Assembly: GCA_027311945.1 (NCBI GenBank)
Contig: DAICXZ010000009.1
Location: 1 to 64,000, forward strand
From: Erythrobacter sp.
GTDB lineage: Bacteria; Pseudomonadota; Alphaproteobacteria; Sphingomonadales; Sphingomonadaceae
Direction of reading: 5' to 3'
Length of the DNA: 64,000 bases
Positions 1 through 64,000 of this stretch are shown one piece after another. Under the pieces are notes generated by a model. That model made no database searches and was not told the origin of the DNA. It was given only the letters and a program-made list of their open reading frames with translations. Numbering within the stretch: the stretch's first letter is position 1; every line of letters begins with the position of its first letter. A program made the position numbers and the translations under genes.

Positions 1-58
1 CCTCAATGCGGAAGCTGTAGAACAGCGCCTCCTGCATCACCGTCCGCTCGCCCATCAT
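1..58 (-). pseudogene. IS1182-type transposase, N-terminal end only (cut by window edge)
   Basis: Read on the minus strand from the ATG pair at 58/55, the sequence encodes MMGERTVMQEALFYSFRIE. This matches the usual N-terminus of IS1182/IS5-like transposases as I recall them (MMGERTVMQEALFY). Only about 19 codons are inside the window, so I cannot tell whether the gene continues intact to the left. It shows the left part of the window is mobile-element-rich. Confidence 0.6.
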
Positions 59-357
59 CAGCAAATCTCCTGATTACGAAGAACACTGAATCAGCGGCTC
101 GCTCTCTTCGCAAGAGGAGTTTTTCAACAGAATAGGGCCGATAGCGGAAAGGCAGCTTTTATATCTTTGAGCGGATTATGCGGACAGCGACTGCTGACCG
201 AATCGCAAGCCGGTGCATTAGAGAATGGTCTGGAAAAACCCCTCTTGGCATAGACTTTTGCCGTCGTTGAAACGCCCCTGCAGGACAGCCAACACGGAGC
301 CGAGGGCCACAAACTAAATCGGTTTACTATTTAGCGCGCCTTTCCTACCATCCAGAG
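59..357. other. Intergenic region: IS end and leader of the hydrolase gene
   Basis: There is no convincing gene in these 299 bases. The first 60 to 80 bases, including the stretch around 120-140 (TTTTTCAACAGAATAGG), look like the terminal non-coding part of the transposon to the left. The last 50 bases form the leader of the hydrolase gene and contain the inverted repeat listed at 314-334. Confidence 0.4.
314..334. promoter_or_regulatory. Possible operator upstream of the hydrolase/thioesterase pair
   Basis: An inverted repeat with arms CTAAAT and ATTTAG separated by nine bases lies 24 bases before the hydrolase start codon. Its size and position fit a regulator binding site, but the arms are short and AT-rich, so chance is possible. 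No regulator gene is adjacent. Confidence 0.25.
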
Positions 358-1263
358 ATGGCGAGAGAAACCTTTACGATTGAGGGCGCAGGCGCGATTT
401 CTCTTACAGCCGAGGCTGAGGGGGATGCCTACGCCATACCCGTCCTTCTTGCGCACGGCGGCGGGCAGACACGGCGCGCGTGGAGAAGGGTGGTCAGCGA
501 GCTGGCTCAAGCCGGCTTTCGCGCAATCGCCTTCGACATGCGCGGTCACGGAGACAGCGATTGGTCGCCATGCGGAGCTTATGAAATGCGCGACTTCGCG
601 GCGGATCTGGTCGCTGCAGCGTCGCGCCTGGACCAGAAGCCAGCGCTGGTCGGCGCTTCACTGGGCGGGCTCGCTGGACTGATTGCCGCAGGGGAGCTTG
701 CTCCAGGTAGCTTTGCTTCACTCACATTGGTCGACATTGCCCCGCGCATGGCGCCCAGCGGTGTAATGCGCGTGGTTGGTTTCATGGAAGAGCATGTCGA
801 TAGCGGCTTCGCCTCACCAGAGGAGGCGGCCGACGTGATCGCTCGCTACATGCCGCATCGTCCCAGGCGGGGCGCGAGCGATGGTCTGAAAAGCTATCTG
901 AGGCAGAAGCCGGATGGGCGCTTCTATTGGCACTGGGACCCTGTGTTTATCCGTAATATAGTGTCAGCCAGACAAGGCGACCCAGACAGCCAAGAACGTC
1001 AATCGGCAATGCTCAGCCAAGCTGCGGCGAATCTCACGCTTCCGCTTCACCTCATCCGAGGCGCCTCTAGCGATCTTGTTTCCGAAGAGGCCGTATTGCA
1101 TCTGCGACAACTCGCCCCCCATGCAGAATACACCGATATTGCCGATGCCACGCACATGGTCGTGGGCGATGCGAACGATGCCTTTTCCGCCGCTATCGTC
1201 GACTTCCTACGGCGCCATCACTCATCCGATACGGCTCAGCCACAGGGGACGAGGGAGCTATGA
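358..1263 (+). CDS. Alpha/beta-hydrolase family protein
   Basis: This 301-residue protein has an alpha/beta-hydrolase layout. An HGGG oxyanion-hole motif lies near residue 33, and the nucleophile elbow GASLGG puts the catalytic serine at about residue 101. A likely acid is Asp239 (in GASSDLV) and the likely catalytic histidine is His266 (in DATHMV). No signal peptide is seen, so it should be cytosolic. The stop overlaps the start of the thioesterase by four bases (ATGA), implying co-translation and perhaps joint action on an acyl or ester substrate. The substrate cannot be read from sequence. Confidence 0.85.
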   Translation: MARETFTIEGAGAISLTAEAEGDAYAIPVLLAHGGGQTRRAWRRVVSELAQAGFRAIAFDMRGHGDSDWSPCGAYEMRDFAADLVAAASRLDQKPALVGASLGGLAGLIAAGELAPGSFASLTLVDIAPRMAPSGVMRVVGFMEEHVDSGFASPEEAADVIARYMPHRPRRGASDGLKSYLRQKPDGRFYWHWDPVFIRNIVSARQGDPDSQERQSAMLSQAAANLTLPLHLIRGASSDLVSEEAVLHLRQLAPHAEYTDIADATHMVVGDANDAFSAAIVDFLRRHHSSDTAQPQGTREL

Positions 1264-1754
1264 TCGATCGAGAGCGCTTGCAGGAAATGCTGAATATCGC
1301 GCCGTTTCATCGATGGCTTGGGCTGGAGATTGCAACATGCTCCGACCAGGGAATCGCGATCACCATGCCATGGCGCGAAGAGATCGTGTCGAACCCGATG
1401 ATTGGGTCGGCGCATGGAGGGGTCCTGGCTTCACTGGTCGACCTCACCGGGCTTTATACGCTGCTTGCCGGGGGCGTCGCGGCGAGAGCGACGGCCGATC
1501 TGCATGTCGATTACCACCGTCCTGCAACCTCAGGACCTCTCACTGCTCACGGACAGATCGTGAAGATCGGGCGACAGATTTCGGTGGCGGAAACCCGGGT
1601 TCTCGAGCCCGACGGCAAGTTGGTCGCCAGCGGCAGGGGCGCCTACTTCTCGTCAACCGGATCACTTGATCATCGCGGCGAGACTATTGATCTCGAACAG
1701 GCTCTTGCCACCCAAGGCCCAGCGACTTCTGCAGCGCGATCCACGCCAGCGTAA
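1260..1754 (+). CDS. PaaI-type hotdog-fold thioesterase
   Basis: This 164-residue protein resembles the PaaI/YbgC-like hotdog thioesterases. The signature is SAHGGVLASLVDLTG near residues 50-64, where the HGG turn and the following acidic residue form the usual active-site region, followed by the ATADLHVDYHRP strand. Such enzymes hydrolyse acyl-CoA thioesters in the cytosol. The ATG overlaps the stop of the hydrolase, so the two genes form a two-gene operon. Its 3' end overlaps by about 70 bases the 3' end of the convergent outer-membrane efflux gene. Confidence 0.85.
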   Translation: MIDRERLQEMLNIAPFHRWLGLEIATCSDQGIAITMPWREEIVSNPMIGSAHGGVLASLVDLTGLYTLLAGGVAARATADLHVDYHRPATSGPLTAHGQIVKIGRQISVAETRVLEPDGKLVASGRGAYFSSTGSLDHRGETIDLEQALATQGPATSAARSTPA

Positions 1755-3146
1755 GGGCGCCTTTTGCCCGGACGAGGTCTGCTGAGGCCTGCTGCTGTTC
1801 TCGCAGGGCCCGGTTGAGGTCAGCCTTCGAGATCGCTCCTGCGGCAAAACGTTGGCGGTTCAGATCGGCGGCGCTATCCGCCTGGCTCTTGATCTGCGCG
1901 CTGGCTGCCAGCGCGACGCGTTGTTGGCCAAATCGTGCCAGAGCGCGCTCGGCATCCTGTAGCGCCGCGAGGACGGTTTGACGATAGTTGGCGACAGCTT
2001 CGTCGCGGACCGCCCCGGCGCGATCGACCGACGCGTCGACCCTTCCAAAATCGAGGAAGTTCCATTCCAGGCGGGGTATCGCCAATGCCGAAAATTCGCC
2101 TACATCGAAGATATCGTCGGGGGAAGATCCGCCAAGGCCCAGAATCCCCATAAAGGACAGCTTCGGGAACCTTGCCGCTTCGGCCACCCCGATCCTGGCC
2201 GTTGCAGCGGCGAGAGTGCGCTCAGCCGCCCTGATGTCGGGCCGACGCGCGATCAGACTCGCCGGATCGCCGACAGTAACCTCATCCGGGGGCAAAGGGA
2301 TATCACGCGGCGTCGAAAGGTCTTCGTCCGTCGATCCCGGAATCCGCCCCGACAGGATCGCAAGCGCGTCTAGCAGGACGGCTGTATCGGCCTCCGCCTC
2401 GGCGAATTGGGATTTGAGCACCTCCAGCTCCGCGTTCGCATTGCCCACCGGGAACAGCGGCAGCGCGCCTTGCTGATACCGCTGATAAGTTAGGGCCAGG
2501 ACTTCTTCCTGCAGCTTGATCTGCGTCCGGTATTGGTCGGCGCGGAACTGGGCCTCCCGCAAGTTGACGTAGTTATTGGCAACTTCGGCGGTCAGCTGAA
2601 CCTTTGCGTCCTCCGCATTGGCGACCGTTGCCGCAGCCTGCGCTTTGCCGGCCTCGATACGCCTCCGGGAGCCGCCCGCGAACTCCAGCTCCCAGTTGGC
2701 ATTGAGACCAACATTGTAAAAGCTGAGGGCATCGTCGCTCCCGCCTCCGGATCGGGTTGCTGTGAGGATGGGGGTGCCCCCTCCTGAATTTCAAGGCCGG
2801 GAAGCTGGCCCTGAATAGTGGTGGCCTGGGTTCCGAGTGTCGGCATTCTGCCGGCCCGATCCTGCCTGACCGATGCCCGGGCCTGCGCGATGCGCGCCTG
2901 CGCTGCCTGGAGCGACGGATTTTCGGACAACGCAGTTTCGACCAGCCGGGTCAGTTCAGGATCGTCGAGCAGCACCCACCATTCGGCAAGGGCCGGGTCC
3001 ATGACGACCACATCCTCGCCAGCGCGGACAAACCGATGGCCCGTATCCGCCGACAATATTTCCGGAGGGCCTGCGTAGTCCGGCCCAGCCGTACAGCCAG
3101 CCAGCAAGGCGATGAGGAGAAGCGATGGTATCGAACGGCGCATCAT
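1684..3146 (-). pseudogene. NodT/OprM-type outer-membrane efflux lipoprotein, frameshifted
   Basis: The N-terminal part (start at 3146, MMRRSIPS) has a lipoprotein signal with lipobox LLAGC and a typical OMF N-terminal region ending with the PGLEIQEG segment. The C-terminal part (TolC-like repeats, RRPDIRAAERTLAAATARIG motif, ends at 1684) is in another frame. The two frames join near 2740-2743, in a G-rich stretch: removing one base there turns ...EAGSDDALSFYNVG... into ...EAGATMPS.... Restoring it gives a normal-length OMF of about 485 residues. It is the third gene of the leftward efflux operon, seven bases after the DHA2 gene. A sequencing error is the main alternative to a real frameshift. 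Confidence 0.8.
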
Positions 3147-3153
3147 ATAGGGC

Positions 3154-4725
3154 TCAGTGCATCGAAAGGGAGACATTTTTTGGAAGCGGCCTCAGGAAGA
3201 GGACCAGCGGAACCGTCGCGAGGGTCAGAATCCCCATAACCAGGAACACGTCATTGTAGGTCATTATGAACGCCTCGCGTTGGAGGGTGCGGCTCAGGAC
3301 GGCCATCGCCCCCTCCATGCCGCCGAAGTTTCGCGCCAGCCCGTCGAGATAGTCCTGTAGCGAAACGCTGTTCGCATTCAGGGTCTCTTCCATCCGCCGG
3401 CTATGATGCCAGATCCGCTGGTCTTGGAACGATGCCAGAGCCGAAAGAGCGAAAGAGCCACCGAGATTGCGCGCCGCGTTGAAAATTCCCGAGGCGTCGC
3501 CGGCATCCTCCTTGGCGACCGAAGCCACCGTCGCCTGATTCAGGAACATCATCGACAAGATCATGCCGACACCGCGCAAGAGCTGGCTCTCGGTAAAAAC
3601 GGCACCACCGGATTCTGCTGTAAGGCTGGTGCTGACAAAGCAGCTGACCGCCATCAGCAACATGCCGGCGCCGACGGCGATGCGAATGTCGATCTTCCGG
3701 ATCATCAAGGGAAGCACAGGCATCAACAGGAAGGCCGGGACGCCCATCCAGAAGATCACCAGCCCGGTCTGAAGCGCGTTATAATCAGAAATGATCGCGA
3801 GGAACTGCGGGATGACGTAGGTCGAACCATACATCACCATACCCAGGGCGAGCGCCATGATCGCGACGCTGGCGAACTGTCGATTGAACAAGAGCTGCAA
3901 CTTCAAGACTGGCTTGCGTGCCTTCACCTGTCCGTAGATCAGCGAGGCAAATCCGACGACTGTGATGATTGTGAGCCAGCGAATGAGAGAGGATTCAAAC
4001 CATTCCTCGCGGTGGCCCTCCTCAAGGACGACCGTAAGTCCGCCCAGCCCCAAGATGAGCCCGACAATGCCCGCCCAATCCGCGTCAGTGAGATAATCCC
4101 ACTTTGGCTTTTCGTGGGGCAAGCCAACGAACAGCAGGAGCAGCAGCAGGCCGCAGACCGGCACATTGACAAAGAAGGCATAGTGCCAGCTCAGATTCTC
4201 GGTCAGCCAACCCCCGATCAAAGGCCCCATCACGGGGCCGAGGATCACTGTCATGCCGAACAGGGCCATTCCGATGGGCTGCTGATGTGGCGGCAGCCTT
4301 TTGGCCACGATGGTCATTGCCGTCGGAATGAGCACGCCGCCCGTGAAGCCCTGACCCGTGCGGCCGATGATCATTGTCGTAAGGTCGGTTGCAATCCCGC
4401 ACAGCACCGAAAAGGCGGTGAACGCGCTGACCGCGATGATGAGGAGGGTTCGCAGACCGAACAGCCGTTCCAGCCAAGCGCTCAGCGGAATGACGACAAT
4501 CTCAGCAACGAGAAATGACGTAGCAATCCAGGTGCCTTCGGCGCCTGTGGCACCGATCTCGCCCTGAATGACGGGGAGTGCGGAATTGACGATTGATATG
4601 TCCAGCGTCGCGAGCATGGCGCCAAGCGCGCCCGCGGCCACAGCGACCCAGGCAGTAACGTCTGCGTTCTTTCGGCTCCCGGCCGGCCCGATCGAAGTGT
4701 CCTGCGCTGCCAGTATCTCGGTCAT
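3154..4725 (-). CDS. DHA2-family (EmrB/QacA-type) drug:proton antiporter
   Basis: This 523-residue membrane protein has the features of 14-helix DHA2 MFS transporters. LATLDISIVNSALP in helix 1 is the typical DHA2 motif D1, followed by a motif-A-like loop and the GPVMGPLIGGWLTENLSWHYAFFVNVP motif C region. It would work with the adjacent HlyD-type adaptor and the OMF to expel hydrophobic drugs or toxic acids. It overlaps the adaptor gene by four bases (ATGA). The substrate is unknown. Confidence 0.92.
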   Translation of the reverse strand: MTEILAAQDTSIGPAGSRKNADVTAWVAVAAGALGAMLATLDISIVNSALPVIQGEIGATGAEGTWIATSFLVAEIVVIPLSAWLERLFGLRTLLIIAVSAFTAFSVLCGIATDLTTMIIGRTGQGFTGGVLIPTAMTIVAKRLPPHQQPIGMALFGMTVILGPVMGPLIGGWLTENLSWHYAFFVNVPVCGLLLLLLFVGLPHEKPKWDYLTDADWAGIVGLILGLGGLTVVLEEGHREEWFESSLIRWLTIITVVGFASLIYGQVKARKPVLKLQLLFNRQFASVAIMALALGMVMYGSTYVIPQFLAIISDYNALQTGLVIFWMGVPAFLLMPVLPLMIRKIDIRIAVGAGMLLMAVSCFVSTSLTAESGGAVFTESQLLRGVGMILSMMFLNQATVASVAKEDAGDASGIFNAARNLGGSFALSALASFQDQRIWHHSRRMEETLNANSVSLQDYLDGLARNFGGMEGAMAVLSRTLQREAFIMTYNDVFLVMGILTLATVPLVLFLRPLPKNVSLSMH

Positions 4726-5849
4726 TGAGTCCGACTCGAGATCTCTTCCAATTCGCCGGCAGCATTCCGAGTGTCGACCGTAGCCACTACCGACATCCCG
4801 GGAACGAGCAGACGCCGCACTTCAGGGGGAGCATCGATAGCGATGCGGACGGGTATCCGTTGAACGATCTTGGTAAAGTTGCCGGTGGCATTTTCGGGGG
4901 GGAGGATGGAAAATTCCGCGCCCGTTCCCGGCGATATGCTGTCCACTCGTCCCGCGATCTCAAGGTCTGGCAGGGCGTCAACTTCGAGCCTGACGCTCTG
5001 GCCGGCCCGGATGAGGCCGACCTGCGTTTCTTTGAAGTTCGCGGTCACGTAGATCGCGCTCACCGGAACCACCGTCATCAAACGTTGACCCGGTTGCACG
5101 AACTGGCCCACCCTGACCGAGAGATCGCCGACGCGGCCGGCCTTGCTGGCGCGCAGCAAGGTCGATTCAACCGTAAGGTCGGCTGTTTCCAGCTGAGCGC
5201 GAGCAGCGTCCGCCTGCGCCTGGGTCTGGCTGATCTGCTCGAACAGGGTCCCCCGGCGAGCGGTCGCGGCAGCCACTGCCGCCTGCGCAGCGGCGAATTC
5301 GGCCCGCGCCTGCCGCGCCTGCGCCTCATACTGGTCTAGCTTTTCCCGCGGTTCGGCTCCTGTCGCGGCAAGGGGCCGATATCGCGCCACCTGGTCGTTC
5401 GCGAGGTCCAGTGCCGCGCTCGCGGCGGCGAGTTGGGCCCGCGCCTGGCGAATGGCTGCATCCTGTTCGGATACCTGAGAACGGATTGTGTCGGCACCGG
5501 CCAGGGTCGCAGCGATCTGTGCGCGCGCCTGCTGCGCTTGCGCCTGATAATCCCGCAGATCCAGTTGTACGAGGGCTCCGCCGCGAGCAACCTGCTCGTT
5601 CTCCCCCACGAAGACCTCTTCGACGTATCCCGCTACCTTGGAAGAGATAACGACGCTGTCGGCAGCGACATAGGCGTTATCGGTAGACTGAAAGTACTGT
5701 CCGTAGGTTACGTGCCGGTAGTACCACCAGATCCCGCCAAGCAGCACGGCAAGACCAACGATGATTAGCACGATGCGCAAGCTACGCCGCGATTGCGGTT
5801 TCGTTGGGGTTGTGCCCTCCTGCTCCGGTTGGTTGGAGGTATCGGTCAT
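4722..5849 (-). CDS. HlyD/EmrA-family periplasmic adaptor
   Basis: From the ATG at 5849 the protein is 375 residues. It has an N-terminal basic, proline-rich cytoplasmic tail, one membrane helix (IVLIIVGLAVLLGGIWWYY, about residues 24-42), a biotinyl-lipoyl half domain with TDNAYV, a long alanine-rich coiled-coil hairpin, and a C-terminal beta-barrel (VYVTANFKETQVG). The open frame extends upstream into the IS256 element, but the homology starts here and a GAAAGAG ribosome-binding site lies just upstream. It heads the emrAB-OMF-like operon. Its native promoter has been separated by the IS insertion at 5865. Confidence 0.92.
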   Translation of the reverse strand: MTDTSNQPEQEGTTPTKPQSRRSLRIVLIIVGLAVLLGGIWWYYRHVTYGQYFQSTDNAYVAADSVVISSKVAGYVEEVFVGENEQVARGGALVQLDLRDYQAQAQQARAQIAATLAGADTIRSQVSEQDAAIRQARAQLAAASAALDLANDQVARYRPLAATGAEPREKLDQYEAQARQARAEFAAAQAAVAAATARRGTLFEQISQTQAQADAARAQLETADLTVESTLLRASKAGRVGDLSVRVGQFVQPGQRLMTVVPVSAIYVTANFKETQVGLIRAGQSVRLEVDALPDLEIAGRVDSISPGTGAEFSILPPENATGNFTKIVQRIPVRIAIDAPPEVRRLLVPGMSVVATVDTRNAAGELEEISSRTQ

Positions 5850-5911
5850 CTGACTCTTTCGACAGCTAGCGTCCGCGCTCGTGGTGTAATTTCCGGTGTA
5901 GGCGATGGTGT

Positions 5912-5943
5912 ATTCCTGGGTGGGGCATGCCCCACCCAGGAAT
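5912..5943. repeat. 32-bp perfect palindrome inside the IS256 element
   Basis: The sequence from ATTCCTGGGTGGGGC to GCCCCACCCAGGAAT is perfectly self-complementary over 32 bases with no loop. It lies between the left terminal repeat and the transposase start (6022). As RNA it would form a very stable hairpin in any transcript reading in from outside, which could limit transposase expression. Confidence 0.85.
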
Positions 5944-6021
5944 GCGGCATCGCTGGTGGCCACCGGGCTCATCGTTATGGTGGAGTTTGCACACTTCAAC
6001 CGTGACGAAGAGGAGTTCCCG

Positions 6022-7239
6022 ATGACCGAGGACAGATTACTGATCGAAGAGCTGGCTGCGAAGGGCGGCCAACCGGATTTTTTGCGCACCATCGCCGAGA
6101 ACGTCCTGCAGCTGATCATGGAGGCCGACGTTGATGGCCTGATCGGCGCTGGGCGGCATGAACGGTCCGGTGACCGGGCCACCTGGCGCAACGGCTATCG
6201 AGACCGCTCGCTGGATACCCGGGTCGGCACGCTCAACCTCAAGATCCCCAAGCTGCGCGCCGGGTCCTACTTCCCCGGCTTCCTGGAACCCCGGAAGATG
6301 GTCGAGAAGGCGCTGGTCGCGGTGATCCAGGAGGCGTGGATCGGCGGCGTCAGCACCCGGCGGGTCGACGAACTGGTCCAGGCCATGGGCATGACCGGCA
6401 TCTCCAAGTCCACGGTCTCCAAGCTGTGCAAGGATATCGATGAGCGCGTCCATGCCTTCCTCAAACGCCCGCTGACCGGCGAATGGCCGTACCTCTGGCT
6501 CGATGCCACCTATCTCAAGGTGCGCGAGGGCGGGCGGATCATCAGCGTTGCCGCAATAATCGCCATGGCCGTCAATACCGAGGGCCGGCGCGAGATCGTC
6601 GGTCTGCATATCGGACCGTCCGAGGCCGAGGTCTTCTGGTCCGACTTCCTGAAAGACCTTGTCCGACGCGGCCTTACGGGCGTGAAGCTGGTCATCTCCG
6701 ATGCCCACGAGGGCCTCAAGGGTGCGATCACCCGCGTCATGGGCGCCACCTGGCAGCGTTGCCGCGTCCACTTCATGAGGAACGCGCTGTCCTATGTACC
6801 CAAGGGCCAGAACACTGTCGTCGCCGCCGCGATCCGCCAGGTCTTCCTGCAGCCCGATCAGAAAAGCGCAACGCAGGTCTGGCGACAGGTCGCCGACCAG
6901 TTGCGCACCCGTTGGCCCAAGCTCGGCGCCTGCATGGACGAGGCCGAAACCGACGTGCTCGCCTACACCGGCTTCCCCACCCAGCACCGCACGAAGTTAC
7001 ACTCGACCAATCCGCTCGAGCGGCTGAACAAGGAGGTCAAGCGACGCGCCGACGTCGTGGGTATCTTCCCCAACGAAGACAGCATCGTGCGCCTCGTCGG
7101 CGCCGTGCTCCTCGAACAGAACGACGAGTGGCAGCTCCAGCACCGTTACATGCAGATCGAAGGCATGGCCGAACTCAACCAAACCATCATGATCGAGGAG
7201 GAAAATCAGCCCCTACACATCACCGCCAAAGCCGCCTGA
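6022..7239 (+). CDS. IS256-family (Mutator-type) DDE transposase
   Basis: The protein is 405 residues from the ATG at 6022 (MTEDRLLIEEL), a normal length for the family. The open frame extends upstream through the palindrome but without homology. Catalytic residues are visible: the first Asp in WLDATYLKV, the second in VISDAHEGLKGA, and the Glu in STNPLERLNKEVKRR. The CRVHFMRN block between the second Asp and the Glu is also typical. Transposition is cut-and-paste or via a circular intermediate in this family. The gene looks intact. Confidence 0.95.
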   Translation: MTEDRLLIEELAAKGGQPDFLRTIAENVLQLIMEADVDGLIGAGRHERSGDRATWRNGYRDRSLDTRVGTLNLKIPKLRAGSYFPGFLEPRKMVEKALVAVIQEAWIGGVSTRRVDELVQAMGMTGISKSTVSKLCKDIDERVHAFLKRPLTGEWPYLWLDATYLKVREGGRIISVAAIIAMAVNTEGRREIVGLHIGPSEAEVFWSDFLKDLVRRGLTGVKLVISDAHEGLKGAITRVMGATWQRCRVHFMRNALSYVPKGQNTVVAAAIRQVFLQPDQKSATQVWRQVADQLRTRWPKLGACMDEAETDVLAYTGFPTQHRTKLHSTNPLERLNKEVKRRADVVGIFPNEDSIVRLVGAVLLEQNDEWQLQHRYMQIEGMAELNQTIMIEEENQPLHITAKAA

Positions 7240-7408
7240 CGATGACCCAAGGCCACCGACCAAATTACACCACGTTGACGGACGCGACCCTTTCGACAGC
7301 TTCAGTAAAATGTGAACCCGACTTGCGCCTTATAAGCCGTGAGACAGATAGTAAGGGCATTTAGCAGTTTGCATTTGGTCATCCGAGGCTATCCGACTAC
7401 ACAGCGCT

Positions 7409-7900
7409 ATGGATGAAAAACCAGATACCATGTCACGGTCTCAGCGTCGGCAGAAGGTCATCACCGATGATGACCGCATTCTCTATCTTATGGACGAGAT
7501 CAGTCGCGGCGCGCGCAGAGTGTACGATTCGAGGGTCGCCAGGATCGGTCTCAATCAGACACAGTGGAGGATCATCGGACAACTTCTTCGCGATCCTGCC
7601 CTTACGCAGGCTGAAATCGCCAAGAAACTGGAACTGGAATCGGCGACCATCGGCCAGGCGGTTGCAGGTCTTTGCGCTCGCGGGCTGATGAAAAGGCTTC
7701 GAGCTGAGACGGATCGGCGAGCGTGGCAGCTCATCCTCACGGAGCAGCTAGATGATATGCTGCCCGAACTGAGAGGCTCCGCGGATAGGCTTCATAATCT
7801 GCTTTGGCGCGACATTGCCGCCGACGAGAAGCAAACGTTGCAGCAGATTCTTGCAAGGGTATCGGAAAATCTGGACCAATTCCGGGCCGAGGCTGAGTAA
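7409..7900 (+). CDS. MarR-family transcriptional regulator
   Basis: The protein is 163 residues. A winged helix-turn-helix spans about residues 50-115 (LNQTQWRIIGQLL, LTQAEIAKKLELESATIGQAVAGL, GLMKRLRAETDRRAWQLILT), which is the MarR pattern. A second in-frame ATG at 7430 is possible. Without the IS256 element it would be divergent from, and about 140 bases from, the EmrA-like adaptor gene, the normal arrangement for a MarR repressor of an efflux operon. It is followed after four bases by the ABC1 kinase gene, so the two are probably co-transcribed. Confidence 0.9.
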   Translation: MDEKPDTMSRSQRRQKVITDDDRILYLMDEISRGARRVYDSRVARIGLNQTQWRIIGQLLRDPALTQAEIAKKLELESATIGQAVAGLCARGLMKRLRAETDRRAWQLILTEQLDDMLPELRGSADRLHNLLWRDIAADEKQTLQQILARVSENLDQFRAEAE

Positions 7901-7904
7901 TATC

Positions 7905-9491
7905 ATGGCATCGCCCCCGGAAAAGCCTATCAGCAGCATCGCTCGCGCCGCGGAGATTGGCCGAATCTTAATGAGGCACGGTGCGAAGACTCTCGCCGGA
8001 GCCCTCGGATTTATTCCCTCTTCGAGCAATGTCATCGATCCTCGCGAATTTCGTCCGGCCGCAGTTGTCGCGTTCCTCCGTGACATCGGGCCAGTCGGCA
8101 TAAAGCTGGGGCAGCTCCTCGCCACCCGAAGCGATCTGTTTACCGAACACTGGATCACTGCATTCTCAACTCTGCACGATCAGGTGTCGCCGGTGCGCTT
8201 CGCAGATATCGAGCCCGTACTTGCTTCAAGCTGGGGTGAGGACTGGCGGAACGACTTTGCGCAGTTCGACGAACAGCCTCTGGCGTCCGCCTCGATTGCA
8301 CAGACCTATTCCGCCAAGCTACGGGACGGTAGCGAGGTCATCGTGAAAGTTCGCCGCCCGGGCACCGCCGCGCGCATGGAAGCTGATGTGCGCCTGCTTG
8401 TGCGTCTTGCCGAGATCGCGGAAGCACGCTCGCCTGACATCGCGCGTTACCGGCCAGTCGAGTTTCTGCGGACCTTCGGCCGCAATCTTGCCTGGGAGAT
8501 GGACCTCGCTGCGGAATCCCGAGCCTGCGAGCGGATCGGCGCATATCTCGAAACCATCGGCGTCAGGACCCCGGCCATCCATTGGGAACTGACCGGGCTG
8601 CGGGTGAACGTTCAGGAACGCCTGTACGGCAGGCCCGCGTCTTCGCTGGGCGCCTCATCGGGCGATCCGGAGGTGGCGGCGTTCGCCAAGTGCTATGCCA
8701 ACGCAGTCCTGCGCATGATCATTCTGAACGGCGAATTCCACGGCGACCCTCATCCCGGCAATGTTTTCCTGATCGGCGAGCAGGATGTCGGCTTCATCGA
8801 CTTCGGATCGGTCGGGACGCTCACCAAGGCCAGGCGCGACGAGATCGTCCGCCTCGTGCTTGCGATTGCTGGTGAGGAAACCAGCGATGTCGCGGATGTC
8901 CTGCTCGCATGGGCGGGGGAGCCGAAGGTGGATCGCGGTGCGCTCGCGGTGGATCTGGATCAGTTGATTGGAGAGTTCAGGGGGACCGTGCTATCTGGCA
9001 TCGAGTTCTCGCAGATTTTTTCCCGCGTTTTCGATCTGTTGCGGGATTATCGACTGGTTCTGCCACCTGATCTGGCCATTCTTCTGCGTACCTTGTTGAC
9101 TGCAGAGGGCTTCGTCCGATCGCTGGCACCGGACTACAACATCGCCGAAGAGACCCGGCCGATCATGACGGAGCTTCTCGCCGAGCGGTTCTCGCTCGGC
9201 AGCGCTCGGTCGGGTTTGAAGAGACTTCGCGGTCAGCTGCTGGGGTTGTCGGCGTCCTTGCCCGACATACTTGCCACTGCGAACTCGATCGCAAAGTCAG
9301 GATATGTGCCGGTTCAGCTCGATCCGCTCAGTATCGAGCAGCTCGCTGGACTTCGCAATGAGCGTCAGTCCTTGAAAGGCCCTCTAGCTGCCGCATTGAT
9401 CATAGCTAGCGCGTTGCTTGTCGATCAATCCTGGCTTCTGGCTGGCGGCGCGCTTGTGATTGCTGGGGTGGTGCTCATCCGAAAGTCATAA
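7905..9491 (+). CDS. ABC1/UbiB-family atypical kinase-like protein
   Basis: The protein is 528 residues from the ATG at 7905, four bases after the marR stop. It has the ABC1 family hallmarks: the KxGQ motif in GIKLGQLLATR near residue 64, the Ala-rich loop and lysine strand (ASASIAQTYSAKL, VIVKVRRPG), and the catalytic and metal-binding stretch FHGDPHPGN...VGFIDFGSVG. Two hydrophobic segments at the C-terminus should anchor it in the inner membrane. UbiB proteins support ubiquinone biosynthesis, but the island position and marR pairing make this more likely an accessory paralogue of unknown role. Confidence 0.85.
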   Translation: MASPPEKPISSIARAAEIGRILMRHGAKTLAGALGFIPSSSNVIDPREFRPAAVVAFLRDIGPVGIKLGQLLATRSDLFTEHWITAFSTLHDQVSPVRFADIEPVLASSWGEDWRNDFAQFDEQPLASASIAQTYSAKLRDGSEVIVKVRRPGTAARMEADVRLLVRLAEIAEARSPDIARYRPVEFLRTFGRNLAWEMDLAAESRACERIGAYLETIGVRTPAIHWELTGLRVNVQERLYGRPASSLGASSGDPEVAAFAKCYANAVLRMIILNGEFHGDPHPGNVFLIGEQDVGFIDFGSVGTLTKARRDEIVRLVLAIAGEETSDVADVLLAWAGEPKVDRGALAVDLDQLIGEFRGTVLSGIEFSQIFSRVFDLLRDYRLVLPPDLAILLRTLLTAEGFVRSLAPDYNIAEETRPIMTELLAERFSLGSARSGLKRLRGQLLGLSASLPDILATANSIAKSGYVPVQLDPLSIEQLAGLRNERQSLKGPLAAALIIASALLVDQSWLLAGGALVIAGVVLIRKS

Positions 9492-9879
9492 TGAAGGAGC
9501 AACTTAATTCGTGCACGGTCACGATACGGCGAAGCCGAACTTAACGAGGATTTCGTGCGCCTCACTTCAGCGACCAAGACGCATCGCGAAGAAAATTTTT
9601 CGACCTATTGCGATTGAAGGCTTATTTTCCTCAATCAGACGAAACTTTGGAACGGCAGCTTTCAGGCGTGTCCTCGCCTGACTTTATGGCCGCTATGAGG
9701 GCGCATTCCCAACCGTCCGCTTCGCCTGCCGCGGTCGACCGCTTTTAGCTCGACGCGACGTTCACCGGTGCCGACGTGAGCGGCCGGGCCTGGTCGGTCC
9801 CTTCCATTCCAACCATTCCAGCGGCGTGTGCGGTAGCGTCAGTGGACGCGCTTGACAGCGAGCACTATCCTAGGCCGCC
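9492..9879. other. 388-base stretch without a recognisable gene
   Basis: I see no homologous reading frame, tRNA or strong terminator here. Short open frames in this region lack ribosome-binding sites and family features. It may hold the promoter of the DUF6933 gene and decayed sequence between two accessory modules. Confidence 0.4.
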
Positions 9880-10452
9880 ATGTTCCACCTCCACTGCACC
9901 AAGAAGCTGCTTGATCGGATCAAACCCGAAATTGCTCAGCCCGGACCAAGCGACACCGCCCTGGGTAACTGGTATGCCACAGTGCTGTTCTGGAAGCCGC
10001 AAATTGCTTTGCTGGTTTCTGAGCACACGCTGCTTCCCGTGCTTATGCCGCTGGCCCCAGTGGCCACACTTGCTCGAAGATTCCCGGCACAATTGGCGCT
10101 GATTCTGGAGGAGCACGGCGTCCCTTCTGAATTCATCGCCCAAGAGGTCTGGCGCATGGACAAGGTCCAATACGCCAAGACAGCGAACCGCAGTGTCGTG
10201 GGAATTCTGAATGAGTTTGTTCGCCAGGCCGAGTTCTGGCTGGCCGCCTATGCCTATGAAAAGGGTGATCATGACGACCTTCAGGCGATTTCCGCCAAGC
10301 TAGCGGAGACACCATGTAGGCCGCTATACAAGGGACCGGTTTCGCCGGACAAGGCCCTCCACGAACTCGTAAAGGCTGGTGCGCATGCATCATCTGCTGG
10401 CCGTCAACTGCGCTCAGAGATCCTCGCAAACCCAGCTGATGCGGTCAGCTAG
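9880..10452 (+). CDS. DUF6933 domain-containing protein
   Basis: The protein is 190 residues. The first half matches the pattern I know for DUF6933: FHLHCTKKLLDRIKP at the start, LGNWYATVLFW, SEHTLLPVLMPLAP, LARRFPAQLALILEEHGVP and the TANRSVVGILNEF helix. No function is established for the family that I can name. The C-terminal 60 residues (from about 130) are not part of that pattern. The gene ends eight bases into the convergent RES toxin gene. A role tied to the neighbouring toxin-antitoxin genes is possible but unproven. Confidence 0.75.
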   Translation: MFHLHCTKKLLDRIKPEIAQPGPSDTALGNWYATVLFWKPQIALLVSEHTLLPVLMPLAPVATLARRFPAQLALILEEHGVPSEFIAQEVWRMDKVQYAKTANRSVVGILNEFVRQAEFWLAAYAYEKGDHDDLQAISAKLAETPCRPLYKGPVSPDKALHELVKAGAHASSAGRQLRSEILANPADAVS

Positions 10453-11179
10453 GATCGGGCGGCAAATCGACGATCCGGAAGACAGCGCCCGATCCAGCGT
10501 CACGGACTAGATCTACGCGCGCGCCATCCCAGTGATAGTCGAGGTGCCGCCCCTGTAGGGGGTTCGACGCGCAGTCCGGGTAGAAGAGCGCGACGCATTC
10601 CCCACCGGGATGCCGGATGCTCGGGTAGGCAATCCCGTTCGATCCCGCGCCCCTGAGGTGCCGCGCGACTGCTTGAGATGCCGCGTAGCTGTCGGGGTTG
10701 AGCCCCGGAACCGGCTCCCCCGCCCGAGTTCGGAGATCATGCAAGTCTGCATGGACTGCCATGACGATTTCCCGGAACTGCGAGGTCCATCCAGGCGCTT
10801 CCGTTGTCCGTGTCATGAAGCGGGCATGGTGGTGGATCGTCTCGAACAGTGCGGTTTCAAAACGGTCCCCAACATAGAGCACGCCGTAGCTGCCATCCGT
10901 AAACCGGCTCGGTCGATCGGTGCTGACGTGGGTGAATGGCGCCATGAGGTAGGAGGCCCCGTTGCCGCAGACACGGCGGTCAACCGGAATGAGGTCGAGG
11001 TTACCAATAGTCGCCATGATGCGAGGATTGGTCTTCTGCTCTGCCGAGATCAGCAGCGGCCAGTCAGCTGGATCAGCGATGTCCTCAAACAGGTCGATCG
11101 GCGGAAAGGCACTCCGGATGATCCGAACAGCGCCCTTCCACTCAGTTCGAGAAACGGGGATATTCGCCGCTTCGCTCAC
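10445..11179 (-). CDS. RES-domain toxin of a type II toxin-antitoxin system
   Basis: The protein is 244 residues with a RES domain. Arg in VYRS-like position (VRIIRSAFPP), YGVLYVGDRFETALFETIHHHARFM with the conserved Tyr and Glu, and SNGIAYPSIRHPGGECVALFYPD with the conserved Ser near the end. Characterised RES toxins (MbcT, ParT) act on NAD+ or ADP-ribosylate targets. The N-terminus is longer than in minimal RES toxins. Its start overlaps the stop of the upstream antitoxin gene by four bases, the usual antitoxin-toxin order. Confidence 0.87.
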   Translation of the reverse strand: MSEAANIPVSRTEWKGAVRIIRSAFPPIDLFEDIADPADWPLLISAEQKTNPRIMATIGNLDLIPVDRRVCGNGASYLMAPFTHVSTDRPSRFTDGSYGVLYVGDRFETALFETIHHHARFMTRTTEAPGWTSQFREIVMAVHADLHDLRTRAGEPVPGLNPDSYAASQAVARHLRGAGSNGIAYPSIRHPGGECVALFYPDCASNPLQGRHLDYHWDGARVDLVRDAGSGAVFRIVDLPPDPS

Positions 11180-11589
11180 CAGCCACCACGTTCAGCGTCG
11201 AGGTAGCGGCGCACCCGCATGATGTCGGTGAGCTCGCCTCCGAGCATCACGTCGAGCGCACTGGCTCCACCGAACGCGTCATTGGCTGCCCTAATCCAGG
11301 CATATCCCCGCGTCGCCTCCGAGAAGATGATCCGAAGCGCCTTATGGATGCCCATAAGGTTGGACAGACGCGCACGCCCATCGCGCGAAACGCGCCCGGC
11401 ACCTTCAGCCTTCCAGCGGCGATAGGAGCGCACTGGCATGTCGAGCAGCGTTGCCGCCTGGTCGTCGGTCAGCTCCCATTTGCCGAACAGATTGAGGACT
11501 GCCCGGAACATGGCAGCTGCCTCGTCCTGGGTAATCGGATCGGGACGGAAAGCGGTAACGGCAGTATCAACGGGTTGCAGAGCCAGCAT
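11176..11589 (-). CDS. Xre/MbcA/ParS-type antitoxin
   Basis: I place the start at 11589 because a GGAG sits seven bases upstream. The frame stays open to an ATG at 11631, but that ATG lies inside the likely operator. The 137-residue protein has an N-terminal helical DNA-binding region (LNLFGKWELTDDQAATLLDMPVRSYRRWKAEG) and the C-terminal antitoxin/toxin-binding domain (NLMGIHKALRIIFSEATRGYAWIRAANDAFGGASALDVMLGGELTDIMRVRRYLD). That is the DUF2384 plan. It should neutralise the RES toxin and repress the operon. Confidence 0.87.
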   Translation of the reverse strand: MLALQPVDTAVTAFRPDPITQDEAAAMFRAVLNLFGKWELTDDQAATLLDMPVRSYRRWKAEGAGRVSRDGRARLSNLMGIHKALRIIFSEATRGYAWIRAANDAFGGASALDVMLGGELTDIMRVRRYLDAERGGW

Positions 11590-11635
11590 GGCAAATCTCC
11601 ATATGGCATCATATACGCCATTCAATGCCATTTGG
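11590..11635. promoter_or_regulatory. Probable autoregulatory operator of the RES/Xre operon
   Basis: Immediately upstream of the antitoxin start are repeated ATGGC half-sites: on the minus strand ATGGCATT, ATGGCGTA and an inverted TGCCAT lie within about 35 bases. Xre/MbcA antitoxins bind such repeats to autorepress. Assignment rests on position and repetition only. Confidence 0.4.
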
Positions 11636-13487
11636 CAATCGCCTCTGAGGATGATGCCAATCTGGCCATCACGCTCGCCGCGCCTTCTATCGGCACAAAG
11701 AGCCGGGTCTGGTAGCGGATGATCTCAGTGAAGCAGCCTTGGGCCTTGTACCAGTCGAGACGGGCTACGCTCCAACCGTTCAGCTCAATTCGCTGTGAGC
11801 CGTTGACCAGGCTGCGTTTGACCATGAGCTTCTCGCGGCCCGCGAATTCCATGGCGCGGCCCATCGCCAGGACGGTCTGGACAATGTCGTCGGTGGAAAG
11901 CGTCTTTTCCCGTTCGAGACCAAGCGCCCGGCACAGTTCGGGCACGCAATGGACGGGAACCTCACGGCCTAGCAGCGAGCGACCATCGGCTGCCGAGATG
12001 CGGCTCACCCTCACGAAATCCGAAGGGAGCTTGTCCCAGACCGGCAACAGGAGGCCCGTCGCAAGATAGAGGCGCTCGCGCTTGTGGCTGGTTTGCGCCT
12101 CCGCGACCTCGGTTGCCCAAGCCTCTCGGAAAGCGTCGATGGCAATATTCTCCCAGTTGCTCTCTGCCAACTGATCCTCGGTGATGTGACTGCGCTTCAG
12201 CGGACGCAGCAATTCGAAGCGGGCCACGCGCGTACCGTCATCGGCAAGAATACTGCGGGCGGGCACAATCAGTGCGACCCGACCTGAGCGGGTGTTCCGA
12301 ACCGGCCGCTGCCGCTGCCCGGTGATGCCGTGAAGCTCCTCAAGCCGCTTCAGCGTGAGCGGCTTCAGAGCTCTGGCGATCTCCAGTTCCAGCAGATGGG
12401 TCGTCGCACCTGAGGCCGGATCTGTGCGCAGCAGCGTGTCCGACAGGACCGTGAAGCCCTCGACCGCGATGGTCTCGAGGCCGAGGTCGAGTGTGCCGGC
12501 CTGCCGGGCGGCATCGATGCGCGCTTCGACCAGCCCCATGAACTCGTCAAAGATCGCGTTCTGTAGGGCTATGGGAAGCGCAAGGATGCGATTGAGCCAG
12601 CGCTGGATCGACGGCAGGTCATCGACCATTGAACCATCGGGTGCTTCGACCCTCAGGCCCGTCAGCTCCTGAAAACATCCGAGACTGACCGCTTCGAGCT
12701 TGCCGGTGAACAACAGGCCGAACCAGCGATGGAGCGCCTCCTTGGCGTAGATGCTTTCGAGATTGTCGGCCGGATCAAACAGGTTCTGTCCTCCGGTTTG
12801 GCGCTGTCCGCGCGTCAGCGCCCCAAGACTGTCCAAGCGCCGCGCGATCGTCGAGATGAAGCGGCGTTCGCCGCGCACATCAGTCGTCACCGGTCTGAAC
12901 AGCGGCGCCGATGCCTGATTGGTGCGATTGGTCCGGCCAAGCCCCTGAATTGCGGCGTCAGCGCGCCAGCCCGGCTCGAGCAGAAAGTGGACGCGGCGGG
13001 CCTGGTTCTTCGCCGCCAGATCGGCATGATAGCTGCGCCCCGTTCCCCCGGCGTCGGAAAACACCAGGATACGCTTGGTGCCGTCCATGAAAGCCTGGGT
13101 CTCAGCGACGTTGGCGCGCGGCGACCGCGATTGGAGTTTCTGACGACCGTCGCGGCCGACGATGAGCCGGCGTGTACGCCCGGTGACTTCCGCCACCTGA
13201 TCAACGCCGAAGCGTTCGATGATTGCATCGAGTGCTGTGGCGATGGGAGGCAGGGCACAGAGCTGCTCGATCATCCGGTCGCGTGCGGCGAGTGCGGAGC
13301 GGCAGAGTACCGGTGCGCCTTGCTCGTCGCTCATCGGCTCGGAGCGAGGATTACCGTTTTCGTCGGTGAACACCGCCATCAGGCGGACAGGAAAGCTCTT
13401 GGCGAGATAGTCGATCACATATTCTTTGCAGTCGCAGTTTATGTCGAGCGTGGCGGCGCGAGGCGCAGGTTTCCTTCGGTTTTCCAT
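11622..13487 (-). pseudogene. 'Strawberry notch'-type helicase, C-terminal half (cut by RIT element)
   Basis: This 621-residue frame is the second half of the gene whose first half ends at 17139. From residue 25 (IDYLAKSFPVRL) it reads as the RecA-like lobe 2 and C-terminal domain of strawberry-notch helicases, with motif VI GLGRTNRTNQ at about residues 182-191. The first 24 residues (MENRRKPAPRAATLDINCDCKEYV) come from the RIT terminal repeat, which also supplies an ATG with GGAG seven bases upstream. The fragment could therefore be translated, but without Walker A and DEAH motifs it cannot be an active ATPase alone. Confidence 0.85.
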
Positions 13488-13503
13488 GATTTCACTCCAG
13501 ATA
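13416..13503. repeat. RIT left terminal inverted repeat
   Basis: These 88 bases are the reverse complement of 17034-17121 with about three mismatches. On the minus strand the repeat contains GGAG, seven bases, ATG, and then an open frame of 24 codons running out into the flanking host gene. Confidence 0.92.
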
Positions 13504-13536
13504 TTATGAGGGTTAGAGAGAGTGTTCGAAGACGGG

Positions 13537-14541
13537 TCAGGCCCGCCTTCGAACGTCAGTGAGCATTGTGATCAAGGCGTCGGAAGGCGGCTTGAAGCGC
13601 CCCGGCTTGATCGCAGGGGCACCGTGGGCTGCGAGAATCTGCAGCTTCTCTTCGGGATCGGCGCGCAAGTAGGTCTCGGTGCTCTGGATACTGGCGTGGC
13701 CGAGCCATAATGCGACCTTGCGAATGTCCCCCGTCGCCGCGAGCGTGTGCATCGCGCAAGAATGACGAAGCACGTGGGGTGTGACGCGCTTCCCAAGGAT
13801 CGACGGCTGCTTCGTCGCTGCCGTCTTGACGTGCTCGGCCAATCGGAACGCAAATCCGTCGCGGGTCATCGGCTGCCCGTTGGCATTGAGGAATATCTCG
13901 GTGACCTCAACTTGAGGCCGGATCGCAAGCCATGCGCGCAATGCGATCTGGGTCTCCTTCCACAGCGGCAGGACCCGTTCACGTCGCCCTTTGCCCATGA
14001 TGTGCATGGTGGACAGGGAGCGGTCCGGGAAATCGCCCAGTTGCAGCGTTACGAGTTCCGACACCCTCAGTCCGCCAGCATAGGTAAGATGCAGCATCGC
14101 GCGATCACGGGTGCCGAGGCGTGTCCGGGGATCGGGTGTATCGAGCAAAGCCTTGATCTCGGCCCGGTCGAGGTAATCGATCAGCGCCTTGTCTGTCTTC
14201 TTGGTCGGGATTGCTCTGACACGGAGTGCCTGATCGAGGCAGGCTGGAATCCGGTACTCGATGTATCGGAAGAAGGATCGGATCGCGGCGAGCCTGCCAT
14301 TGCGGGTCCGCACGCAGCTGCCGCGGCCGATCTCCACATGATCGAGGAAGGCCATGATCATGTCTGTGCCGAGATCCTCAACCTCGAGATCGGTCGGTCG
14401 GCGCTTCAGCCGATCGGCAGCGAACTGGACGAGGAGGACGAAGCAGTTGGCATAGGTCTTCACCGTGTGCGGGCTGACGGCGCGTTCGCGCGGCAGATGT
14501 TCCCGCAGATATGCCGAGAGATGGGGAGCAAGCGCCGTCAT
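13537..14541 (-). CDS. RIT tyrosine recombinase, third gene (RitC-like)
   Basis: This 334-residue protein has an N-terminal SAM-like core-binding domain (about 1-100) and a C-terminal catalytic domain. Catalytic residues visible are Arg159 in YAGGLRVSEL, a lysine in the MGKGRRER turn, the HVLRHSCAMH box, WLGHASIQ and Tyr in TETYLRAD. It is the last gene of the trio, and its start overlaps the stop of the second recombinase by four bases (ATGA). It appears intact. Confidence 0.93.
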   Translation of the reverse strand: MTALAPHLSAYLREHLPRERAVSPHTVKTYANCFVLLVQFAADRLKRRPTDLEVEDLGTDMIMAFLDHVEIGRGSCVRTRNGRLAAIRSFFRYIEYRIPACLDQALRVRAIPTKKTDKALIDYLDRAEIKALLDTPDPRTRLGTRDRAMLHLTYAGGLRVSELVTLQLGDFPDRSLSTMHIMGKGRRERVLPLWKETQIALRAWLAIRPQVEVTEIFLNANGQPMTRDGFAFRLAEHVKTAATKQPSILGKRVTPHVLRHSCAMHTLAATGDIRKVALWLGHASIQSTETYLRADPEEKLQILAAHGAPAIKPGRFKPPSDALITMLTDVRRRA

Positions 14542-15470
14542 GCCGCTTCTCCTTGAAAAAGTTGCTCGCTTGCAGCCGCAATGTCGCGCAGCAGCACTGG
14601 CGTGGCTTCGAGATACCAGTACGTGTTGGCGATCGACGCGTGCCCCAGGTAGACACTGAGACCGGCCATGTGGTGGGCAATGGCCTCCCTGTCACGCGGG
14701 CACGACTCAAGCGAGCGAACAGCGAACGTATGTCGCAGATCGTGGAGTCGCATGCCTGCCGTACCGGTTGCTCCACGATATCCGAGAAGCCGGGCCAACC
14801 TGACGAACACGACGTGGGCGCGCACCTTGTGCGGCGCCCGCCCCCGGATAGTGACGAACAGGTCATTACACTTGGCCGGGTGCTTCGCGCGGATCGCAAT
14901 GTAGGCTTCGAGTGCTTGGCGCGTCGATGGCTGCAAGGCGATCAGCCGCTGCTTGCCGAACTTGCCGTTGCGGACGACCAGCCCATCCTCGACCAGATCG
15001 TCGCACTGTAGGGCGAGAGCCTCGGAAATCCGGAGACCTGTCGCCGCGAGCAGGCCGAACAGGTAATGGTACGTGTATGGGCTAATCGTGCCATGGGGCG
15101 GAACGTTCAATGCCGCCGCCATGATCGCCCGCACCTGGTCCGGTTCGATGATGGTCGGAGTGGGACGTGGCCGCTTCCCCCGGCCGAAAACGCCGACAGG
15201 CGGGACTTCGTGGTCTGGGTCCTCGGCGTGAGCGAAAAGGCTGAAATTACGAGCAGCGTCGTACCTATGGCGAGCCACGTTCTGCGAGCTTGCCGTGTGG
15301 CACCAGTCGTAGATGCGCTGCACTCGGGTGTGCCGGTCACCGAAGCGTTCGGCGAAAGCGGCGTATTGGCGCAGCAGTCGTTCCTGTTCCGAGAACTTCC
15401 GCCCCAAGTCGCGATACAGCGAGACGTATCTGGCAATGTGCGTGTTCAGCATGACGGTTCTCCCGGCCAT
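14538..15470 (-). CDS. RIT tyrosine recombinase, second gene (RitB-like)
   Basis: The protein is 310 residues as drawn. A second start at 15452 (MLNTHIARY) would reduce the overlap with the first recombinase from 25 to 7 bases and may be the real one. The catalytic domain shows Arg in AATGLRISEAL, the LHDLRHTFAVRSL box, YLGHASIANTYWYLE with the nucleophilic Tyr. It is translationally coupled on both sides, as expected in RIT elements where all three recombinases are retained together. Confidence 0.93.
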   Translation of the reverse strand: MAGRTVMLNTHIARYVSLYRDLGRKFSEQERLLRQYAAFAERFGDRHTRVQRIYDWCHTASSQNVARHRYDAARNFSLFAHAEDPDHEVPPVGVFGRGKRPRPTPTIIEPDQVRAIMAAALNVPPHGTISPYTYHYLFGLLAATGLRISEALALQCDDLVEDGLVVRNGKFGKQRLIALQPSTRQALEAYIAIRAKHPAKCNDLFVTIRGRAPHKVRAHVVFVRLARLLGYRGATGTAGMRLHDLRHTFAVRSLESCPRDREAIAHHMAGLSVYLGHASIANTYWYLEATPVLLRDIAAASEQLFQGEAA

Positions 15471-16993
15471 GGCTGCGCGATCTTCATGAGCATCGGCAGG
15501 TCGACCTTGGCGTAGATGGCGGTGGTCTCGGGCGAGCTGTGGCGCAGGATCGTTCCAACGGACTCCAGCCCTGCGCCCGCGCGCAGCAAGTTGGTGGCAA
15601 GCGAATGCCGGAAAATGTGCGATCCGGTCGGCACGCCTTCGATCCCGCCGCGCTCATGCGTGCGTGCAACGATGCCGGCGATCTCCGCCGATGAGCGAAA
15701 CGAAAGGAACGGGGCTTGCGCGCGCACGAACAGATGCGGATCGGCGGTCTTGGGACGCGCCGTGGCAATGTAGTCCAGGATCGCGTCACCGACGTCCTGA
15801 GGCAATGGCAGGCGATCAGGCCGACGCGTCTTGCCCTTGACCGTCAGGTGGCCCGAGCGCCAGTCGATATCGTCGAGGTGCATATCCCGAATATCACCGG
15901 CACGCAGGCCAAGCCGGGCGAGCAGGAGAATGATGGCCTTGTCCCGAACTTCCACCGGGCGATCAGTCGGACATGCGCCGATGATCTGCTCGATCGTTGC
16001 CGGGTTGACGTGCCGGGGCAGCGTCGAAAGACGGTAGCGTTGCACTGATGGGATCGCGTGCAACAAAGCTGGACGGCAAACACCCTGCACGACCAGGAAC
16101 CGAATATAGCTCCTCATTATCGTGACGAGCAGTGATGCCGAACCCGGCGTCTCCTTGCTTCGTTGTTGAAACGCCCGCCTGAGGACGGCTGCATCCCATT
16201 GTGAAGGGTCGCCGAGCATAGGCATGAGCCGCCTGATATCGGCCCGGTAGCGCCGGATCGTCTCATCGGTCGCGCCGCGGTGTTGCTTGAGCCATGCCAG
16301 ATATGCCGCCATGTGCGGGTCGTCATCCGACACCGGTTCGACTGAAGGGATGACACCCCGGCCGCGCAAGAACTCGACGAAGTGCCGAGCGCCACGCCGC
16401 CGCCGCTTCGCGCCCGAGGCGACGAGCTTGCCCCGCTTGCGCCAGACCGGACAGCGGCAACCATGCGCCGCGTACTGGTCGAGGATCGCGTCATCGACAT
16501 CGGCCCACGACTGCCGCTTGATGCGAAGCCAAGCCACAATATGCTCGGCTTCCGACCGGTAGCCCTGTGCCACTCCAGGGGCGAGTTGCAGGCTGTCGAT
16601 TGCATCGGAGTAGTCGGTGAGGTGACGGGGGAGATCGTCGATCCCATCGTCGACTTCGATATACCCTTGATCTTCGAGGAACCGGACAAAGCGCCGGACC
16701 CGCGCAGCCTGATCAGTCTTATAGGCGGCTTGCTGAGCCGAGTATCCGTGGCACCGACAACGGTGCTTCTCGAACCGTCGGACGACTTGATCGTCGAGCG
16801 TACTGACCGGGATGGCATGCACATCCAGCCAATGCAGGAAATGACGGATCGCTGCACTGTACAGGATCGAACAGGCCGCTTCCTCCCTGACCCACAGAGA
16901 GGAGAGGAAGGCGTTGAATAGGGCATCTGAGCTGGGCGGATCTTCGATCCGGAGCTGTGCCGGACAAAACAGCTCTGATGATCTTGTTCTCAT
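15446..16993 (-). CDS. RIT tyrosine recombinase, first gene (RitA-like)
   Basis: This 515-residue protein is much longer than ordinary Xer-type recombinases, as is usual for the first gene of RIT elements. The extra N-terminal part contains cysteine-rich segments (KHRCRCHGYS and AAHGCRCPVWRKRG). Catalytic residues are Arg in LLARLGLRAGDIR, Lys in TVKGKTRRPD, SHIFRHSLATNLL, LRHSSPETTAIYAK with the Tyr. An AAGGA ribosome-binding site precedes the ATG. The promoter should lie in the roughly 40 bases between it and the right inverted repeat. Confidence 0.93.
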   Translation of the reverse strand: MRTRSSELFCPAQLRIEDPPSSDALFNAFLSSLWVREEAACSILYSAAIRHFLHWLDVHAIPVSTLDDQVVRRFEKHRCRCHGYSAQQAAYKTDQAARVRRFVRFLEDQGYIEVDDGIDDLPRHLTDYSDAIDSLQLAPGVAQGYRSEAEHIVAWLRIKRQSWADVDDAILDQYAAHGCRCPVWRKRGKLVASGAKRRRRGARHFVEFLRGRGVIPSVEPVSDDDPHMAAYLAWLKQHRGATDETIRRYRADIRRLMPMLGDPSQWDAAVLRRAFQQRSKETPGSASLLVTIMRSYIRFLVVQGVCRPALLHAIPSVQRYRLSTLPRHVNPATIEQIIGACPTDRPVEVRDKAIILLLARLGLRAGDIRDMHLDDIDWRSGHLTVKGKTRRPDRLPLPQDVGDAILDYIATARPKTADPHLFVRAQAPFLSFRSSAEIAGIVARTHERGGIEGVPTGSHIFRHSLATNLLRAGAGLESVGTILRHSSPETTAIYAKVDLPMLMKIAQPWPGEPSC

Positions 16994-17033
16994 GGTGGTT
17001 CCTTCGACTTGTTCAGGTCGAGGGAACCGTAAT

Positions 17034-17121
17034 TATCTGGAGTGAAATCATGGAAAACCGAAGGAAACCTGCGCCTCCTGCCGCCGCGCTCGACATAAAC
17101 TGCGACTGCAAAGAATATGTG
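17034..17121. repeat. RIT right terminal inverted repeat
   Basis: This is the partner of 13416-13503. On the plus strand it carries the same GGAG-ATG and the same short frame (MENRRKPAPP...CKEYV), which here runs into a TAA at the palindrome, so no fusion protein is made on this side. Confidence 0.92.
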
Positions 17122-17141
17122 TAATGTTGAGCTCAACATTA
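17122..17141. repeat. 20-base perfect palindrome at the RIT right end
   Basis: TAATGTTGAG followed by its exact reverse complement. The nine bases on each side (GAATATGTG and CACGTATTC) extend the symmetry to 38 bases with one mismatched pair. Read leftward, its first three bases (TAA) end the truncated helicase gene. It is absent from the left end. Confidence 0.9.
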
Positions 17142-19610
17142 CACGTATTCCCGCGGGGACAGGTCGATCTCCAGAGTTTCGCGCTCCTCGTCTGACAGGT
17201 CGGCAAGTCGGCGGTCGAGCATGGCTTCTGCCGTCGAGACCAGCTGGACGACAACAGCGTGACCGTCGGCAATCGCCGTATCGATCGCAGGCAGCAGGCT
17301 CGGGAGCTTCATAGACAGAAGCAGCTGTGCGAAGAAGCGCTGCTTGGTTCCCTCGAAGATCGACAGCGCTGCAGACTTGGCACCCGAGTTGAGCGTGCCG
17401 CCGGTCTCGCTGTCGACGATCCGCGTGGCTTCCAGCGCTTCGCGCAGGTTGGCGTGAATGATCGCCCAGGCCTCAGCATAGGCATCGTAGACCGCGATCT
17501 GGTCCTCGGTCAGGCAATGCTCGAGGATCTCATACTCGACACCGGCGAACGAAAGGGCCCGGGCGGTGTAGAGGCCGAGTGATTTGAGATCCCGCGCGAC
17601 CAGTTCCATGGCTGCAATTCCGCCATCGCGAATGTCGGCGACGAAGGCCTCGCGATTGGCAAACGCGGTCTCCGGACCCCAGAGCCCGAGGCGCGTTGCA
17701 TAGGCCAGGTTGTTAACGTCGGACGCTCCGGTGGCCGAGGCGTAGAGCACCCTTGCCCGGGGCAGGAGGTTCTGCAGGCGCACCCCGGCAATGCCCTGCT
17801 CCGATCCTTTGACCTTGCCCCGCGATCCCTCGCCGCCGGCTGCGTTAGACATGGCGTGCGCTTCGTCGAACACGATCACGCCGTCGAACCCCTCACCAGC
17901 CCATGCGAGGATCTGGTCAAGCCGCGTTGCGTCGCTTCGACCCGAACGCAGCGTCGGATAGGTCACGAAGAGAATCCCGTCGCGCATCGCGATGGGGGTG
18001 CCGAGCTTCCAGGACGCCAGAGGTTGGATGTCGATCGGGAGACCGCCTAGCGCAGTCCAGTCGCGGCGAGCATCTTCGAGCAACGCCTCGTTCTTCGAAA
18101 TCCAGATATGGCGGCGTTCCCCGCGCACCCAGCGGTCGAGAATGACGCTCGCGACCTGGCGGCCCTTACCAGCGCCGGTGCCGTCCCCAAGGAAATAGCC
18201 CTGCCGGTAGATATGACCTTCAGCCGAGGCATTGAGCGAACAGCCCTTGTCCTCGGGTTCGAACCGGCCAGGCAAATCGCGCGCATGGGCGCTTGCGGCA
18301 TAGATCAGAGTCTCTGCCTGGGCAGCCGACAGCAGCCCCTTCGCAATCAACCCGTCGGGAAGCTGCGGTATTCCGTCTGGCTTAGGTGCAGAAATCGACC
18401 CCATGGCAACGGATTCAACGAGCGGCGTCGGATGCCCGGCCGCGCCATCGATAACGATTCTGCTCGGACGATAGGGCAGATAGTGGCCGACCTGATGGTC
18501 AAGCGGCGCAGGGGCTTCGAGCGACTGGTAGGTGAGCGACCCAATGGCGGAGGCTGCAGGAGTGATCCTTGCTGGTGTCGGCTGCGGCCTGCGCGGCGCG
18601 GCGACCAGAAGGAACGGGGCACGAGCCGGAAGGCTCGACTTCTGGGGAGCAGCCTCCGGGCTGGCGCGAGCCGGCAAGGCATCAACAAGATCGACCAGCT
18701 GGCGGAACTCGTTCGTGCGAATAGCGATGGGCTCGTTGGCACCTTCCACCTTATCGAGAACCAGCAGCCGCGTGGTGATCCCGGTGCCATTCTTGATAAA
18801 GGCACGTTCAACCGCGGCATTGAGCCGCATCGACACTGGCCCCTTCGCCCCGGCCAGAAACCGCGCGCAATCGAACCATTCAGGCATGATCGCGACCAGC
18901 CGCCCGCCGGGGGCAAGCCGGTTCCAGGCCGAGCGCAGATGCCTCGCTCCGGTGCGGCCATCGTGGCCCCGCTCGATCCCATGAGAATATGGCGGGTTCA
19001 TCAGCACGACGCTCGGTGCGATGACCGGATCGAGCAATTCGTCGATGAGCTCGGCATCATGCCCGGTCACGCGGGCAGCCGGGAACGCAGCAGTCAGGCA
19101 GTCGCGGCGCAGCGGCGAGATTTCGTTCAAGGCAAGGCGCGTGCCGGCTTTGGCAGACCAGACCGCGAGCATCCCCGTTCCGGCCGATGGTTCGAGCACG
19201 AGCTCATCGGGTATCAGCCCACAGGCCCGTGCGGCAAGCCAGGCCAGGCGCGGCGGCGTTGCGAATTGCTGCCATTCGATCTGCTCGTCGCTGCGATTGG
19301 TCTGGGTCGGAATTCGGTCATCGAGGGAGAAGAAGAACTGTTCCGCCTCGTCGATCGGGCTCGCGAGCTGGATCTGATCGAACGCTTGCAGGTATTGAAC
19401 CTGTGCCAGCTCTAGAGCTGCGTGGGCGTCACGCACCGACCAACGCCCGAGAGCATCGCTGCCCCCGAAGTGCTCGCTCATGATACGCGTCACGTCGCTG
19501 CGTGACAGCGCGCGGCCAGCTGCGAGCTCTGAAGCCATGATCTGGGCCGCCGTCGCAACAGCGGGCGGTGATGGTTCATCGAATGCAAAAGCGAGGGAAG
19601 AATTGGACAT
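17139..19610 (-). pseudogene. 'Strawberry notch' methylase-helicase, N-terminal half (cut by RIT element)
   Basis: The fragment is 823 residues. Residues about 110-290 form a methyltransferase domain with SAM motif EPSAGTGML (140-148) and catalytic NPPY (205-208), the N6-adenine type. A proline-rich linker follows, then helicase lobe 1 with Walker A GDGTGAGKG (475-483) and DEAH (582-585). It ends at ...SPREYV followed by TAA supplied by the RIT palindrome. The missing lobe 2 is the frame at 11622-13487, and the joined protein would be about 1,425 residues. Such genes are common on conjugative elements and plasmids of Sphingomonadales. The methylase half could still work alone. Confidence 0.88.
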
Positions 19611-19650
19611 GGGAACCTCCTGACGAGGTCCTGCGGCGGGCAGGCCTCAA

Positions 19651-20580
19651 TCAGCCAAAGGCCCCCTCCCCTCTGCCCAACGGATCAGGTTTACCGGCAA
19701 GCCGGGACTTCAGCTCATCGTTCCAGTCAAAACCGGGCGAGGCCGGTGCTCGTGAGCGGATGACACGATGAGGCGCAGCGTAAGCCTTCAGCGCTCGCTG
19801 TTCCGCGAGAGCGCCTCCGGCATCATTGTCGATGAACAGATGGAGTTCACCCACGCTCTCCGGGATCGCAACAAGGCCGAAGCGCTCATTCCCGAGCGTT
19901 GCCCAGCAAGGGATGTCAAACAGCTGCATTGCTGAGAGGGCGCTCTCGATACCTTCGGCAAGTCCAAGACGCCCTTGCACCGGCGGCGCCAGTCTGACGG
20001 CACCACAATTAAGGGTGCCAAGCGCACGCTTGGGCCGCTCGAAAGCGGCGAGCTTGCCGCTCGCTAAGTCGAGAAACGTTCGGTGTACCGCGATTATGCC
20101 AATGTCGGTTGTTACTGCGGCCAGCATCGCGGGGAGAAATTGAACAGCGCCGCGCGGCCCAAGCGGCGTGCGCGCCAGGTAACGGAGTTGATCGGATCCG
20201 CGCAGAAGACCGCGCTGCGCAAGGTATTGTACGGCAGGGCTGTCGGAGATCGCCGTCGCCGATTGCCAGAAGCGCCGCGCATTGGGACTGAAGTCGCCAT
20301 ATCTATGCTTTTCGATGGTCTCAGCGTCTGAAGCGTTGAAAAGGTCGCGGCTGCGAACGCCCTGGCGATCCAACGCCGCAATGACGTCCTCATTTAGGCA
20401 TCCCGCAAAGCAGTGAAACAGGATGGCTTTGCGCCCCAAGGTCACACTCAGCGACGGAGTTCGGTCGTCATGCGCCGGGCAGCAGCACATACCTTTGCCC
20501 CGGCTCCATGTACCTTGAAGGCTTTCAACGATGGTGCGGGCGCGGCGTTCGAGTTGATGAGCTTTGTCTAACGGGGGCAT
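19651..20580 (-). CDS. CHC2 zinc-finger / Toprim primase-like protein
   Basis: From the ATG at 20580 (MPPLDKAHQLE) the protein is 309 residues. A zinc-finger of the DnaG CHC2 type spans about residues 27-65 (CPAHDDRTPSLSV and FHCFAGC). A Toprim-like domain follows, with the acidic residue in GLAEGIESALS and the LFIDNDAGG motif. The frame extends upstream over the divergent transglycosylase gene, but that part has no homology. It lies 40 bases downstream of the strawberry-notch start, on the same strand but transcribed first. Plasmid and ICE primases of this type prime the lagging strand after transfer. Confidence 0.85.
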   Translation of the reverse strand: MPPLDKAHQLERRARTIVESLQGTWSRGKGMCCCPAHDDRTPSLSVTLGRKAILFHCFAGCLNEDVIAALDRQGVRSRDLFNASDAETIEKHRYGDFSPNARRFWQSATAISDSPAVQYLAQRGLLRGSDQLRYLARTPLGPRGAVQFLPAMLAAVTTDIGIIAVHRTFLDLASGKLAAFERPKRALGTLNCGAVRLAPPVQGRLGLAEGIESALSAMQLFDIPCWATLGNERFGLVAIPESVGELHLFIDNDAGGALAEQRALKAYAAPHRVIRSRAPASPGFDWNDELKSRLAGKPDPLGRGEGAFG

Positions 20581-20704
20581 CGACCTACTCCGGTTGAGGT
20601 GCCCTCCCCGCGCAGCCTCCGCTCTGCACTCGCGCCAAACCAATTTCCTACGTCGTTTGTTCTTTATATGTTCCACCTCGATTCGGCTAGACAAGGATCG
20701 AGAA

Positions 20705-21361
20705 ATGACAATCAAAACTCTCTTGATCGCAGGCATCGCGATCACCTCTGCTATCCCGGCCAGTGCCCAGGAGTTGCCAACGCCAGCAACAATCGAAGCA
20801 ACCGCCAGCCACTCCGTCGGCATTCGGATTGCTGAAACATCGAATGGCTTCCAGCTGGTCGAGCATGGGCTCTGGCGATCTGCCCAAGACGGCCCGGCGC
20901 CTGTTGTGACTGTGCCGCAAACTGGTCGGGTCAACTTGCCCTACAGATACGAGCGGACGGCCCAACCTGGCCCATCCGGCTTCAGGCGAGCAAGCTACCT
21001 GCCCCACATCTATGCGGCGGAAGCGAAGTATTCACTGCCCGCAGGCCTGCTCGATGCACTCGTATGGACGGAATCTCGATACAACCCGTTCGCCATCAGT
21101 CCGGCAGGCGCAGCAGGTCTCGGACAGCTGATGCCAGCAACGGCAAAAGAACTCGGGGTCTTCAATCGCTTCGATCCCATGGCCAACATCTTCGGCGCTG
21201 CGCGGTATCTAAGGCAGATGCTCGACAAGTTCGGCGTGGTTCACCTCGCGGTGGCTGCCTACAATGCGGGTCCTGGGGCGGTTGAACGCGCAGGCGGCAT
21301 TCCCCGCAATGGCGAGACGCCCGGATATGTCCGCGACGTCCTGCGCCGTTGGCGCTTCTAA
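20705..21361 (+). CDS. Lytic transglycosylase (SLT domain, VirB1-like), secreted
   Basis: From the ATG at 20705 the protein is 218 residues with a cleavable signal peptide (LLIAGIAITSAIPASAQE). The SLT domain is clear: catalytic Glu in ALVWTESRYNPFAISPAGAAGLGQLMPATA, then NIFGAARYLRQML and AVAAYNAGPGAVERAGG. It cleaves peptidoglycan in the periplasm and in conjugative systems opens the wall for the secretion channel. It is divergent from the primase gene. The start is supported by an upstream AAGGA-like site. Confidence 0.92.
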   Translation: MTIKTLLIAGIAITSAIPASAQELPTPATIEATASHSVGIRIAETSNGFQLVEHGLWRSAQDGPAPVVTVPQTGRVNLPYRYERTAQPGPSGFRRASYLPHIYAAEAKYSLPAGLLDALVWTESRYNPFAISPAGAAGLGQLMPATAKELGVFNRFDPMANIFGAARYLRQMLDKFGVVHLAVAAYNAGPGAVERAGGIPRNGETPGYVRDVLRRWRF

Positions 21362-21448
21362 AGATCGGCTCGAAATGGCTGGCGCAGGGCCCATCGTCCT
21401 GCGGTTTCTGGCTGGGTGGTTTTGTAGCGGATTCGATCCCCTCTGAAA

Positions 21449-22720
21449 TTAGCCGTCTTTGGCCTCGGATGGGTACTTGGCTGCGATCTGCATTACCTCC
21501 TTACCCCACAACGCCAACGCCTCTCGTTTCTCGTTGGTATACTGGTGACGGTGATAGACCCCAGCGACGCCAGCCATAGCTGATCCTGACTGGTGATTGA
21601 GGACCGCCTCAGAAACCACCAGGGGTATGCCAAGACGCTGGAGACCGGTTGCCACCGTCCGTCGAATATCATGCATTGTGAAGTGACCGGCCTCATAGCC
21701 GAGCTTCTCGTCCACGCTTGCTCTGATCCGCTTCCAGGCCTTCGATAGTCCGCTGACGCTGTTCGTATTGGTGACCTTCGATGCCAACAGGATCTGGGAT
21801 TGCTTGTGGGCCTCGTCGGGGTCGATGCCAGCCGCCATGAATATCTCGGTGATGACTGCCAGGGCCTGCGCGGATAGCGGCACCACATTCGCCTTGCCGT
21901 TTTTTGCTCGGTCGCCCGGAACTGTCCAGACTTTCGCCTTGAAATCGAACTCGTCGCACGCTGCATCGAGCACCTCGCCCCGGCGCTGAGCCGTAAGGAT
22001 AAGCATCTGCACGAGATGACCGAACGGATAGCCATCCTCGACCGCAGATTGCCACAGTGCAGCGAGCTCACGGTCGCTGAGTACACGGTCCCGAGGTTCA
22101 TTCCGCTTCGGGCGCCACGCATCCCGGCAAGGATTGGCGGGCATATGCTCAAGTCTGGTGAGCGCCCACGTGTAGAAGGTCGAAAGATGGCGATACACGA
22201 TCCGCGCCATCGTCAGGGTTTCCTTGCCCCGCTCGAACGCAATTTTCTCAACGAAGCGGCTCACGTCACTTCGGGTTATGGAGTCTGCGAGCCGGTCTCC
22301 AATCTCGGGCTCAATGTACTTTCGGAAGACCCGATCGAACTCCCTCGCGCTCCGCTTTTTGCCCTCGATCTGCTGAGCAAGGTACGTCTCGTAGAGCTCC
22401 GCGACCGTCCCTACGCCTTTTGACCCCTTCCTCTTTGCGCCCGCTTTTCTGGCGATGCTCTTGCCCTGCTCGACATCGACAAGCAGATCGCGCGCCTTCT
22501 TGCGGGCATGGGCCAGTGTAAAACTCGGACCATGGCGTCCGATGGTCACATTCAACCATTTGCCCTGAACCCGCTTGCGCAGAATGTACGTCTTGATACC
22601 ACTGGCACCCATGCGGAGCCTAAGGCCGGGGACGATGCCATCGGCGAGCTCAATCTGACCCGCAGTCGGCGCTTTCAGCCCTGCGATCTTAGCGTCAGTC
22701 AATCCTACTTTGTTCGCCAT
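21449..22720 (-). CDS. P4-type tyrosine integrase of the island
   Basis: The protein is 423 residues. It has an N-terminal Arm-DNA-binding domain (DUF4102: LTDAKIAGLKAPTAGQIELADGIVPGLRLRM), a core-binding domain and a catalytic domain with Arg in LTAQRRGEVLDA, HFTMHDIRRTVATGL, and VLNHQSGS...GVYHRHQY. These integrases insert islands into tRNA 3' ends. Its start lies 131 bases from a tRNA-Lys 3' fragment, so it very likely drives integration of the DNA to the left. It appears intact. Confidence 0.95.
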   Translation of the reverse strand: MANKVGLTDAKIAGLKAPTAGQIELADGIVPGLRLRMGASGIKTYILRKRVQGKWLNVTIGRHGPSFTLAHARKKARDLLVDVEQGKSIARKAGAKRKGSKGVGTVAELYETYLAQQIEGKKRSAREFDRVFRKYIEPEIGDRLADSITRSDVSRFVEKIAFERGKETLTMARIVYRHLSTFYTWALTRLEHMPANPCRDAWRPKRNEPRDRVLSDRELAALWQSAVEDGYPFGHLVQMLILTAQRRGEVLDAACDEFDFKAKVWTVPGDRAKNGKANVVPLSAQALAVITEIFMAAGIDPDEAHKQSQILLASKVTNTNSVSGLSKAWKRIRASVDEKLGYEAGHFTMHDIRRTVATGLQRLGIPLVVSEAVLNHQSGSAMAGVAGVYHRHQYTNEKREALALWGKEVMQIAAKYPSEAKDG

Positions 22721-22851
22721 GTGTACCTGCTACCTTAGGTAGCTTTTTGTAGTGGATACTGGCGAACATTTCAAGAACAATACGGACTATAAATCGCAGA
22801 TTTCCGCCATTTTTGGACACATGCGGACGCGCTAGGACCCTCTGATCATGG

Positions 22852-22896
22852 CTCTTAATCAGCGGGTCCTTGGTTCGAGCCCAAGTGCGTCCACCA
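22852..22896 (+). other. tRNA-Lys(CTT) 3' fragment: probable island attachment site
   Basis: The bases contain CTCTTAATCAG (3' part of the anticodon arm with anticodon CTT), GGTTCGAGCC (T arm) and TGCGTCC plus ACCA. This is a tRNA-Lys 3' half. The normal 5' half is missing: a GGACGCG at 22824 could pair with the acceptor strand, but no D arm or proper anticodon 5' stem follows. This is what an attachment-site duplicate looks like. The intact tRNA would then be at the other island end, to the left of this window. Confidence 0.7.
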
Positions 22897-22909
22897 CATT
22901 TTCAAGCAC

Positions 22910-23251
22910 TTAGCGAAAATCCTTCCTTGGGCCAAAGGCCCGTGTCCGTCCCATGTCCGGCAGAGCGCCCTTTGGGAACCGTTTGCGTCCGAACATTGCG
23001 AGCGTGGTCTCCCGGCTGTCGGCGAGCTTTTTCATAGCCTCGTGATACCAGTCTCCCGCGTAGGCATTGCGGGAACTCTTGGCCTTGCCTTCCGGTGTCT
23101 TCGGGCCGGTCGATGACTTCCACGGCTGTGTGGCTCGGATAACCTCCGCCTGCCGTGCTCTGCGTTCTGGCGTCCATGCCGACTTGGTGCCCATGATGTT
23201 CATCCTGTTCAGTTCGTTTCGCAAGTTATCCCTTCCTCGCCCCTTGCTCAA
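22910..23251 (-). CDS. Small conserved hypothetical protein (GWTPERR-type)
   Basis: The protein is 113 residues, or 94 if translation starts at the ATG at 23194. It is basic and contains SAWTPERRARQAEVIRATQPW followed by STGPKTPEGKAKSSRNAYAG. I recognise this as a recurring small protein in sphingomonad genomes with no assigned function. The STGPKTPEGKA segment looks like a DNA-binding or modification motif, which is only an impression. It overlaps the next gene by 26 bases and probably shares its transcript. Confidence 0.6.
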   Translation of the reverse strand: MSKGRGRDNLRNELNRMNIMGTKSAWTPERRARQAEVIRATQPWKSSTGPKTPEGKAKSSRNAYAGDWYHEAMKKLADSRETTLAMFGRKRFPKGALPDMGRTRAFGPRKDFR

Positions 23252-23594
23252 CGGGGTTGGAGGAAGCGGTTGGCAAGTCGAAAATCGGCTCGGCGACTGG
23301 CGACTTCCAAGGCAGGCCGGAAGGGTAGGTGAGATCGAACGGTTGCCACTGCGACGTGGGATCGAGGGAGAGGAGCGTAAACCACTCCCCTTCCCGGTTG
23401 TGCCGCAACATCAGGTTTCGCCACCGATCTGGATCGCGGAACCGCGCGTGAACCGCAGCATGGCACCGTTTGCAGCAACCATAGACCTTCAGCGGCTCGC
23501 GATAATCTTCCAGATGGAGAAACCGATAATCACGAGCCTGCGGGCGCTCGCTCCGGTCATCTAGGCAGACCGTGCAGGTCGTTGGCCGTTTCAA
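23226..23594 (-). CDS. Small putative zinc-binding protein
   Basis: The protein is 122 residues. An N-terminal CTVC pair and a second set, GCCKRCHAAVHARF at about residues 40-53, suggest a zinc site similar to the treble-clef part of HNH-like proteins. No full catalytic HNH motif is visible. It overlaps the truncated TonB receptor by 38 bases and the following small gene by 26. Function unknown. The pair 22910-23594 appears to be a unit placed at the island border. Confidence 0.55.
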   Translation of the reverse strand: MKRPTTCTVCLDDRSERPQARDYRFLHLEDYREPLKVYGCCKRCHAAVHARFRDPDRWRNLMLRHNREGEWFTLLSLDPTSQWQPFDLTYPSGLPWKSPVAEPIFDLPTASSNPVEQGARKG

Positions 23595-24357
23595 GCGACC
23601 GGCACGTATCGCAGCGTTTTGTAGGGGCGTATACGTCGTGATTGAGCCGCAGGTTCACCGTCAGCGTTCCGCCGCCCAGCGGTCGGGATGCAGAAGCTGC
23701 GACCCCATATTCCGGCGCCTTGCCCAGCGACTCCTGAAGCCGCCCCAGCATCAGCGCACCTGCCGCATCGAAATCATGGAACCGCGCGCTGGAGGGATAG
23801 CGCACCTCGCCCGCCATCAGCTCAACGCTGGCCTGCCACGCGCCGATTGCCTTGGCGTAGCTGGCCTTGGCTGTGGGCGAGAGCCCGCCATCGGCCGCGC
23901 GCGCCAGGGTCAACGTAGCCGTCCCTGCCCCGCGCGCATCGGTTTTGAGGATGACATTGGCGACCAGTGTCTGCCCCTGCGCTTCGGCCGCATCTGACCC
24001 ACGCAGCAGCACGATGCGCTCAACCTGCGCGGAAGGAATCCGCCGCAGCACTTCGCTGATACCGCCAGCCTTCACGGTGGGGCGCTGCCCATCGATCAGC
24101 ACATTGCCCGCCGCCCCGCCAAAGCCGCGCACGCCATTGCCATCGGAGATGGAGAAACCGGGCGTGCGTTCCAGCATGTCCAGAGCGGTCTGGGGCTGGA
24201 ACGGGGCATAGAATTCGGCCGGATAGGCTGGATCGGATCCGGCGTCCGCCACTGGCCGAGGCAGGCCTTCACCCTTGAGTTCGGGCGGCTCCGGGCGTTC
24301 TTCCATCGCTCCTGCCAGAGCGGCGAAGCTGGCAAGCAGCACTGCAAAAGAGCTCAT
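23557..24357 (-). pseudogene. TonB-dependent receptor, 3'-truncated
   Basis: The frame is 266 residues. It has a short signal-like N-terminus, a plug domain (DMLERTPGFSISDGNGVRGFGGAAGNVLIDGQRP, IPSAQVERIVLLRG) and only the first strands of the barrel, then ends after the sequence LNHDVYAPTK with an unrelated tail. Complete receptors of this type are usually 650 residues or more. It is the last gene of the leftward iron-uptake cluster, overlaps the TonB-like gene by four bases, and was probably cut by a deletion or insertion near 23,610. No working barrel can form. Confidence 0.8.
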
Positions 24358-25160
24358 CGCATGAAGAACTCGACCGGGACGACCAGTTCAACGGTGTCAC
24401 CCGCCACCTCCTTGGGTGGCTTTGGCAGCGGGGCCGCGCGCCTTGGCAAAGCGAGCGCTTCATTGTCGAGCGCGCGGACACCGGACGACCGCTCAAGGCG
24501 AACCGAGAGCACCTCGCCGTTCCGGTTCATCACGAAACGGATATAGGGCACGCCCTGCTGGCGCCGGAAAGAGGCTTCGCGTGGGTAGCGCTTCACCTTG
24601 TTGAGCGCGCCGAGCACGAGCCCTTCCCAGGTTGGCTCGCCGCTGGAAACTTGCTGTGCTGGCGGCGCGGGCGGTGTTTCGGGGGCAGTCGTATCCCGTG
24701 CGGGCGGTTCCGGATCGGGAATCGGCTTCGCGTCAGGAAGCGGCAGGGCATTGATGCTCGGCAGGCGAATTTCCGGTGGCTGGATCTGTGGCAGCACGAT
24801 GTCAGGCATGTCCTGATCTTTCTCTACCTCTTCCGGCCCGGGCGGAATATCGCGCGCAGGCTCAGGCGGGGCAGCCGGAGGCGCGACGTCGAACACGCTT
24901 AATGTCGCGGGCTTCTGAACGGCCTGATAGGTGGTCCAGGTGAGCAGGGCGCCGCCGGTGATCAGCAAGGCGATCGCCACGATACCACCCATGCCGGCAA
25001 GACGCGTCTTGAGGCTCGTCGGTTGATCCGAGTAGCGCGTCGACGGCTGCCAGTGGTCCATCATGCTGCGGGAGGACGTGGCAGGCTCAGTCGCCTGCCA
25101 TATCGCGTCCCCACCGCCTTGCGCCATCGGCTCTTCTGTCTCCAACATGACGGCGATCAT
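24354..25160 (-). CDS. TonB-family energy transducer protein
   Basis: With the start at 25160 (ATGA overlap with the upstream DUF3649 gene) the protein is 268 residues. A second ATG at 25148 is also possible. It has one membrane helix (GGIVAIALLITGGALLTWTTY), a long proline-rich periplasmic spacer (about residues 75-165) and a C-terminal TonB domain (YPREASFRRQQGVPYIRFVMNRNGEVLSVRLERSSGVRALDNEAL). It would transfer proton-motive energy to the TonB-dependent receptor encoded in the same cluster. Confidence 0.9.
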   Translation of the reverse strand: MIAVMLETEEPMAQGGGDAIWQATEPATSSRSMMDHWQPSTRYSDQPTSLKTRLAGMGGIVAIALLITGGALLTWTTYQAVQKPATLSVFDVAPPAAPPEPARDIPPGPEEVEKDQDMPDIVLPQIQPPEIRLPSINALPLPDAKPIPDPEPPARDTTAPETPPAPPAQQVSSGEPTWEGLVLGALNKVKRYPREASFRRQQGVPYIRFVMNRNGEVLSVRLERSSGVRALDNEALALPRRAAPLPKPPKEVAGDTVELVVPVEFFMR

Positions 25161-25474
25161 CCTTTGGGACCGGGCAGCAAGGCCAGAACTGCCAATCCCG
25201 TGGGAACCGCGATGGCGATCAGCCACATCCATGCCCGCGCCGCGCTGCGGGCATGGAACACGGCCATGGCGATGAGGGCAAAGACGGCAAAGCTCAGCAA
25301 GGTGGCGGCCGTCACGGCCTCGACCCGATCCATGCCGATCCGCGCCAGCACCAGCGAGAGTGCCGCCGTGAAGAGCGAGCTCACGCCGTAAGCACCCAGC
25401 GTTCCGGCAAGGCTGCGGGCAAGCACCGACGAGCGAATACGGGCTTGCTTGTTCATGGCGATCGCGCTTGCCAT
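25157..25474 (-). CDS. DUF3649 small membrane protein of iron-uptake cluster
   Basis: The protein is 105 residues with about three hydrophobic helices, ending in GLAVLALLPGPKG. Length, helix pattern and position between a DUF4198 gene and a tonB-like gene fit DUF3649 proteins found in iron/siderophore loci. The start overlaps the stop of the preceding gene by one base (TGATG). An ATG at 25456 (MNKQARIRS) is an alternative. Biochemical role unknown. Confidence 0.75.
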   Translation of the reverse strand: MASAIAMNKQARIRSSVLARSLAGTLGAYGVSSLFTAALSLVLARIGMDRVEAVTAATLLSFAVFALIAMAVFHARSAARAWMWLIAIAVPTGLAVLALLPGPKG

Positions 25475-26115
25475 CAGTGTGCGACGAAGCTCAGCGACGC
25501 AATGTGCTGCAGGCTCGCAACCCTCCGTCCGGCGATCTCCACATCAGCCGGAGCGGTGTGGCGGGCGACGAGGATGTAGCGGCCCTTCGCGGCAACCGGC
25601 ACAGTGAAGCGCCCTGCCCCATCGGTCTTGAAGCTCTTTTCCCAAAGATCGGGATTGATGACGGTGATGCCGGTGTCAGCCAGAGGCTGACCCTCAAAGG
25701 TGAGGATGAAGCTATCGCTCCCCGCCGCGACTGGCACCAGTTCAAAAGCATGGACGGCCTGCGTGCTTTCGCGCCCTGCTTTCGCCTGGAAGGCGGCGGC
25801 CTGATAATCGCCTTCGTCCGTCTGCCACGGCTCCCAGACCTGATCGTTATAGTAGCGCAGATCCGCTGCGCCGCCGACATCGGCCGCCAGATGATCGGGC
25901 TGCGCCGTTACGGGGAAGGCCCGATCCGGCTGCGTTTCATAGAGGCGGGAAGTCACCACTAGCTTGGCGATATCCTCGCCTTTGTCGCGCTCGCCCGCAG
26001 CGTCTCCCACATGGACCCGTGCTGCTGACCCGTCCCGCTCAATCCATATTTCATGGGCAGATGCGCTGGCAGCGGCACCGGCGAGGAGGGTTGTGACAAA
26101 AAGGGTCTTGAACAT
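25474..26115 (-). CDS. DUF4198 (NikM-like) periplasmic protein
   Basis: From the ATG at 26115 (preceded by GGAG) the protein is 213 residues with a signal peptide ending at ASASA. The mature protein begins HEIWIERDG, typical of the DUF4198 family, whose N-terminal His can bind metal. A beta-sandwich with the carboxypeptidase-regulatory-like strand pattern follows (FTVPVAAKGRYILVARH). It is part of the leftward iron-acquisition operon. A metal-handling role in the periplasm is likely by context. Confidence 0.8.
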   Translation of the reverse strand: MFKTLFVTTLLAGAAASASAHEIWIERDGSAARVHVGDAAGERDKGEDIAKLVVTSRLYETQPDRAFPVTAQPDHLAADVGGAADLRYYNDQVWEPWQTDEGDYQAAAFQAKAGRESTQAVHAFELVPVAAGSDSFILTFEGQPLADTGITVINPDLWEKSFKTDGAGRFTVPVAAKGRYILVARHTAPADVEIAGRRVASLQHIASLSFVAH

Positions 26116-26153
26116 GGTGATCTCCAAAAATATCCGCGAAAGAAAGGCGAGCA

Positions 26154-26444
26154 TCAGGACCGGACCCTGCGCAGGATGCGGTCACGATTGAGGTTGGCGG
26201 CGACGATCAGGGCGGCCGCGGCAGTCATCCATCCAAACCAGACGACCGCGCCATAGCCCCAGCCAACGCCAGTCCCGGCCATGACGAAGGCGAGCGCAAG
26301 CATCAGGAATCCCGATAGGCGCAGGGCACGGCTCCGGTTCGCTGGCAGCTTGCGGCGCAGCCAGTCCTGCTGGTGGCGAGCCATGGCGAGCAGCAGCAGG
26401 GCGAAGCCTGCCAGCGACAGGAGGAAGATGACTGTGTGGATCAT
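26154..26444 (-). CDS. DUF3325 small membrane protein
   Basis: From the ATG at 26444 the protein is 96 residues with three hydrophobic segments (VIFLLSLAGFALLLLAMARHQQDW, LSGFLMLALAFVMAG, MTAAAALIVAANL). The RHQQDW segment after helix 1 is characteristic of DUF3325. The start overlaps the stop of the PepSY gene by four bases. Members are encoded with siderophore receptors and PepSY proteins, and no activity is established. Confidence 0.8.
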   Translation of the reverse strand: MIHTVIFLLSLAGFALLLLAMARHQQDWLRRKLPANRSRALRLSGFLMLALAFVMAGTGVGWGYGAVVWFGWMTAAAALIVAANLNRDRILRRVRS

Positions 26445-28009
26445 GCCGCCATCGCCTCCAGCTCGCGCGTCTTGCGGCGTGGGGCGACTTTTGGCTTGCG
26501 CGTGGCAACTTTCCACGCGGTGAAGCCGCAGGCAGCGGCCATTGCGAGCATGGCAAGATCAAAGCCAGCGAAAATCCAGTCGCCAGCGATCAGGCTGGGA
26601 ACAAGGCCGCGCTGCGTGGTAAGCGCATTCACTAACGGCACCAGGGCAAAAAGCCCGGCGCAGGCTGCCAGCGCCTCGACCCAGGCCCGCTTGACCGGGC
26701 GCGCGATCGTCCAGGTGAAGATCGCACCCCAGGCGATGAACAGGCTGTGGATTTCCCAGTCTGCGCGATGTGGCAATTCGACGGGCAGCAACCGGTTGGC
26801 GAGGAAATACACCGCGATGCCCGCGCATGATCCGGCAATCACGCCGATGTTGAGGCGCTCAACGAGCCGGAAGCCGATATGCGGCCGCGAGGGATCGGGC
26901 AACTTGGCGCTGCGCTTAACCGTCCACAGGACAAGCCCACTGGCCACCATGATTGTGCCCGCTACACCCGACAGGAAATAGAGCCAGCGCAACATCGCGC
27001 CGGAAAAGCGGCCCGCATGGAGGTCGATCATCACGCGCTGCGTCGCGCGGGCAGCGCCAGGCTTATCGCCGCTGACGAGCAGGTCACCGGTCGCGCCGTC
27101 CAGATAGACAGGCTTTCGCCCGCCTCCCAACATATCCTGACCCGGCCAGGCCCCGATGATCGCTCCGGGAGCGCCGGGCTTTTCGATTTCGACGTAGTTC
27201 GCCTTCTGGCCCGTCCAGACAGCTTCGGCGCGCGCGATTATCTCGCGGAGCGCAGGGGGCTGGGACACGGCACCCGGAGACACCGGTGCGACAGCGGCGG
27301 TCGGCGCGGGTGGAAAGCTCTTCTCGTAAAAGGCGTCCATGCTGCCGAACGCGGCATTCGCGCCCCACGGCATCAGCGTGAACAGCAATGTGACCAGCCC
27401 GGTATAGGTGATCATCAGATGGAACGGCAGCGCGAGCACCGCCGTCACGTTATGCGCATCGAGCCAGCTGCGCTGACCTTTGCCAAAGCGCAGCGTGAAG
27501 AAGTCCGCGAAGATCTTCTTGTGCGTGACGATGCCCGAAAGGATCGCAACCAGCATCGCCAGCGCCGCCACGCAGACAAGGTAGCGCGCCCACATCACCG
27601 GCATGTAATGCAGGTCAAAATGCATCCGGTAGAGGAAGAAGCCGCCAGCGCTTTCGCGCACGGTGACTTCGCGACCCGTTGCGGGATCGAGCTTTACCTC
27701 CACGCGGTCTTCCCATCCGCCCCCGCTGGGCGTCCACGAAAGCACCACGGCTTCGTTGCTCCGCCCGCTCGGGAGCGACACGCTCCAGCTTTCCGCACCC
27801 GCTCCACGCGCGCGCAACATGGCATCGGCCCGGTCAAGCGCTTGCGCGGTGACCGGAGCCCGCCTCAGTTCGGGACGCATCCACCCGTCGATTTCAAACT
27901 GGAAGAAGGCCGTGGTTCCGAACAGGAACACCACGAACAGCAACCATCCGGGCAGCAACCCCGCCCAGGTGTGCAGCCATGCCATCGACTGGCGAAGCGA
28001 GTCCTTCAC
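26441..28009 (-). CDS. PepSY-associated membrane protein (siderophore-iron reductase-like)
   Basis: The protein is 522 residues. It starts with a membrane helix (MAWLHTWAGLLPGWLLFVVFLFGTTAFFQFEIDGWM), has a periplasmic PepSY-type region, and further helix pairs near residues 140-165, 195-225, 330-360 and the C-terminus. Conserved histidines in helices (HTWAG, HNVTAVLALPFHLMI, HAGRF) suggest haem or metal ligands, as in PepSY_TM proteins thought to reduce ferric siderophores. It follows the TonB-dependent receptor by 25 bases in one transcript. Confidence 0.88.
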   Translation of the reverse strand: MKDSLRQSMAWLHTWAGLLPGWLLFVVFLFGTTAFFQFEIDGWMRPELRRAPVTAQALDRADAMLRARGAGAESWSVSLPSGRSNEAVVLSWTPSGGGWEDRVEVKLDPATGREVTVRESAGGFFLYRMHFDLHYMPVMWARYLVCVAALAMLVAILSGIVTHKKIFADFFTLRFGKGQRSWLDAHNVTAVLALPFHLMITYTGLVTLLFTLMPWGANAAFGSMDAFYEKSFPPAPTAAVAPVSPGAVSQPPALREIIARAEAVWTGQKANYVEIEKPGAPGAIIGAWPGQDMLGGGRKPVYLDGATGDLLVSGDKPGAARATQRVMIDLHAGRFSGAMLRWLYFLSGVAGTIMVASGLVLWTVKRSAKLPDPSRPHIGFRLVERLNIGVIAGSCAGIAVYFLANRLLPVELPHRADWEIHSLFIAWGAIFTWTIARPVKRAWVEALAACAGLFALVPLVNALTTQRGLVPSLIAGDWIFAGFDLAMLAMAAACGFTAWKVATRKPKVAPRRKTRELEAMAA

Positions 28010-28034
28010 AGCGAAGCTCCGGTCACATCCATCT

Positions 28035-30533
28035 TCAGAACTTCGCGCGCAGGGTGCCGACGATGCGGCGCGCTTCGCCGAACGTCGCGAAATAGGCGAC
28101 GCTGGAATAATAGCGCTTGTCCAGCAGGTTGCTTGCGTTGAGCGAGAGCGACAGGTTGGGCGTCAGCGCATAACGGGCGAAGACGTCCACCACCGCATAT
28201 GGCTTCTGCTCCGCTATGGTCAGGCCTGCGCCCTTTCCGCTAATGTCGGCGTAGGTCCGGCTGTTCCACAGGACATTGCCGCCGATGGTGAGCCCGCGCA
28301 CGCCCGCGCCGGTCAGATCGTAGCTGGTCAGGAAGCGCAGGCTGTCACGCGGCACTTGCGTGTTGAGCGGCGCACCGTCGCGATCCTTGACCTTCACATG
28401 GCTGAACCCGCCGGCGATCTTCCAGCCCGGCAGCGGTTCGCCCGTCGCCTCAAGTTCAAAACCTTCCGATCGCGTGCCGTCCACCGACTCATAGACGGAA
28501 TCCCCCGTCGGCCCCACGACATCGGGCACATAGACCGGGAAGTTCGATTGCCGGATGTTGAACCATGCCCCCGACAGGGCAAGGCGTCCGTTCATCAGCT
28601 CAGCCTTCGCGCCGATCTCGTAGTTCTTACCGGTCAGCGGGTCGAGATAATCGCCATTGATGTCGCGATAGGATTGGGGCGAGAAAATGCTGGTGTAGCT
28701 GGCATAGAGCGACACGTTGGAGGTCATGTCCAGAATAACACCCGCATAGGGCGTGAACTCTCCCGACACCGACGTTGGGCTGCTGGTGCGATCCTCGCCG
28801 GTAGGCTGGTTCCAGTATTCGCGGCGCCAGTCGGTCAGCCGCCCGCCGACGATAACCGAGAGCATCGGCAAAGGCTTGACCCGCAGGGTGGCGAAACCGG
28901 CCGTCTGCTTTTCGTTATTTCCATATTGGCCGATATAGGGCCAATCGGGCTCGGGCAAGCCATCGCCCTGCCAGCTGTAATAGTTCGGGATCGAAGGATC
29001 GTAGCCGTCAAAATACCAGATCTGATAATCGTCGCCGCCTTCCTTGGTGGTGTAATGGCTTGCACCGACCATGAGCAAATCGTCATCGCTGAATATCCGC
29101 AGCGGCCCGGAAGCTGTGCCGACGAGGCTCGTCATGCGCTGGTTGTCGGCCCAGCGGCCGGGCCAGATGCCGGCGCCGGTGCCATCAGGGTTCAATGCGC
29201 CCCGCAAGGCATAGCCAAAGACCATGTCATAGGTCTTGCGGGTCCAATCGAGATCGGCGCGGAGCGTCCATTCGCCCACTTTCTGCTCGATCGAGGCGAA
29301 GGCGCTAAGGGAATCGCGATCGTATCGCGTCCAGTCGGTGACGGTGTTGCGCGACCGGGAAAAGTCTGTGGGAGTGCCGTCGGTCGTGACGATGGGCACC
29401 CCGGCCATGTTGGCATCGTCGGAACTGCGATTGAGATAATCGACACCGGCGCGCAGCAGCGTGGTCTCGGTCAGGTCGGCTTCAACCGTGCCATAGAAGA
29501 TGCTGCGATGAGACGTGGCGCGATCGATGTTGAGCCCGCCATCCTGATAGGCCGCAACGACGCGCGCACGAACGCGCCCATCCTTGTCCAGCGGGCCGCC
29601 GACATCCACCTGACCGCGGACATAATCCCAGCTCCCGCCCTGCGCTTCCAGCTGCACCTGCCATTTGCCCGGCGCACGCTTGCGAACCAGATTGACGGTG
29701 GCGGAGGGGTTGCCCGAGCCGTTGAGAAGGCCGGAGGCGCCACGGATCACCTCGACGCGGTCATAGATGGCCATGTCCGCATAGGCATCGCCGAAGCCAT
29801 AAGCCGTTGGCCGCGCAATGCCATCGACCTGCCAGTTGTTGACTTCGAACCCGCGCGAGTAAAGCCCGCTCTGATCGGAGTCCGGCGAGCCGCCGAGATT
29901 GTAACTGATGCCGACCGTCTGCGCCAAGGCCTGGGCGATTTCGGTGATGTTCTGATCCTCGATCCGCTGGCGCGTGATGACCGTTACGCTTTGCGGCGTC
30001 TCGCGCAGCGTTAGCGGCATACGCAGCGCCGTGGTCGTCACCGGCGAGCCGTAACTTGTGGTGCCTTCCGTGGCGCCAAGATCGCTCGTCGCGATGGGTG
30101 AGGCAAAGGCCACCGCACCGGAGCCGCTATTTCCTTCCACTCGCACCGGGCCGAGCTGAATGGCCCCTTCGGCGACCTGCGGGGCAGGTTCAACCACGAC
30201 CAAGCGATCAGACTGCCAACGGGAGGTGAGGCCTGTCCCGGCAAGCAGTTGCGACAAGGCATCGGCAGGGGCCAAAGTACCCGAGACGCCTTGAGTGGAC
30301 CTCCCGCGCGTGTTGACACTCTCCGCCGTCACTTCGATTCCGGCCTGACGTCCGAACAGGATCAACGCGTCGGGCAGAGACTGCGCAGGAATATTGAAAG
30401 ATCGCGTGGCGGCCGAGGATTGGGCCATGGCAGGCGCCGGAGCAATTGCCGCTACGCCAGACGCGGTCGCCAGCAGCAACGCCATCTTCATCGCGCGGCC
30501 GGGTTGATTCCATCGCCCATTCATCAATCGCAT
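28035..30533 (-). CDS. TonB-dependent siderophore receptor with STN signalling domain
   Basis: The protein is 832 residues. It has a signal peptide (to ...PAMAQ), a secretin/TonB N-terminal (STN) domain at about 45-120 (FNIPAQSLPDALILFGRQAGIEV), a TonB-box/plug region (TLRETPQSVTVITRQRIEDQNI, LYSRGFEVNNWQVDGI) and a full beta-barrel ending in aromatic-containing TLRAKF. The STN domain is the feature of transducing receptors that signal through a FecR-type anti-sigma factor, which is encoded next to it with an ECF sigma factor. The ligand is probably a hydroxamate- or coprogen-type ferric siderophore, by resemblance to FhuE/FpvA-type receptors, not proven. Confidence 0.93.
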   Translation of the reverse strand: MRLMNGRWNQPGRAMKMALLLATASGVAAIAPAPAMAQSSAATRSFNIPAQSLPDALILFGRQAGIEVTAESVNTRGRSTQGVSGTLAPADALSQLLAGTGLTSRWQSDRLVVVEPAPQVAEGAIQLGPVRVEGNSGSGAVAFASPIATSDLGATEGTTSYGSPVTTTALRMPLTLRETPQSVTVITRQRIEDQNITEIAQALAQTVGISYNLGGSPDSDQSGLYSRGFEVNNWQVDGIARPTAYGFGDAYADMAIYDRVEVIRGASGLLNGSGNPSATVNLVRKRAPGKWQVQLEAQGGSWDYVRGQVDVGGPLDKDGRVRARVVAAYQDGGLNIDRATSHRSIFYGTVEADLTETTLLRAGVDYLNRSSDDANMAGVPIVTTDGTPTDFSRSRNTVTDWTRYDRDSLSAFASIEQKVGEWTLRADLDWTRKTYDMVFGYALRGALNPDGTGAGIWPGRWADNQRMTSLVGTASGPLRIFSDDDLLMVGASHYTTKEGGDDYQIWYFDGYDPSIPNYYSWQGDGLPEPDWPYIGQYGNNEKQTAGFATLRVKPLPMLSVIVGGRLTDWRREYWNQPTGEDRTSSPTSVSGEFTPYAGVILDMTSNVSLYASYTSIFSPQSYRDINGDYLDPLTGKNYEIGAKAELMNGRLALSGAWFNIRQSNFPVYVPDVVGPTGDSVYESVDGTRSEGFELEATGEPLPGWKIAGGFSHVKVKDRDGAPLNTQVPRDSLRFLTSYDLTGAGVRGLTIGGNVLWNSRTYADISGKGAGLTIAEQKPYAVVDVFARYALTPNLSLSLNASNLLDKRYYSSVAYFATFGEARRIVGTLRAKF

Positions 30534-30698
30534 TCCGATACCCCTGAGATAATCCAGATTGGGTCAGGCTTGCGATACACATGCTAATGACTCGCATCCG
30601 CATGACCCTCAGTGACAAGGACTCTGCGAAGGCTATCGATTTTCAGATTTTTTCGAATTTTATGGAGATGGACATCATCGCTTTGAAATTATGTGATA

Positions 30699-31697
30699 TT
30701 ATTCGTGAATAACGAGGAGCCAAGGCGTGATCTGCGTAACCGCTCCGCCCAACGGCAGGATCATCGAACGGATCGCCTTGGACGGGTTGCTCGGATCATA
30801 GACGCCATTGACCCGGCGTTTGCCCAAGGCCTTGCTCGTCACCAGGATCTTGCCCCGATACCAAGGCCGGAGATCGTCGATTACATCGGATACCGCCCGG
30901 TCCCGCGCGCTAACCTCGCGCAAGGCCCAGGATGCGATCAGTTGTGGTGCCATATGGTCGGTCACGGTCTGGCCATCCTCGCCAACCGCCACGAGATCCC
31001 CGGCAGACAAAAACACCGGATCGGCCCCGTGCGCGGACCGATCCACGCGCACGCGCCCATGTTGCACACCCACTTCGGTTGTGGAAGGCAGGCGACGAAC
31101 GTCGAAACCGGTCCCCAGGACCGTAACAGTCACGTCATCGGCATGGACCCGGAAGGGGCGGGACTTGTTGGGGGTCACCTGAAAGAGCGCTTGGCCCGAC
31201 AACAGGTCTATCCTGCGCTCGCCCTCGGCATAGCTGACCCGGATTGCAGAGCTCGGCCCAAGCTGCGCGGTAGAGCGGTCCTCCAGCTTCGCGATATATA
31301 GCTCGCCTGTGTCCGTGCGGTGATCGGCCTGCAGCGCAAGCATGGCTTCGGGCACCAACCAGACCGCCAGCGCAACCGAAGCCGCAACCGCCAATACTCG
31401 CCGCTTGCGGAAGGTCTGGAGCGGATGCTTGGCTTCTTGCCTGCCCCGCTCCCGCTTCCGAAACCAGCGCCGCGACCGGGTGCGCGCGCCGTCTTCCGGT
31501 CGCTGGGATGCCATTTGCGGCTGCGTCTTGCCGATAAGATCATAGCTATGGTTGAGGCTTTCCCAAACTTCGCCATGCCGGCTGTCGGCGGCCAACCACT
31601 GCTGGAAACGTGCTCGTATCGATCGATCACCCGGCCTTTCGGTCAGTGCGAGCAGCCAGTCCGTCGCTTCATCGAGGATACGATCGGCGTCGTCCAT
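30699..31697 (-). CDS. FecR-family anti-sigma/sigma-regulator
   Basis: From the ATG at 31697 (MDDADRILDEATDWLL) the protein is 332 residues, a usual FecR length. The frame is open to 31784, but the extra residues are not family-like. It has the N-terminal DUF4880-type helix with WLL...DRSIRARFQQWLAADSRHGEVWE, one membrane helix (VLAVAASVALAVWLVPEAML), and the periplasmic FecR domain with GQALFQVTPNKSRPFRVHADDVTVTVLGTGFDV. It should sense the STN receptor in the periplasm and control the ECF sigma factor encoded upstream. Confidence 0.92.
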   Translation of the reverse strand: MDDADRILDEATDWLLALTERPGDRSIRARFQQWLAADSRHGEVWESLNHSYDLIGKTQPQMASQRPEDGARTRSRRWFRKRERGRQEAKHPLQTFRKRRVLAVAASVALAVWLVPEAMLALQADHRTDTGELYIAKLEDRSTAQLGPSSAIRVSYAEGERRIDLLSGQALFQVTPNKSRPFRVHADDVTVTVLGTGFDVRRLPSTTEVGVQHGRVRVDRSAHGADPVFLSAGDLVAVGEDGQTVTDHMAPQLIASWALREVSARDRAVSDVIDDLRPWYRGKILVTSKALGKRRVNGVYDPSNPSKAIRSMILPLGGAVTQITPWLLVIHE

Positions 31698-31835
31698 TAT
31701 CGGCAAGGCGCAATCCCGGCCTGCCACCAGCCGCAGCCGCGCGCGCCATCTTGCCGATCGCCTTGGAGGAGGACTGTCGCCCATGTTCTATAGACAGGTC
31801 TGCCTGTCCGAATTTTCAGAATAAAGCTCATAGCC

Positions 31836-32381
31836 CTATCTGTTACGGGTGCGGCGATGATGGCAATGCTTGATTCCATCGGCAACGAGCGTGTGGGCGA
31901 GCCCGACTGAAATCCCCAGCGAGCCGGCAATTTCCGCGAGCGTGTGCCCGCCGAACCTGTGCATTTCCACAGCGATCCGCGTGCGTTCCGGCAATTCGCT
32001 GAGCGCGGTGCGGACGAGCTTCAGTTCGCTACGCGCAATCGCGATGTCTTCAGGCGAAGGCGCTTCGCTGGCAATCGAATGGGTAACCGCCTCCACATCC
32101 ACCGAACACCGCGACACTTCGAGGGCAGCGCGCCGATTTTCATCAACTGCAAGATTTCGGACGATACGATACAGGTAATGCAGAGGCTCGCGCAGCGTCA
32201 CCGCATTGCAGGCGTTCCGAAAGCGCAGCCATGCGTCCTGCACTACGTCTTCCGCTGTGCTCTCGCTGCCCGTAATTACGCGCGCGTAGTCAACCAGTGA
32301 CGCCCGGTGCGACTGGAATACTTCCAAAGCGGCGCCTTCCTGCGGCACGATTCTCGAGGACTCCTTTTTATGCGCATCCAC
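31836..32381 (-). CDS. FecI-like ECF sigma factor
   Basis: The protein is 181 residues with the two ECF domains. Region 2 is ARVITGSESTAEDVVQDAWLRF...LREPLHYLYRIVRNLAVDENRR, and region 4 is LSELPERTRIAVEMHRFGGHTLAEIAGSLGISVGLAHTLVADGI. It begins the leftward order sigma, fecR, receptor. It should direct RNA polymerase to the receptor promoter in the gap at 30534-30698 on iron-siderophore signalling. The gene has about 265 bases of leader shared with the 3' side of the tetR gene. Confidence 0.93.
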   Translation of the reverse strand: MDAHKKESSRIVPQEGAALEVFQSHRASLVDYARVITGSESTAEDVVQDAWLRFRNACNAVTLREPLHYLYRIVRNLAVDENRRAALEVSRCSVDVEAVTHSIASEAPSPEDIAIARSELKLVRTALSELPERTRIAVEMHRFGGHTLAEIAGSLGISVGLAHTLVADGIKHCHHRRTRNR

Positions 32382-32645
32382 CGGTTCCGGAGGCGCTCAA
32401 ACGGATTCCGCAATGGCATAGCTGCGATTCATTCGCAATATCCCACTCTCGTAAGTTATACTGACGTTCGAGATTGGAACTACGCACTGACGTACTCCCC
32501 TCAAATGTGACCGCAATTTGATGATGGCCGACAAGAATGTCTGGGCAAACATCCCGTCGTGCTCCAACCGTAGGCAGCGCTTTGCCTTGTGCATCGCAAC
32601 TCGGTACGACAGATACCCCCGAAAATTACCTCGCCGCGGCTAAAA

Positions 32646-33242
32646 TCAACTGCGCCCGTAAGCGCGGATAAAAGCCTCAACTGTCGCGCTGATCAGTTCC
32701 TCTTGGTCAATCGTGATCGGTGCGCCGAACATGCGCGGCTGAACGATTCCGGCTTCCATCATTTGCAACAGATGGGCTGCGGCAATGCGCGGATTGCAGT
32801 CGCGCAGGGTGCCCTTCCCCACTAGCTCCGTCAGATAGCGCGTCACCAGATCCAATCCGCGGCCCGGCCCTCGAGCATAAAGCTCGGCGCCCAGCGAGCT
32901 GTTGATGCCTTCCGACACTGCGACCCGCATGATCGCCAGTGCATCCGGCGAAATCAGCAATCGCAGGTAAGCGCGTCCGAACCGCGTCAAAACGGCTTCC
33001 AGATCCGGGTTCTCGGGGTCGAGGCCACGGATCATGTCGTCACCCTGCTCTTCCATCGCTTCGGTCATCGCTGCGGCGAAGAGCTCGTCCTTGGATTTGA
33101 AGTAGCTGTAGAGCGTAGCCTTGGAACCGCCAACCCGGGCAGAGATCATGGCCATTGAGGCTCGCTCGTACCCGACTTCGCGAAACACTTCCTTTGCCAT
33201 AGCGAGGATGGCCTCACGCTTCTCATCGGTCTTAACACGCAT
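32646..33242 (-). CDS. TetR-family repressor of the adjacent efflux operon
   Basis: The start at 33242 has a strong AAGGAGAGATCG ribosome-binding stretch. The protein is 198 residues with a TetR DNA-binding domain at about 5-55 (REAILAMAKEVFREVGYERASMAMISARVGGSKATLYSYFKSKDELF) and a helical ligand-binding C-terminal domain. It is divergent from the OMF gene of an efflux operon, and the shared 98-base region contains a promoter and operator-like sequence. Repression relieved by an efflux substrate is the expected mechanism. Confidence 0.93.
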   Translation of the reverse strand: MRVKTDEKREAILAMAKEVFREVGYERASMAMISARVGGSKATLYSYFKSKDELFAAAMTEAMEEQGDDMIRGLDPENPDLEAVLTRFGRAYLRLLISPDALAIMRVAVSEGINSSLGAELYARGPGRGLDLVTRYLTELVGKGTLRDCNPRIAAAHLLQMMEAGIVQPRMFGAPITIDQEELISATVEAFIRAYGRS

Positions 33243-33281
33243 CGATCTCTCCTTAACCAGACCAGGGTGTACATTTTTATA

Positions 33282-33315
33282 TTGACTGCGCAACCCCAAA
33301 ACCATACCGAACGGT
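33282..33315 (+). promoter_or_regulatory. Candidate efflux promoter with TetR-type operator
   Basis: TTGACT (33282) and TACCGA (33305) are spaced 17 bases and could be -35 and -10 boxes. The second box overlaps ACCGAACGGT (33306-33315), an inverted repeat of ACCG with a two-base centre, the kind of half-site TetR proteins bind. Position between the divergent genes supports this. It was found by eye only. Confidence 0.4.
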
Positions 33316-33340
33316 TCAGTTAAGCGATTTGGAGTCGTTC

Positions 33341-34831
33341 ATGCCCGTTCCTCCCTCCACACCACCGACACCGTCATACGGTACACCTTCCCGACCCCGT
33401 GCGCGCGTGCATGTTGCCCGGACAGCCGGCCTAGCGGCAGCGGCGGTCTCGCTGTTTCTTGGCGGCTGCGCGCTTCCCCCGCCAAAGGCTGATCTTGCGG
33501 CGATATCAACGCCTGACAATTTCGCCGCCAGCCAAAGCCTGGCTTCAGCCACAACCGAAGCCTGGCCTTCGGACGGCTGGTGGAAGACCTATGGGGACGC
33601 CCAGCTTGACCAACTGATCGCGGAGGGGCTTTCAGGCGCGACGGATCTGCGCGTCGCCGAAGCGCGGTTTGCCAAGGCGGCTGCAATCGCAGGCCAGACA
33701 CGCAGCGCCCTTGCCCCTTCGCTTTCCGCTTCGGGCGAAGCCGGATTGACCCAGCAGAGCGAGAATTACATCAGCCCGCCTGCATATACACCGCGTGGCT
33801 GGCCCGATTACGGCCAGGCGTCCCTGAGCCTTTCTTGGGATCTCGATTTCTGGGGTAAAAATCGCGCAGCGCTGGCGGCGGCCAAATCGGACGCTGCTGC
33901 AGCGGCGGCAGAGGCCGCCGCAACGCGCCTTGCAGTGTCCGCCGGCATCGCCAGTGCCTATGCCGATCTGGCGAGCCAATATGCGGAGCGCGATGCCGCG
34001 GCAGAAGCCTTGCAGGTGCGGACCAAGACCCACGACCTGATGGCGGAACGCCAGCGACAGGGTCTCGAGAATCAAGGCGCAGTGCAGCGCGCTGCATCGG
34101 CCCTTGCAAGTCAGCAAGGTGAACTCGCCAGCCTCGACGAGAGCATCGCGCTCACCCGTAATCGCCTCGCAGCATTGCTTGGAACCGGTCCTGACCGCGG
34201 CCTTTCGATCACCCGTCCAACGCTCAATCTTGATACGGCAGCGGCTGGTCTACCGGCCAACATCCCTGCCGAACTGATTGGTCGGCGACCGGACTTGATC
34301 GCGGCGCGTGAGCGGGCCGAAGCAGGGCAAAGCCGCATCGATCAGGCCCATGCTGCATTTTATCCAAGCATTAACCTCACCGGTCTGATCGGCTTCCAGG
34401 CGCTCGACATCGGCAAGGTGTTTGCCTCGGGATCGGACATGGGCTCGATCGCTCCGGCTGTGAGCCTCCCAATCCTCGATGGCGGACGCTTGCGTGCCCA
34501 GTATCGCGGCGCCGAAGCCGATTATCAGGAGGCGGTTGCACAATACGACGCGACGCTGGTTCAAGCCCTGCACGAAGTTGCCGACGCAGCGACCAGCCAA
34601 CACGCACTGTCGCAGCGCCTTGACCGGGCCGAAGCTGCCGAAACTGCCGCCGCAGCGGCCTGGAACGTGGCCAACAATCGCTATCGCGGCGGTCTCGGCA
34701 CCTACCTCGACGTACTGAATGCCGAGGACTCCCTGATCGCCGCACGTCGCGCGGTTGCCTCGCTGCAAACCCGCGCTTTCTCCCTCGATGTTGCAATGAT
34801 CCGCGCGCTCGGCGGCGGCTTCCGATCCTGA
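33341..34831 (+). CDS. NodT-family outer-membrane efflux lipoprotein
   Basis: From the ATG at 33341 the protein is 496 residues. An ATG four codons upstream is also possible. The N-terminus is basic and then has a lipobox (LFLGGC), giving an acylated outer-membrane channel subunit. The two TolC-like repeats are clear, including the second-repeat motif IPAELIGRRPDLIAARERAEAGQSRIDQAHAAFYPSINLTGLIG. It is intact, unlike the frameshifted homologue at 1684-3146. It is first in a three-gene operon with an EmrA-like adaptor 11 bases downstream. Confidence 0.93.
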   Translation: MPVPPSTPPTPSYGTPSRPRARVHVARTAGLAAAAVSLFLGGCALPPPKADLAAISTPDNFAASQSLASATTEAWPSDGWWKTYGDAQLDQLIAEGLSGATDLRVAEARFAKAAAIAGQTRSALAPSLSASGEAGLTQQSENYISPPAYTPRGWPDYGQASLSLSWDLDFWGKNRAALAAAKSDAAAAAAEAAATRLAVSAGIASAYADLASQYAERDAAAEALQVRTKTHDLMAERQRQGLENQGAVQRAASALASQQGELASLDESIALTRNRLAALLGTGPDRGLSITRPTLNLDTAAAGLPANIPAELIGRRPDLIAARERAEAGQSRIDQAHAAFYPSINLTGLIGFQALDIGKVFASGSDMGSIAPAVSLPILDGGRLRAQYRGAEADYQEAVAQYDATLVQALHEVADAATSQHALSQRLDRAEAAETAAAAAWNVANNRYRGGLGTYLDVLNAEDSLIAARRAVASLQTRAFSLDVAMIRALGGGFRS

Positions 34832-34842
34832 AGGATAAACCC

Positions 34843-35985
34843 ATGACCACTCACGAAACCATCACAGAAGCGCAAGAAACCGTGACCTACCGGAGCAGTT
34901 CGAAGCGCCGCAAGAAGCTGTTCATTGGCCTTGGTGCCGCCATCCTCGTTATTGGCGGTGGCGCCTACGCCTATCAGCATTTTGTCGCCTCGAACTATGT
35001 CGAGACGGACAATGCCTATGTCGGTGCAAACGTTGCGCAGATAACACCGCAAGTCGGTGCGCCGGTGGCAGAAGTGCTTGTCGACGAAGCGCAGCACGTC
35101 AAGGCAGGCGACGTTCTTGTCCGTCTTGATGACACTGATGCCAAGCTGGCTGTGGCGCAGGCCGAAGCGCAGCTCGCCCTCACCGAACGCAAGGTGCGCG
35201 GGCTGATGGCGACCGACAGCGGTCTGACTGCCCAGATCGCCTCGCGCAGGGCCGATCAGGCGCGCGCAGAAGCGCAGCTGGCAAGCGCTCAGGCCAATCT
35301 CGAGAAGGCCCGCGTCGACCTCCAGCGCCGCGAGGCGCTGGTCCAATCCGGATCGGTCTCTGCTGAAGAAGTAACCAGCGCGCGCAACGCCTTCGCGGCG
35401 GCCAATGCCGATGTAAAAGCGGCGCAAGCTGCCCGAGCCCAAGCCCTTGCCAATCGTGAAAGTGCGATCGGAGATCGCGATGCGAACAAGGTGATGATCG
35501 CCAATGCGGGAGTAGACAACAACCCTGAAGTGCTGTCGGCGCGCGCAGAGCTCGACCAGGCCCGCGTCAACCTCGCGCGAACCGTGCTGCGCGCACCGGT
35601 GGATGGCGTGATCTCGCAGCGGAAGGTTCAGGTTGGCCAGCTCGTCCAGCCCGGTCAGGCGCTGATGTCGGTGGTGCCTCTTCAGGCTGCCTATGTCGAC
35701 GCCAACTTCAAGGAGGTGCAACTGGCTGATGTCAGGCCCGGCCAGCACGTCAAGCTGACTTCCGACCTGTTCGGCGACAGCGTGGTCTATGACGGGAAGG
35801 TCGTCGGCTTCGCCGGCGGAACCGGATCGGCCTTCGCGCTCGTCCCGTCACAGAATGCGACCGGCAACTGGATCAAGGTGGTCCAACGCCTGCCCGTGCG
35901 CATCGCCCTCGATCCGAAGCAGTTGGCACAGCACCCGCTTCAGGTCGGCCTGTCGATGACGGCCGAAATCGAACTTTCGAACTGA
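34843..35985 (+). CDS. EmrA/HlyD-family periplasmic adaptor
   Basis: The protein is 380 residues. It has an N-terminal membrane helix (LFIGLGAAILVIGGGAYAYQHF), a lipoyl half-motif with the typical SNYVETDNAYVGANVAQITPQVGAPV, a long coiled-coil hairpin rich in Ala/Gln/Arg, the second lipoyl half (TVLRAPVDGVISQRKVQVGQLVQPGQ) and a beta-barrel (AAYVDANFKEVQLADVRPGQ). It links the DHA2 transporter encoded downstream to the OMF channel. An AAGGA-type site precedes the start. Confidence 0.95.
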   Translation: MTTHETITEAQETVTYRSSSKRRKKLFIGLGAAILVIGGGAYAYQHFVASNYVETDNAYVGANVAQITPQVGAPVAEVLVDEAQHVKAGDVLVRLDDTDAKLAVAQAEAQLALTERKVRGLMATDSGLTAQIASRRADQARAEAQLASAQANLEKARVDLQRREALVQSGSVSAEEVTSARNAFAAANADVKAAQAARAQALANRESAIGDRDANKVMIANAGVDNNPEVLSARAELDQARVNLARTVLRAPVDGVISQRKVQVGQLVQPGQALMSVVPLQAAYVDANFKEVQLADVRPGQHVKLTSDLFGDSVVYDGKVVGFAGGTGSAFALVPSQNATGNWIKVVQRLPVRIALDPKQLAQHPLQVGLSMTAEIELSN

Positions 35986-36004
35986 TCGGCTAGGAAATAC
36001 CGCC

Positions 36005-37549
36005 ATGGCCAGTGCCGCAGATAGCAGCCCCGACGATTTCCAGCCTCTGACCGGCGCAAAGCTGATCATGGCGGCGATAGCGATCGCAGCGGCGAACTTC
36101 CTCGTCGTGCTGGATACGACGATCGCCAACGTCTCAATCCCCCATATCTCGGGTTCGCTCGGCGTGTCATCGTCCGAGGGAACCTGGGTGATCACGTCTT
36201 ATGCAGTTGCAGAGGCGATCACCGTTCCGCTGACGGGCTGGCTTTCTGGCCGCTTCGGTGCGCAGCGCGTGTTCGTCGTCTGTTATCTGGCATTCGGTGC
36301 GCTTTCGTTGCTTTGCGGCCTCTCGGTCTCGCTGGGCATGTTGATCGGCATGCGCATTCTGCTGGGGCTGTTCGGAGGGCTGATCATGCCGCTCTCCCAG
36401 CTGCTCCTGCTGCGCATTTTCCCGCGCGAAAAGGCGACGCTGGCAACTATTATCTGGGCAATGACCACGCTCATCGCCCCGGTTGCCGGGCCGATCCTCG
36501 GCGGCGTTATCTGCGACAGCTGGAGCTGGCACTGGATCTTTCTGATCAACGTTCCACTCGCGATTGCCGGAGGCCTTTTGACGATGTTCTTCCTCAAGGG
36601 CAGACGTGATCCTGTGGAAAAGGTGCGGATCGACAAGGTCGGCCTGGGGCTTCTCATCGTGTGGGTCGCATCGCTGCAGATTGTGCTCGACGAAGGGCGA
36701 AATCACGACTGGTTCGCCTCTCCGATGGTGTTCTGGATGGCGGTGACCGCGGCGATCGGATTTGTTGCATTCCTGATCTGGGAACTGACCGAGGAAAATC
36801 CGATCATCGATCTGCGTGTGTTCCGGCACCGCGGATTCGCGGTGGCGGCATCGACTTACGCCGCCGGCTTCGCCGCATTCTCAGCCGTCATCGTGATCCT
36901 GCCGCTGTGGTTGCAACAGAACATGGGCTACACCGCGACTTGGGCAGGTATGGCGACGGGGATCATGGGCATTCTTGCGGTCGTGTCTTCACCCTTGGTG
37001 GGTAAGGCGACCGAGAAGTTCGACCCTCGGCTCGTGATCTCGATCGGCATTCTCGGGCTCAGCGCGGTCAACCTGTGGCGCACCACCTTTACGCCGGATG
37101 TCACGTTCCTGCAGATGGCCTGGCCCACATTGTTGACCGGCCCGTTCATGGTGATGTTCTTCGTGCCGATCACGGGCCTTGCGATCTCCACGGTCGAGCC
37201 GCATGAACAGGCGACTGCCTCTGGCATTTCCAACTTCATGCGCACCATGGCCGGTGCCTTCGCGACGTCGATTGTGCAAACGATCTGGTCCGACGCGACG
37301 CGTAGCAACCAGTCGGAAATCGTGGGCGCAATGACGAACGGAAGCGATGCCATCGACACGTTCGTCGCCACAGGTCAGTCCGCAGAGGGAGCGGCCGCCA
37401 GCCTGGCTCGGCTTGTCGAAAGCCAGAGTGTGATGCTGGCGACGCTCGACGTGTTCTGGATTGTAGCGGCCTGCTTCGGCTTTGCCGCCGCGCTGATCTG
37501 GCTAGCGCCTCGTCCGAAGGGACCGATCGACACCAGTGCCGGTCACTGA
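36005..37549 (+). CDS. DHA2-family (EmrB-type) multidrug:proton antiporter
   Basis: The protein is 514 residues and should have 14 transmembrane helices. DHA2 signatures are VVLDTTIANVSIPHISGSLG in helix 1, TSYAVAEAITVPLTGWLSGRFG, the motif-C region APVAGPILGGVICDSWSWHWIFLINVP, and a long hydrophobic C-terminal half. It completes a tripartite efflux operon controlled by the divergent TetR gene. The substrates are probably hydrophobic or phenolic compounds by family, but this is not readable here. Confidence 0.95.
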   Translation: MASAADSSPDDFQPLTGAKLIMAAIAIAAANFLVVLDTTIANVSIPHISGSLGVSSSEGTWVITSYAVAEAITVPLTGWLSGRFGAQRVFVVCYLAFGALSLLCGLSVSLGMLIGMRILLGLFGGLIMPLSQLLLLRIFPREKATLATIIWAMTTLIAPVAGPILGGVICDSWSWHWIFLINVPLAIAGGLLTMFFLKGRRDPVEKVRIDKVGLGLLIVWVASLQIVLDEGRNHDWFASPMVFWMAVTAAIGFVAFLIWELTEENPIIDLRVFRHRGFAVAASTYAAGFAAFSAVIVILPLWLQQNMGYTATWAGMATGIMGILAVVSSPLVGKATEKFDPRLVISIGILGLSAVNLWRTTFTPDVTFLQMAWPTLLTGPFMVMFFVPITGLAISTVEPHEQATASGISNFMRTMAGAFATSIVQTIWSDATRSNQSEIVGAMTNGSDAIDTFVATGQSAEGAAASLARLVESQSVMLATLDVFWIVAACFGFAAALIWLAPRPKGPIDTSAGH

Positions 37550-37687
37550 TCGACTCCGCTTGGCGGGGCGGCGGCTCACCTGGCTGGGGGCGCCTGAACA
37601 CGTTGCGAAGCCAAGCAAATAGACGGTTCCGTTTGCAGCAGCGCTCCTGTAGGCCCGGCACAAACTGTGAGAGGAGAAGCGGGGACG

Positions 37688-38416
37688 ATGTCGATCCTGA
37701 AAGGCCGCGTGGCGGTCGTTACCGGCGCGAGTTCGGGTATTGGTGAAGCTTGCGCAATCGAATTCGTAAACCGCGGTGCCAAGGTGGTGCTGGCGGCGCG
37801 CCGGATCGAACGGCTCGAAGGGCTGGTTGCCAAGATCGAGGCGATGGGCGGCGAGGCGCTCGCCGTGGCTACCGATGTTACCGACGAGGAAGCCGTCGCC
37901 AACCTCTTCGCGCAGGCGGTGGAGAAGTTCGGCGCCGTCGATGTGCTGATCAATAACGCCGGAATTGCCGAAAACACCCCCGTGCAAGAGACCAGTCTCG
38001 AGCAGTGGATGCAGGTCATCAACACCAATCTGACCAGCGCCTTCCTCTGCGCCAAGCACGCCTGGCCGATCTTCCTCAAGGGCGGGCACGGGCGCATCGT
38101 CAACGTCGGATCGATTTCGGCCAAGGTGCCGCGTTCGCAGTGCCCCTCCTACACCGCCAGCAAGTTCGGCCTTGCCGGCCTCACCCATGCGCTGGCGGTA
38201 GATGGGCGCGACAGCAACATCGCGGTATCGATCTTCCATCCCGGCATTGTTGCCACCGAGATCATGCCCGGTTCGGTCAAGCTACCGGATAACTTCGCCG
38301 CCACGCCCGAGGAGGCGGCGGGCATCATCGTGCATATGTGCGACATGCCCGATCACCTCAATTTCTATGAGGCGCTGATGGTGCAGAACAAGCTGCCCTT
38401 CCTCGGACGCGGATAA
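37688..38416 (+). CDS. Short-chain dehydrogenase/reductase (classical SDR)
   Basis: From the ATG at 37688 the protein is 242 residues. The nucleotide-binding motif TGASSGIG is at about residues 13-20, NNAG near 90, the catalytic Ser in VNVGSIS near 138 and YTASK (Tyr and Lys) near 152-156. No signal peptide or membrane helix is visible, so it is a cytosolic NAD(P)-dependent oxidoreductase. It is followed after eight bases by an FMN-dependent hydroxy-acid oxidase gene, so the two may act on the same alcohol/hydroxy-acid pathway. The substrate is unknown. Confidence 0.9.
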   Translation: MSILKGRVAVVTGASSGIGEACAIEFVNRGAKVVLAARRIERLEGLVAKIEAMGGEALAVATDVTDEEAVANLFAQAVEKFGAVDVLINNAGIAENTPVQETSLEQWMQVINTNLTSAFLCAKHAWPIFLKGGHGRIVNVGSISAKVPRSQCPSYTASKFGLAGLTHALAVDGRDSNIAVSIFHPGIVATEIMPGSVKLPDNFAATPEEAAGIIVHMCDMPDHLNFYEALMVQNKLPFLGRG

Positions 38417-38424
38417 GCGCTCCG

Positions 38425-39606
38425 ATGTCGGCGGATCTTGCCTGCTGGAACATTGCCGATCTGCGCCACAAGGCCAAGGCGCGCCTTCCGCGCGGCGTTT
38501 GGGAATATCTCGAACGCGGGGTGGAGGACGAGACCGGCATGGACCGCAACCGCGCCGCGCTCGATGCGCTGACCTTCGTTCCGCGGGTGGCGCGCAATGT
38601 CGAACGGATTGACCTATCGGCCGACCTACTGGGCCAGCCGAGCACCCTTCCCTTCGCCATCGGGCCGACCGGAGCGGCGGGAATGATCCACTACAACGGC
38701 GACATTGCGCTGGCACGCGCGGCGCGCGAGGCGGGCATTCCGTTCACCATTTCCAGCGCCAGCACGCTCGATCTCGAGAAGATCGTGGCCGAAGCGGGGC
38801 GCGTGTGGTTCCAGCTTTACCTCTGGGAAAGCCGCGAGCTGTCGTTCGACGTGGTGCGCCGCGCGCAGGATGCCGGGTGCGATACGCTGTTCGTCACACT
38901 CGACCTGCCGGTGCCGCCCAACCGGGAATACCTGATGCGCAACGGCTTCGGCATTCCCTTCAAGCCCAACTCGCAGAACGTCGTCGACGTGCTCACCCAC
39001 CCGCGCTGGTTACTCGGGGTGATCGGGCAATATGTGCTGCGTGAGGGCAAGCTGCCGCAACAGGCGAACCTGCCCCCGCACCTGCGCCATTCGATTGGGA
39101 AGGGTGGCAAGCCCGGCGCGCAGTTCAAGCAGGATAACCTCGATTGGGACGGGATCGCCGAGCTGCGGGCAATGTGGCGCGGCAAGATGGTGCTGAAGGG
39201 CGTGCTGCACCCGGAAGATGCGGTGCTGGCGGCGAGCTACGGGGTGGACGCCGTGATCGTCTCGAACCATGGCGCGCGGGCGCTCGATCATTCGGTTGCC
39301 GCCATCGAGGCGCTGCCCGCCGTGATCTCGGCGGCAGGCGATAGGCTCGATGTGTGGTATGATAGCGGGGTCCGGCGCGGGAGCGACGTCGTCAAGGCGA
39401 TGGCTCTGGGCGCGAAGGGGGTATTACTGGGCAGGGCTACGCTCTATGGCCTTGCCGCTGGCGGCGAAGCCGGGGTGGCGCGAGCGATCGATCTGCTCGC
39501 ACAGGAATTGCGGCGGACCATGGCCTATCTCGGCATCACCAGCGTGGCGGAACTGGGTCGCTCGGTATTCGGGCCTGCCGGATCATCGCCGGGCTTTGGC
39601 ACTTGA
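38425..39606 (+). CDS. FMN-dependent alpha-hydroxy-acid oxidase/dehydrogenase
   Basis: The protein is 393 residues with the family fold of lactate and mandelate dehydrogenases. Visible motifs are LPFAIGPTGAAGMIHYNGDIALARAA (FMN site), WFQLYLWESRE, FVTLDLPVPPNREYLMRNG, MVLKGVLHPEDA (FMN lysine), VSNHGARALDHS (catalytic His and Arg) and VWYDSGVRRGSDVVKA (phosphate binding). It oxidises an L-2-hydroxy acid to a keto acid. The usual SNHGGRQLD is SNHGARALD here. The stop overlaps the first palindrome of the riboflavin operon leader, so FMN supply and use are adjacent. Confidence 0.92.
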   Translation: MSADLACWNIADLRHKAKARLPRGVWEYLERGVEDETGMDRNRAALDALTFVPRVARNVERIDLSADLLGQPSTLPFAIGPTGAAGMIHYNGDIALARAAREAGIPFTISSASTLDLEKIVAEAGRVWFQLYLWESRELSFDVVRRAQDAGCDTLFVTLDLPVPPNREYLMRNGFGIPFKPNSQNVVDVLTHPRWLLGVIGQYVLREGKLPQQANLPPHLRHSIGKGGKPGAQFKQDNLDWDGIAELRAMWRGKMVLKGVLHPEDAVLAASYGVDAVIVSNHGARALDHSVAAIEALPAVISAAGDRLDVWYDSGVRRGSDVVKAMALGAKGVLLGRATLYGLAAGGEAGVARAIDLLAQELRRTMAYLGITSVAELGRSVFGPAGSSPGFGT

Positions 39607-39652
39607 TCACATTGAGTGTGACGCCTAGATGTTCATCACATTTCAATGTGAT
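39607..39652. promoter_or_regulatory. Two palindromes in the riboflavin-operon leader
   Basis: TCACATTGAGTGTGA (39607-39621) has arms TCACA/TGTGA. ATCACATTTCAATGTGAT (39635-39652) has perfect eight-base arms around a two-base centre and ends 13 bases before the ribB-fusion start codon. The same palindrome family recurs at 42415-42432. They look like operators for a dimeric HTH protein. The HTH domain fused to RibB is an obvious candidate. No FMN-riboswitch-like fold was recognised here. Confidence 0.6.
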
Positions 39653-39665
39653 TTGAGAAAATTCT

Positions 39666-40955
39666 ATGTCTGATCAGGTTCTCGCCAAGGTTCTCGCCCT
39701 CATTGGAGAAGGCAAGATGACGCGCGCCGGGCTCGCCCGTGCCGCTGGCCTTCATGCCAATACGCTGCGCGACTGCACAGAGCCGGGGTGGAACCCTACC
39801 GCCGAGACGCTTGGCAAGCTTGCCCGTTTCCTTTCCGAGAACGACGATAGCCCGGTACTGGTCGGGATCGAGGAGCTGATCGAGGAAGCGCGCAACGGGC
39901 GCATGTTCATTCTCGTAGATGACGAGGACCGCGAGAACGAGGGCGACCTCATTATCCCGGCCCAGATGGCAACGCCCGATGCGATCAACTTCATGGCCAC
40001 GCACGGTCGCGGGCTGATTTGCCTTGCTCTGTCCGAGCCCCGTGTGAAGTCGCTCGGGCTCGAGCTGATGAGCCGGAAGAACCGCACCCGCCACGAAACG
40101 GCCTTCACCGTCGCCATTGAGGCACGCGAGGGCGTCACCACCGGGATCAGCGCCGCCGACCGCGCCCGCACGATCTCGGTCGCTATCGACGCTTCGAAAG
40201 GCCCGGACGATATCGTCACCCCCGGCCATGTGTTCCCGCTGGTGGCGCGCGAGGGCGGTGTGCTGGTCCGCGCCGGGCATACCGAGGCGGCGGTCGACAT
40301 TTCGCGGCTCGCGGGTCTCAACCCCAGCGGCGTGATCTGCGAGATCATGAACGAGGACGGGACCATGGCCCGCTTCGACCAGCTGCTCGCCTTCGCCCGC
40401 AAGCACCGGATGAAGATTGGCACGATCCGTGACCTCATCGCCTATCGGCGCCAGAACGATCACCTCGTGGAAAAGCGTAGCGAGGCGCGCTTCTCCAGTA
40501 ACTGGGGTGACGACTGGCGTGCCGTCAGCTTCTGGAACAAGGCCACGAAGAACGAGACGCTGGCGCTGGTCAAAGGCCATATCGATCCCGCCCGGCCGAC
40601 ACTGGTGCGGATGCATGCCCTCTCGCTGTTCGACGACGTCTTTTCGCGTGACACCGAGCGCGCGGGCCTGCTCGAAGGCGCGATGCGCGCCATCGCCAGG
40701 GAAGGCGCGGGCGTTGTGGTGCTGATCAACCGCCCCTCCCCCGAATTCGCTTCGCGCGCGATCCGTTCGCTGGAGGCTCGCCCGCGTGAGACCGACGAGG
40801 AACAGCGTGACTATGGCGTCGGCGCGCAGATCCTCACCGAGCTTGGCGTGCGCGACATGATCCTGCTTACCAACACTTCACACTCGCTGGTCGGCCTTGA
40901 TGGCTATGGCCTGTCGATCGTCGGGGAACGCCCGATTGCCTGCGGAGAAGAATGA
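39666..40955 (+). CDS. ribB: HTH-RibB-(degenerate GTP cyclohydrolase II) fusion
   Basis: The protein is 429 residues. Residues 1-60 form a small helix-turn-helix domain ([28 protein letters not shown]...[11 protein letters not shown]). Residues about 66-265 are 3,4-dihydroxy-2-butanone-4-phosphate synthase with [40 protein letters not shown] and [25 protein letters not shown]. Residues about 285-425 resemble GTP cyclohydrolase II but lack the three zinc-binding cysteines, so that half should be inactive, as in RibBX-type proteins. It starts riboflavin synthesis from ribulose-5-phosphate and overlaps ribH by four bases. Confidence 0.92.
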
Positions 40956-41377
40956 CCATGGCCCGTTTTCTTATCGTCGAAGCCCGTTTTTATGAGCACC
41001 TCAACGACCTGCTGATCGCCGGTGCCCGTGCGGCGCTGGAAGAGGCGGGGCACAGCGTCGATGTGCTCACCGTTCCCGGCGCGCTCGAAGTGCCGGGTGC
41101 GATCGCTCTCGCCGCGGAGAGCGGGCGCTATGATGGTTTTGTCGCCATTGGCGTGGTGATCCGGGGCGAGACCTATCACTTCGAGATCGTTGCTGGTGAA
41201 AGTGCACGCGCGATCATGGCGCTGACCATGGATGCGGTGGCCATCGGCAACGGCATCCTCACGGTCGAAAACGAGGAGCAGGCACTTGTGCGCGCCGATC
41301 CGGCGCAGAAGAACAAGGGCGGCGAGGCAGCGCAAGCGGCCATGGGGATGCTCGAATTGCAGGAGCAGTTCCGTTGA
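40952..41377 (+). CDS. ribH: 6,7-dimethyl-8-ribityllumazine synthase
   Basis: The protein is 141 residues (139 if the second ATG at 40958 is used). Lumazine synthase features are [61 protein letters not shown] with the catalytic His in TYHFE, and [19 protein letters not shown]. It condenses the RibB product with the pyrimidine precursor to give lumazine. The start overlaps the ribB fusion (ATGA) and the stop overlaps the next gene (TTGA), so the three genes are translationally coupled. Confidence 0.95.
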
Positions 41378-42300
41378 GCGACCATCCCTCTTTTGGCGGT
41401 CTGCCCATCGTTCTGGGCGGCAACGTGTTCGGCTTCACCGCTGACGAGGACACCAGCTTTGCCGTGCTTGACCGGTTCTATGAGGCCGGTGGCCGGATGG
41501 TCGATACGGCGCAAGGCTACTCGGACTGGGTTCCCGGCCATGTTGGCGGCGAGAGCGAGGCGGTGATCGGCAAATGGCTGACTTCGCGTGGCCTGCGCTC
41601 CGAAATGCTGATAGCCACCAAGACAGGGATGCATGGCAAGCCCGGCGACCTTGCTCCTGCCAAGGTTCGCGCCGAGTTGGAGAAGAGCCTCGAACGGCTG
41701 CAAACCGACTATGTCGATCTTTACTACGCGCACCGCGATGAGGAGCTGACTCCGCAGGACGAAGTCGCTGCCGGGTTTGGTGCGTTGGTGGCCGCGGGCA
41801 AGGTGCGCGAACTGGGTGCATCGAACTATTCTGCCGCACGCCTACGTTCGCTTAAACAGGCCGCAGAGGCTGCCGGCAGTGCGCGCTTCACGGTGCTGCA
41901 GAACGAATACAATCTGGTTGTTCGCAGCGGTTTCGACGCTGACCTTCAGGCCTATTGTGAAGAAGCCGGGATCGCGCATTTCCCATGGTTCGGTCTGGCG
42001 GCGGGCTTCCTCACCGGCAAGTACCGCACCCGAGAGGATCTCGAAAAGCACAACCGCGGCGGCAGTATCGAACGGTTTTTCGACGAGGGACTCAAGGTAC
42101 TTCCCGTACTCGACGAGGTAGCAGCCGAAACCGGGGACAGGCCTGGCGCGGTGGCGCTCGCATGGCTTGCGGCCCAGCCCGGCATCACAGCGCCCATCGC
42201 CAGCGCGAGCAAGCCCGAACAGCTCGACCTGCACTTCGAAGCGGTCAACCTGACCCTGAGCGAAGAACAGATCGCAAGGCTGACCGCGACAGCCGCCTGA
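41374..42300 (+). CDS. Aldo/keto reductase
   Basis: The protein is 308 residues starting at a TTG that overlaps the ribH stop (TTGA). No in-frame ATG with a better position is present. AKR motifs are [11 protein letters not shown] (catalytic Asp and Tyr region), [11 protein letters not shown] (Lys), [11 protein letters not shown] (His), and the C-terminal [26 protein letters not shown] cofactor loop. It is an NADPH-dependent reductase of aldehydes or ketones in the cytosol. Its place in a riboflavin operon is probably for co-expression, and no direct role in the pathway is known to me. Confidence 0.9.
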
Positions 42301-42504
42301 GGGCGCTCAGCGGTGCGCAGAACGGGGGTAGAACTGGTTCAACCGCGGCTGCCAGCGTGCACCGGCACGATGGGCGCAGGCGTAGCGATAGACGTTGGAA
42401 AATCTCCAACAAACATCACATCGTGATGTGATTGCACCGAGCCGAGAGGCCGCCGACGAGCAATCGGCCGGGAACCACTTCCCCGCTTCCGCGCTCTGCC
42501 TTGC
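42301..42504. other. Intergenic region with a riboflavin-operon-type palindrome
   Basis: No gene is seen in these 204 bases. They hold the palindrome at 42415-42432 described separately. The region before it may contain the terminator of the riboflavin operon, but I see no clear stem with a T-run. Confidence 0.4.
42415..42432. promoter_or_regulatory. ATCACATC-N2-GATGTGAT palindrome
   Basis: Eight-base perfect arms around a two-base centre, in the same class as the sequence at 39635-39652 (ATCACATT-N2-AATGTGAT). It lies 72 bases before the small membrane protein gene at 42505 and may place that gene under the same regulator. Confidence 0.6.
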
Positions 42505-42828
42505 ATGAACGGACCACTGGAATGGATTGCCGCCATCGGTACGATGATGGCCGCCGGACTGATCGCCGCCGATCTGGGGCGGCGGGCGACTGGCTATGGC
42601 TTCGTCCTGTTCTGCGCGGTCTCGGTCACCTGGATTGTCTCCGGCCTCACCACCGATGCCATGCCGATTGCGGCGATGAACGCCGTGCTGCTGCTGATCA
42701 ACGCCTTTGGTGTATGGCAGTACCTGCTCAGTGCCAAGAACCGCAAGGTCATGGAGCGGCTTGAGCCCGTTCAGGCGGAAATCGAGGATGAAGTGGAGCA
42801 GGAGCTGGAAAGGGGTTCACAGGCGTGA
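42505..42828 (+). CDS. Small membrane protein of unknown function
   Basis: The protein is 107 residues with three hydrophobic segments (IAAIGTMMAAGLIAADL, YGFVLFCAVSVTWIVSGL, AAMNAVLLLINAFGVWQYLL) and a charged, glutamate-rich C-terminal tail. I do not recognise a family. The preceding palindrome suggests shared regulation with the riboflavin operon, so a role in riboflavin or flavin handling is possible but not supported by domain evidence. It is convergent with the ynfA gene. Confidence 0.65.
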   Translation: MNGPLEWIAAIGTMMAAGLIAADLGRRATGYGFVLFCAVSVTWIVSGLTTDAMPIAAMNAVLLLINAFGVWQYLLSAKNRKVMERLEPVQAEIEDEVEQELERGSQA

Positions 42829-42835
42829 TCCCCTT

Positions 42836-43159
42836 TCACACGGGGCGCGGGCCGAACAGGATGATTGCAGCGCCAGCCAGGCATACCGCCGCGCCGAGCG
42901 CATCCCACAGATCCGGCCTCGCGCCTTCGACGATCCACAGCCAGAGGATCGCCGACAGGATATAGACGCCTCCGTAAGCGGCGTAAGTGCGCCCGGCATG
43001 GTCCGCCTCGACAAGGGTCAGCAAATAGGCGAACAGGGCGAGTGCTGCCATGCCGGGCAGCAGCCACCACACCGACTTGCCGAGCCGTAGCCAGGCCCAG
43101 AAGGTGAAGCATCCGGCGATCTCGGCGAGTGCCGCCGCGAAGTAGGCTAGAGCCGTCAT
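42836..43159 (-). CDS. YnfA/UPF0060 family membrane protein
   Basis: The protein is 107 residues with four helices and family features: [66 protein letters not shown]. Length and pattern are typical. Some members have been proposed as small multidrug-type exporters, but function is not settled. Confidence 0.92.
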
Positions 43160-43204
43160 GCGCTACTTGTCGCAGCCATAACAGCTCCTCGCAACGGGCG
43201 AAGC

Positions 43205-44536
<1,332 letters not shown>

Positions 44537-44545
44537 CTATGCCGC

Positions 44546-44570
44546 GGAACATTCAAGGGCAAGACGCGTT
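44546..44570 (+). promoter_or_regulatory. EcfG-type (general stress) promoter
   Basis: GGAAC (44546-44550), a 16-base spacer, and CGTT (44567-44570) match the GGAAC-N16/17-CGTT consensus of the alphaproteobacterial EcfG sigma factor. It lies about 100 bases before the first gene of the membrane-anchor/holin-like cluster. General-stress control is expected by analogy with E. coli yqjD, which is RpoS-dependent. Confidence 0.6.
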
Positions 44571-44671
44571 GGAGTCTTGAAAGTGGGTGTATTAGCATCA
44601 TAATACCCCTGAACAAGAATTCGTGCGTACCGGAAGTCATGTCCGGGGCACTTCGCAAGAAAGGGAATATC

Positions 44672-45166
44672 ATGGCTCCTACCCAGAAGACCCAAGCTCC
44701 CAAGCCTGCCACCGCCACTGCTGTTACTGCGCCTGAGCCGACCTCGACCGCTGGAACCGAAGAGGCGAAGTCGCGCTTCAACGCCGCTATCGGTGAGGCC
44801 AAGGCTGGTGCGGCCGCACTGAAGAGCGAAGCCAGCTCCCGTGGCCACGACATGGCCGACGATGCGATGGCCCGCGCAGGCGATCTTGCCGTTGAAGGCA
44901 AGGCCAAGGCCAGCGATGCCCTCGTCAGCCTATCGAAGCTGGTCGAAGAAAATGCCGCGATGATCGACGAGAAGTTTGGCGCGAAATATGGCGACTATGC
45001 CCGCCGCGCCTCTGGCTACCTGACGGACTCGGCCAAGACGCTGAACGAAAAGAGCTATGAGGAACTGGGCGAGGATGCGCGCGAAGCCATCCGCAAGAGC
45101 CCGGCGACCGCTGTCGGCGTTGCGGCCCTCGCCGGCTTTCTGGTTTCGCGCTTGTTCCGTCGTTAA
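44672..45166 (+). CDS. YqjD/ElaB-like membrane-anchored protein
   Basis: From the ATG at 44672 (AAAGGGA ribosome-binding site) the protein is 164 residues. A disordered Pro/Thr/Ala start is followed by alanine- and lysine-rich amphipathic helices, and the C-terminus ends in SPATAVGVAALAGFLVSRLFRR, one membrane helix with arginines. This plan (helical body plus C-terminal membrane anchor, KSPATAVGVA) matches YqjD/ElaB proteins that bind ribosomes to the membrane in stationary phase. It heads a four-gene cluster. Confidence 0.8.
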   Translation: MAPTQKTQAPKPATATAVTAPEPTSTAGTEEAKSRFNAAIGEAKAGAAALKSEASSRGHDMADDAMARAGDLAVEGKAKASDALVSLSKLVEENAAMIDEKFGAKYGDYARRASGYLTDSAKTLNEKSYEELGEDAREAIRKSPATAVGVAALAGFLVSRLFRR

Positions 45167-45169
45167 CGC

Positions 45170-45634
45170 GTGGCATCCAGTACGCCTGATCCATCCGCAG
45201 AACTCGGCTCCGGTCCTGATGATCGGCCGGGAAGTACGCAGCAAGGCTCGCCGGATTCCGATCCGGGCGAGCCTTTCGTGCGTGTCCTGGCCGAAGATAT
45301 CGGGGCGCTCGCCAACGATGCGCTGAACTATTTCGATGCCGAGATTGCCTTCCAGAAGACGCGCGCGCGCCTCGCGGGCAATCGGCTCGTCACCGCCATC
45401 GCGCTCGGGATCGTTGCCCTCGTGCTGGTGCTGCTGGCGGCTGTCGGCCTCACCATCGGCCTGCTGATCGCGCTGATCCCGGTGGTGACGGCATGGGGCG
45501 CGACGGCGATTGTCGTTGCCATCCTGTTGCTGCTGGCATGGCTTTGCGTGCGCGGTGCGCAAAGAGCAATGGGCTCGATCAAGCGCGCCTTTGCAAAGGA
45601 TGACGCTTCGCCGGAGGATAACGCCAATGCCTGA
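45170..45634 (+). CDS. YqjE-like phage-holin-III-fold membrane protein
   Basis: The start is a GTG at 45170, three bases after the previous stop. The 154-residue protein has a disordered acidic N-terminus, an amphipathic stretch (LAEDIGALANDALNYFDAEIAFQKTRARLAG) and two strong transmembrane helices (VTAIALGIVALVLVLLAAVGLTIGLLIALI and WGATAIVVAILLLLAWLCV). Pattern and neighbours match YqjE / Phage_holin_3_6 proteins, paired with YqjD in many proteobacteria. Function is undefined, envelope stress is likely. Confidence 0.8.
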   Translation: MASSTPDPSAELGSGPDDRPGSTQQGSPDSDPGEPFVRVLAEDIGALANDALNYFDAEIAFQKTRARLAGNRLVTAIALGIVALVLVLLAAVGLTIGLLIALIPVVTAWGATAIVVAILLLLAWLCVRGAQRAMGSIKRAFAKDDASPEDNANA

Positions 45635-46004
45635 TCTCGAGCTGCAACTGCGCGAAGACCGGCTGCTGCGTGATGCGGCGCGCGCATTGGTCACTGCCGA
45701 TCTCGCGCACCTCAAACGCGAGGTTGACCCCGAGTCTGCCTCCGCACCTGATCTTGGATCGCGCGCGCGCGATCTGGCTGATGATGCCCGTGACTATGTG
45801 ACCGGGCACAGGTTGCAGGTCGGCACTTTGGTCGCGGCTCTTGTCGCCGCCATTGCCTTGTGGATGTTCCGCGAGCCACTCGCGGCGATCGTGCGTGACC
45901 TGCTCGACAGCGAGGGCGAAGATGATGAAGCGGAAGCGGAACAAGCGGGCGGTGATGATCGTTCGGTAAATGAAGAGAAACTTCCAGCGGAGACACAAGC
46001 ATGA
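45627..46004 (+). CDS. Third protein of the YqjD/YqjE-like cluster, single-helix membrane protein
   Basis: The protein is 125 residues, starting at an ATG after GGAGGATAAC and overlapping the previous gene by eight bases. It has a charged helical N-terminus, one membrane helix (LQVGTLVAALVAAIALWMF) and an acidic tail (DSEGEDDEAEAEQ). I do not recognise a named family. Position and topology make it a companion of the YqjD/YqjE-like proteins. Confidence 0.7.
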   Translation: MPDLELQLREDRLLRDAARALVTADLAHLKREVDPESASAPDLGSRARDLADDARDYVTGHRLQVGTLVAALVAAIALWMFREPLAAIVRDLLDSEGEDDEAEAEQAGGDDRSVNEEKLPAETQA

Positions 46005-46492
46005 GCGATGACAAGCGCGCTGCTCTAAAAGAGCGGATCGAAGCGGCACAGGGCAGCGAAGCCACGCGCCGCGCCAGGAAACTGGGTGAAAGTGCCAAGG
46101 CTGGTGCGGTCGAGGCAAAAGACAAGTTCACGGCCTTCGCCAAGGAGCATCCTGTCACCACCGTCGCTGGCGGTGTCGTTGCCGGGGTGCTGATCGCGAG
46201 CCTGTTCAAGACGCCGCGCCGCGCCGCCGCCCGTACCGGTGCAAAGGCTGCGGGCCTCGCCGCGATGGGCAGCGAGTTGGCGATGGGCTTTCTTGCAGAA
46301 CTGCGCGAAAATGCCGGGCACGCTGGCGAAGAAGGCAAGCGCAAGCTGGCCGATCTGAGCGACAGCGCCGGCGACACTGCCCGCCGGATGCGCCGCGAAG
46401 CGAAGTATCGCGCTGGCAGTGCCGGCGACGATGCGCGGATCGCCGGCCGCGAAGTGGGCAAATCCATCATGCGGGCGTTCAAGAAGCATTAG
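46001..46492 (+). CDS. Fourth protein of the cluster, YqjD-like helical protein
   Basis: The protein is 163 residues. The start overlaps the previous stop (ATGA). A lysine/alanine-rich helical N-terminus leads to HPVTTVAGGVVAGVLIASLF (membrane helix) and a second basic helical segment, a plan similar to the first cluster protein but with the helix in the middle. It is probably another membrane-associated stress protein. A direct interaction with the other three is inference. Confidence 0.7.
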   Translation: MSDDKRAALKERIEAAQGSEATRRARKLGESAKAGAVEAKDKFTAFAKEHPVTTVAGGVVAGVLIASLFKTPRRAAARTGAKAAGLAAMGSELAMGFLAELRENAGHAGEEGKRKLADLSDSAGDTARRMRREAKYRAGSAGDDARIAGREVGKSIMRAFKKH

Positions 46493-46585
46493 GGATCCGT
46501 GCGAGGTCATTTGCGACCTTGCGCCATTCGAGCCAGACGATAGAGCGGTGAGCAATCCTCTCCTCTATCAGAAAGGCTGTGCTTC

Positions 46586-46819
46586 ATGCCCTCGTCCGAA
46601 CAACTTCTGCACCTCGTAATCGGTGGCCGGGTGAAAGATCCCCGCTCAGTCGAGTTCCAGGATCTGAAGGACATCCACGTCGTCGGCTTCTATCCCAACT
46701 TTGCCAGCGCGCAGGAAGCCTGGCGCGGTTGGGCACAGCGCACGGTCGACGATGCGGAAATGAAATATGTGATCGTGCATCTGCACAAGCTGTTCGAACC
46801 CTCGCTCGACGGCGAGTGA
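46586..46819 (+). CDS. DUF4170 domain-containing protein
   Basis: The protein is 77 residues: LHLVIGGRVKDPRSVEFQDLKDIHVVGFYPNFASAQEAWRGWAQRTVDDAEMKYVIVHLHKLFEP. This is the DUF4170 pattern known in alphaproteobacteria (VGGxV, FKDLxxLDVVGIxPxYxxAxxAWRxxAQxTVDNAxxRYFIVHLHRLLDP). No activity is established. It is followed by a terminator shared with greA. Confidence 0.9.
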   Translation: MPSSEQLLHLVIGGRVKDPRSVEFQDLKDIHVVGFYPNFASAQEAWRGWAQRTVDDAEMKYVIVHLHKLFEPSLDGE

Positions 46820-46828
46820 CCCAAACGA

Positions 46829-46859
46829 AAAGGCCCGGATCAGCGTCCGGGCCTTTTTT
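46829..46859. terminator. Bidirectional rho-independent terminator
   Basis: AAGGCCCGGA-TCAGCG-TCCGGGCCTT is a ten-base-pair stem, followed on the plus strand by TTTTTT and preceded by AAAA. It stops both the DUF4170 gene and the convergent greA. Confidence 0.92.
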
Positions 46860-46862
46860 GTA

Positions 46863-47330
46863 TCAGATGAATTCGATCTTCTTGATCAGGTAGAACTTTT
46901 CGCCCGAGGGCACAGTCACTTCGACCTCGTCGTCCAGCGATTTCCCGATCAGCGCCCGGGCCAGCGGGCTTTCATAAGAGATGCGGCCCTTCTTGGCGTC
47001 GCTCTCGGCCATGCCGACGATCTGATAGGTCGAGGTCTTGTCGTCCTCGTCAACCACGGTGACGGTGGCGCCGAACACCACCCGGTCGCCCGAAAGCGTG
47101 GTCGGGTCGATGATCTGGGCACGGCTGACCTTGTCCTCGATATCGGAAATCTGCGCTTCGACCTGACCCTGCCGCTCCTTCGCGGCGTGGTATTCGGCGT
47201 TTTCCGAAAGATCGCCGTGGGCGCGGGCTTCCTCGATCGCATCGACGATACGCGGACGCTCATCCCGCAAAGCCTTCAAATCAGCGGTCAGCTTTTCGTA
47301 GCCTTCCGCCAGCATCGGCACCTTTTCCAT
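46863..47330 (-). CDS. greA: Transcription elongation factor GreA
   Basis: The protein is 155 residues. It has the N-terminal coiled coil ([41 protein letters not shown]), including the [12 protein letters not shown] tip with the two acidic residues that enter the RNA polymerase channel, and the C-terminal domain ([37 protein letters not shown]). It cleaves backtracked RNA. It lies downstream of carB on the same strand. Confidence 0.97.
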
Positions 47331-47429
47331 CGTTTTCCCTGTCCAGTCCGCCCTCGCCCGTCAAAGCGGCTCCCTCCGTCCGGATGACGGAACAGTGCAC
47401 CTGCCTTGTCGGGGAAAGCCTACATTTGT

Positions 47430-50400
47430 CTACGAGCTATAATAGTCCTGCAACGATCGCACTTCAAGATCGGCGACTTTTACCGAGACAATAGCCTGCG
47501 ATGCCGCCGCCGAAGCGGCCGCTGTGGTGTAGTAAGGCACCTTCATTTGCAGCGCGGAGGCGCGGATCGACTGGCTGTCCTTGTGGCTCTGCCAGCCCTC
47601 GGTGGTGTTGAACACCAGCGCCACTTCGCCATCGACGATCCGGTCGACGATGTGCGGACGGCCCTGCGCCACCTTGTTGACCAATTGCACGTCGAGCCCC
47701 TGTTCGGCCAGATAGGCCTGGGTGCCGCCCGTGGCGATCACCGAGAACCCCGCCTCGATCAGTGCCCTCACCGGCGCGACGATATGCGGCTTGTCGCTAT
47801 CCTTTACGGAGACGAACAGCGTGCCGCTTTCGGGCAGGCGCGAACCTTCGGCGATCTGCGACTTGGTGAAGGCGGTGACGAAATCGCGGTCGATCCCCAT
47901 CACCTCGCCGGTGGACTTCATCTCCGGCGTCAACACCGGGTCGGAACCGGGGAACCGGGCGAAGGGGAATACCGCTTCCTTCACCGCCACATAGTCGAGC
48001 TCGCGCTTGATCGGCGGCAGGTCGGCCAGCTTCTCGCCCGCCATCACCCGCGCGGCGATCTTGGCGATCTGCGAGCCGGTGGCCTTGGCGACGAAGGGCA
48101 CCGTGCGGCTTGCGCGCGGGTTCACCTCGATCAGGTAAACCTCGCCGTCCTTCACCGCGAACTGCACGTTCATCAGCCCGCGCACACCGAGGCCATTGGC
48201 CAGCGCCACGGCCTGGCGCTCCATCTCGTCGATAATGTCCTGCGGCAGGCTGTAAGGCGGGAGCGAACAGGCGCTGTCGCCCGAGTGGACGCCCGCCTCT
48301 TCGATATGCTGCATCACGCCCGCGATCACGACCTGCTCGCCATCGCACAGGGCATCGACATCGCACTCGATGGCGTCGCGCAGATACTGGTCGACCAGCA
48401 CCGGGCTGTCACCCGAGACCTGCACGGCGGTGGCGATGTAGTTTTCGAGCTGTTCGTCCGAATCCACGATTTCCATCGCCCGGCCGCCCAGCACATAAGA
48501 GGGGCGCAGCAGCACCGGGTAACCGATGCGGTGCGCCACGGCGAGCGCCTCCTCGCCGCTATGGGCGATGCCGTTTTCGGGCTGCTTGAGGTTCAGCTTG
48601 TCGACCAGCTTGGCAAAGCGCTCGCGATCTTCGGCGAGGTCGATCGCATCGGGCGTGGTGCCGAGGATCGGGATGCCGTTTTCTTCGAGTGCGCGGGCCA
48701 GCTTCAACGGAGTCTGCCCGCCGAACTGCACGATCACGCCCTTCAGCGTGCCGTTGGTCTTCTCCACGCGCAGGATTTCGAGCACGTCCTCGGCGGTGAG
48801 CGGTTCGAAATAGAGGCGGTCCGAGGTGTCGTAGTCGGTCGATACGGTCTCGGGGTTGCAGTTGACCATGATCGTTTCATAGCCCGCCTCCGCCAGCGCG
48901 AAGCAGGCGTGGACGCAGCAATAGTCGAACTCGATGCCCTGCCCGATCCGGTTCGGACCGCCGCCGAGGATCACCACCTTCTCGCGGTCCGTGGGGAAGG
49001 CCTCGTCCTCGGGCGTGCCGAAACTGGGGGCCTCGTAGGTCGAATACATGTAGGGCGTGATCGCTTCGAACTCGGCGGCGCAGCTGTCGATGCGCTTGAA
49101 CACGGGGAACACGCCGAGCTTGTGGCGCAGCGCGCGCACCTCTTCCTCGCTGGTGGCCCCAGCCATCGCACGCAGGGCATCGTGCAGCAGGCCCGAGCGC
49201 TTGGCCTGCGTCTCGCCCATGCCGCCTGCGACATTGACCGAGCGCACCGCCAGCGTGGCGAGGCGCTTGTCCGAAAAGCCCATCGCCTTCAGCTTGCGCA
49301 GGCCCTCGGCATCGTTCGGCAAGCCGTCGGTTGCGATGGCCTTCTCGGCCTCGATGATTTCCTCGATGTGGCGCAGGAACCAGCGGTCATAGTGGGTGAT
49401 CGCGTGGATTTCCTCCACCGTGAACCCCTCGCGGAAGGCCTGCGCGACACAGAGCAGCCGCTCGGGCGTGGCGCGGCTCAGTGCGGCGGTGATGACATCG
49501 CGGCTCGCGCCCTCGATCTCGACCACGCGGTTGAACCCGTCGAGCCCGGTTTCGAGTCCGCGGAGCGCCTTCTGCATCGATTCCTTGAAGTTGCGGCCAA
49601 TCGCCATGACCTCGCCAACCGACTTCATCGCGGTGGACAGTAGCGGTTCAGCACCCTTGAACTTCTCGAACGCGAAGCGCGGGATCTTGGTGACGACATA
49701 GTCGATGGTCGGCTCGAAGCTCGCGGGTGTCGCGCCGGTAATCTCGTTGGTGATCTCGTCCAGCGTGTAGCCGACCGCCAGCTTGGCCGCGACGCGCGCG
49801 ATGGGGAAGCCGGTAGCCTTCGAGGCCAGCGCCGAGCTGCGCGAAACGCGCGGGTTCATCTCGATCACGATCAGGCGGCCATCGGCGGGGTTGACCGCGA
49901 ACTGCACGTTCGAACCGCCCGTCTCCACGCCGATCTCGCGCAGCACCGCGATGCTGGCGTTGCGCATGATCTGGTATTCCTTGTCGGTCAGCGTCAGCGC
50001 CGGGGCGACGGTGATGCTGTCGCCGGTGTGGACGCCCATCGGATCGACGTTCTCGATCGAGCAGATGATGATCGCGTTATCCTTGCGGTCGCGCACCACC
50101 TCCATCTCGTATTCTTTCCAGCCGAGCAGCGATTCCTCGATCAGCACCTCGGTGGTGGGGCTGGCATCGAGGCCCGAGCGCACGATGGCTTCAAACTCGG
50201 CCTTGTTGTAGGCGATGCCGCCGCCGGTGCCGCCCATGGTGAAGCTGGGGCGGATGATCGAGGGCAGCCCGGTCCGCTCGAGAATTTCGTAAGCTTCCGC
50301 CATCGTGTGGGCGACGCCGCTGCGGGCCGACTCCAGTCCGATCTTGTCCATCGCCTCGCGGAAGCGCTGGCGGTTTTCGGCCTTGTCGATGGCATCGGCC

Positions 50401-50756
50401 CTGGCGCCGATCATCTCCACACCGTGCTCGGCCAGCACGCCCATCTCTTCCAGCTTCAGCGCGCAGTTAAGCGCGGTCTGCCCGCCCATGGTGGGCAGCA
50501 GCGCATCCGGCTTTTCCTTGGCGATGATTTTCGCGACGATCTCGGGCGTGATCGGCTCGACATAGGTTGCATCGGCCATGTCCGGGTCGGTCATGATCGT
50601 GGCCGGGTTCGAGTTCACTAGGATGACGCGGTAGCCATCCTCCTTCAGGGCCTTGATGGCCTGGGTGCCTGAATAGTCGAACTCGCAGGCCTGGCCGATG
50701 ATGATCGGGCCGGCACCGATGACGAGGATCGAGGAGATGTCTGTACGTTTGGGCAT
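47430..50756 (-). CDS. carB: Carbamoyl-phosphate synthase large subunit
   Basis: The protein is 1,108 residues, a normal length. Two homologous ATP-grasp halves are visible: [20 protein letters not shown] and [20 protein letters not shown] at their starts, [11 protein letters not shown] and [13 protein letters not shown], and [16 protein letters not shown] with [16 protein letters not shown], and the C-terminal MGS-like allosteric domain ([23 protein letters not shown]-type end lost in favour of [15 protein letters not shown]). It makes carbamoyl phosphate for pyrimidine and arginine synthesis together with CarA. Confidence 0.97.
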
Positions 50757-51364
50757 CAGGAGGGGATTTCCGTAAGGGTGTCTAGCGAAGTGGCGGCGGC
50801 GGGATCGGCCTCAGCGGGCGGCGCAAGTGCGAGCACGAAGCTGGTGTGGCGATCCACGTAAGTAAAGAAGTTCTGGCGGGCGACCTGCCCGTCGCGGAGG
50901 AACTGGCAGGTCTCACGGATATTCACCAGCTCATGGCCTGTGCGCACGGCGATATAGCTGCGCACTTCATAGCGCAGCGGATCGCGGCGGCGGCCAAGCA
51001 CGTCGAACCGGCTCATCAGGTCGGTGCCTTCGGCGCGGGTATCGATCTCGTTGAAATTGCCGAGGCGGCCTTGCCTTGTTTCGGCCTCGTAGATGGCGGA
51101 CTGCTCCGCCCAGGTGGCGCGCATCGGCGCGCGCTCGGCAGCGGCGCGGCACTCCATGCGCCCGGCGATGACCTGCTCGTCCTTGGTGAACTGCAGCGGA
51201 CGCCAGAAGCTGGCAACGAAGCTGGTGCCATCGCCGGCGGGGAGCAGCTCCACGCCGCCCTCGCCTGCGAAGACGACACCCTCGATGAGGGTTACGGCCT
51301 GCGGGGCGATGTCCTGCGCGGCGGCGGGGGTTGTTAGCAGTGAAAGAGCGGCGAGCGCCGTACT
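50756..51364 (-). pseudogene. Secreted protein gene with displaced 5' end
   Basis: The body reads TALAALSLLTTPAAAQDIAPQAVTLIEGVVFAGEGGVELLPAG...[17 protein letters not shown], about 200 residues with the end of a signal peptide (SLLTTPAAAQ). I do not recognise the family. Upstream of STALAAL the frame runs straight into a REP-like palindrome and then antisense through the DUF559 gene, with no plausible start codon and no ribosome-binding site. The 5' end has therefore probably been replaced by the repeat/nuclease module, and the full 402-residue frame (50756-51964) is not a real protein. Confidence 0.7.
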
Positions 51365-51395
51365 CCCACCCCCAACCCCTCCCCACGGGGAGGGG
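51365..51395 (-). repeat. REP-like palindrome, copy 1 (inverted)
   Basis: Stem ACCCCTCCCC-ACG-GGGAGGGG with the conserved adjoining CCCACCCCCAA, the reverse of the GGTTGGGGATGGG tail in copies 2 and 3. It forms the outer left member of the four-copy set around the DUF559 gene. Confidence 0.75.
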
Positions 51396-51430
51396 AGTTT
51401 GTTTCGCGATGAGTTTGCGGTTACGCTTGG

Positions 51431-51470
51431 CCCCTTCCCTTGAGGGAAGGGGTTGGGGATGGGTGCGCGA
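51431..51470 (+). repeat. REP-like palindrome, copy 2 (direct)
   Basis: CCCCTTCCCT-TG-AGGGAAGGGG stem followed by GGTTGGGGATGGGTGCGCGA. Its tail ends directly at the DUF559 start. Nearly identical to copy 3 on the other side of the gene (two differences). Confidence 0.88.
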
Positions 51471-51472
51471 AG

Positions 51473-51823
51473 GTGGCAAAGAAGCGTCTGACAGGCCTCG
51501 CGCGCAACCTTCGCAACAACCCGACCGAGGCCGAAAAACGCCTGTGGTCGCACCTGCGCGCCAACCAGTTTTGCGGTGCCAAGTTCACTCGCCAGTTCCC
51601 CATCGGCGACTTCATCGCAGATTTCGCCTGCCGCTCGCTGCGCATCGCCATCGAATGCGACGGCGGACAGCATTCCGGCAGCGACGCCGATGCAGTCCGC
51701 ACCCGCGTCATCGAGGCTCACGGCTACCGCGTGCTGCGTTTCTGGAATCACGACATCCTCGCCAACACCGAGGGAGTGTTGCAGGTGATCGCCGACGAGA
51801 TAGCCCTGGCGCGCAACCTCTAA
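51473..51823 (+). CDS. DUF559 (Vsr-like) endonuclease-fold protein
   Basis: The start is a GTG at 51473 (VAKKRLTGLARNLRNNPTEAEKRLW), which begins the family's homology. The frame is open further back into the repeat. The 116-residue protein has the DUF559 signature: AEKRLWSHLRANQFCGAKFTRQFPIGDFIADFACRSLRIAIECDGGQHSGSDADAVRTRVIEAHGYRVLRFWNHDIL. The Asp in GDFIADF and Glu/Asp in IECDGGQH fit a PD-(D/E)XK-like site related to the very-short-patch repair nuclease Vsr. No substrate is known. Flanking repeats on both sides suggest a mobile module. Confidence 0.88.
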   Translation: MAKKRLTGLARNLRNNPTEAEKRLWSHLRANQFCGAKFTRQFPIGDFIADFACRSLRIAIECDGGQHSGSDADAVRTRVIEAHGYRVLRFWNHDILANTEGVLQVIADEIALARNL

Positions 51824-51824
51824 G

Positions 51825-51864
51825 CCCCTTCCCTCAAGGGAAGGGGTTGGGGATGGGTGTGCGA
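51825..51864 (+). repeat. REP-like palindrome, copy 3 (direct)
   Basis: CCCCTTCCCT-CA-AGGGAAGGGG stem followed by GGTTGGGGATGGGTGTGCGA, directly after the DUF559 stop codon. It is the partner of copy 2, differing at about three of 40 bases. Confidence 0.88.
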
Positions 51865-51900
51865 GGTTCGAGCTGTGGTCCTGTGCTGTCAACGTGGAAA

Positions 51901-51935
51901 CCCCCATCCCCAGCCCTTCCCCGAGGGGAAGGGGG
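51901..51935 (-). repeat. REP-like palindrome, copy 4 (inverted)
   Basis: CCCCCATCCCCAG then stem CCCTTCCCC-GA-GGGGAAGGG, oriented opposite to copy 3. With copies 1 to 3 it gives the order inverted, direct, DUF559, direct, inverted. It ends 26 bases before the carA stop codon. Confidence 0.78.
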
Positions 51936-51960
51936 TTTTGGGTGGCAGTGAGGTGATCGC

Positions 51961-53220
51961 TCACCCCAACATCCCCACGAACTTCTCGAACAGGTAAAAA
52001 CTGTCCTGCGGACCCGGCGAGGCCTCGGGGTGATACTGCACCCCGAACGCCTTCTTGCCCGCAATCGCGATCCCGCAGTTCGAGCCGTCGAACAGCGACA
52101 CATGCGTCTGCTCCACACCAGCGGGCAGCGTATCGCCATCCACAGCAAAGCCGTGGTTCATCGAGGTGATCTCGACGAGGCCCGAAGTCTCACCCCAGCC
52201 CTCACCCACGCGCTGGACCGGGTGGTTCGCGCCGCGGTGGCCCTGGTGCATCTTGGTCGTCTTCGCGCCAGCAGCGAGCGCCAGCATCTGGTGACCGAGG
52301 CAGATCCCGAACAGCGGCATGTCCGCATCGAGCAGCGCCTTGATCACCGGCACCGCATATTCGCCCGTCGCCGCCGGATCGCCGGGGCCGTTGGAGAGGA
52401 ACACGCCTGCAGGCTTCAGCGCCATGATGGCGTCGTAAGAGGTTTGTGCCGGAACCACCGTCACCTTGGCGCCAGCGTGCACGAGGTTGCGGAAGATGTT
52501 GTCCTTCGCGCCATAGTCGATGGCGACGACGTGCGGCCTATCCCCCACACCCGCTCGTCCTGAGCTTGTCGAAGGACTGCTTTCTTGTTCAGAAGAGAAG
52601 GACGGCCCTTCGACAGGCTCAGGGCGAGCGGAGGAGGTTTTGTAGCCCTTCCCCAGTTCCCAGTGGCCGCCATCCCAACCAACTTGTTCCTTGCGCGAAA
52701 CGCCCACGGCGAGGTCCATGCCCTCCAGCCCCGGCCAGCTCTGCGCCTTGCCGAGCAGCGCGTCGATGTCGAACTTGCCATCGGGCGAGTGGGCGATCAC
52801 CGCGTTGGGCGCGCCGCTCATGCGGATGCGGCGGGTCAGCGCGCGGGTGTCGACGCCCGAAAGGCCGATCTTGCCCTTGGCCTTCATCCACTCGACGAAC
52901 TCTACCTGCGAGCGGAAGTTGCTCTGCAAGGTGACTTCCTCGCGCACCACGCAGCCCACCGCGCCTTCAACCGCGCTTTCGACGTCCTCGTCGTTGGTGC
53001 CGACGTTGCCGATATGGGGGAAGGTGAAGGTGACGATTTGCGCCGCATAGGAAGGATCGGTCAGCACTTCCTGATAGCCGGTCATCGCGGTGTTGAAGCA
53101 GACTTCGCCCACCGCATCACCGGTGGCGCCGAAGCCTCTACCCCATATTATCGTACCATCCGCCAGAACGAGGACGCCCGTGGCTCCGTGTGGCGCAGGC
53201 GAAGAGGCGGAAAAGGCCAT
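51961..53220 (-). CDS. carA: Carbamoyl-phosphate synthase small subunit (glutaminase) with in-frame repeat insertion
   Basis: From the ATG at 53220 (MAFSASSPAPHGATGVLVLADG) the protein is 419 residues. The frame is open to 53304 without homology. The N-terminal domain (TAMTGYQEVLTDPSYAAQIVTFTFPHIGNVG) and the C-terminal glutamine amidotransferase (GICLGHQML with the nucleophile Cys, VQYHPEASPGP with His and Glu) are normal. Between them, at about residues 197-223, the sequence SSARPEPVEGP...SPSTSSGRAG is encoded by an 81-base palindromic repeat (52551-52631) absent from typical CarA. It supplies ammonia to CarB. Confidence 0.95.
   Translation of the reverse strand: MAFSASSPAPHGATGVLVLADGTIIWGRGFGATGDAVGEVCFNTAMTGYQEVLTDPSYAAQIVTFTFPHIGNVGTNDEDVESAVEGAVGCVVREEVTLQSNFRSQVEFVEWMKAKGKIGLSGVDTRALTRRIRMSGAPNAVIAHSPDGKFDIDALLGKAQSWPGLEGMDLAVGVSRKEQVGWDGGHWELGKGYKTSSARPEPVEGPSFSSEQESSPSTSSGRAGVGDRPHVVAIDYGAKDNIFRNLVHAGAKVTVVPAQTSYDAIMALKPAGVFLSNGPGDPAATGEYAVPVIKALLDADMPLFGICLGHQMLALAAGAKTTKMHQGHRGANHPVQRVGEGWGETSGLVEITSMNHGFAVDGDTLPAGVEQTHVSLFDGSNCGIAIAGKKAFGVQYHPEASPGPQDSFYLFEKFVGMLG
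52551..52631. repeat. 81-bp palindromic repeat inserted in frame within carA
   Basis: Left arm CCGCTCGTCCTGAGCTTGTC-GAAGGAC and right arm GCCCTTCGACAGGCTCAGGG-CGAGCGG are reverse complements at 24 of 27 positions, separated by 27 bases. The 81-base length is 27 codons, so the carA frame is kept. The arms are of the sphingomonad/xanthomonad intergenic-repeat type that usually lies between genes. Confidence 0.85.
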
Positions 53221-53364
53221 TATGGGCTCCCGTAGTAAGGTTGATACCGGCGATGTCGCTAAGCCTGAGCCGCTAGGGACAAGGTGGCCCCGCGTCAAGC
53301 GCAAGACTTGGATTTACAGCCAGCAGCGCTACCTAGGCGGCGAACAGTCCACAGGAACGAAATC

Positions 53365-53817
53365 ATGCTCAGGGATACCATCAAGACCGAAACCGTCGCC
53401 GCGATGAAGGCGAAAGACAAGGAACGCACCGCTGCGCTGCGCCTGATTTCCGCCAAAATCAAGGACCGCGACATCGAACTGCGCACCTCCGAGGCACCGG
53501 CTGACGACGATGCGACGATCGTCGATGTCCTCCAGAAGATGGCCAAGCAGCGCCGCGAATCGATTCAGATGTATCAGGATGGCGGCCGCACCGAGCTGGC
53601 CGAGCAGGAGCAGGCCGAGCTGGCGGTGATCGAGGAATTCCTGCCCCAGCAGATGAGCGAGACCGAAACCATGGCCGCCATCGAATCGATCAAGGCCGAG
53701 ATCGGCGCCGATGGCATGAAAGACATGGGCAAGGTCATGGCCGAGCTGAAAGCGCGCCATGGCAAGGAGCTGGACATGGGCAAGGCCAGCGGATGGGTGA
53801 AAGCTTCGCTCAGCTGA
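53365..53817 (+). CDS. GatB/YqeY domain protein
   Basis: The protein is 150 residues from the ATG at 53365, the first with family homology. The upstream part of the open frame has none. Features are MLRDTIKTETVAAMKAKDKERTAALRLISAKIKDRDIELR, QRRESIQMYQDGGRTELAEQEQAELAVIEEFLPQQMSETE and a C-terminal helix bundle (GKVMAELKARHGKELDMGKASGWVKASL). YqeY proteins resemble the tRNA-binding tail of GatB and may interact with aminoacyl-tRNA. Located directly before dnaG, as in many alphaproteobacteria. Confidence 0.93.
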   Translation: MLRDTIKTETVAAMKAKDKERTAALRLISAKIKDRDIELRTSEAPADDDATIVDVLQKMAKQRRESIQMYQDGGRTELAEQEQAELAVIEEFLPQQMSETETMAAIESIKAEIGADGMKDMGKVMAELKARHGKELDMGKASGWVKASLS

Positions 53818-53856
53818 GTGGCGGCGAATCGAAAGGCGCTGTAGGCTAGCTGACTT

Positions 53857-55755
53857 ATGGCGCTTTCCCCGCAATGGCTGGATGAACTCAAGACGCGAAC
53901 CACGCTGTCCGCGCTGATCATGCGCACCACCAAGCTCACGCGCGCGGGCAACGAGTGGAAGGCGTGTTGCCCGTTCCATTCAGAAAAGACGCCCAGCTTC
54001 TACGTCAACGACGCCAAGGGGTTCTACCACTGCTTCGGCTGTCAGGCCCATGGCAGCGCGATCGACTGGATGATGCAGCAGCACGGCCTGGAATTCATGG
54101 ACGCGGTGAAGGAGCTTGCCGTTTCCGCCGGGATGGACGTGCCCGCCCCCGATCCGCAGGCCGCCCGCCGGGCCGAGGAGCGCGCTTCGCTGCATGACGT
54201 GATGCTGGCAGCGCAGGAATGGCTGGTGGCAAACCTGCGCCAGCCCGTGGGCGCGAAGGCGCGCGACTATCTTGCCTCGCGCGGATTTTCGGACGCCATC
54301 TGCCGGGAGTTCGGCTTCGGCTATGCGCCTGATGAGCGGCAGGCGCTGAAACAGGCGCTGGGCAAGTTCGAAGAGCAGATGCTGATCGAGGCAGGCCTGC
54401 GCATCGCCGTCGACGATAAAGAGCCCTACGACCGCTTCCGCGACCGGCTGATGCTCCCCATTCAGGACGCGCGCGGGCGGGTAATCGCCTTCGGCGGGCG
54501 TATTCTCGAAAAGCGTGAGGGCGCGCCAAAGTACCTCAACAGCCCCGACACCCCGCTGTTCGACAAGAGCCGCACGCTTTACAACCTCCACCGCGCCGCC
54601 CCCGCTGCCCGCAAAAGCGGACGCCTGATCGCGGTCGAAGGCTATATGGATGTGATCGCGCTGGCGGCGGCAGGTTTTGCCGAGGCGGTCGCGCCGATGG
54701 GCACCGCGCTTACCGAGCAGCAAATCGAACTGATGTGGCGCGCCTGCGAAAAGCCGGTGCTGTGTTTTGATGGCGACGCGGCGGGCCAGCGCGCGGCGAT
54801 GAAGGCAGTGGTGCGCGCCCTGCCGCTGCTGCGCCCCGGGCATACCTTGCAGATCGTCACCCTGCCCGAGGGTCTCGACCCGGACGACCTCATCAAGGAG
54901 CGCGGCAAGGCGGCGATGGGCAAGCTGCTCGATGCGCCGCGCTCGATGATCGACCTGATCTGGACCCACGAGAGCGCCGCTGCCCCCCTCGCCTCGCCCG
55001 AAGACAAGGCGGGTCTGAAGGCGCGGCTGCTGGCCCACGTCGATACCATCGCCGACAGTGATATCCGCGCGCTCTATCGGCGCGAGTTGCTCGACCGATA
55101 TGGCGCCTTCGCCTTTCCGCCGCGTGAGGCGAGGCAAGCCAATCGCCCTGCCTGGCAAGGGCGCCCCGGACAGCGTCCGGCAGCACCCGCGCGAATGGAC
55201 CCGCAACACGCTGCAAACCTGCGCAAGTCTGCCGAGGGGGCCTCGCGCGATGTTCTCACCCGCGCGGTTCTGCATGGATTCCTGCGCTGCCCCGAGCTGA
55301 TTTCCGCCCATGCCGACAGTCTGTTCGAACTGGCCAGAGCCCTGCCGCACCTCGCCCCGCTCGTAGACAATCTCATCGATCGTGCGGAAAGTCTTGAAGC
55401 GGGCGAAAATTTGCCCATATTCGATCCAGACAGCGTTCCGCCGCCGCCGGATAACACCCGTTTCTCCTTCCTCGTCGAAGGATCAGATCCGGTAGAAGTG
55501 CGCGAGGACCTTGCCGAAGCGGTTTCGTTGCTGGTCGAAAGGCCAGCGCTGGAGGCTGCAATAAAGGCGGTCACCGCCCGATTCGATGCCGATCCTGAAG
55601 GCGCGTTTGCCGAGCAGCAGCTGCTCCGCAAACGAAAGCTGGAAATTGAGGAACGTATCGGGCAGATGGCCAGAAAACGGGCCGCAGCTTACGCGGTAGA
55701 TACACCAACGCCCGACGGTGCCGATACATCGGAAGGCGCGAGCGAAACGGAATAA
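53857..55755 (+). CDS. dnaG: DNA primase
   Basis: The protein is 632 residues. The CHC2 zinc finger (CCPFHSEKTPSFYVNDAKGFYHCFGCQAHG) is at about residues 38-67, followed by the catalytic core (IQDARGRVIAFGGRIL) and Toprim domain (GYMDVIALAAAGF, CFDGDAAGQRAA, PEGLDPDDLI). The C-terminal third carries the DnaB-helicase-binding helical domain. It synthesises RNA primers at the replication fork. It is followed by rpoD nine bases downstream. Confidence 0.97.
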   Translation: MALSPQWLDELKTRTTLSALIMRTTKLTRAGNEWKACCPFHSEKTPSFYVNDAKGFYHCFGCQAHGSAIDWMMQQHGLEFMDAVKELAVSAGMDVPAPDPQAARRAEERASLHDVMLAAQEWLVANLRQPVGAKARDYLASRGFSDAICREFGFGYAPDERQALKQALGKFEEQMLIEAGLRIAVDDKEPYDRFRDRLMLPIQDARGRVIAFGGRILEKREGAPKYLNSPDTPLFDKSRTLYNLHRAAPAARKSGRLIAVEGYMDVIALAAAGFAEAVAPMGTALTEQQIELMWRACEKPVLCFDGDAAGQRAAMKAVVRALPLLRPGHTLQIVTLPEGLDPDDLIKERGKAAMGKLLDAPRSMIDLIWTHESAAAPLASPEDKAGLKARLLAHVDTIADSDIRALYRRELLDRYGAFAFPPREARQANRPAWQGRPGQRPAAPARMDPQHAANLRKSAEGASRDVLTRAVLHGFLRCPELISAHADSLFELARALPHLAPLVDNLIDRAESLEAGENLPIFDPDSVPPPPDNTRFSFLVEGSDPVEVREDLAEAVSLLVERPALEAAIKAVTARFDADPEGAFAEQQLLRKRKLEIEERIGQMARKRAAAYAVDTPTPDGADTSEGASETE

Positions 55756-55764
55756 AGCACTATT

Positions 55765-57795
<2,031 letters not shown>

Positions 57796-57804
57796 AGTGT
57801 TGGT

Positions 57805-57830
57805 GGGCGGCTTGCCTTCGTGCGCCGCCC
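57805..57830 (+). terminator. Possible hairpin terminator after rpoD
   Basis: GGGCGGC and GCCGCCC form a seven-base-pair stem around a 12-base loop, 10 bases after the rpoD stop. There is no T-run, so it may only be a weak or factor-dependent terminator. Confidence 0.35.
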
Positions 57831-57877
57831 CTCGCCTTTCCGGTGAGCCCGGCCTAAACCAAAAAGCCAGCCTGCGC

Positions 57878-59665
57878 TCAGCAGCAGCAAAGCGCTACAA
57901 TGGCGATGCCTTCGGGCGCGCGTTTCGCCTGCTTCTTGCCTCGGCTCAGCCGCTCTTCAATATCCGCGATTGAGCAGGGGTTTGTCCCGGCGGGCAGATG
58001 CAGCACCGATGCGGAGACTCTCAGCATCGGAAACAGACGCTCGCTGCCATAGCGGTCGAGCGCGAGAATGCCGCCGCGTTCGCGGTCTTCGGCGCTGTAC
58101 AGTGATGAGGCATCGGACGCGAACTTTGCGCGGATTTCTTGGATGATCTGCAGCGCTTCTCGTGGCTCTGCTTCCACGGCAAGAAAGAAATCATCTCCGC
58201 CGATATGGGCAGCAAAGAGATCGGTCCGGCGCGCAACGTCCTTGAGCTGATCGGCGAACATCATCAGTGCACGGTCGCCCATGCTGAAGCCGTAGCAGTC
58301 GTTGAACGCCTTGAAGTGGTCGAAGTCGAAGTAGACGATCGAGGTCGCCGCGGGCGTTTGGGTGACGTCGCCCAGCTTGCGGGTGATGGCCCGATTGCCG
58401 GGCAGCTGCGTCAGAGGATTGGCGTCGCGCGCGATTGACACTGCGCGATCGAGCGCCAGGCGCATCAGCGCGTGGTTCGAAAGGTAACCGACATAGGCGC
58501 CTTCGTCGGCGAGCATGATGCCGCGCGCCGAATTGGTGTCGACATAGCTGTTGAGGATCTGTTCGACCGAGCCGGTGGCATGGGCAATCGGACAGTTGCG
58601 CACGAACGATCCGATCCGCGGTGCCGAGGCCTTGTTCGCCATCAGCGCACGCCCGAATTCCGAGCTGCGATAGGAAAAGAAGTCTTCCTCGTAGACGACA
58701 CCGACCAGCATGCCCGTTTCGTCAATTGCGGGGGCCAGCGGCAGGTCCGGATTTTCCTCGAAGAACGTTTCGAGCTTGGCCAGAGAATCGGTCGTGAGCA
58801 TAGGCGGCGCCTTGTTGAGCAGCAGGCCGACATCCTCGTCCATATGCCCGATGGTCACTTGCGTCACACAGCGGGTGTAGTTCTGCGTCAGCTTGCGCAG
58901 CTCGGTGGTCGGGCGGGCAATGTGGTAGCCTTGCGCAAAGTCGCAGCCCAGATCGCGCACCATGCGGAAGTCTTCCTCGCACTCGACCCCCTCGGCCACC
59001 GTCTGGAAGCCGAGCGAATGGGCAAGTCCGCAAAGCTTGGAAACCACTGCCTGCTGGCGCTGGTTCGTGGCGATCGAGAAGACGAAGCTCTGGTCGATCT
59101 TCACATAGTTCGGCTCCACCCGAAGCAGCAGGTGAAGGCCGGACATGCCGGTTCCGAAATCGTCGAGCGCGGTGTGCATTCCGCAGCCGGAAAGCTGCTT
59201 CGAAAGGTCAATCAGGTTGGTCCAGTTACGCAGTTGGTAGCGCTCGGAAATCTCAAGGCAGATGGCTCCGGGCGGAAGACTGCGCGGGCGCAGGAGATCA
59301 CGCATGAGGTCGGGCGAAAGGCAATCGCCCTCGTAAAGCCGGCCATCCAGGTTGCAGAACAGTCGCGTGGAGGCGGCTGCTTCGTAGCATGCGAACTTGG
59401 CGATCGCGTTGTCGAGGATTGCACTTTCTGCGCGCTGCAAATCCCTCGTGTCGGACATCGCTTCGAGCAGGTCGATGATCGAGGCAAACGGCGTTGCCGT
59501 GGTCCGGGCCAGGGCCTCGAAGCCATGCACGGCAAGTGTCTTGGTGCTGACGATCGGCTGATAGGCGAAGTCGACGCTGCCCACGCTATCAAGCGCCAAC
59601 TGGGCACGCCCTTTGTCTTTAACTGTCGAAGGCGGGGATGCCACCTTACCGGCTCTTGTTGCCAC
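57878..59665 (-). CDS. EAL-CBS-GGDEF cyclic-di-GMP enzyme
   Basis: The protein is 595 residues. The N-terminal EAL domain (about 28-265) keeps HGFEALART and ALDDFGTGMSGLHLL, a middle domain of about 290-430 resembles paired CBS-like modules (IDETGMLVGVVYEED, NSARGIMLADEGAYVGYLSNHALM), and the C-terminal GGDEF domain (about 440-595) has IVYFDFDHFKAFNDCYGF and AAHIGGDDFF. The signature loop is GGDDF, compatible with diguanylate cyclase activity. It may make or degrade c-di-GMP. No membrane helix is evident. Confidence 0.88.
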   Translation of the reverse strand: MATRAGKVASPPSTVKDKGRAQLALDSVGSVDFAYQPIVSTKTLAVHGFEALARTTATPFASIIDLLEAMSDTRDLQRAESAILDNAIAKFACYEAAASTRLFCNLDGRLYEGDCLSPDLMRDLLRPRSLPPGAICLEISERYQLRNWTNLIDLSKQLSGCGMHTALDDFGTGMSGLHLLLRVEPNYVKIDQSFVFSIATNQRQQAVVSKLCGLAHSLGFQTVAEGVECEEDFRMVRDLGCDFAQGYHIARPTTELRKLTQNYTRCVTQVTIGHMDEDVGLLLNKAPPMLTTDSLAKLETFFEENPDLPLAPAIDETGMLVGVVYEEDFFSYRSSEFGRALMANKASAPRIGSFVRNCPIAHATGSVEQILNSYVDTNSARGIMLADEGAYVGYLSNHALMRLALDRAVSIARDANPLTQLPGNRAITRKLGDVTQTPAATSIVYFDFDHFKAFNDCYGFSMGDRALMMFADQLKDVARRTDLFAAHIGGDDFFLAVEAEPREALQIIQEIRAKFASDASSLYSAEDRERGGILALDRYGSERLFPMLRVSASVLHLPAGTNPCSIADIEERLSRGKKQAKRAPEGIAIVALCCC

Positions 59666-59761
59666 GCTGCGACCCTAATCTCACTAATCGATGAGTAGGT
59701 TTGCCAGCTAAGCCGTATAAGTAAATTTACGGTGTCCAAGCCCTCGGCCCAATACGTAAGC

Positions 59762-60169
59762 TCAACTTTCAGGAACCCAGACGGCCCCCTTGATATGGTG
59801 AATGAACCCCTCTGCACCGACGATGTAGTGGATGTAGAACTCAACGGGCACAGTCATCCCGACCGGGATCGGGGTCATGCCGGAATAGCCGCGCTCGTCG
59901 AGCTGCGCCTGCGAAAGCTCCTGCAGGCCGGTGAACTGGATGACGACATTGGCCACAAAGCCGTTGGTGCCCGCAAAGAACCCCTTGAACTCGACTTCCT
60001 CACGGCAGAAAGCATGGAAGAAGGCGTAAAACGCGCGAAAAGCCGCCTTGCCGCGCACCGCAAAGCCGGCGTTCTCAAGCACGAAATCGTCGGCGAAGAA
60101 TGTCTCCAGCGTCGCATAATCCTGCGCGTTGAAAGCCTCGATATAGCGGTGATAATCGTCTTCGGTCAT
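59762..60169 (-). CDS. SnoaL-like/NTF2-fold protein
   Basis: The protein is 135 residues: YHRYIEAFNAQDYATLETFFADDFVLENAGFAVRGKAAFRAFYAFFHAF, then beta strands (VVIQFTGLQELSQAQLDERGYSG, VEFYIHYIVGAEGFIHHIKGAVW). This is the SnoaL/NTF2 cone fold. Members are hydrolases, isomerases or ligand-binding proteins. A catalytic residue set cannot be assigned. It is monocistronic by appearance. Confidence 0.7.
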   Translation of the reverse strand: MTEDDYHRYIEAFNAQDYATLETFFADDFVLENAGFAVRGKAAFRAFYAFFHAFCREEVEFKGFFAGTNGFVANVVIQFTGLQELSQAQLDERGYSGMTPIPVGMTVPVEFYIHYIVGAEGFIHHIKGAVWVPES

Positions 60170-60311
60170 GCGGCAGGCTCCTCTCCCGGCACAGCATATA
60201 GGTGAGCCATGGGGTACAAAAGGCTATTTGCGGTAGTCACTGGCGCGAAGTGCTCCTATTGGCTCGCGCACACGAGTCCTTGTTCAGAGAAGACCGCCGG
60301 AAGAGTTCACC

Positions 60312-60755
60312 ATGCGCATTGCCATCGCATCCGACCACGCTGCCTTCGATCTAAAGGCGCAGTTACGCGACTGGTTGATCGACGAGGGCCACGAGGTCGC
60401 TGACCTCGGCCCCGATAGCGACGACCGGGTCGACTACCCTGATTTTGGTTACCTGCTGGCCGGCGTCGTCGCCGATGGCACCGCCGAACGCGGCATTGCG
60501 CTGTGCGGCAGCGGGATCGGCATTTCGATGGCGGTCAACCGCAACCCGGCGCTGCGCTGCGCGCTGGTGTCCGAGCCGCTTTCTGCCGCCCTCGCGCGCG
60601 AACACAACGATGCCAATTGCATCGCGATGGGTGCGCGGCTGACCGGGATCGACATGGCGAAGGCCTGCATCACCGCTTTCCTCGAAACCGAGTTCGGCGG
60701 TGGCCGCCATGCCGGTCGCGTCGAAAAACTCTCCAATCCGACCCAAGAGTCCTGA
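60312..60755 (+). CDS. rpiB: Ribose-5-phosphate isomerase B
   Basis: The protein is 147 residues: [64 protein letters not shown] (Cys nucleophile region), [20 protein letters not shown]. It interconverts ribose-5- and ribulose-5-phosphate. It is followed by glyA after one base, so the two are co-transcribed. Confidence 0.96.
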
Positions 60756-60756
60756 T

Positions 60757-62070
60757 ATGTCCACTATTGCAGCCCCCAGCCCTACCGAAGCCCTCAACCG
60801 TTTCTGGAGCGAAAGCCTCGAACAGGCCGATCCCGAAGTATTCGGCACGATCCGCCGCGAACTGGGCCGCCAGCGCGATCGGATCGAGCTGATCGCGAGC
60901 GAGAACATCGCCAGCCCCGCCGTGCTCGAAGCGACCGGCTCGGTGTTCACCAACAAGTATGCCGAAGGCTACCCGGGCAAGCGCTATTACGGCGGCTGCG
61001 AATTTGCCGATGAGGTGGAAACCCTCGCCATCGAGCGCGCGAAGCAGCTGTTCGGGTGCAACTTTGCCAATGTGCAGCCCAACTCGGGCAGCCAGATGAA
61101 TCAGGCGGTGTTCCTCGCCCTGCTCAATCCGGGCGACACCTTCCTCGGGCTTGACCTTGCCAGCGGCGGGCACCTCACCCACGGCTCGCCGGTCAACATG
61201 AGCGGCAAGTGGTTCAACGCGGTGCCCTACGGCGTGCGCCGCGAGGACGAGCGGCTCGACATGGATCAGGTCCGCGAGCTGGCGCACAAGCACAAACCCA
61301 AGCTGATCATTTCGGGCGGCACGGCCTATCCGCGCCTGTGGGACTTTGCCGCTTTCCGCGAAATCGCCGACGAGGTCGGCGCTTACCTGCTGGCCGATAT
61401 GAGCCATTTCTCGGGCCTGGTGGCGGGCGGGATGCACCCCAACCCGTTCCCCCATGCCCACATCGTCACCTCAACCACGCACAAGTCGATGCGCGGTCCG
61501 CGTTCCGGGATCATCCTGTGGAACGACGAGGAACTGACCAAGCCGCTCAACATGGCGGTGTTCCCCGGTATGCAGGGCGGCCCGCTGATGCACGTGATCG
61601 CGGGCAAGGCCGTGGCCTTTGGCGAGGCGCTGCGGCCCGAGTTCAAGGCCTATGCCGCCGCCGTGGTCGAGAACGCCAAGGCGCTCGCCGCCAGCCTCGA
61701 AGAGAACGGCCTGCGCGTCGTTTCGGGCGGAACCGACAACCACCTGATGCTGGTCGACCTCACCGCCCCCGATGTAACCGGAAAGGCGGCCGAGAAGGGC
61801 CTCGATCGCGCTTTCCTCACCTGCAACAAGAACGGTATCCCGTTCGATACCCGTTCGCCCTTCGTGACCAGCGGCATTCGCCTTGGCGCGCCGGCGGGCA
61901 CCACGCGCGGGTTCGGTCCGGCCGAGTTCCGCAAGATTGGCGGGCTGATCGCCGACGTCGTCAACGGCATGAGCCGCAACGGCGAGGAAGGCGATGCGCA
62001 GATTGAAGAGCGCGTGCAGCGCGAAGTCAGCGAGATGTGCGCGGCCTTCCCGGTCTATCCGGGCCGGTAA
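60757..62070 (+). CDS. glyA: Serine hydroxymethyltransferase
   Basis: From the ATG at 60757 ([17 protein letters not shown]) the protein is 437 residues. The frame continues upstream into rpiB without homology. Hallmarks are [67 protein letters not shown], and [17 protein letters not shown] with the PLP-binding lysine. It interconverts serine and glycine with transfer of a one-carbon unit to tetrahydrofolate. Confidence 0.98.
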
Positions 62071-62085
62071 CGGGGCCGGTAATCG

Positions 62086-62556
62086 ATGCGCTGTCCGTTC
62101 TGCGCCCATGACAACAGCCAGGTAAAGGACTCGCGCCCGACCGAGGACAACTCGGCGATCCGCCGCCGTCGCCAGTGCGAAAGCTGCGGCGCGCGGTTCA
62201 CCACTTTCGAACGCGTGCAGCTGCGCGAGGTAACGGTGGTGAAATCGGGCGACCGGCGTCAGCCGTTCGATCGCACCAAGCTGGAGCAGTCGGTCACGCT
62301 CGCCTGCCGCAAACGCAGCGTCGAGCCGGAGCGGATTGCGCAACTTGTGTCAGGCATTCAGCGTCAGGTGGAGACGGCGGGCGAAAGCGAGGTCGCCTCG
62401 TCGCGCATCGGCGAGATGGTGATGGAAGGGCTGAAGCAGCTCGATTCGGTTGCCTATATCCGCTTCGCCAGCGTCTACCGCGATTTCTCCGAGGCGCGCG
62501 ACTTCGAGGAGTTTGCGAGCACGGTGCAGGATGCCGCCGGAAAGCCGAATGACTGA
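62086..62556 (+). CDS. nrdR: Transcriptional repressor NrdR
   Basis: The protein is 156 residues. It has the N-terminal zinc ribbon ([46 protein letters not shown]) and the ATP-cone domain ([45 protein letters not shown]). It represses ribonucleotide reductase genes when dATP is bound. It overlaps the following methyltransferase by eight bases, the common alphaproteobacterial arrangement after glyA. Confidence 0.97.
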
Positions 62557-63295
62557 GACCGGGCAACCCGTCATCGTTCTCGTCCGCCCGCAACTGGGCG
62601 AGAACATCGGCAAGGCCGCGCGTGCGATGCTCAACTTCGGGCTGACCGAGATGCGGCTCGTCGCCCCGCGCGATGGCTGGCCCAATCCCTCGGCAGGCCC
62701 GGCTGCGTCGGGTGCGGACATCGTCCTTGAACAGGCCAAGGTCTATGACACCACCGCCGAGGCCGTGGCCGACTGCGCGCATGTCTATGCCACCACGGTG
62801 CGCAAGCGCGGGGTGACCAAGCCGGTGGTGACGCCCGAAGGCGCGGCGGCGGAAATGATGCGCGCCGAGGGACGCTGCGCGGTGCTGTTCGGGCGCGAGG
62901 CCTCGGGGCTGGAAACGAGCGACGTGGCGCTTGCCCGCACGATCATCACCGCGCCGATCAATCCCCAGTTCGGCTCGCTCAATCTCGCGCAGGCCGTGAT
63001 GCTGGTGGTTTACGAGCTGTCGAAACACGCCGATCTCACCATGCCCACGGTGGAGGAGTTGCTTCCCCCGGCCCCGCAGGACGAGCTGGAGGGCCTGATC
63101 GGTCACTTCGAGAAACTGCTCGAACCGCGCCGCTACTTCTGGCCCGAACACCGCGCGGAGGTCACGCGCCGCACCTTGCGCGGTGTGCTGACGCGGCCGG
63201 GCTGGAACCACCTCGAAGTGCGCACCCTGCGCGGCGTGCTGAGCGCGCTCGAACGCCCCGAGGGCGAGCGCCACCGCGACGGTGACGAGCAATAA
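62549..63295 (+). CDS. trmJ: tRNA/rRNA methyltransferase of the SpoU/TrmJ family
   Basis: From the ATG at 62549 ([32 protein letters not shown]) the protein is 248 residues. The frame extends back into nrdR without homology. SPOUT-class motifs are [27 protein letters not shown]-like, [25 protein letters not shown] and [17 protein letters not shown]. TrmJ methylates the 2'-O of nucleotide 32 in some tRNAs. The exact target cannot be told from sequence, hence the symbol is tentative. Confidence 0.85.
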
Positions 63296-63296
63296 C

Positions 63297-63324
63297 TTGA
63301 CTTTGGCCCGCGCGCAGCTATTTG
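63297..63324 (+). promoter_or_regulatory. Candidate sigma-70-type promoter of rpsD
   Basis: TTGACT and TATTTG are spaced 16 bases apart, directly after the trmJ stop and about 130 bases before the rpsD start. Both boxes match the consensus partly. Found by eye. Confidence 0.45.
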
Positions 63325-63456
63325 CGCGCCTTCGCGATTGATTGGCTCCGCATCCCGGTGAAGCGGTGGCCGCGTCTGGCAAGTCGGTCAGGCGGTGCGA
63401 TACCGGGTTGAAGCGCTGCCAGTGGGGCGGCGATAGCAAGTTGAAGGATACGTCTG

Positions 63457-64000
63457 ATGACGAAGCGCACCAGCGCCAAGCACAAACTCGACCGCCGGAT
63501 GGGCGAAAACATCTGGGGTCGCCCGAATTCGCCGGTTAACAAGCGTTCCTACGGCCCGGGCCAGCACGGCCAGCGCCGCAAGGGCAAGATGAGCGACTAT
63601 GGCCTGCAGCTGCGCGCCAAGCAGAAGCTCAAGGGCTACTACGGCGACGTGACGGAAAAGCAGTTCCGTAGCACCTACAAGCAAGCGGCCGCGATGAAGG
63701 GCGACGCCAGCCAGAACCTGATCGGCCTGCTCGAGCGTCGTCTCGACATGATCGTGTACCGCGCCAAGTTCGCGCCGACGATCTTTGCCGCTCGCCAGAT
63801 CGTTTCGCACGGCCACATCAAGGTCAATGGTGTGAAGTGCAACATCGCCAGCCGCCGTGTGGATGTGGGCGACGTGATTTCGCTGGGCGACAAGGCCAAG
63901 GAAATGGCGCTGGTGATTGAGGCGCAGAGCCTGCCCGAGCGTGAAATTCCCGAATATGTCGTTCCCGATGGCACCGACAAGGTGACCTTCAACCGCGTTC
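63457..64000 (+). CDS. rpsD: 30S ribosomal protein S4, 3' end beyond the window
   Basis: The sequence from the ATG at 63457 encodes [71 protein letters not shown], the S4 N-terminal domain, then the S4 RNA-binding domain ([45 protein letters not shown]). About 181 codons are inside the window, and the natural length is about 205. It nucleates assembly of the small subunit. Confidence 0.97.

Follow-up and report, generated by a model that had tools for sequence, protein, structure and literature searches.

A target-adapted RIT element in the strawberry-notch methylase-helicase genes of sphingomonads

The element, its ends and the interrupted gene

In the window (the whole stretch of 64,000 nucleotides that was analysed, from an Erythrobacter sp. 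assembly, contig DAICXZ010000009.1) a strawberry-notch (sbn) methylase-helicase gene is interrupted by a RIT element, here called RIT-A (Table 1). An earlier note on this DNA had described a complete RIT inserted within such a gene, and both points hold: three tyrosine recombinase genes on the minus strand, in the order A-B-C and with ORF overlaps of 25 and 4 bp (7 bp instead of 25 if the ritB start is taken as annotated in L006), lie between matching inverted arms of 88 nt each that are 97% complementary, and the flanking gene halves carry the Pfam domains listed in Table 1. A Phage_integrase domain (Pfam) was found in RitA, RitB and RitC, the element measures 3706 bp from arm to arm, and its terminal inverted repeats are accompanied by a 20-bp palindrome.

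Table 1. Positions of the RIT-A copy and of the interrupted sbn gene in the window
Feature	Position	Strand	Remarks
Upstream half of sbn methylase-helicase gene	17142..19610	-	823 aa; Pfam AAA_34
Stop codon of upstream half	17139-17141	-	inside palindrome; upstream ORF 17139-19610
20-bp perfect palindrome TAATGTTGAGCTCAACATTA	17122..17141	.	element-borne; source of the TAA closing the upstream half
ritA-side arm	17034..17121	+	outward GGAG; ATG 17050-17052; 24 codons to 17121
ritA	15446..16993	-	tyrosine recombinase, 515 aa
ritB	14538..15470	-	tyrosine recombinase, 310 aa taken as longest ORF
ritC	13537..14541	-	tyrosine recombinase, 334 aa
ritC-side arm	13416..13503	-	GGAG 13495-13498; ATG 13485-13487; 24 codons 13416-13487 into downstream half
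Downstream half of sbn	11622..13415	-	597 codons from joint; Pfam Helicase_C_4
Downstream ORF including arm	11622-13487	-	621 aa
Hexamer t, TACGTG	17142..17147	-	last two codons of upstream half
Hexamer u, TATGTG	17116..17121	+	on palindrome-side arm
Hexamer d, TATGTG	13416..13421	-	adjoins downstream half

This anatomy is that of known RITs, for instance of Cupriavidus metallidurans CH34, for which the source passages describe a length of about 3.5 kb, a set of three adjacent tyrosine recombinase genes that overlap, a palindrome accompanying the inverted repeats, and insertion inside genes such as radC, as well as a RitA with two core-binding domains and a RitC with an extra C-terminal helix (the latter two in PMC8138268). 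RIT-A shares with them the recombinase trio, the size, the repeats with palindrome and the insertion in genes, whereas its arms are 88-90 bp long compared with inverted repeats of 34 bp or 28-29 bp in the RITs reported there. As far as these passages go, only RIT-A has an arm extension with a start and in-frame codons and a single recurrent codon boundary in sbn.

The upstream ORF terminates with SPREYV followed by TAA, and the downstream ORF, likewise on the minus strand, starts at an ATG in the arm, 7 nt behind a GGAG, and continues through 24 arm codons into IDYLAKS. Read outward, both arms show this same order of GGAG, 7 nt, ATG and 24 codons; it is the ritA-side arm that faces the upstream half. 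The earlier note had ascribed both the stop and the start to the repeats. The start does lie in the arm, but the TAA sits in the 20-bp palindrome, which travels with the element outside the 88-bp repeats.

The claim that the two frames rejoin cleanly at EYV/IDYL was confirmed, since intact relatives read straight through. The closest intact homologue among the matches listed, L042, has an empty site with LSPREYV/IDYLAKS in one uninterrupted frame of 1438 codons, and is 97-98% identical to the sbn of the window over two compared stretches of 260 residues. Matches to the opening 300 codons of the downstream half turned up in 139 of 397 genomes of the family, and 20 short-frame and 20 long-frame loci were examined among the matches listed. 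All 20 long-frame loci run continuous across the joint. In 13 of the 20 short-frame loci RIT-A was found at the joint (L022-L027, L029, L030, L032, L033, L035, L036 and L040), two (L031 and L039) are cut upstream only, by another RIT, and five (L028, L034, L037, L038 and L041) are continuous at the joint, carry a frameshift or come from short contigs. Of 66 loci uncut by RIT-A at the joint, nearly all of them picked for a long frame, 61 stay open for at least 444 codons on its upstream side and 560 on its downstream side.

The cut had also been placed between the two helicase lobes. This agrees with Pfam, where it falls between AAA_34 and Helicase_C_4, but not with an AlphaFold model of an intact homologue (mean pLDDT 75, pTM 0.52; cut after residue 444), in which the joint lies inside helix 440-450 that comes after strand 406-411 (block pLDDT 57-84 across residues 411-450). 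We read this strand as the likely first strand of lobe 2, and the joint is therefore probably not strictly between the lobes. For the downstream piece, the arm codons could supply a new first turn of helix 440-450.

Recurrence at one codon boundary

Other copies and their insertion contexts were collected by a megablast of plasmids, which matched 27 records (records near the genome of the window may be absent from this set), and by a RitC alignment search, which gave 73 named loci. A scan of all collected loci for the arm end yielded 199 matches that paired into 79 unique copies. Of the 64 unique copies with resolved flanks 62 lie in sbn, the other 15 of the 79, including L148 of a sister type, being bare contigs. 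A simple upstream-RIT-downstream arrangement at one codon boundary was found in 59 copies, with orientations 31:28, and L201 and L202 raise this placed set to 61, all at the same boundary. Three sbn copies are rearranged, L101 and L146 having the upstream half and L158 the downstream half at both ends, which would fit recombination between two interrupted genes or a misjoined assembly. Because a set found through RitC over-represents interrupted genes, no prevalence was drawn from it. A search of viral contigs found no RitC relative.

The mobility of RITs was said in 2012 to remain "to be experimentally demonstrated", and in the passages of a 2023 source target specificity, empty site and movement are likewise not tested. 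Comparison of the RIT-A copies points to mobility, as elements that are 100% identical occupy sbn alleles of about 67-91% identity at the DNA level. The joint is the same in L062 and L063, whose sbn is 44-49% identical to that of the window. Elements of L009 and L020 are 95.4% alike and in the same orientation, with sbn flanks that are 100% (downstream) and 99.7% (upstream) identical; this looks like two insertions into one and the same allele. In the literature searched we found no RITs in strawberry-notch genes, and an earlier mention may exist outside the parts covered.

The sbn proteins fall among the dyads of a methylase and a SWI2/SNF2 protein that the source passages describe in phages and conjugative elements; DarB, the best known of them, shields incoming DNA against restriction (PMC5512222). 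The gene hit by a sister RIT, L149, is a DarB-like antirestriction gene (PHROG 10089; E 2e-53 for one side and 1.5e-100 for the other), and this one copy would fit a specialisation of RIT-A-type RITs on such genes. Methylase-helicases of mobile elements thus appear to be targeted by RITs repeatedly, with two RIT families in sbn and one sister element in a DarB-like gene. In L149:1-5157 RitC is 74% identical, a SGTAITN motif adjoins the element, the palindrome is on the downstream side and the arm frame is closed. Another RIT copy, L151, interrupts an unnamed host gene, apparently in frame too; a DUF932 protein was considered as its host and dropped, the upstream piece having no Pfam or PHROGs match.

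Copies of RIT-A span 3.7-6.6 kb, some with an extra gene or IS. An additional gene of 1305 nt, annotated as hypothetical, is present beside ritC on the opposite strand in copies of about 5.1 kb (L009:6231-7535, L082:5232-6536 and L083:5226-6530), and L020:2978-9535 and L021:2978-9535, two identical copies on two plasmids of one strain, have a gene for an IS256-family transposase between their arms. The window's own genome has a second arm with palindrome, 87% similar (L003:54-161, G000:C13), located at the end of a contig beside the upstream half of another sbn gene. Near-identical RIT-A copies were also seen in MAG contigs labelled Hylemonella, Rhizobiaceae and Chloroflexi (L111, L112, L099 and L129); the contigs with labels of other groups are perhaps mis-binned.

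Hexamers, orientation and a proposed scheme of movement

For each placed copy we defined three hexamers of 6 bp, i.e. two codons beside the arm: t ends the upstream half, u is on the palindrome-side arm and d adjoins the downstream half. Seven strains carry the same element twice (identity was measured as 100% in five of these pairs, L016/L201 share all three protein accessions, and the sameness of L017/L202 rests on equal hit scores). The two copies are opposite in orientation in all seven (two-sided binomial 0.016), and in all seven a relay rule holds by which the daughter's u equals the donor's d and the daughter's t equals the donor's u (or the same with the roles exchanged). Among the 11 flipped near-identical pairs, which include these seven, 9 obey the rule (the exceptions are L006/L094 and L007/L089), against 25 of 917 other flipped pairs. 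Nine of the ten 100%-identical pairs are flipped, L017/L144 being in the same orientation. In four of the seven same-strain pairs the palindrome is imperfect and so informative, and its register to the recombinase genes is kept in all four.

Which hexamer is native to the target was examined in the 12 copies that have an uncut relative at least 93% identical and a t that differs from d. The hexamer of the relative equals d in nine, t in two (L108 and L025, upstream side) and neither in one (L029); in the five cases where the encoded dipeptides differ it equals d throughout. For SE elements the source passages describe 6-bp spacers carried by a fixed rule and propose copy-out without an empty site. 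RIT-A likewise carries its 6-bp sequences by a fixed rule, in mirrored form, with the hexamer of the target mostly downstream; an SE-like assignment of the native hexamer was tried and rejected, as it fits the pairs no better than the reverse and the intact relatives favoured the reverse. The two also differ in gene set (IntA, Tfp, IntB and Srap in SEs, three recombinases only between the arms in the window), and the SE passages mention no orientation flip, whereas RIT-A flips and leaves the target's hexamer on the downstream side of the gene. Tn916, with its coupling sequences, is described as having a variable 6-bp donor sequence at the element end, as RIT-A has, but uses many sites instead of one codon boundary in one gene family. 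The hexamers behave like the coupling sequences of SEs and Tn916.

We propose that RIT-A passes through a nearly symmetric circular form, arm-hexamer-palindrome-hexamer-arm, and that it would integrate by recombination over a 6-bp overlap after a GAA or GAG codon of the target. The target's hexamer would mostly stay with the downstream half, while the protected hexamer of the element would come to end the upstream half; on exit, the circle would take the downstream-side hexamer. The arm used at entry would be the one not used at exit, so that the orientation flips. Since each of the seven same-strain pairs retains both of its copies, movement seems to add copies rather than relocate them, and the relay would run by copying, from donor to daughter. 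One site, a 6-bp overlap, a palindromic double site, a relay and a flip make this a falsifiable scheme of RIT movement.

A programmed intervening element was also considered, one that exits precisely at some stage and so restores the full-length helicase gene, for which the restoration of sigK by skin is the model. After an exit the frame would stay open, with two sense codons left behind, as there is no stop codon in any of the 183 hexamers, and intact alleles do occur in close relatives. However, the presence of both copies in 7 of 7 same-strain pairs suggests copying, the two orientations are about equally common, and the identical flanks of L009 and L020 hold different elements, so that the gene does not have the element as a permanent component. 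We hold programmed exit to be very unlikely.

Start, stop and the fate of the split gene

The start is constant among the sbn-type arms. All 39 distinct arms have an ATG with an open frame into the downstream half, and GGAG precedes the ATG by 7 or 8 nt in all 61 distinct contexts (these counts exclude two native sbn sites, L013 and L038, that match the arm pattern), so that the start side of the earlier claim stands in both orientations. An immediate stop is less general, even in RIT-A: TAA follows the upstream half directly in 53 of 61 placed copies, and in the remaining eight the palindrome starts with TTA. In the six of these that were read the upstream half is extended by 37 codons and then stops.

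RIT-A thus supplies an in-frame 5' coding end to the gene it enters. According to the source passages SXT in prfC and IMEVchUSA3 in dusA also give the entered gene a new N-terminus; they act at the 5' end of the gene and bring a promoter, shown with fusions for dusA (PMC8409611). RIT-A, in contrast, cuts in mid-gene and provides translation ends for both pieces in either orientation, and no promoter was found: a search confined to the sigma-70-like type gave no match between 13380 and 17200. A weak terminator-like match spans the palindrome.

Because the two-codon overlap is in register and both arms carry GGAG, ATG and an open frame, the downstream half comes to lie in frame behind a start in either orientation; the upstream half would be closed at once or, in the TTA-type copies read, after the additional codons. 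Use of the arm start would soften the damage of insertion, and such a soft landing of RIT-A is plausible from the sequence. Insertion into a conserved gene need then not equal its loss, and the annotation of interrupted genes would change. We are inclined to regard RIT-A as a RIT subfamily that is specific for one codon boundary in sphingomonad sbn genes, spreads by the relay and may land softly.

Quite possible, if short of probable, is that the same element with the same relay simply knocks out a dispensable gene, the start and open frame being by-products. The ATG would then be fortuitous, and the arm would have to resemble target DNA for recombination, so that its outer end shares the frame of the gene. 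The coding signature of the arm is indeed weak: dN/dS is 0.83-0.98 for codons 2-13 and 0.46-0.49 for codons 14-22, with 0.42-0.44 in the antisense frame at codons 14-22, and the other arm frames are often open too (34, 30, 39 and 37 of 39), so that coding selection, looked for by dN/dS and open frames, was not convincingly found. GGAG is part of the motif TTATCTGGAG, which recurs in some palindromes, and it may therefore be kept as recombinase-binding DNA. The arm ATG is also not the only possible start, since 67 of 81 downstream ends have a native in-frame ATG 12 codons past the joint.

A by-product would further agree with the sister arms of L148 and L149, where GGAG and ATG are conserved and the frame is dead, closed by TGA and TAA. 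The arm of L149 does not abut the downstream half, because the palindrome sits downstream; that the frame is closed in arms which feed no downstream half speaks against a by-product, although this may reflect one event. Resemblance of the arm to sbn is confined to its outer nine residues, LDINCDCKE, which beat shuffles mainly through the native type of L038 (LDITTDCKE), a segment that this type could have got from an arm. Derivation of the whole arm ORF from sbn was rejected, the inner 13 residues being no better than shuffles in the six arm types tried. In about half of the copies the rit genes are set against sbn, so that only antisense read-through would serve the downstream half. Several genomes among the matches listed have more than one sbn gene, in line with dispensability.

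Against a plain knock-out, though weakly, speaks the full length of 60 of 65 distinct downstream halves and of 47 of the 49 distinct upstream halves that RIT-B has left uncut (see below; the short upstream piece of L146, 169 codons, fell below the limit and was left out). Downstream-half dN/dS in tree cherries is 0.04-0.26 for interrupted and 0.06-0.23 for intact pairs. The insertions look young, as identical elements occupy very different alleles and no pair shares an insertion and its divergence, and intact halves and dN/dS hence say little on selection after insertion. Among the 61 copies we found no old shared insertions for a dN/dS test; of 902 pairs in the same orientation, 2 agree in all three hexamers, and the flanks are diverged in each of them. 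The sample, in which most species are represented by a single genome, would also conceal shared insertions. That no pair shares orientation, hexamers and a similar divergence of element and flanks looks as if interrupted alleles were short-lived, as expected of a knock-out.

It seems rather unlikely that the ends of RIT-A have evolved to split the helicase into two translated subunits, in either orientation and without destroying the gene. The two-codon overlap would then keep each hop in frame, and one conserved motif would be occupied across plasmids, as inteins and introns likewise occupy one, though RIT-A would do so without splicing. We regard RIT-A as a target-adapted RIT variant with an unusually legible movement scheme and a plausible soft landing.

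The further suggestion of the earlier note, that RIT repeats generally carry a start/stop pair, failed. We found a second RIT trio, RIT-B, in the same sbn gene, its joint about 108 codons further upstream; in 15 distinct upstream halves it cuts off a middle piece that is open over exactly 108 codons. RIT-B resembles RIT-A in its target gene, a 20-bp palindrome (TTATGCGCAGCTGCGCATAA) and a hexamer at the joint, but its end places a stop and not a start before the downstream piece, and in all 10 RIT-B joints among those listed an in-frame TAA immediately precedes it. Of 15 further RITs tried, the rule used resolved the ends of five and left ten; in two of the five the arm closes the frame, and in the other three the frame is open but the RIT-A arm is lacking. 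Among the RITs compared, the start is a trait of RIT-A and not of RITs at large. RIT-B was seen for instance at L011:9721-13822, L014:9718-13805 and L016:1757-5535, and where RIT-A is present too, sbn lies in three pieces.
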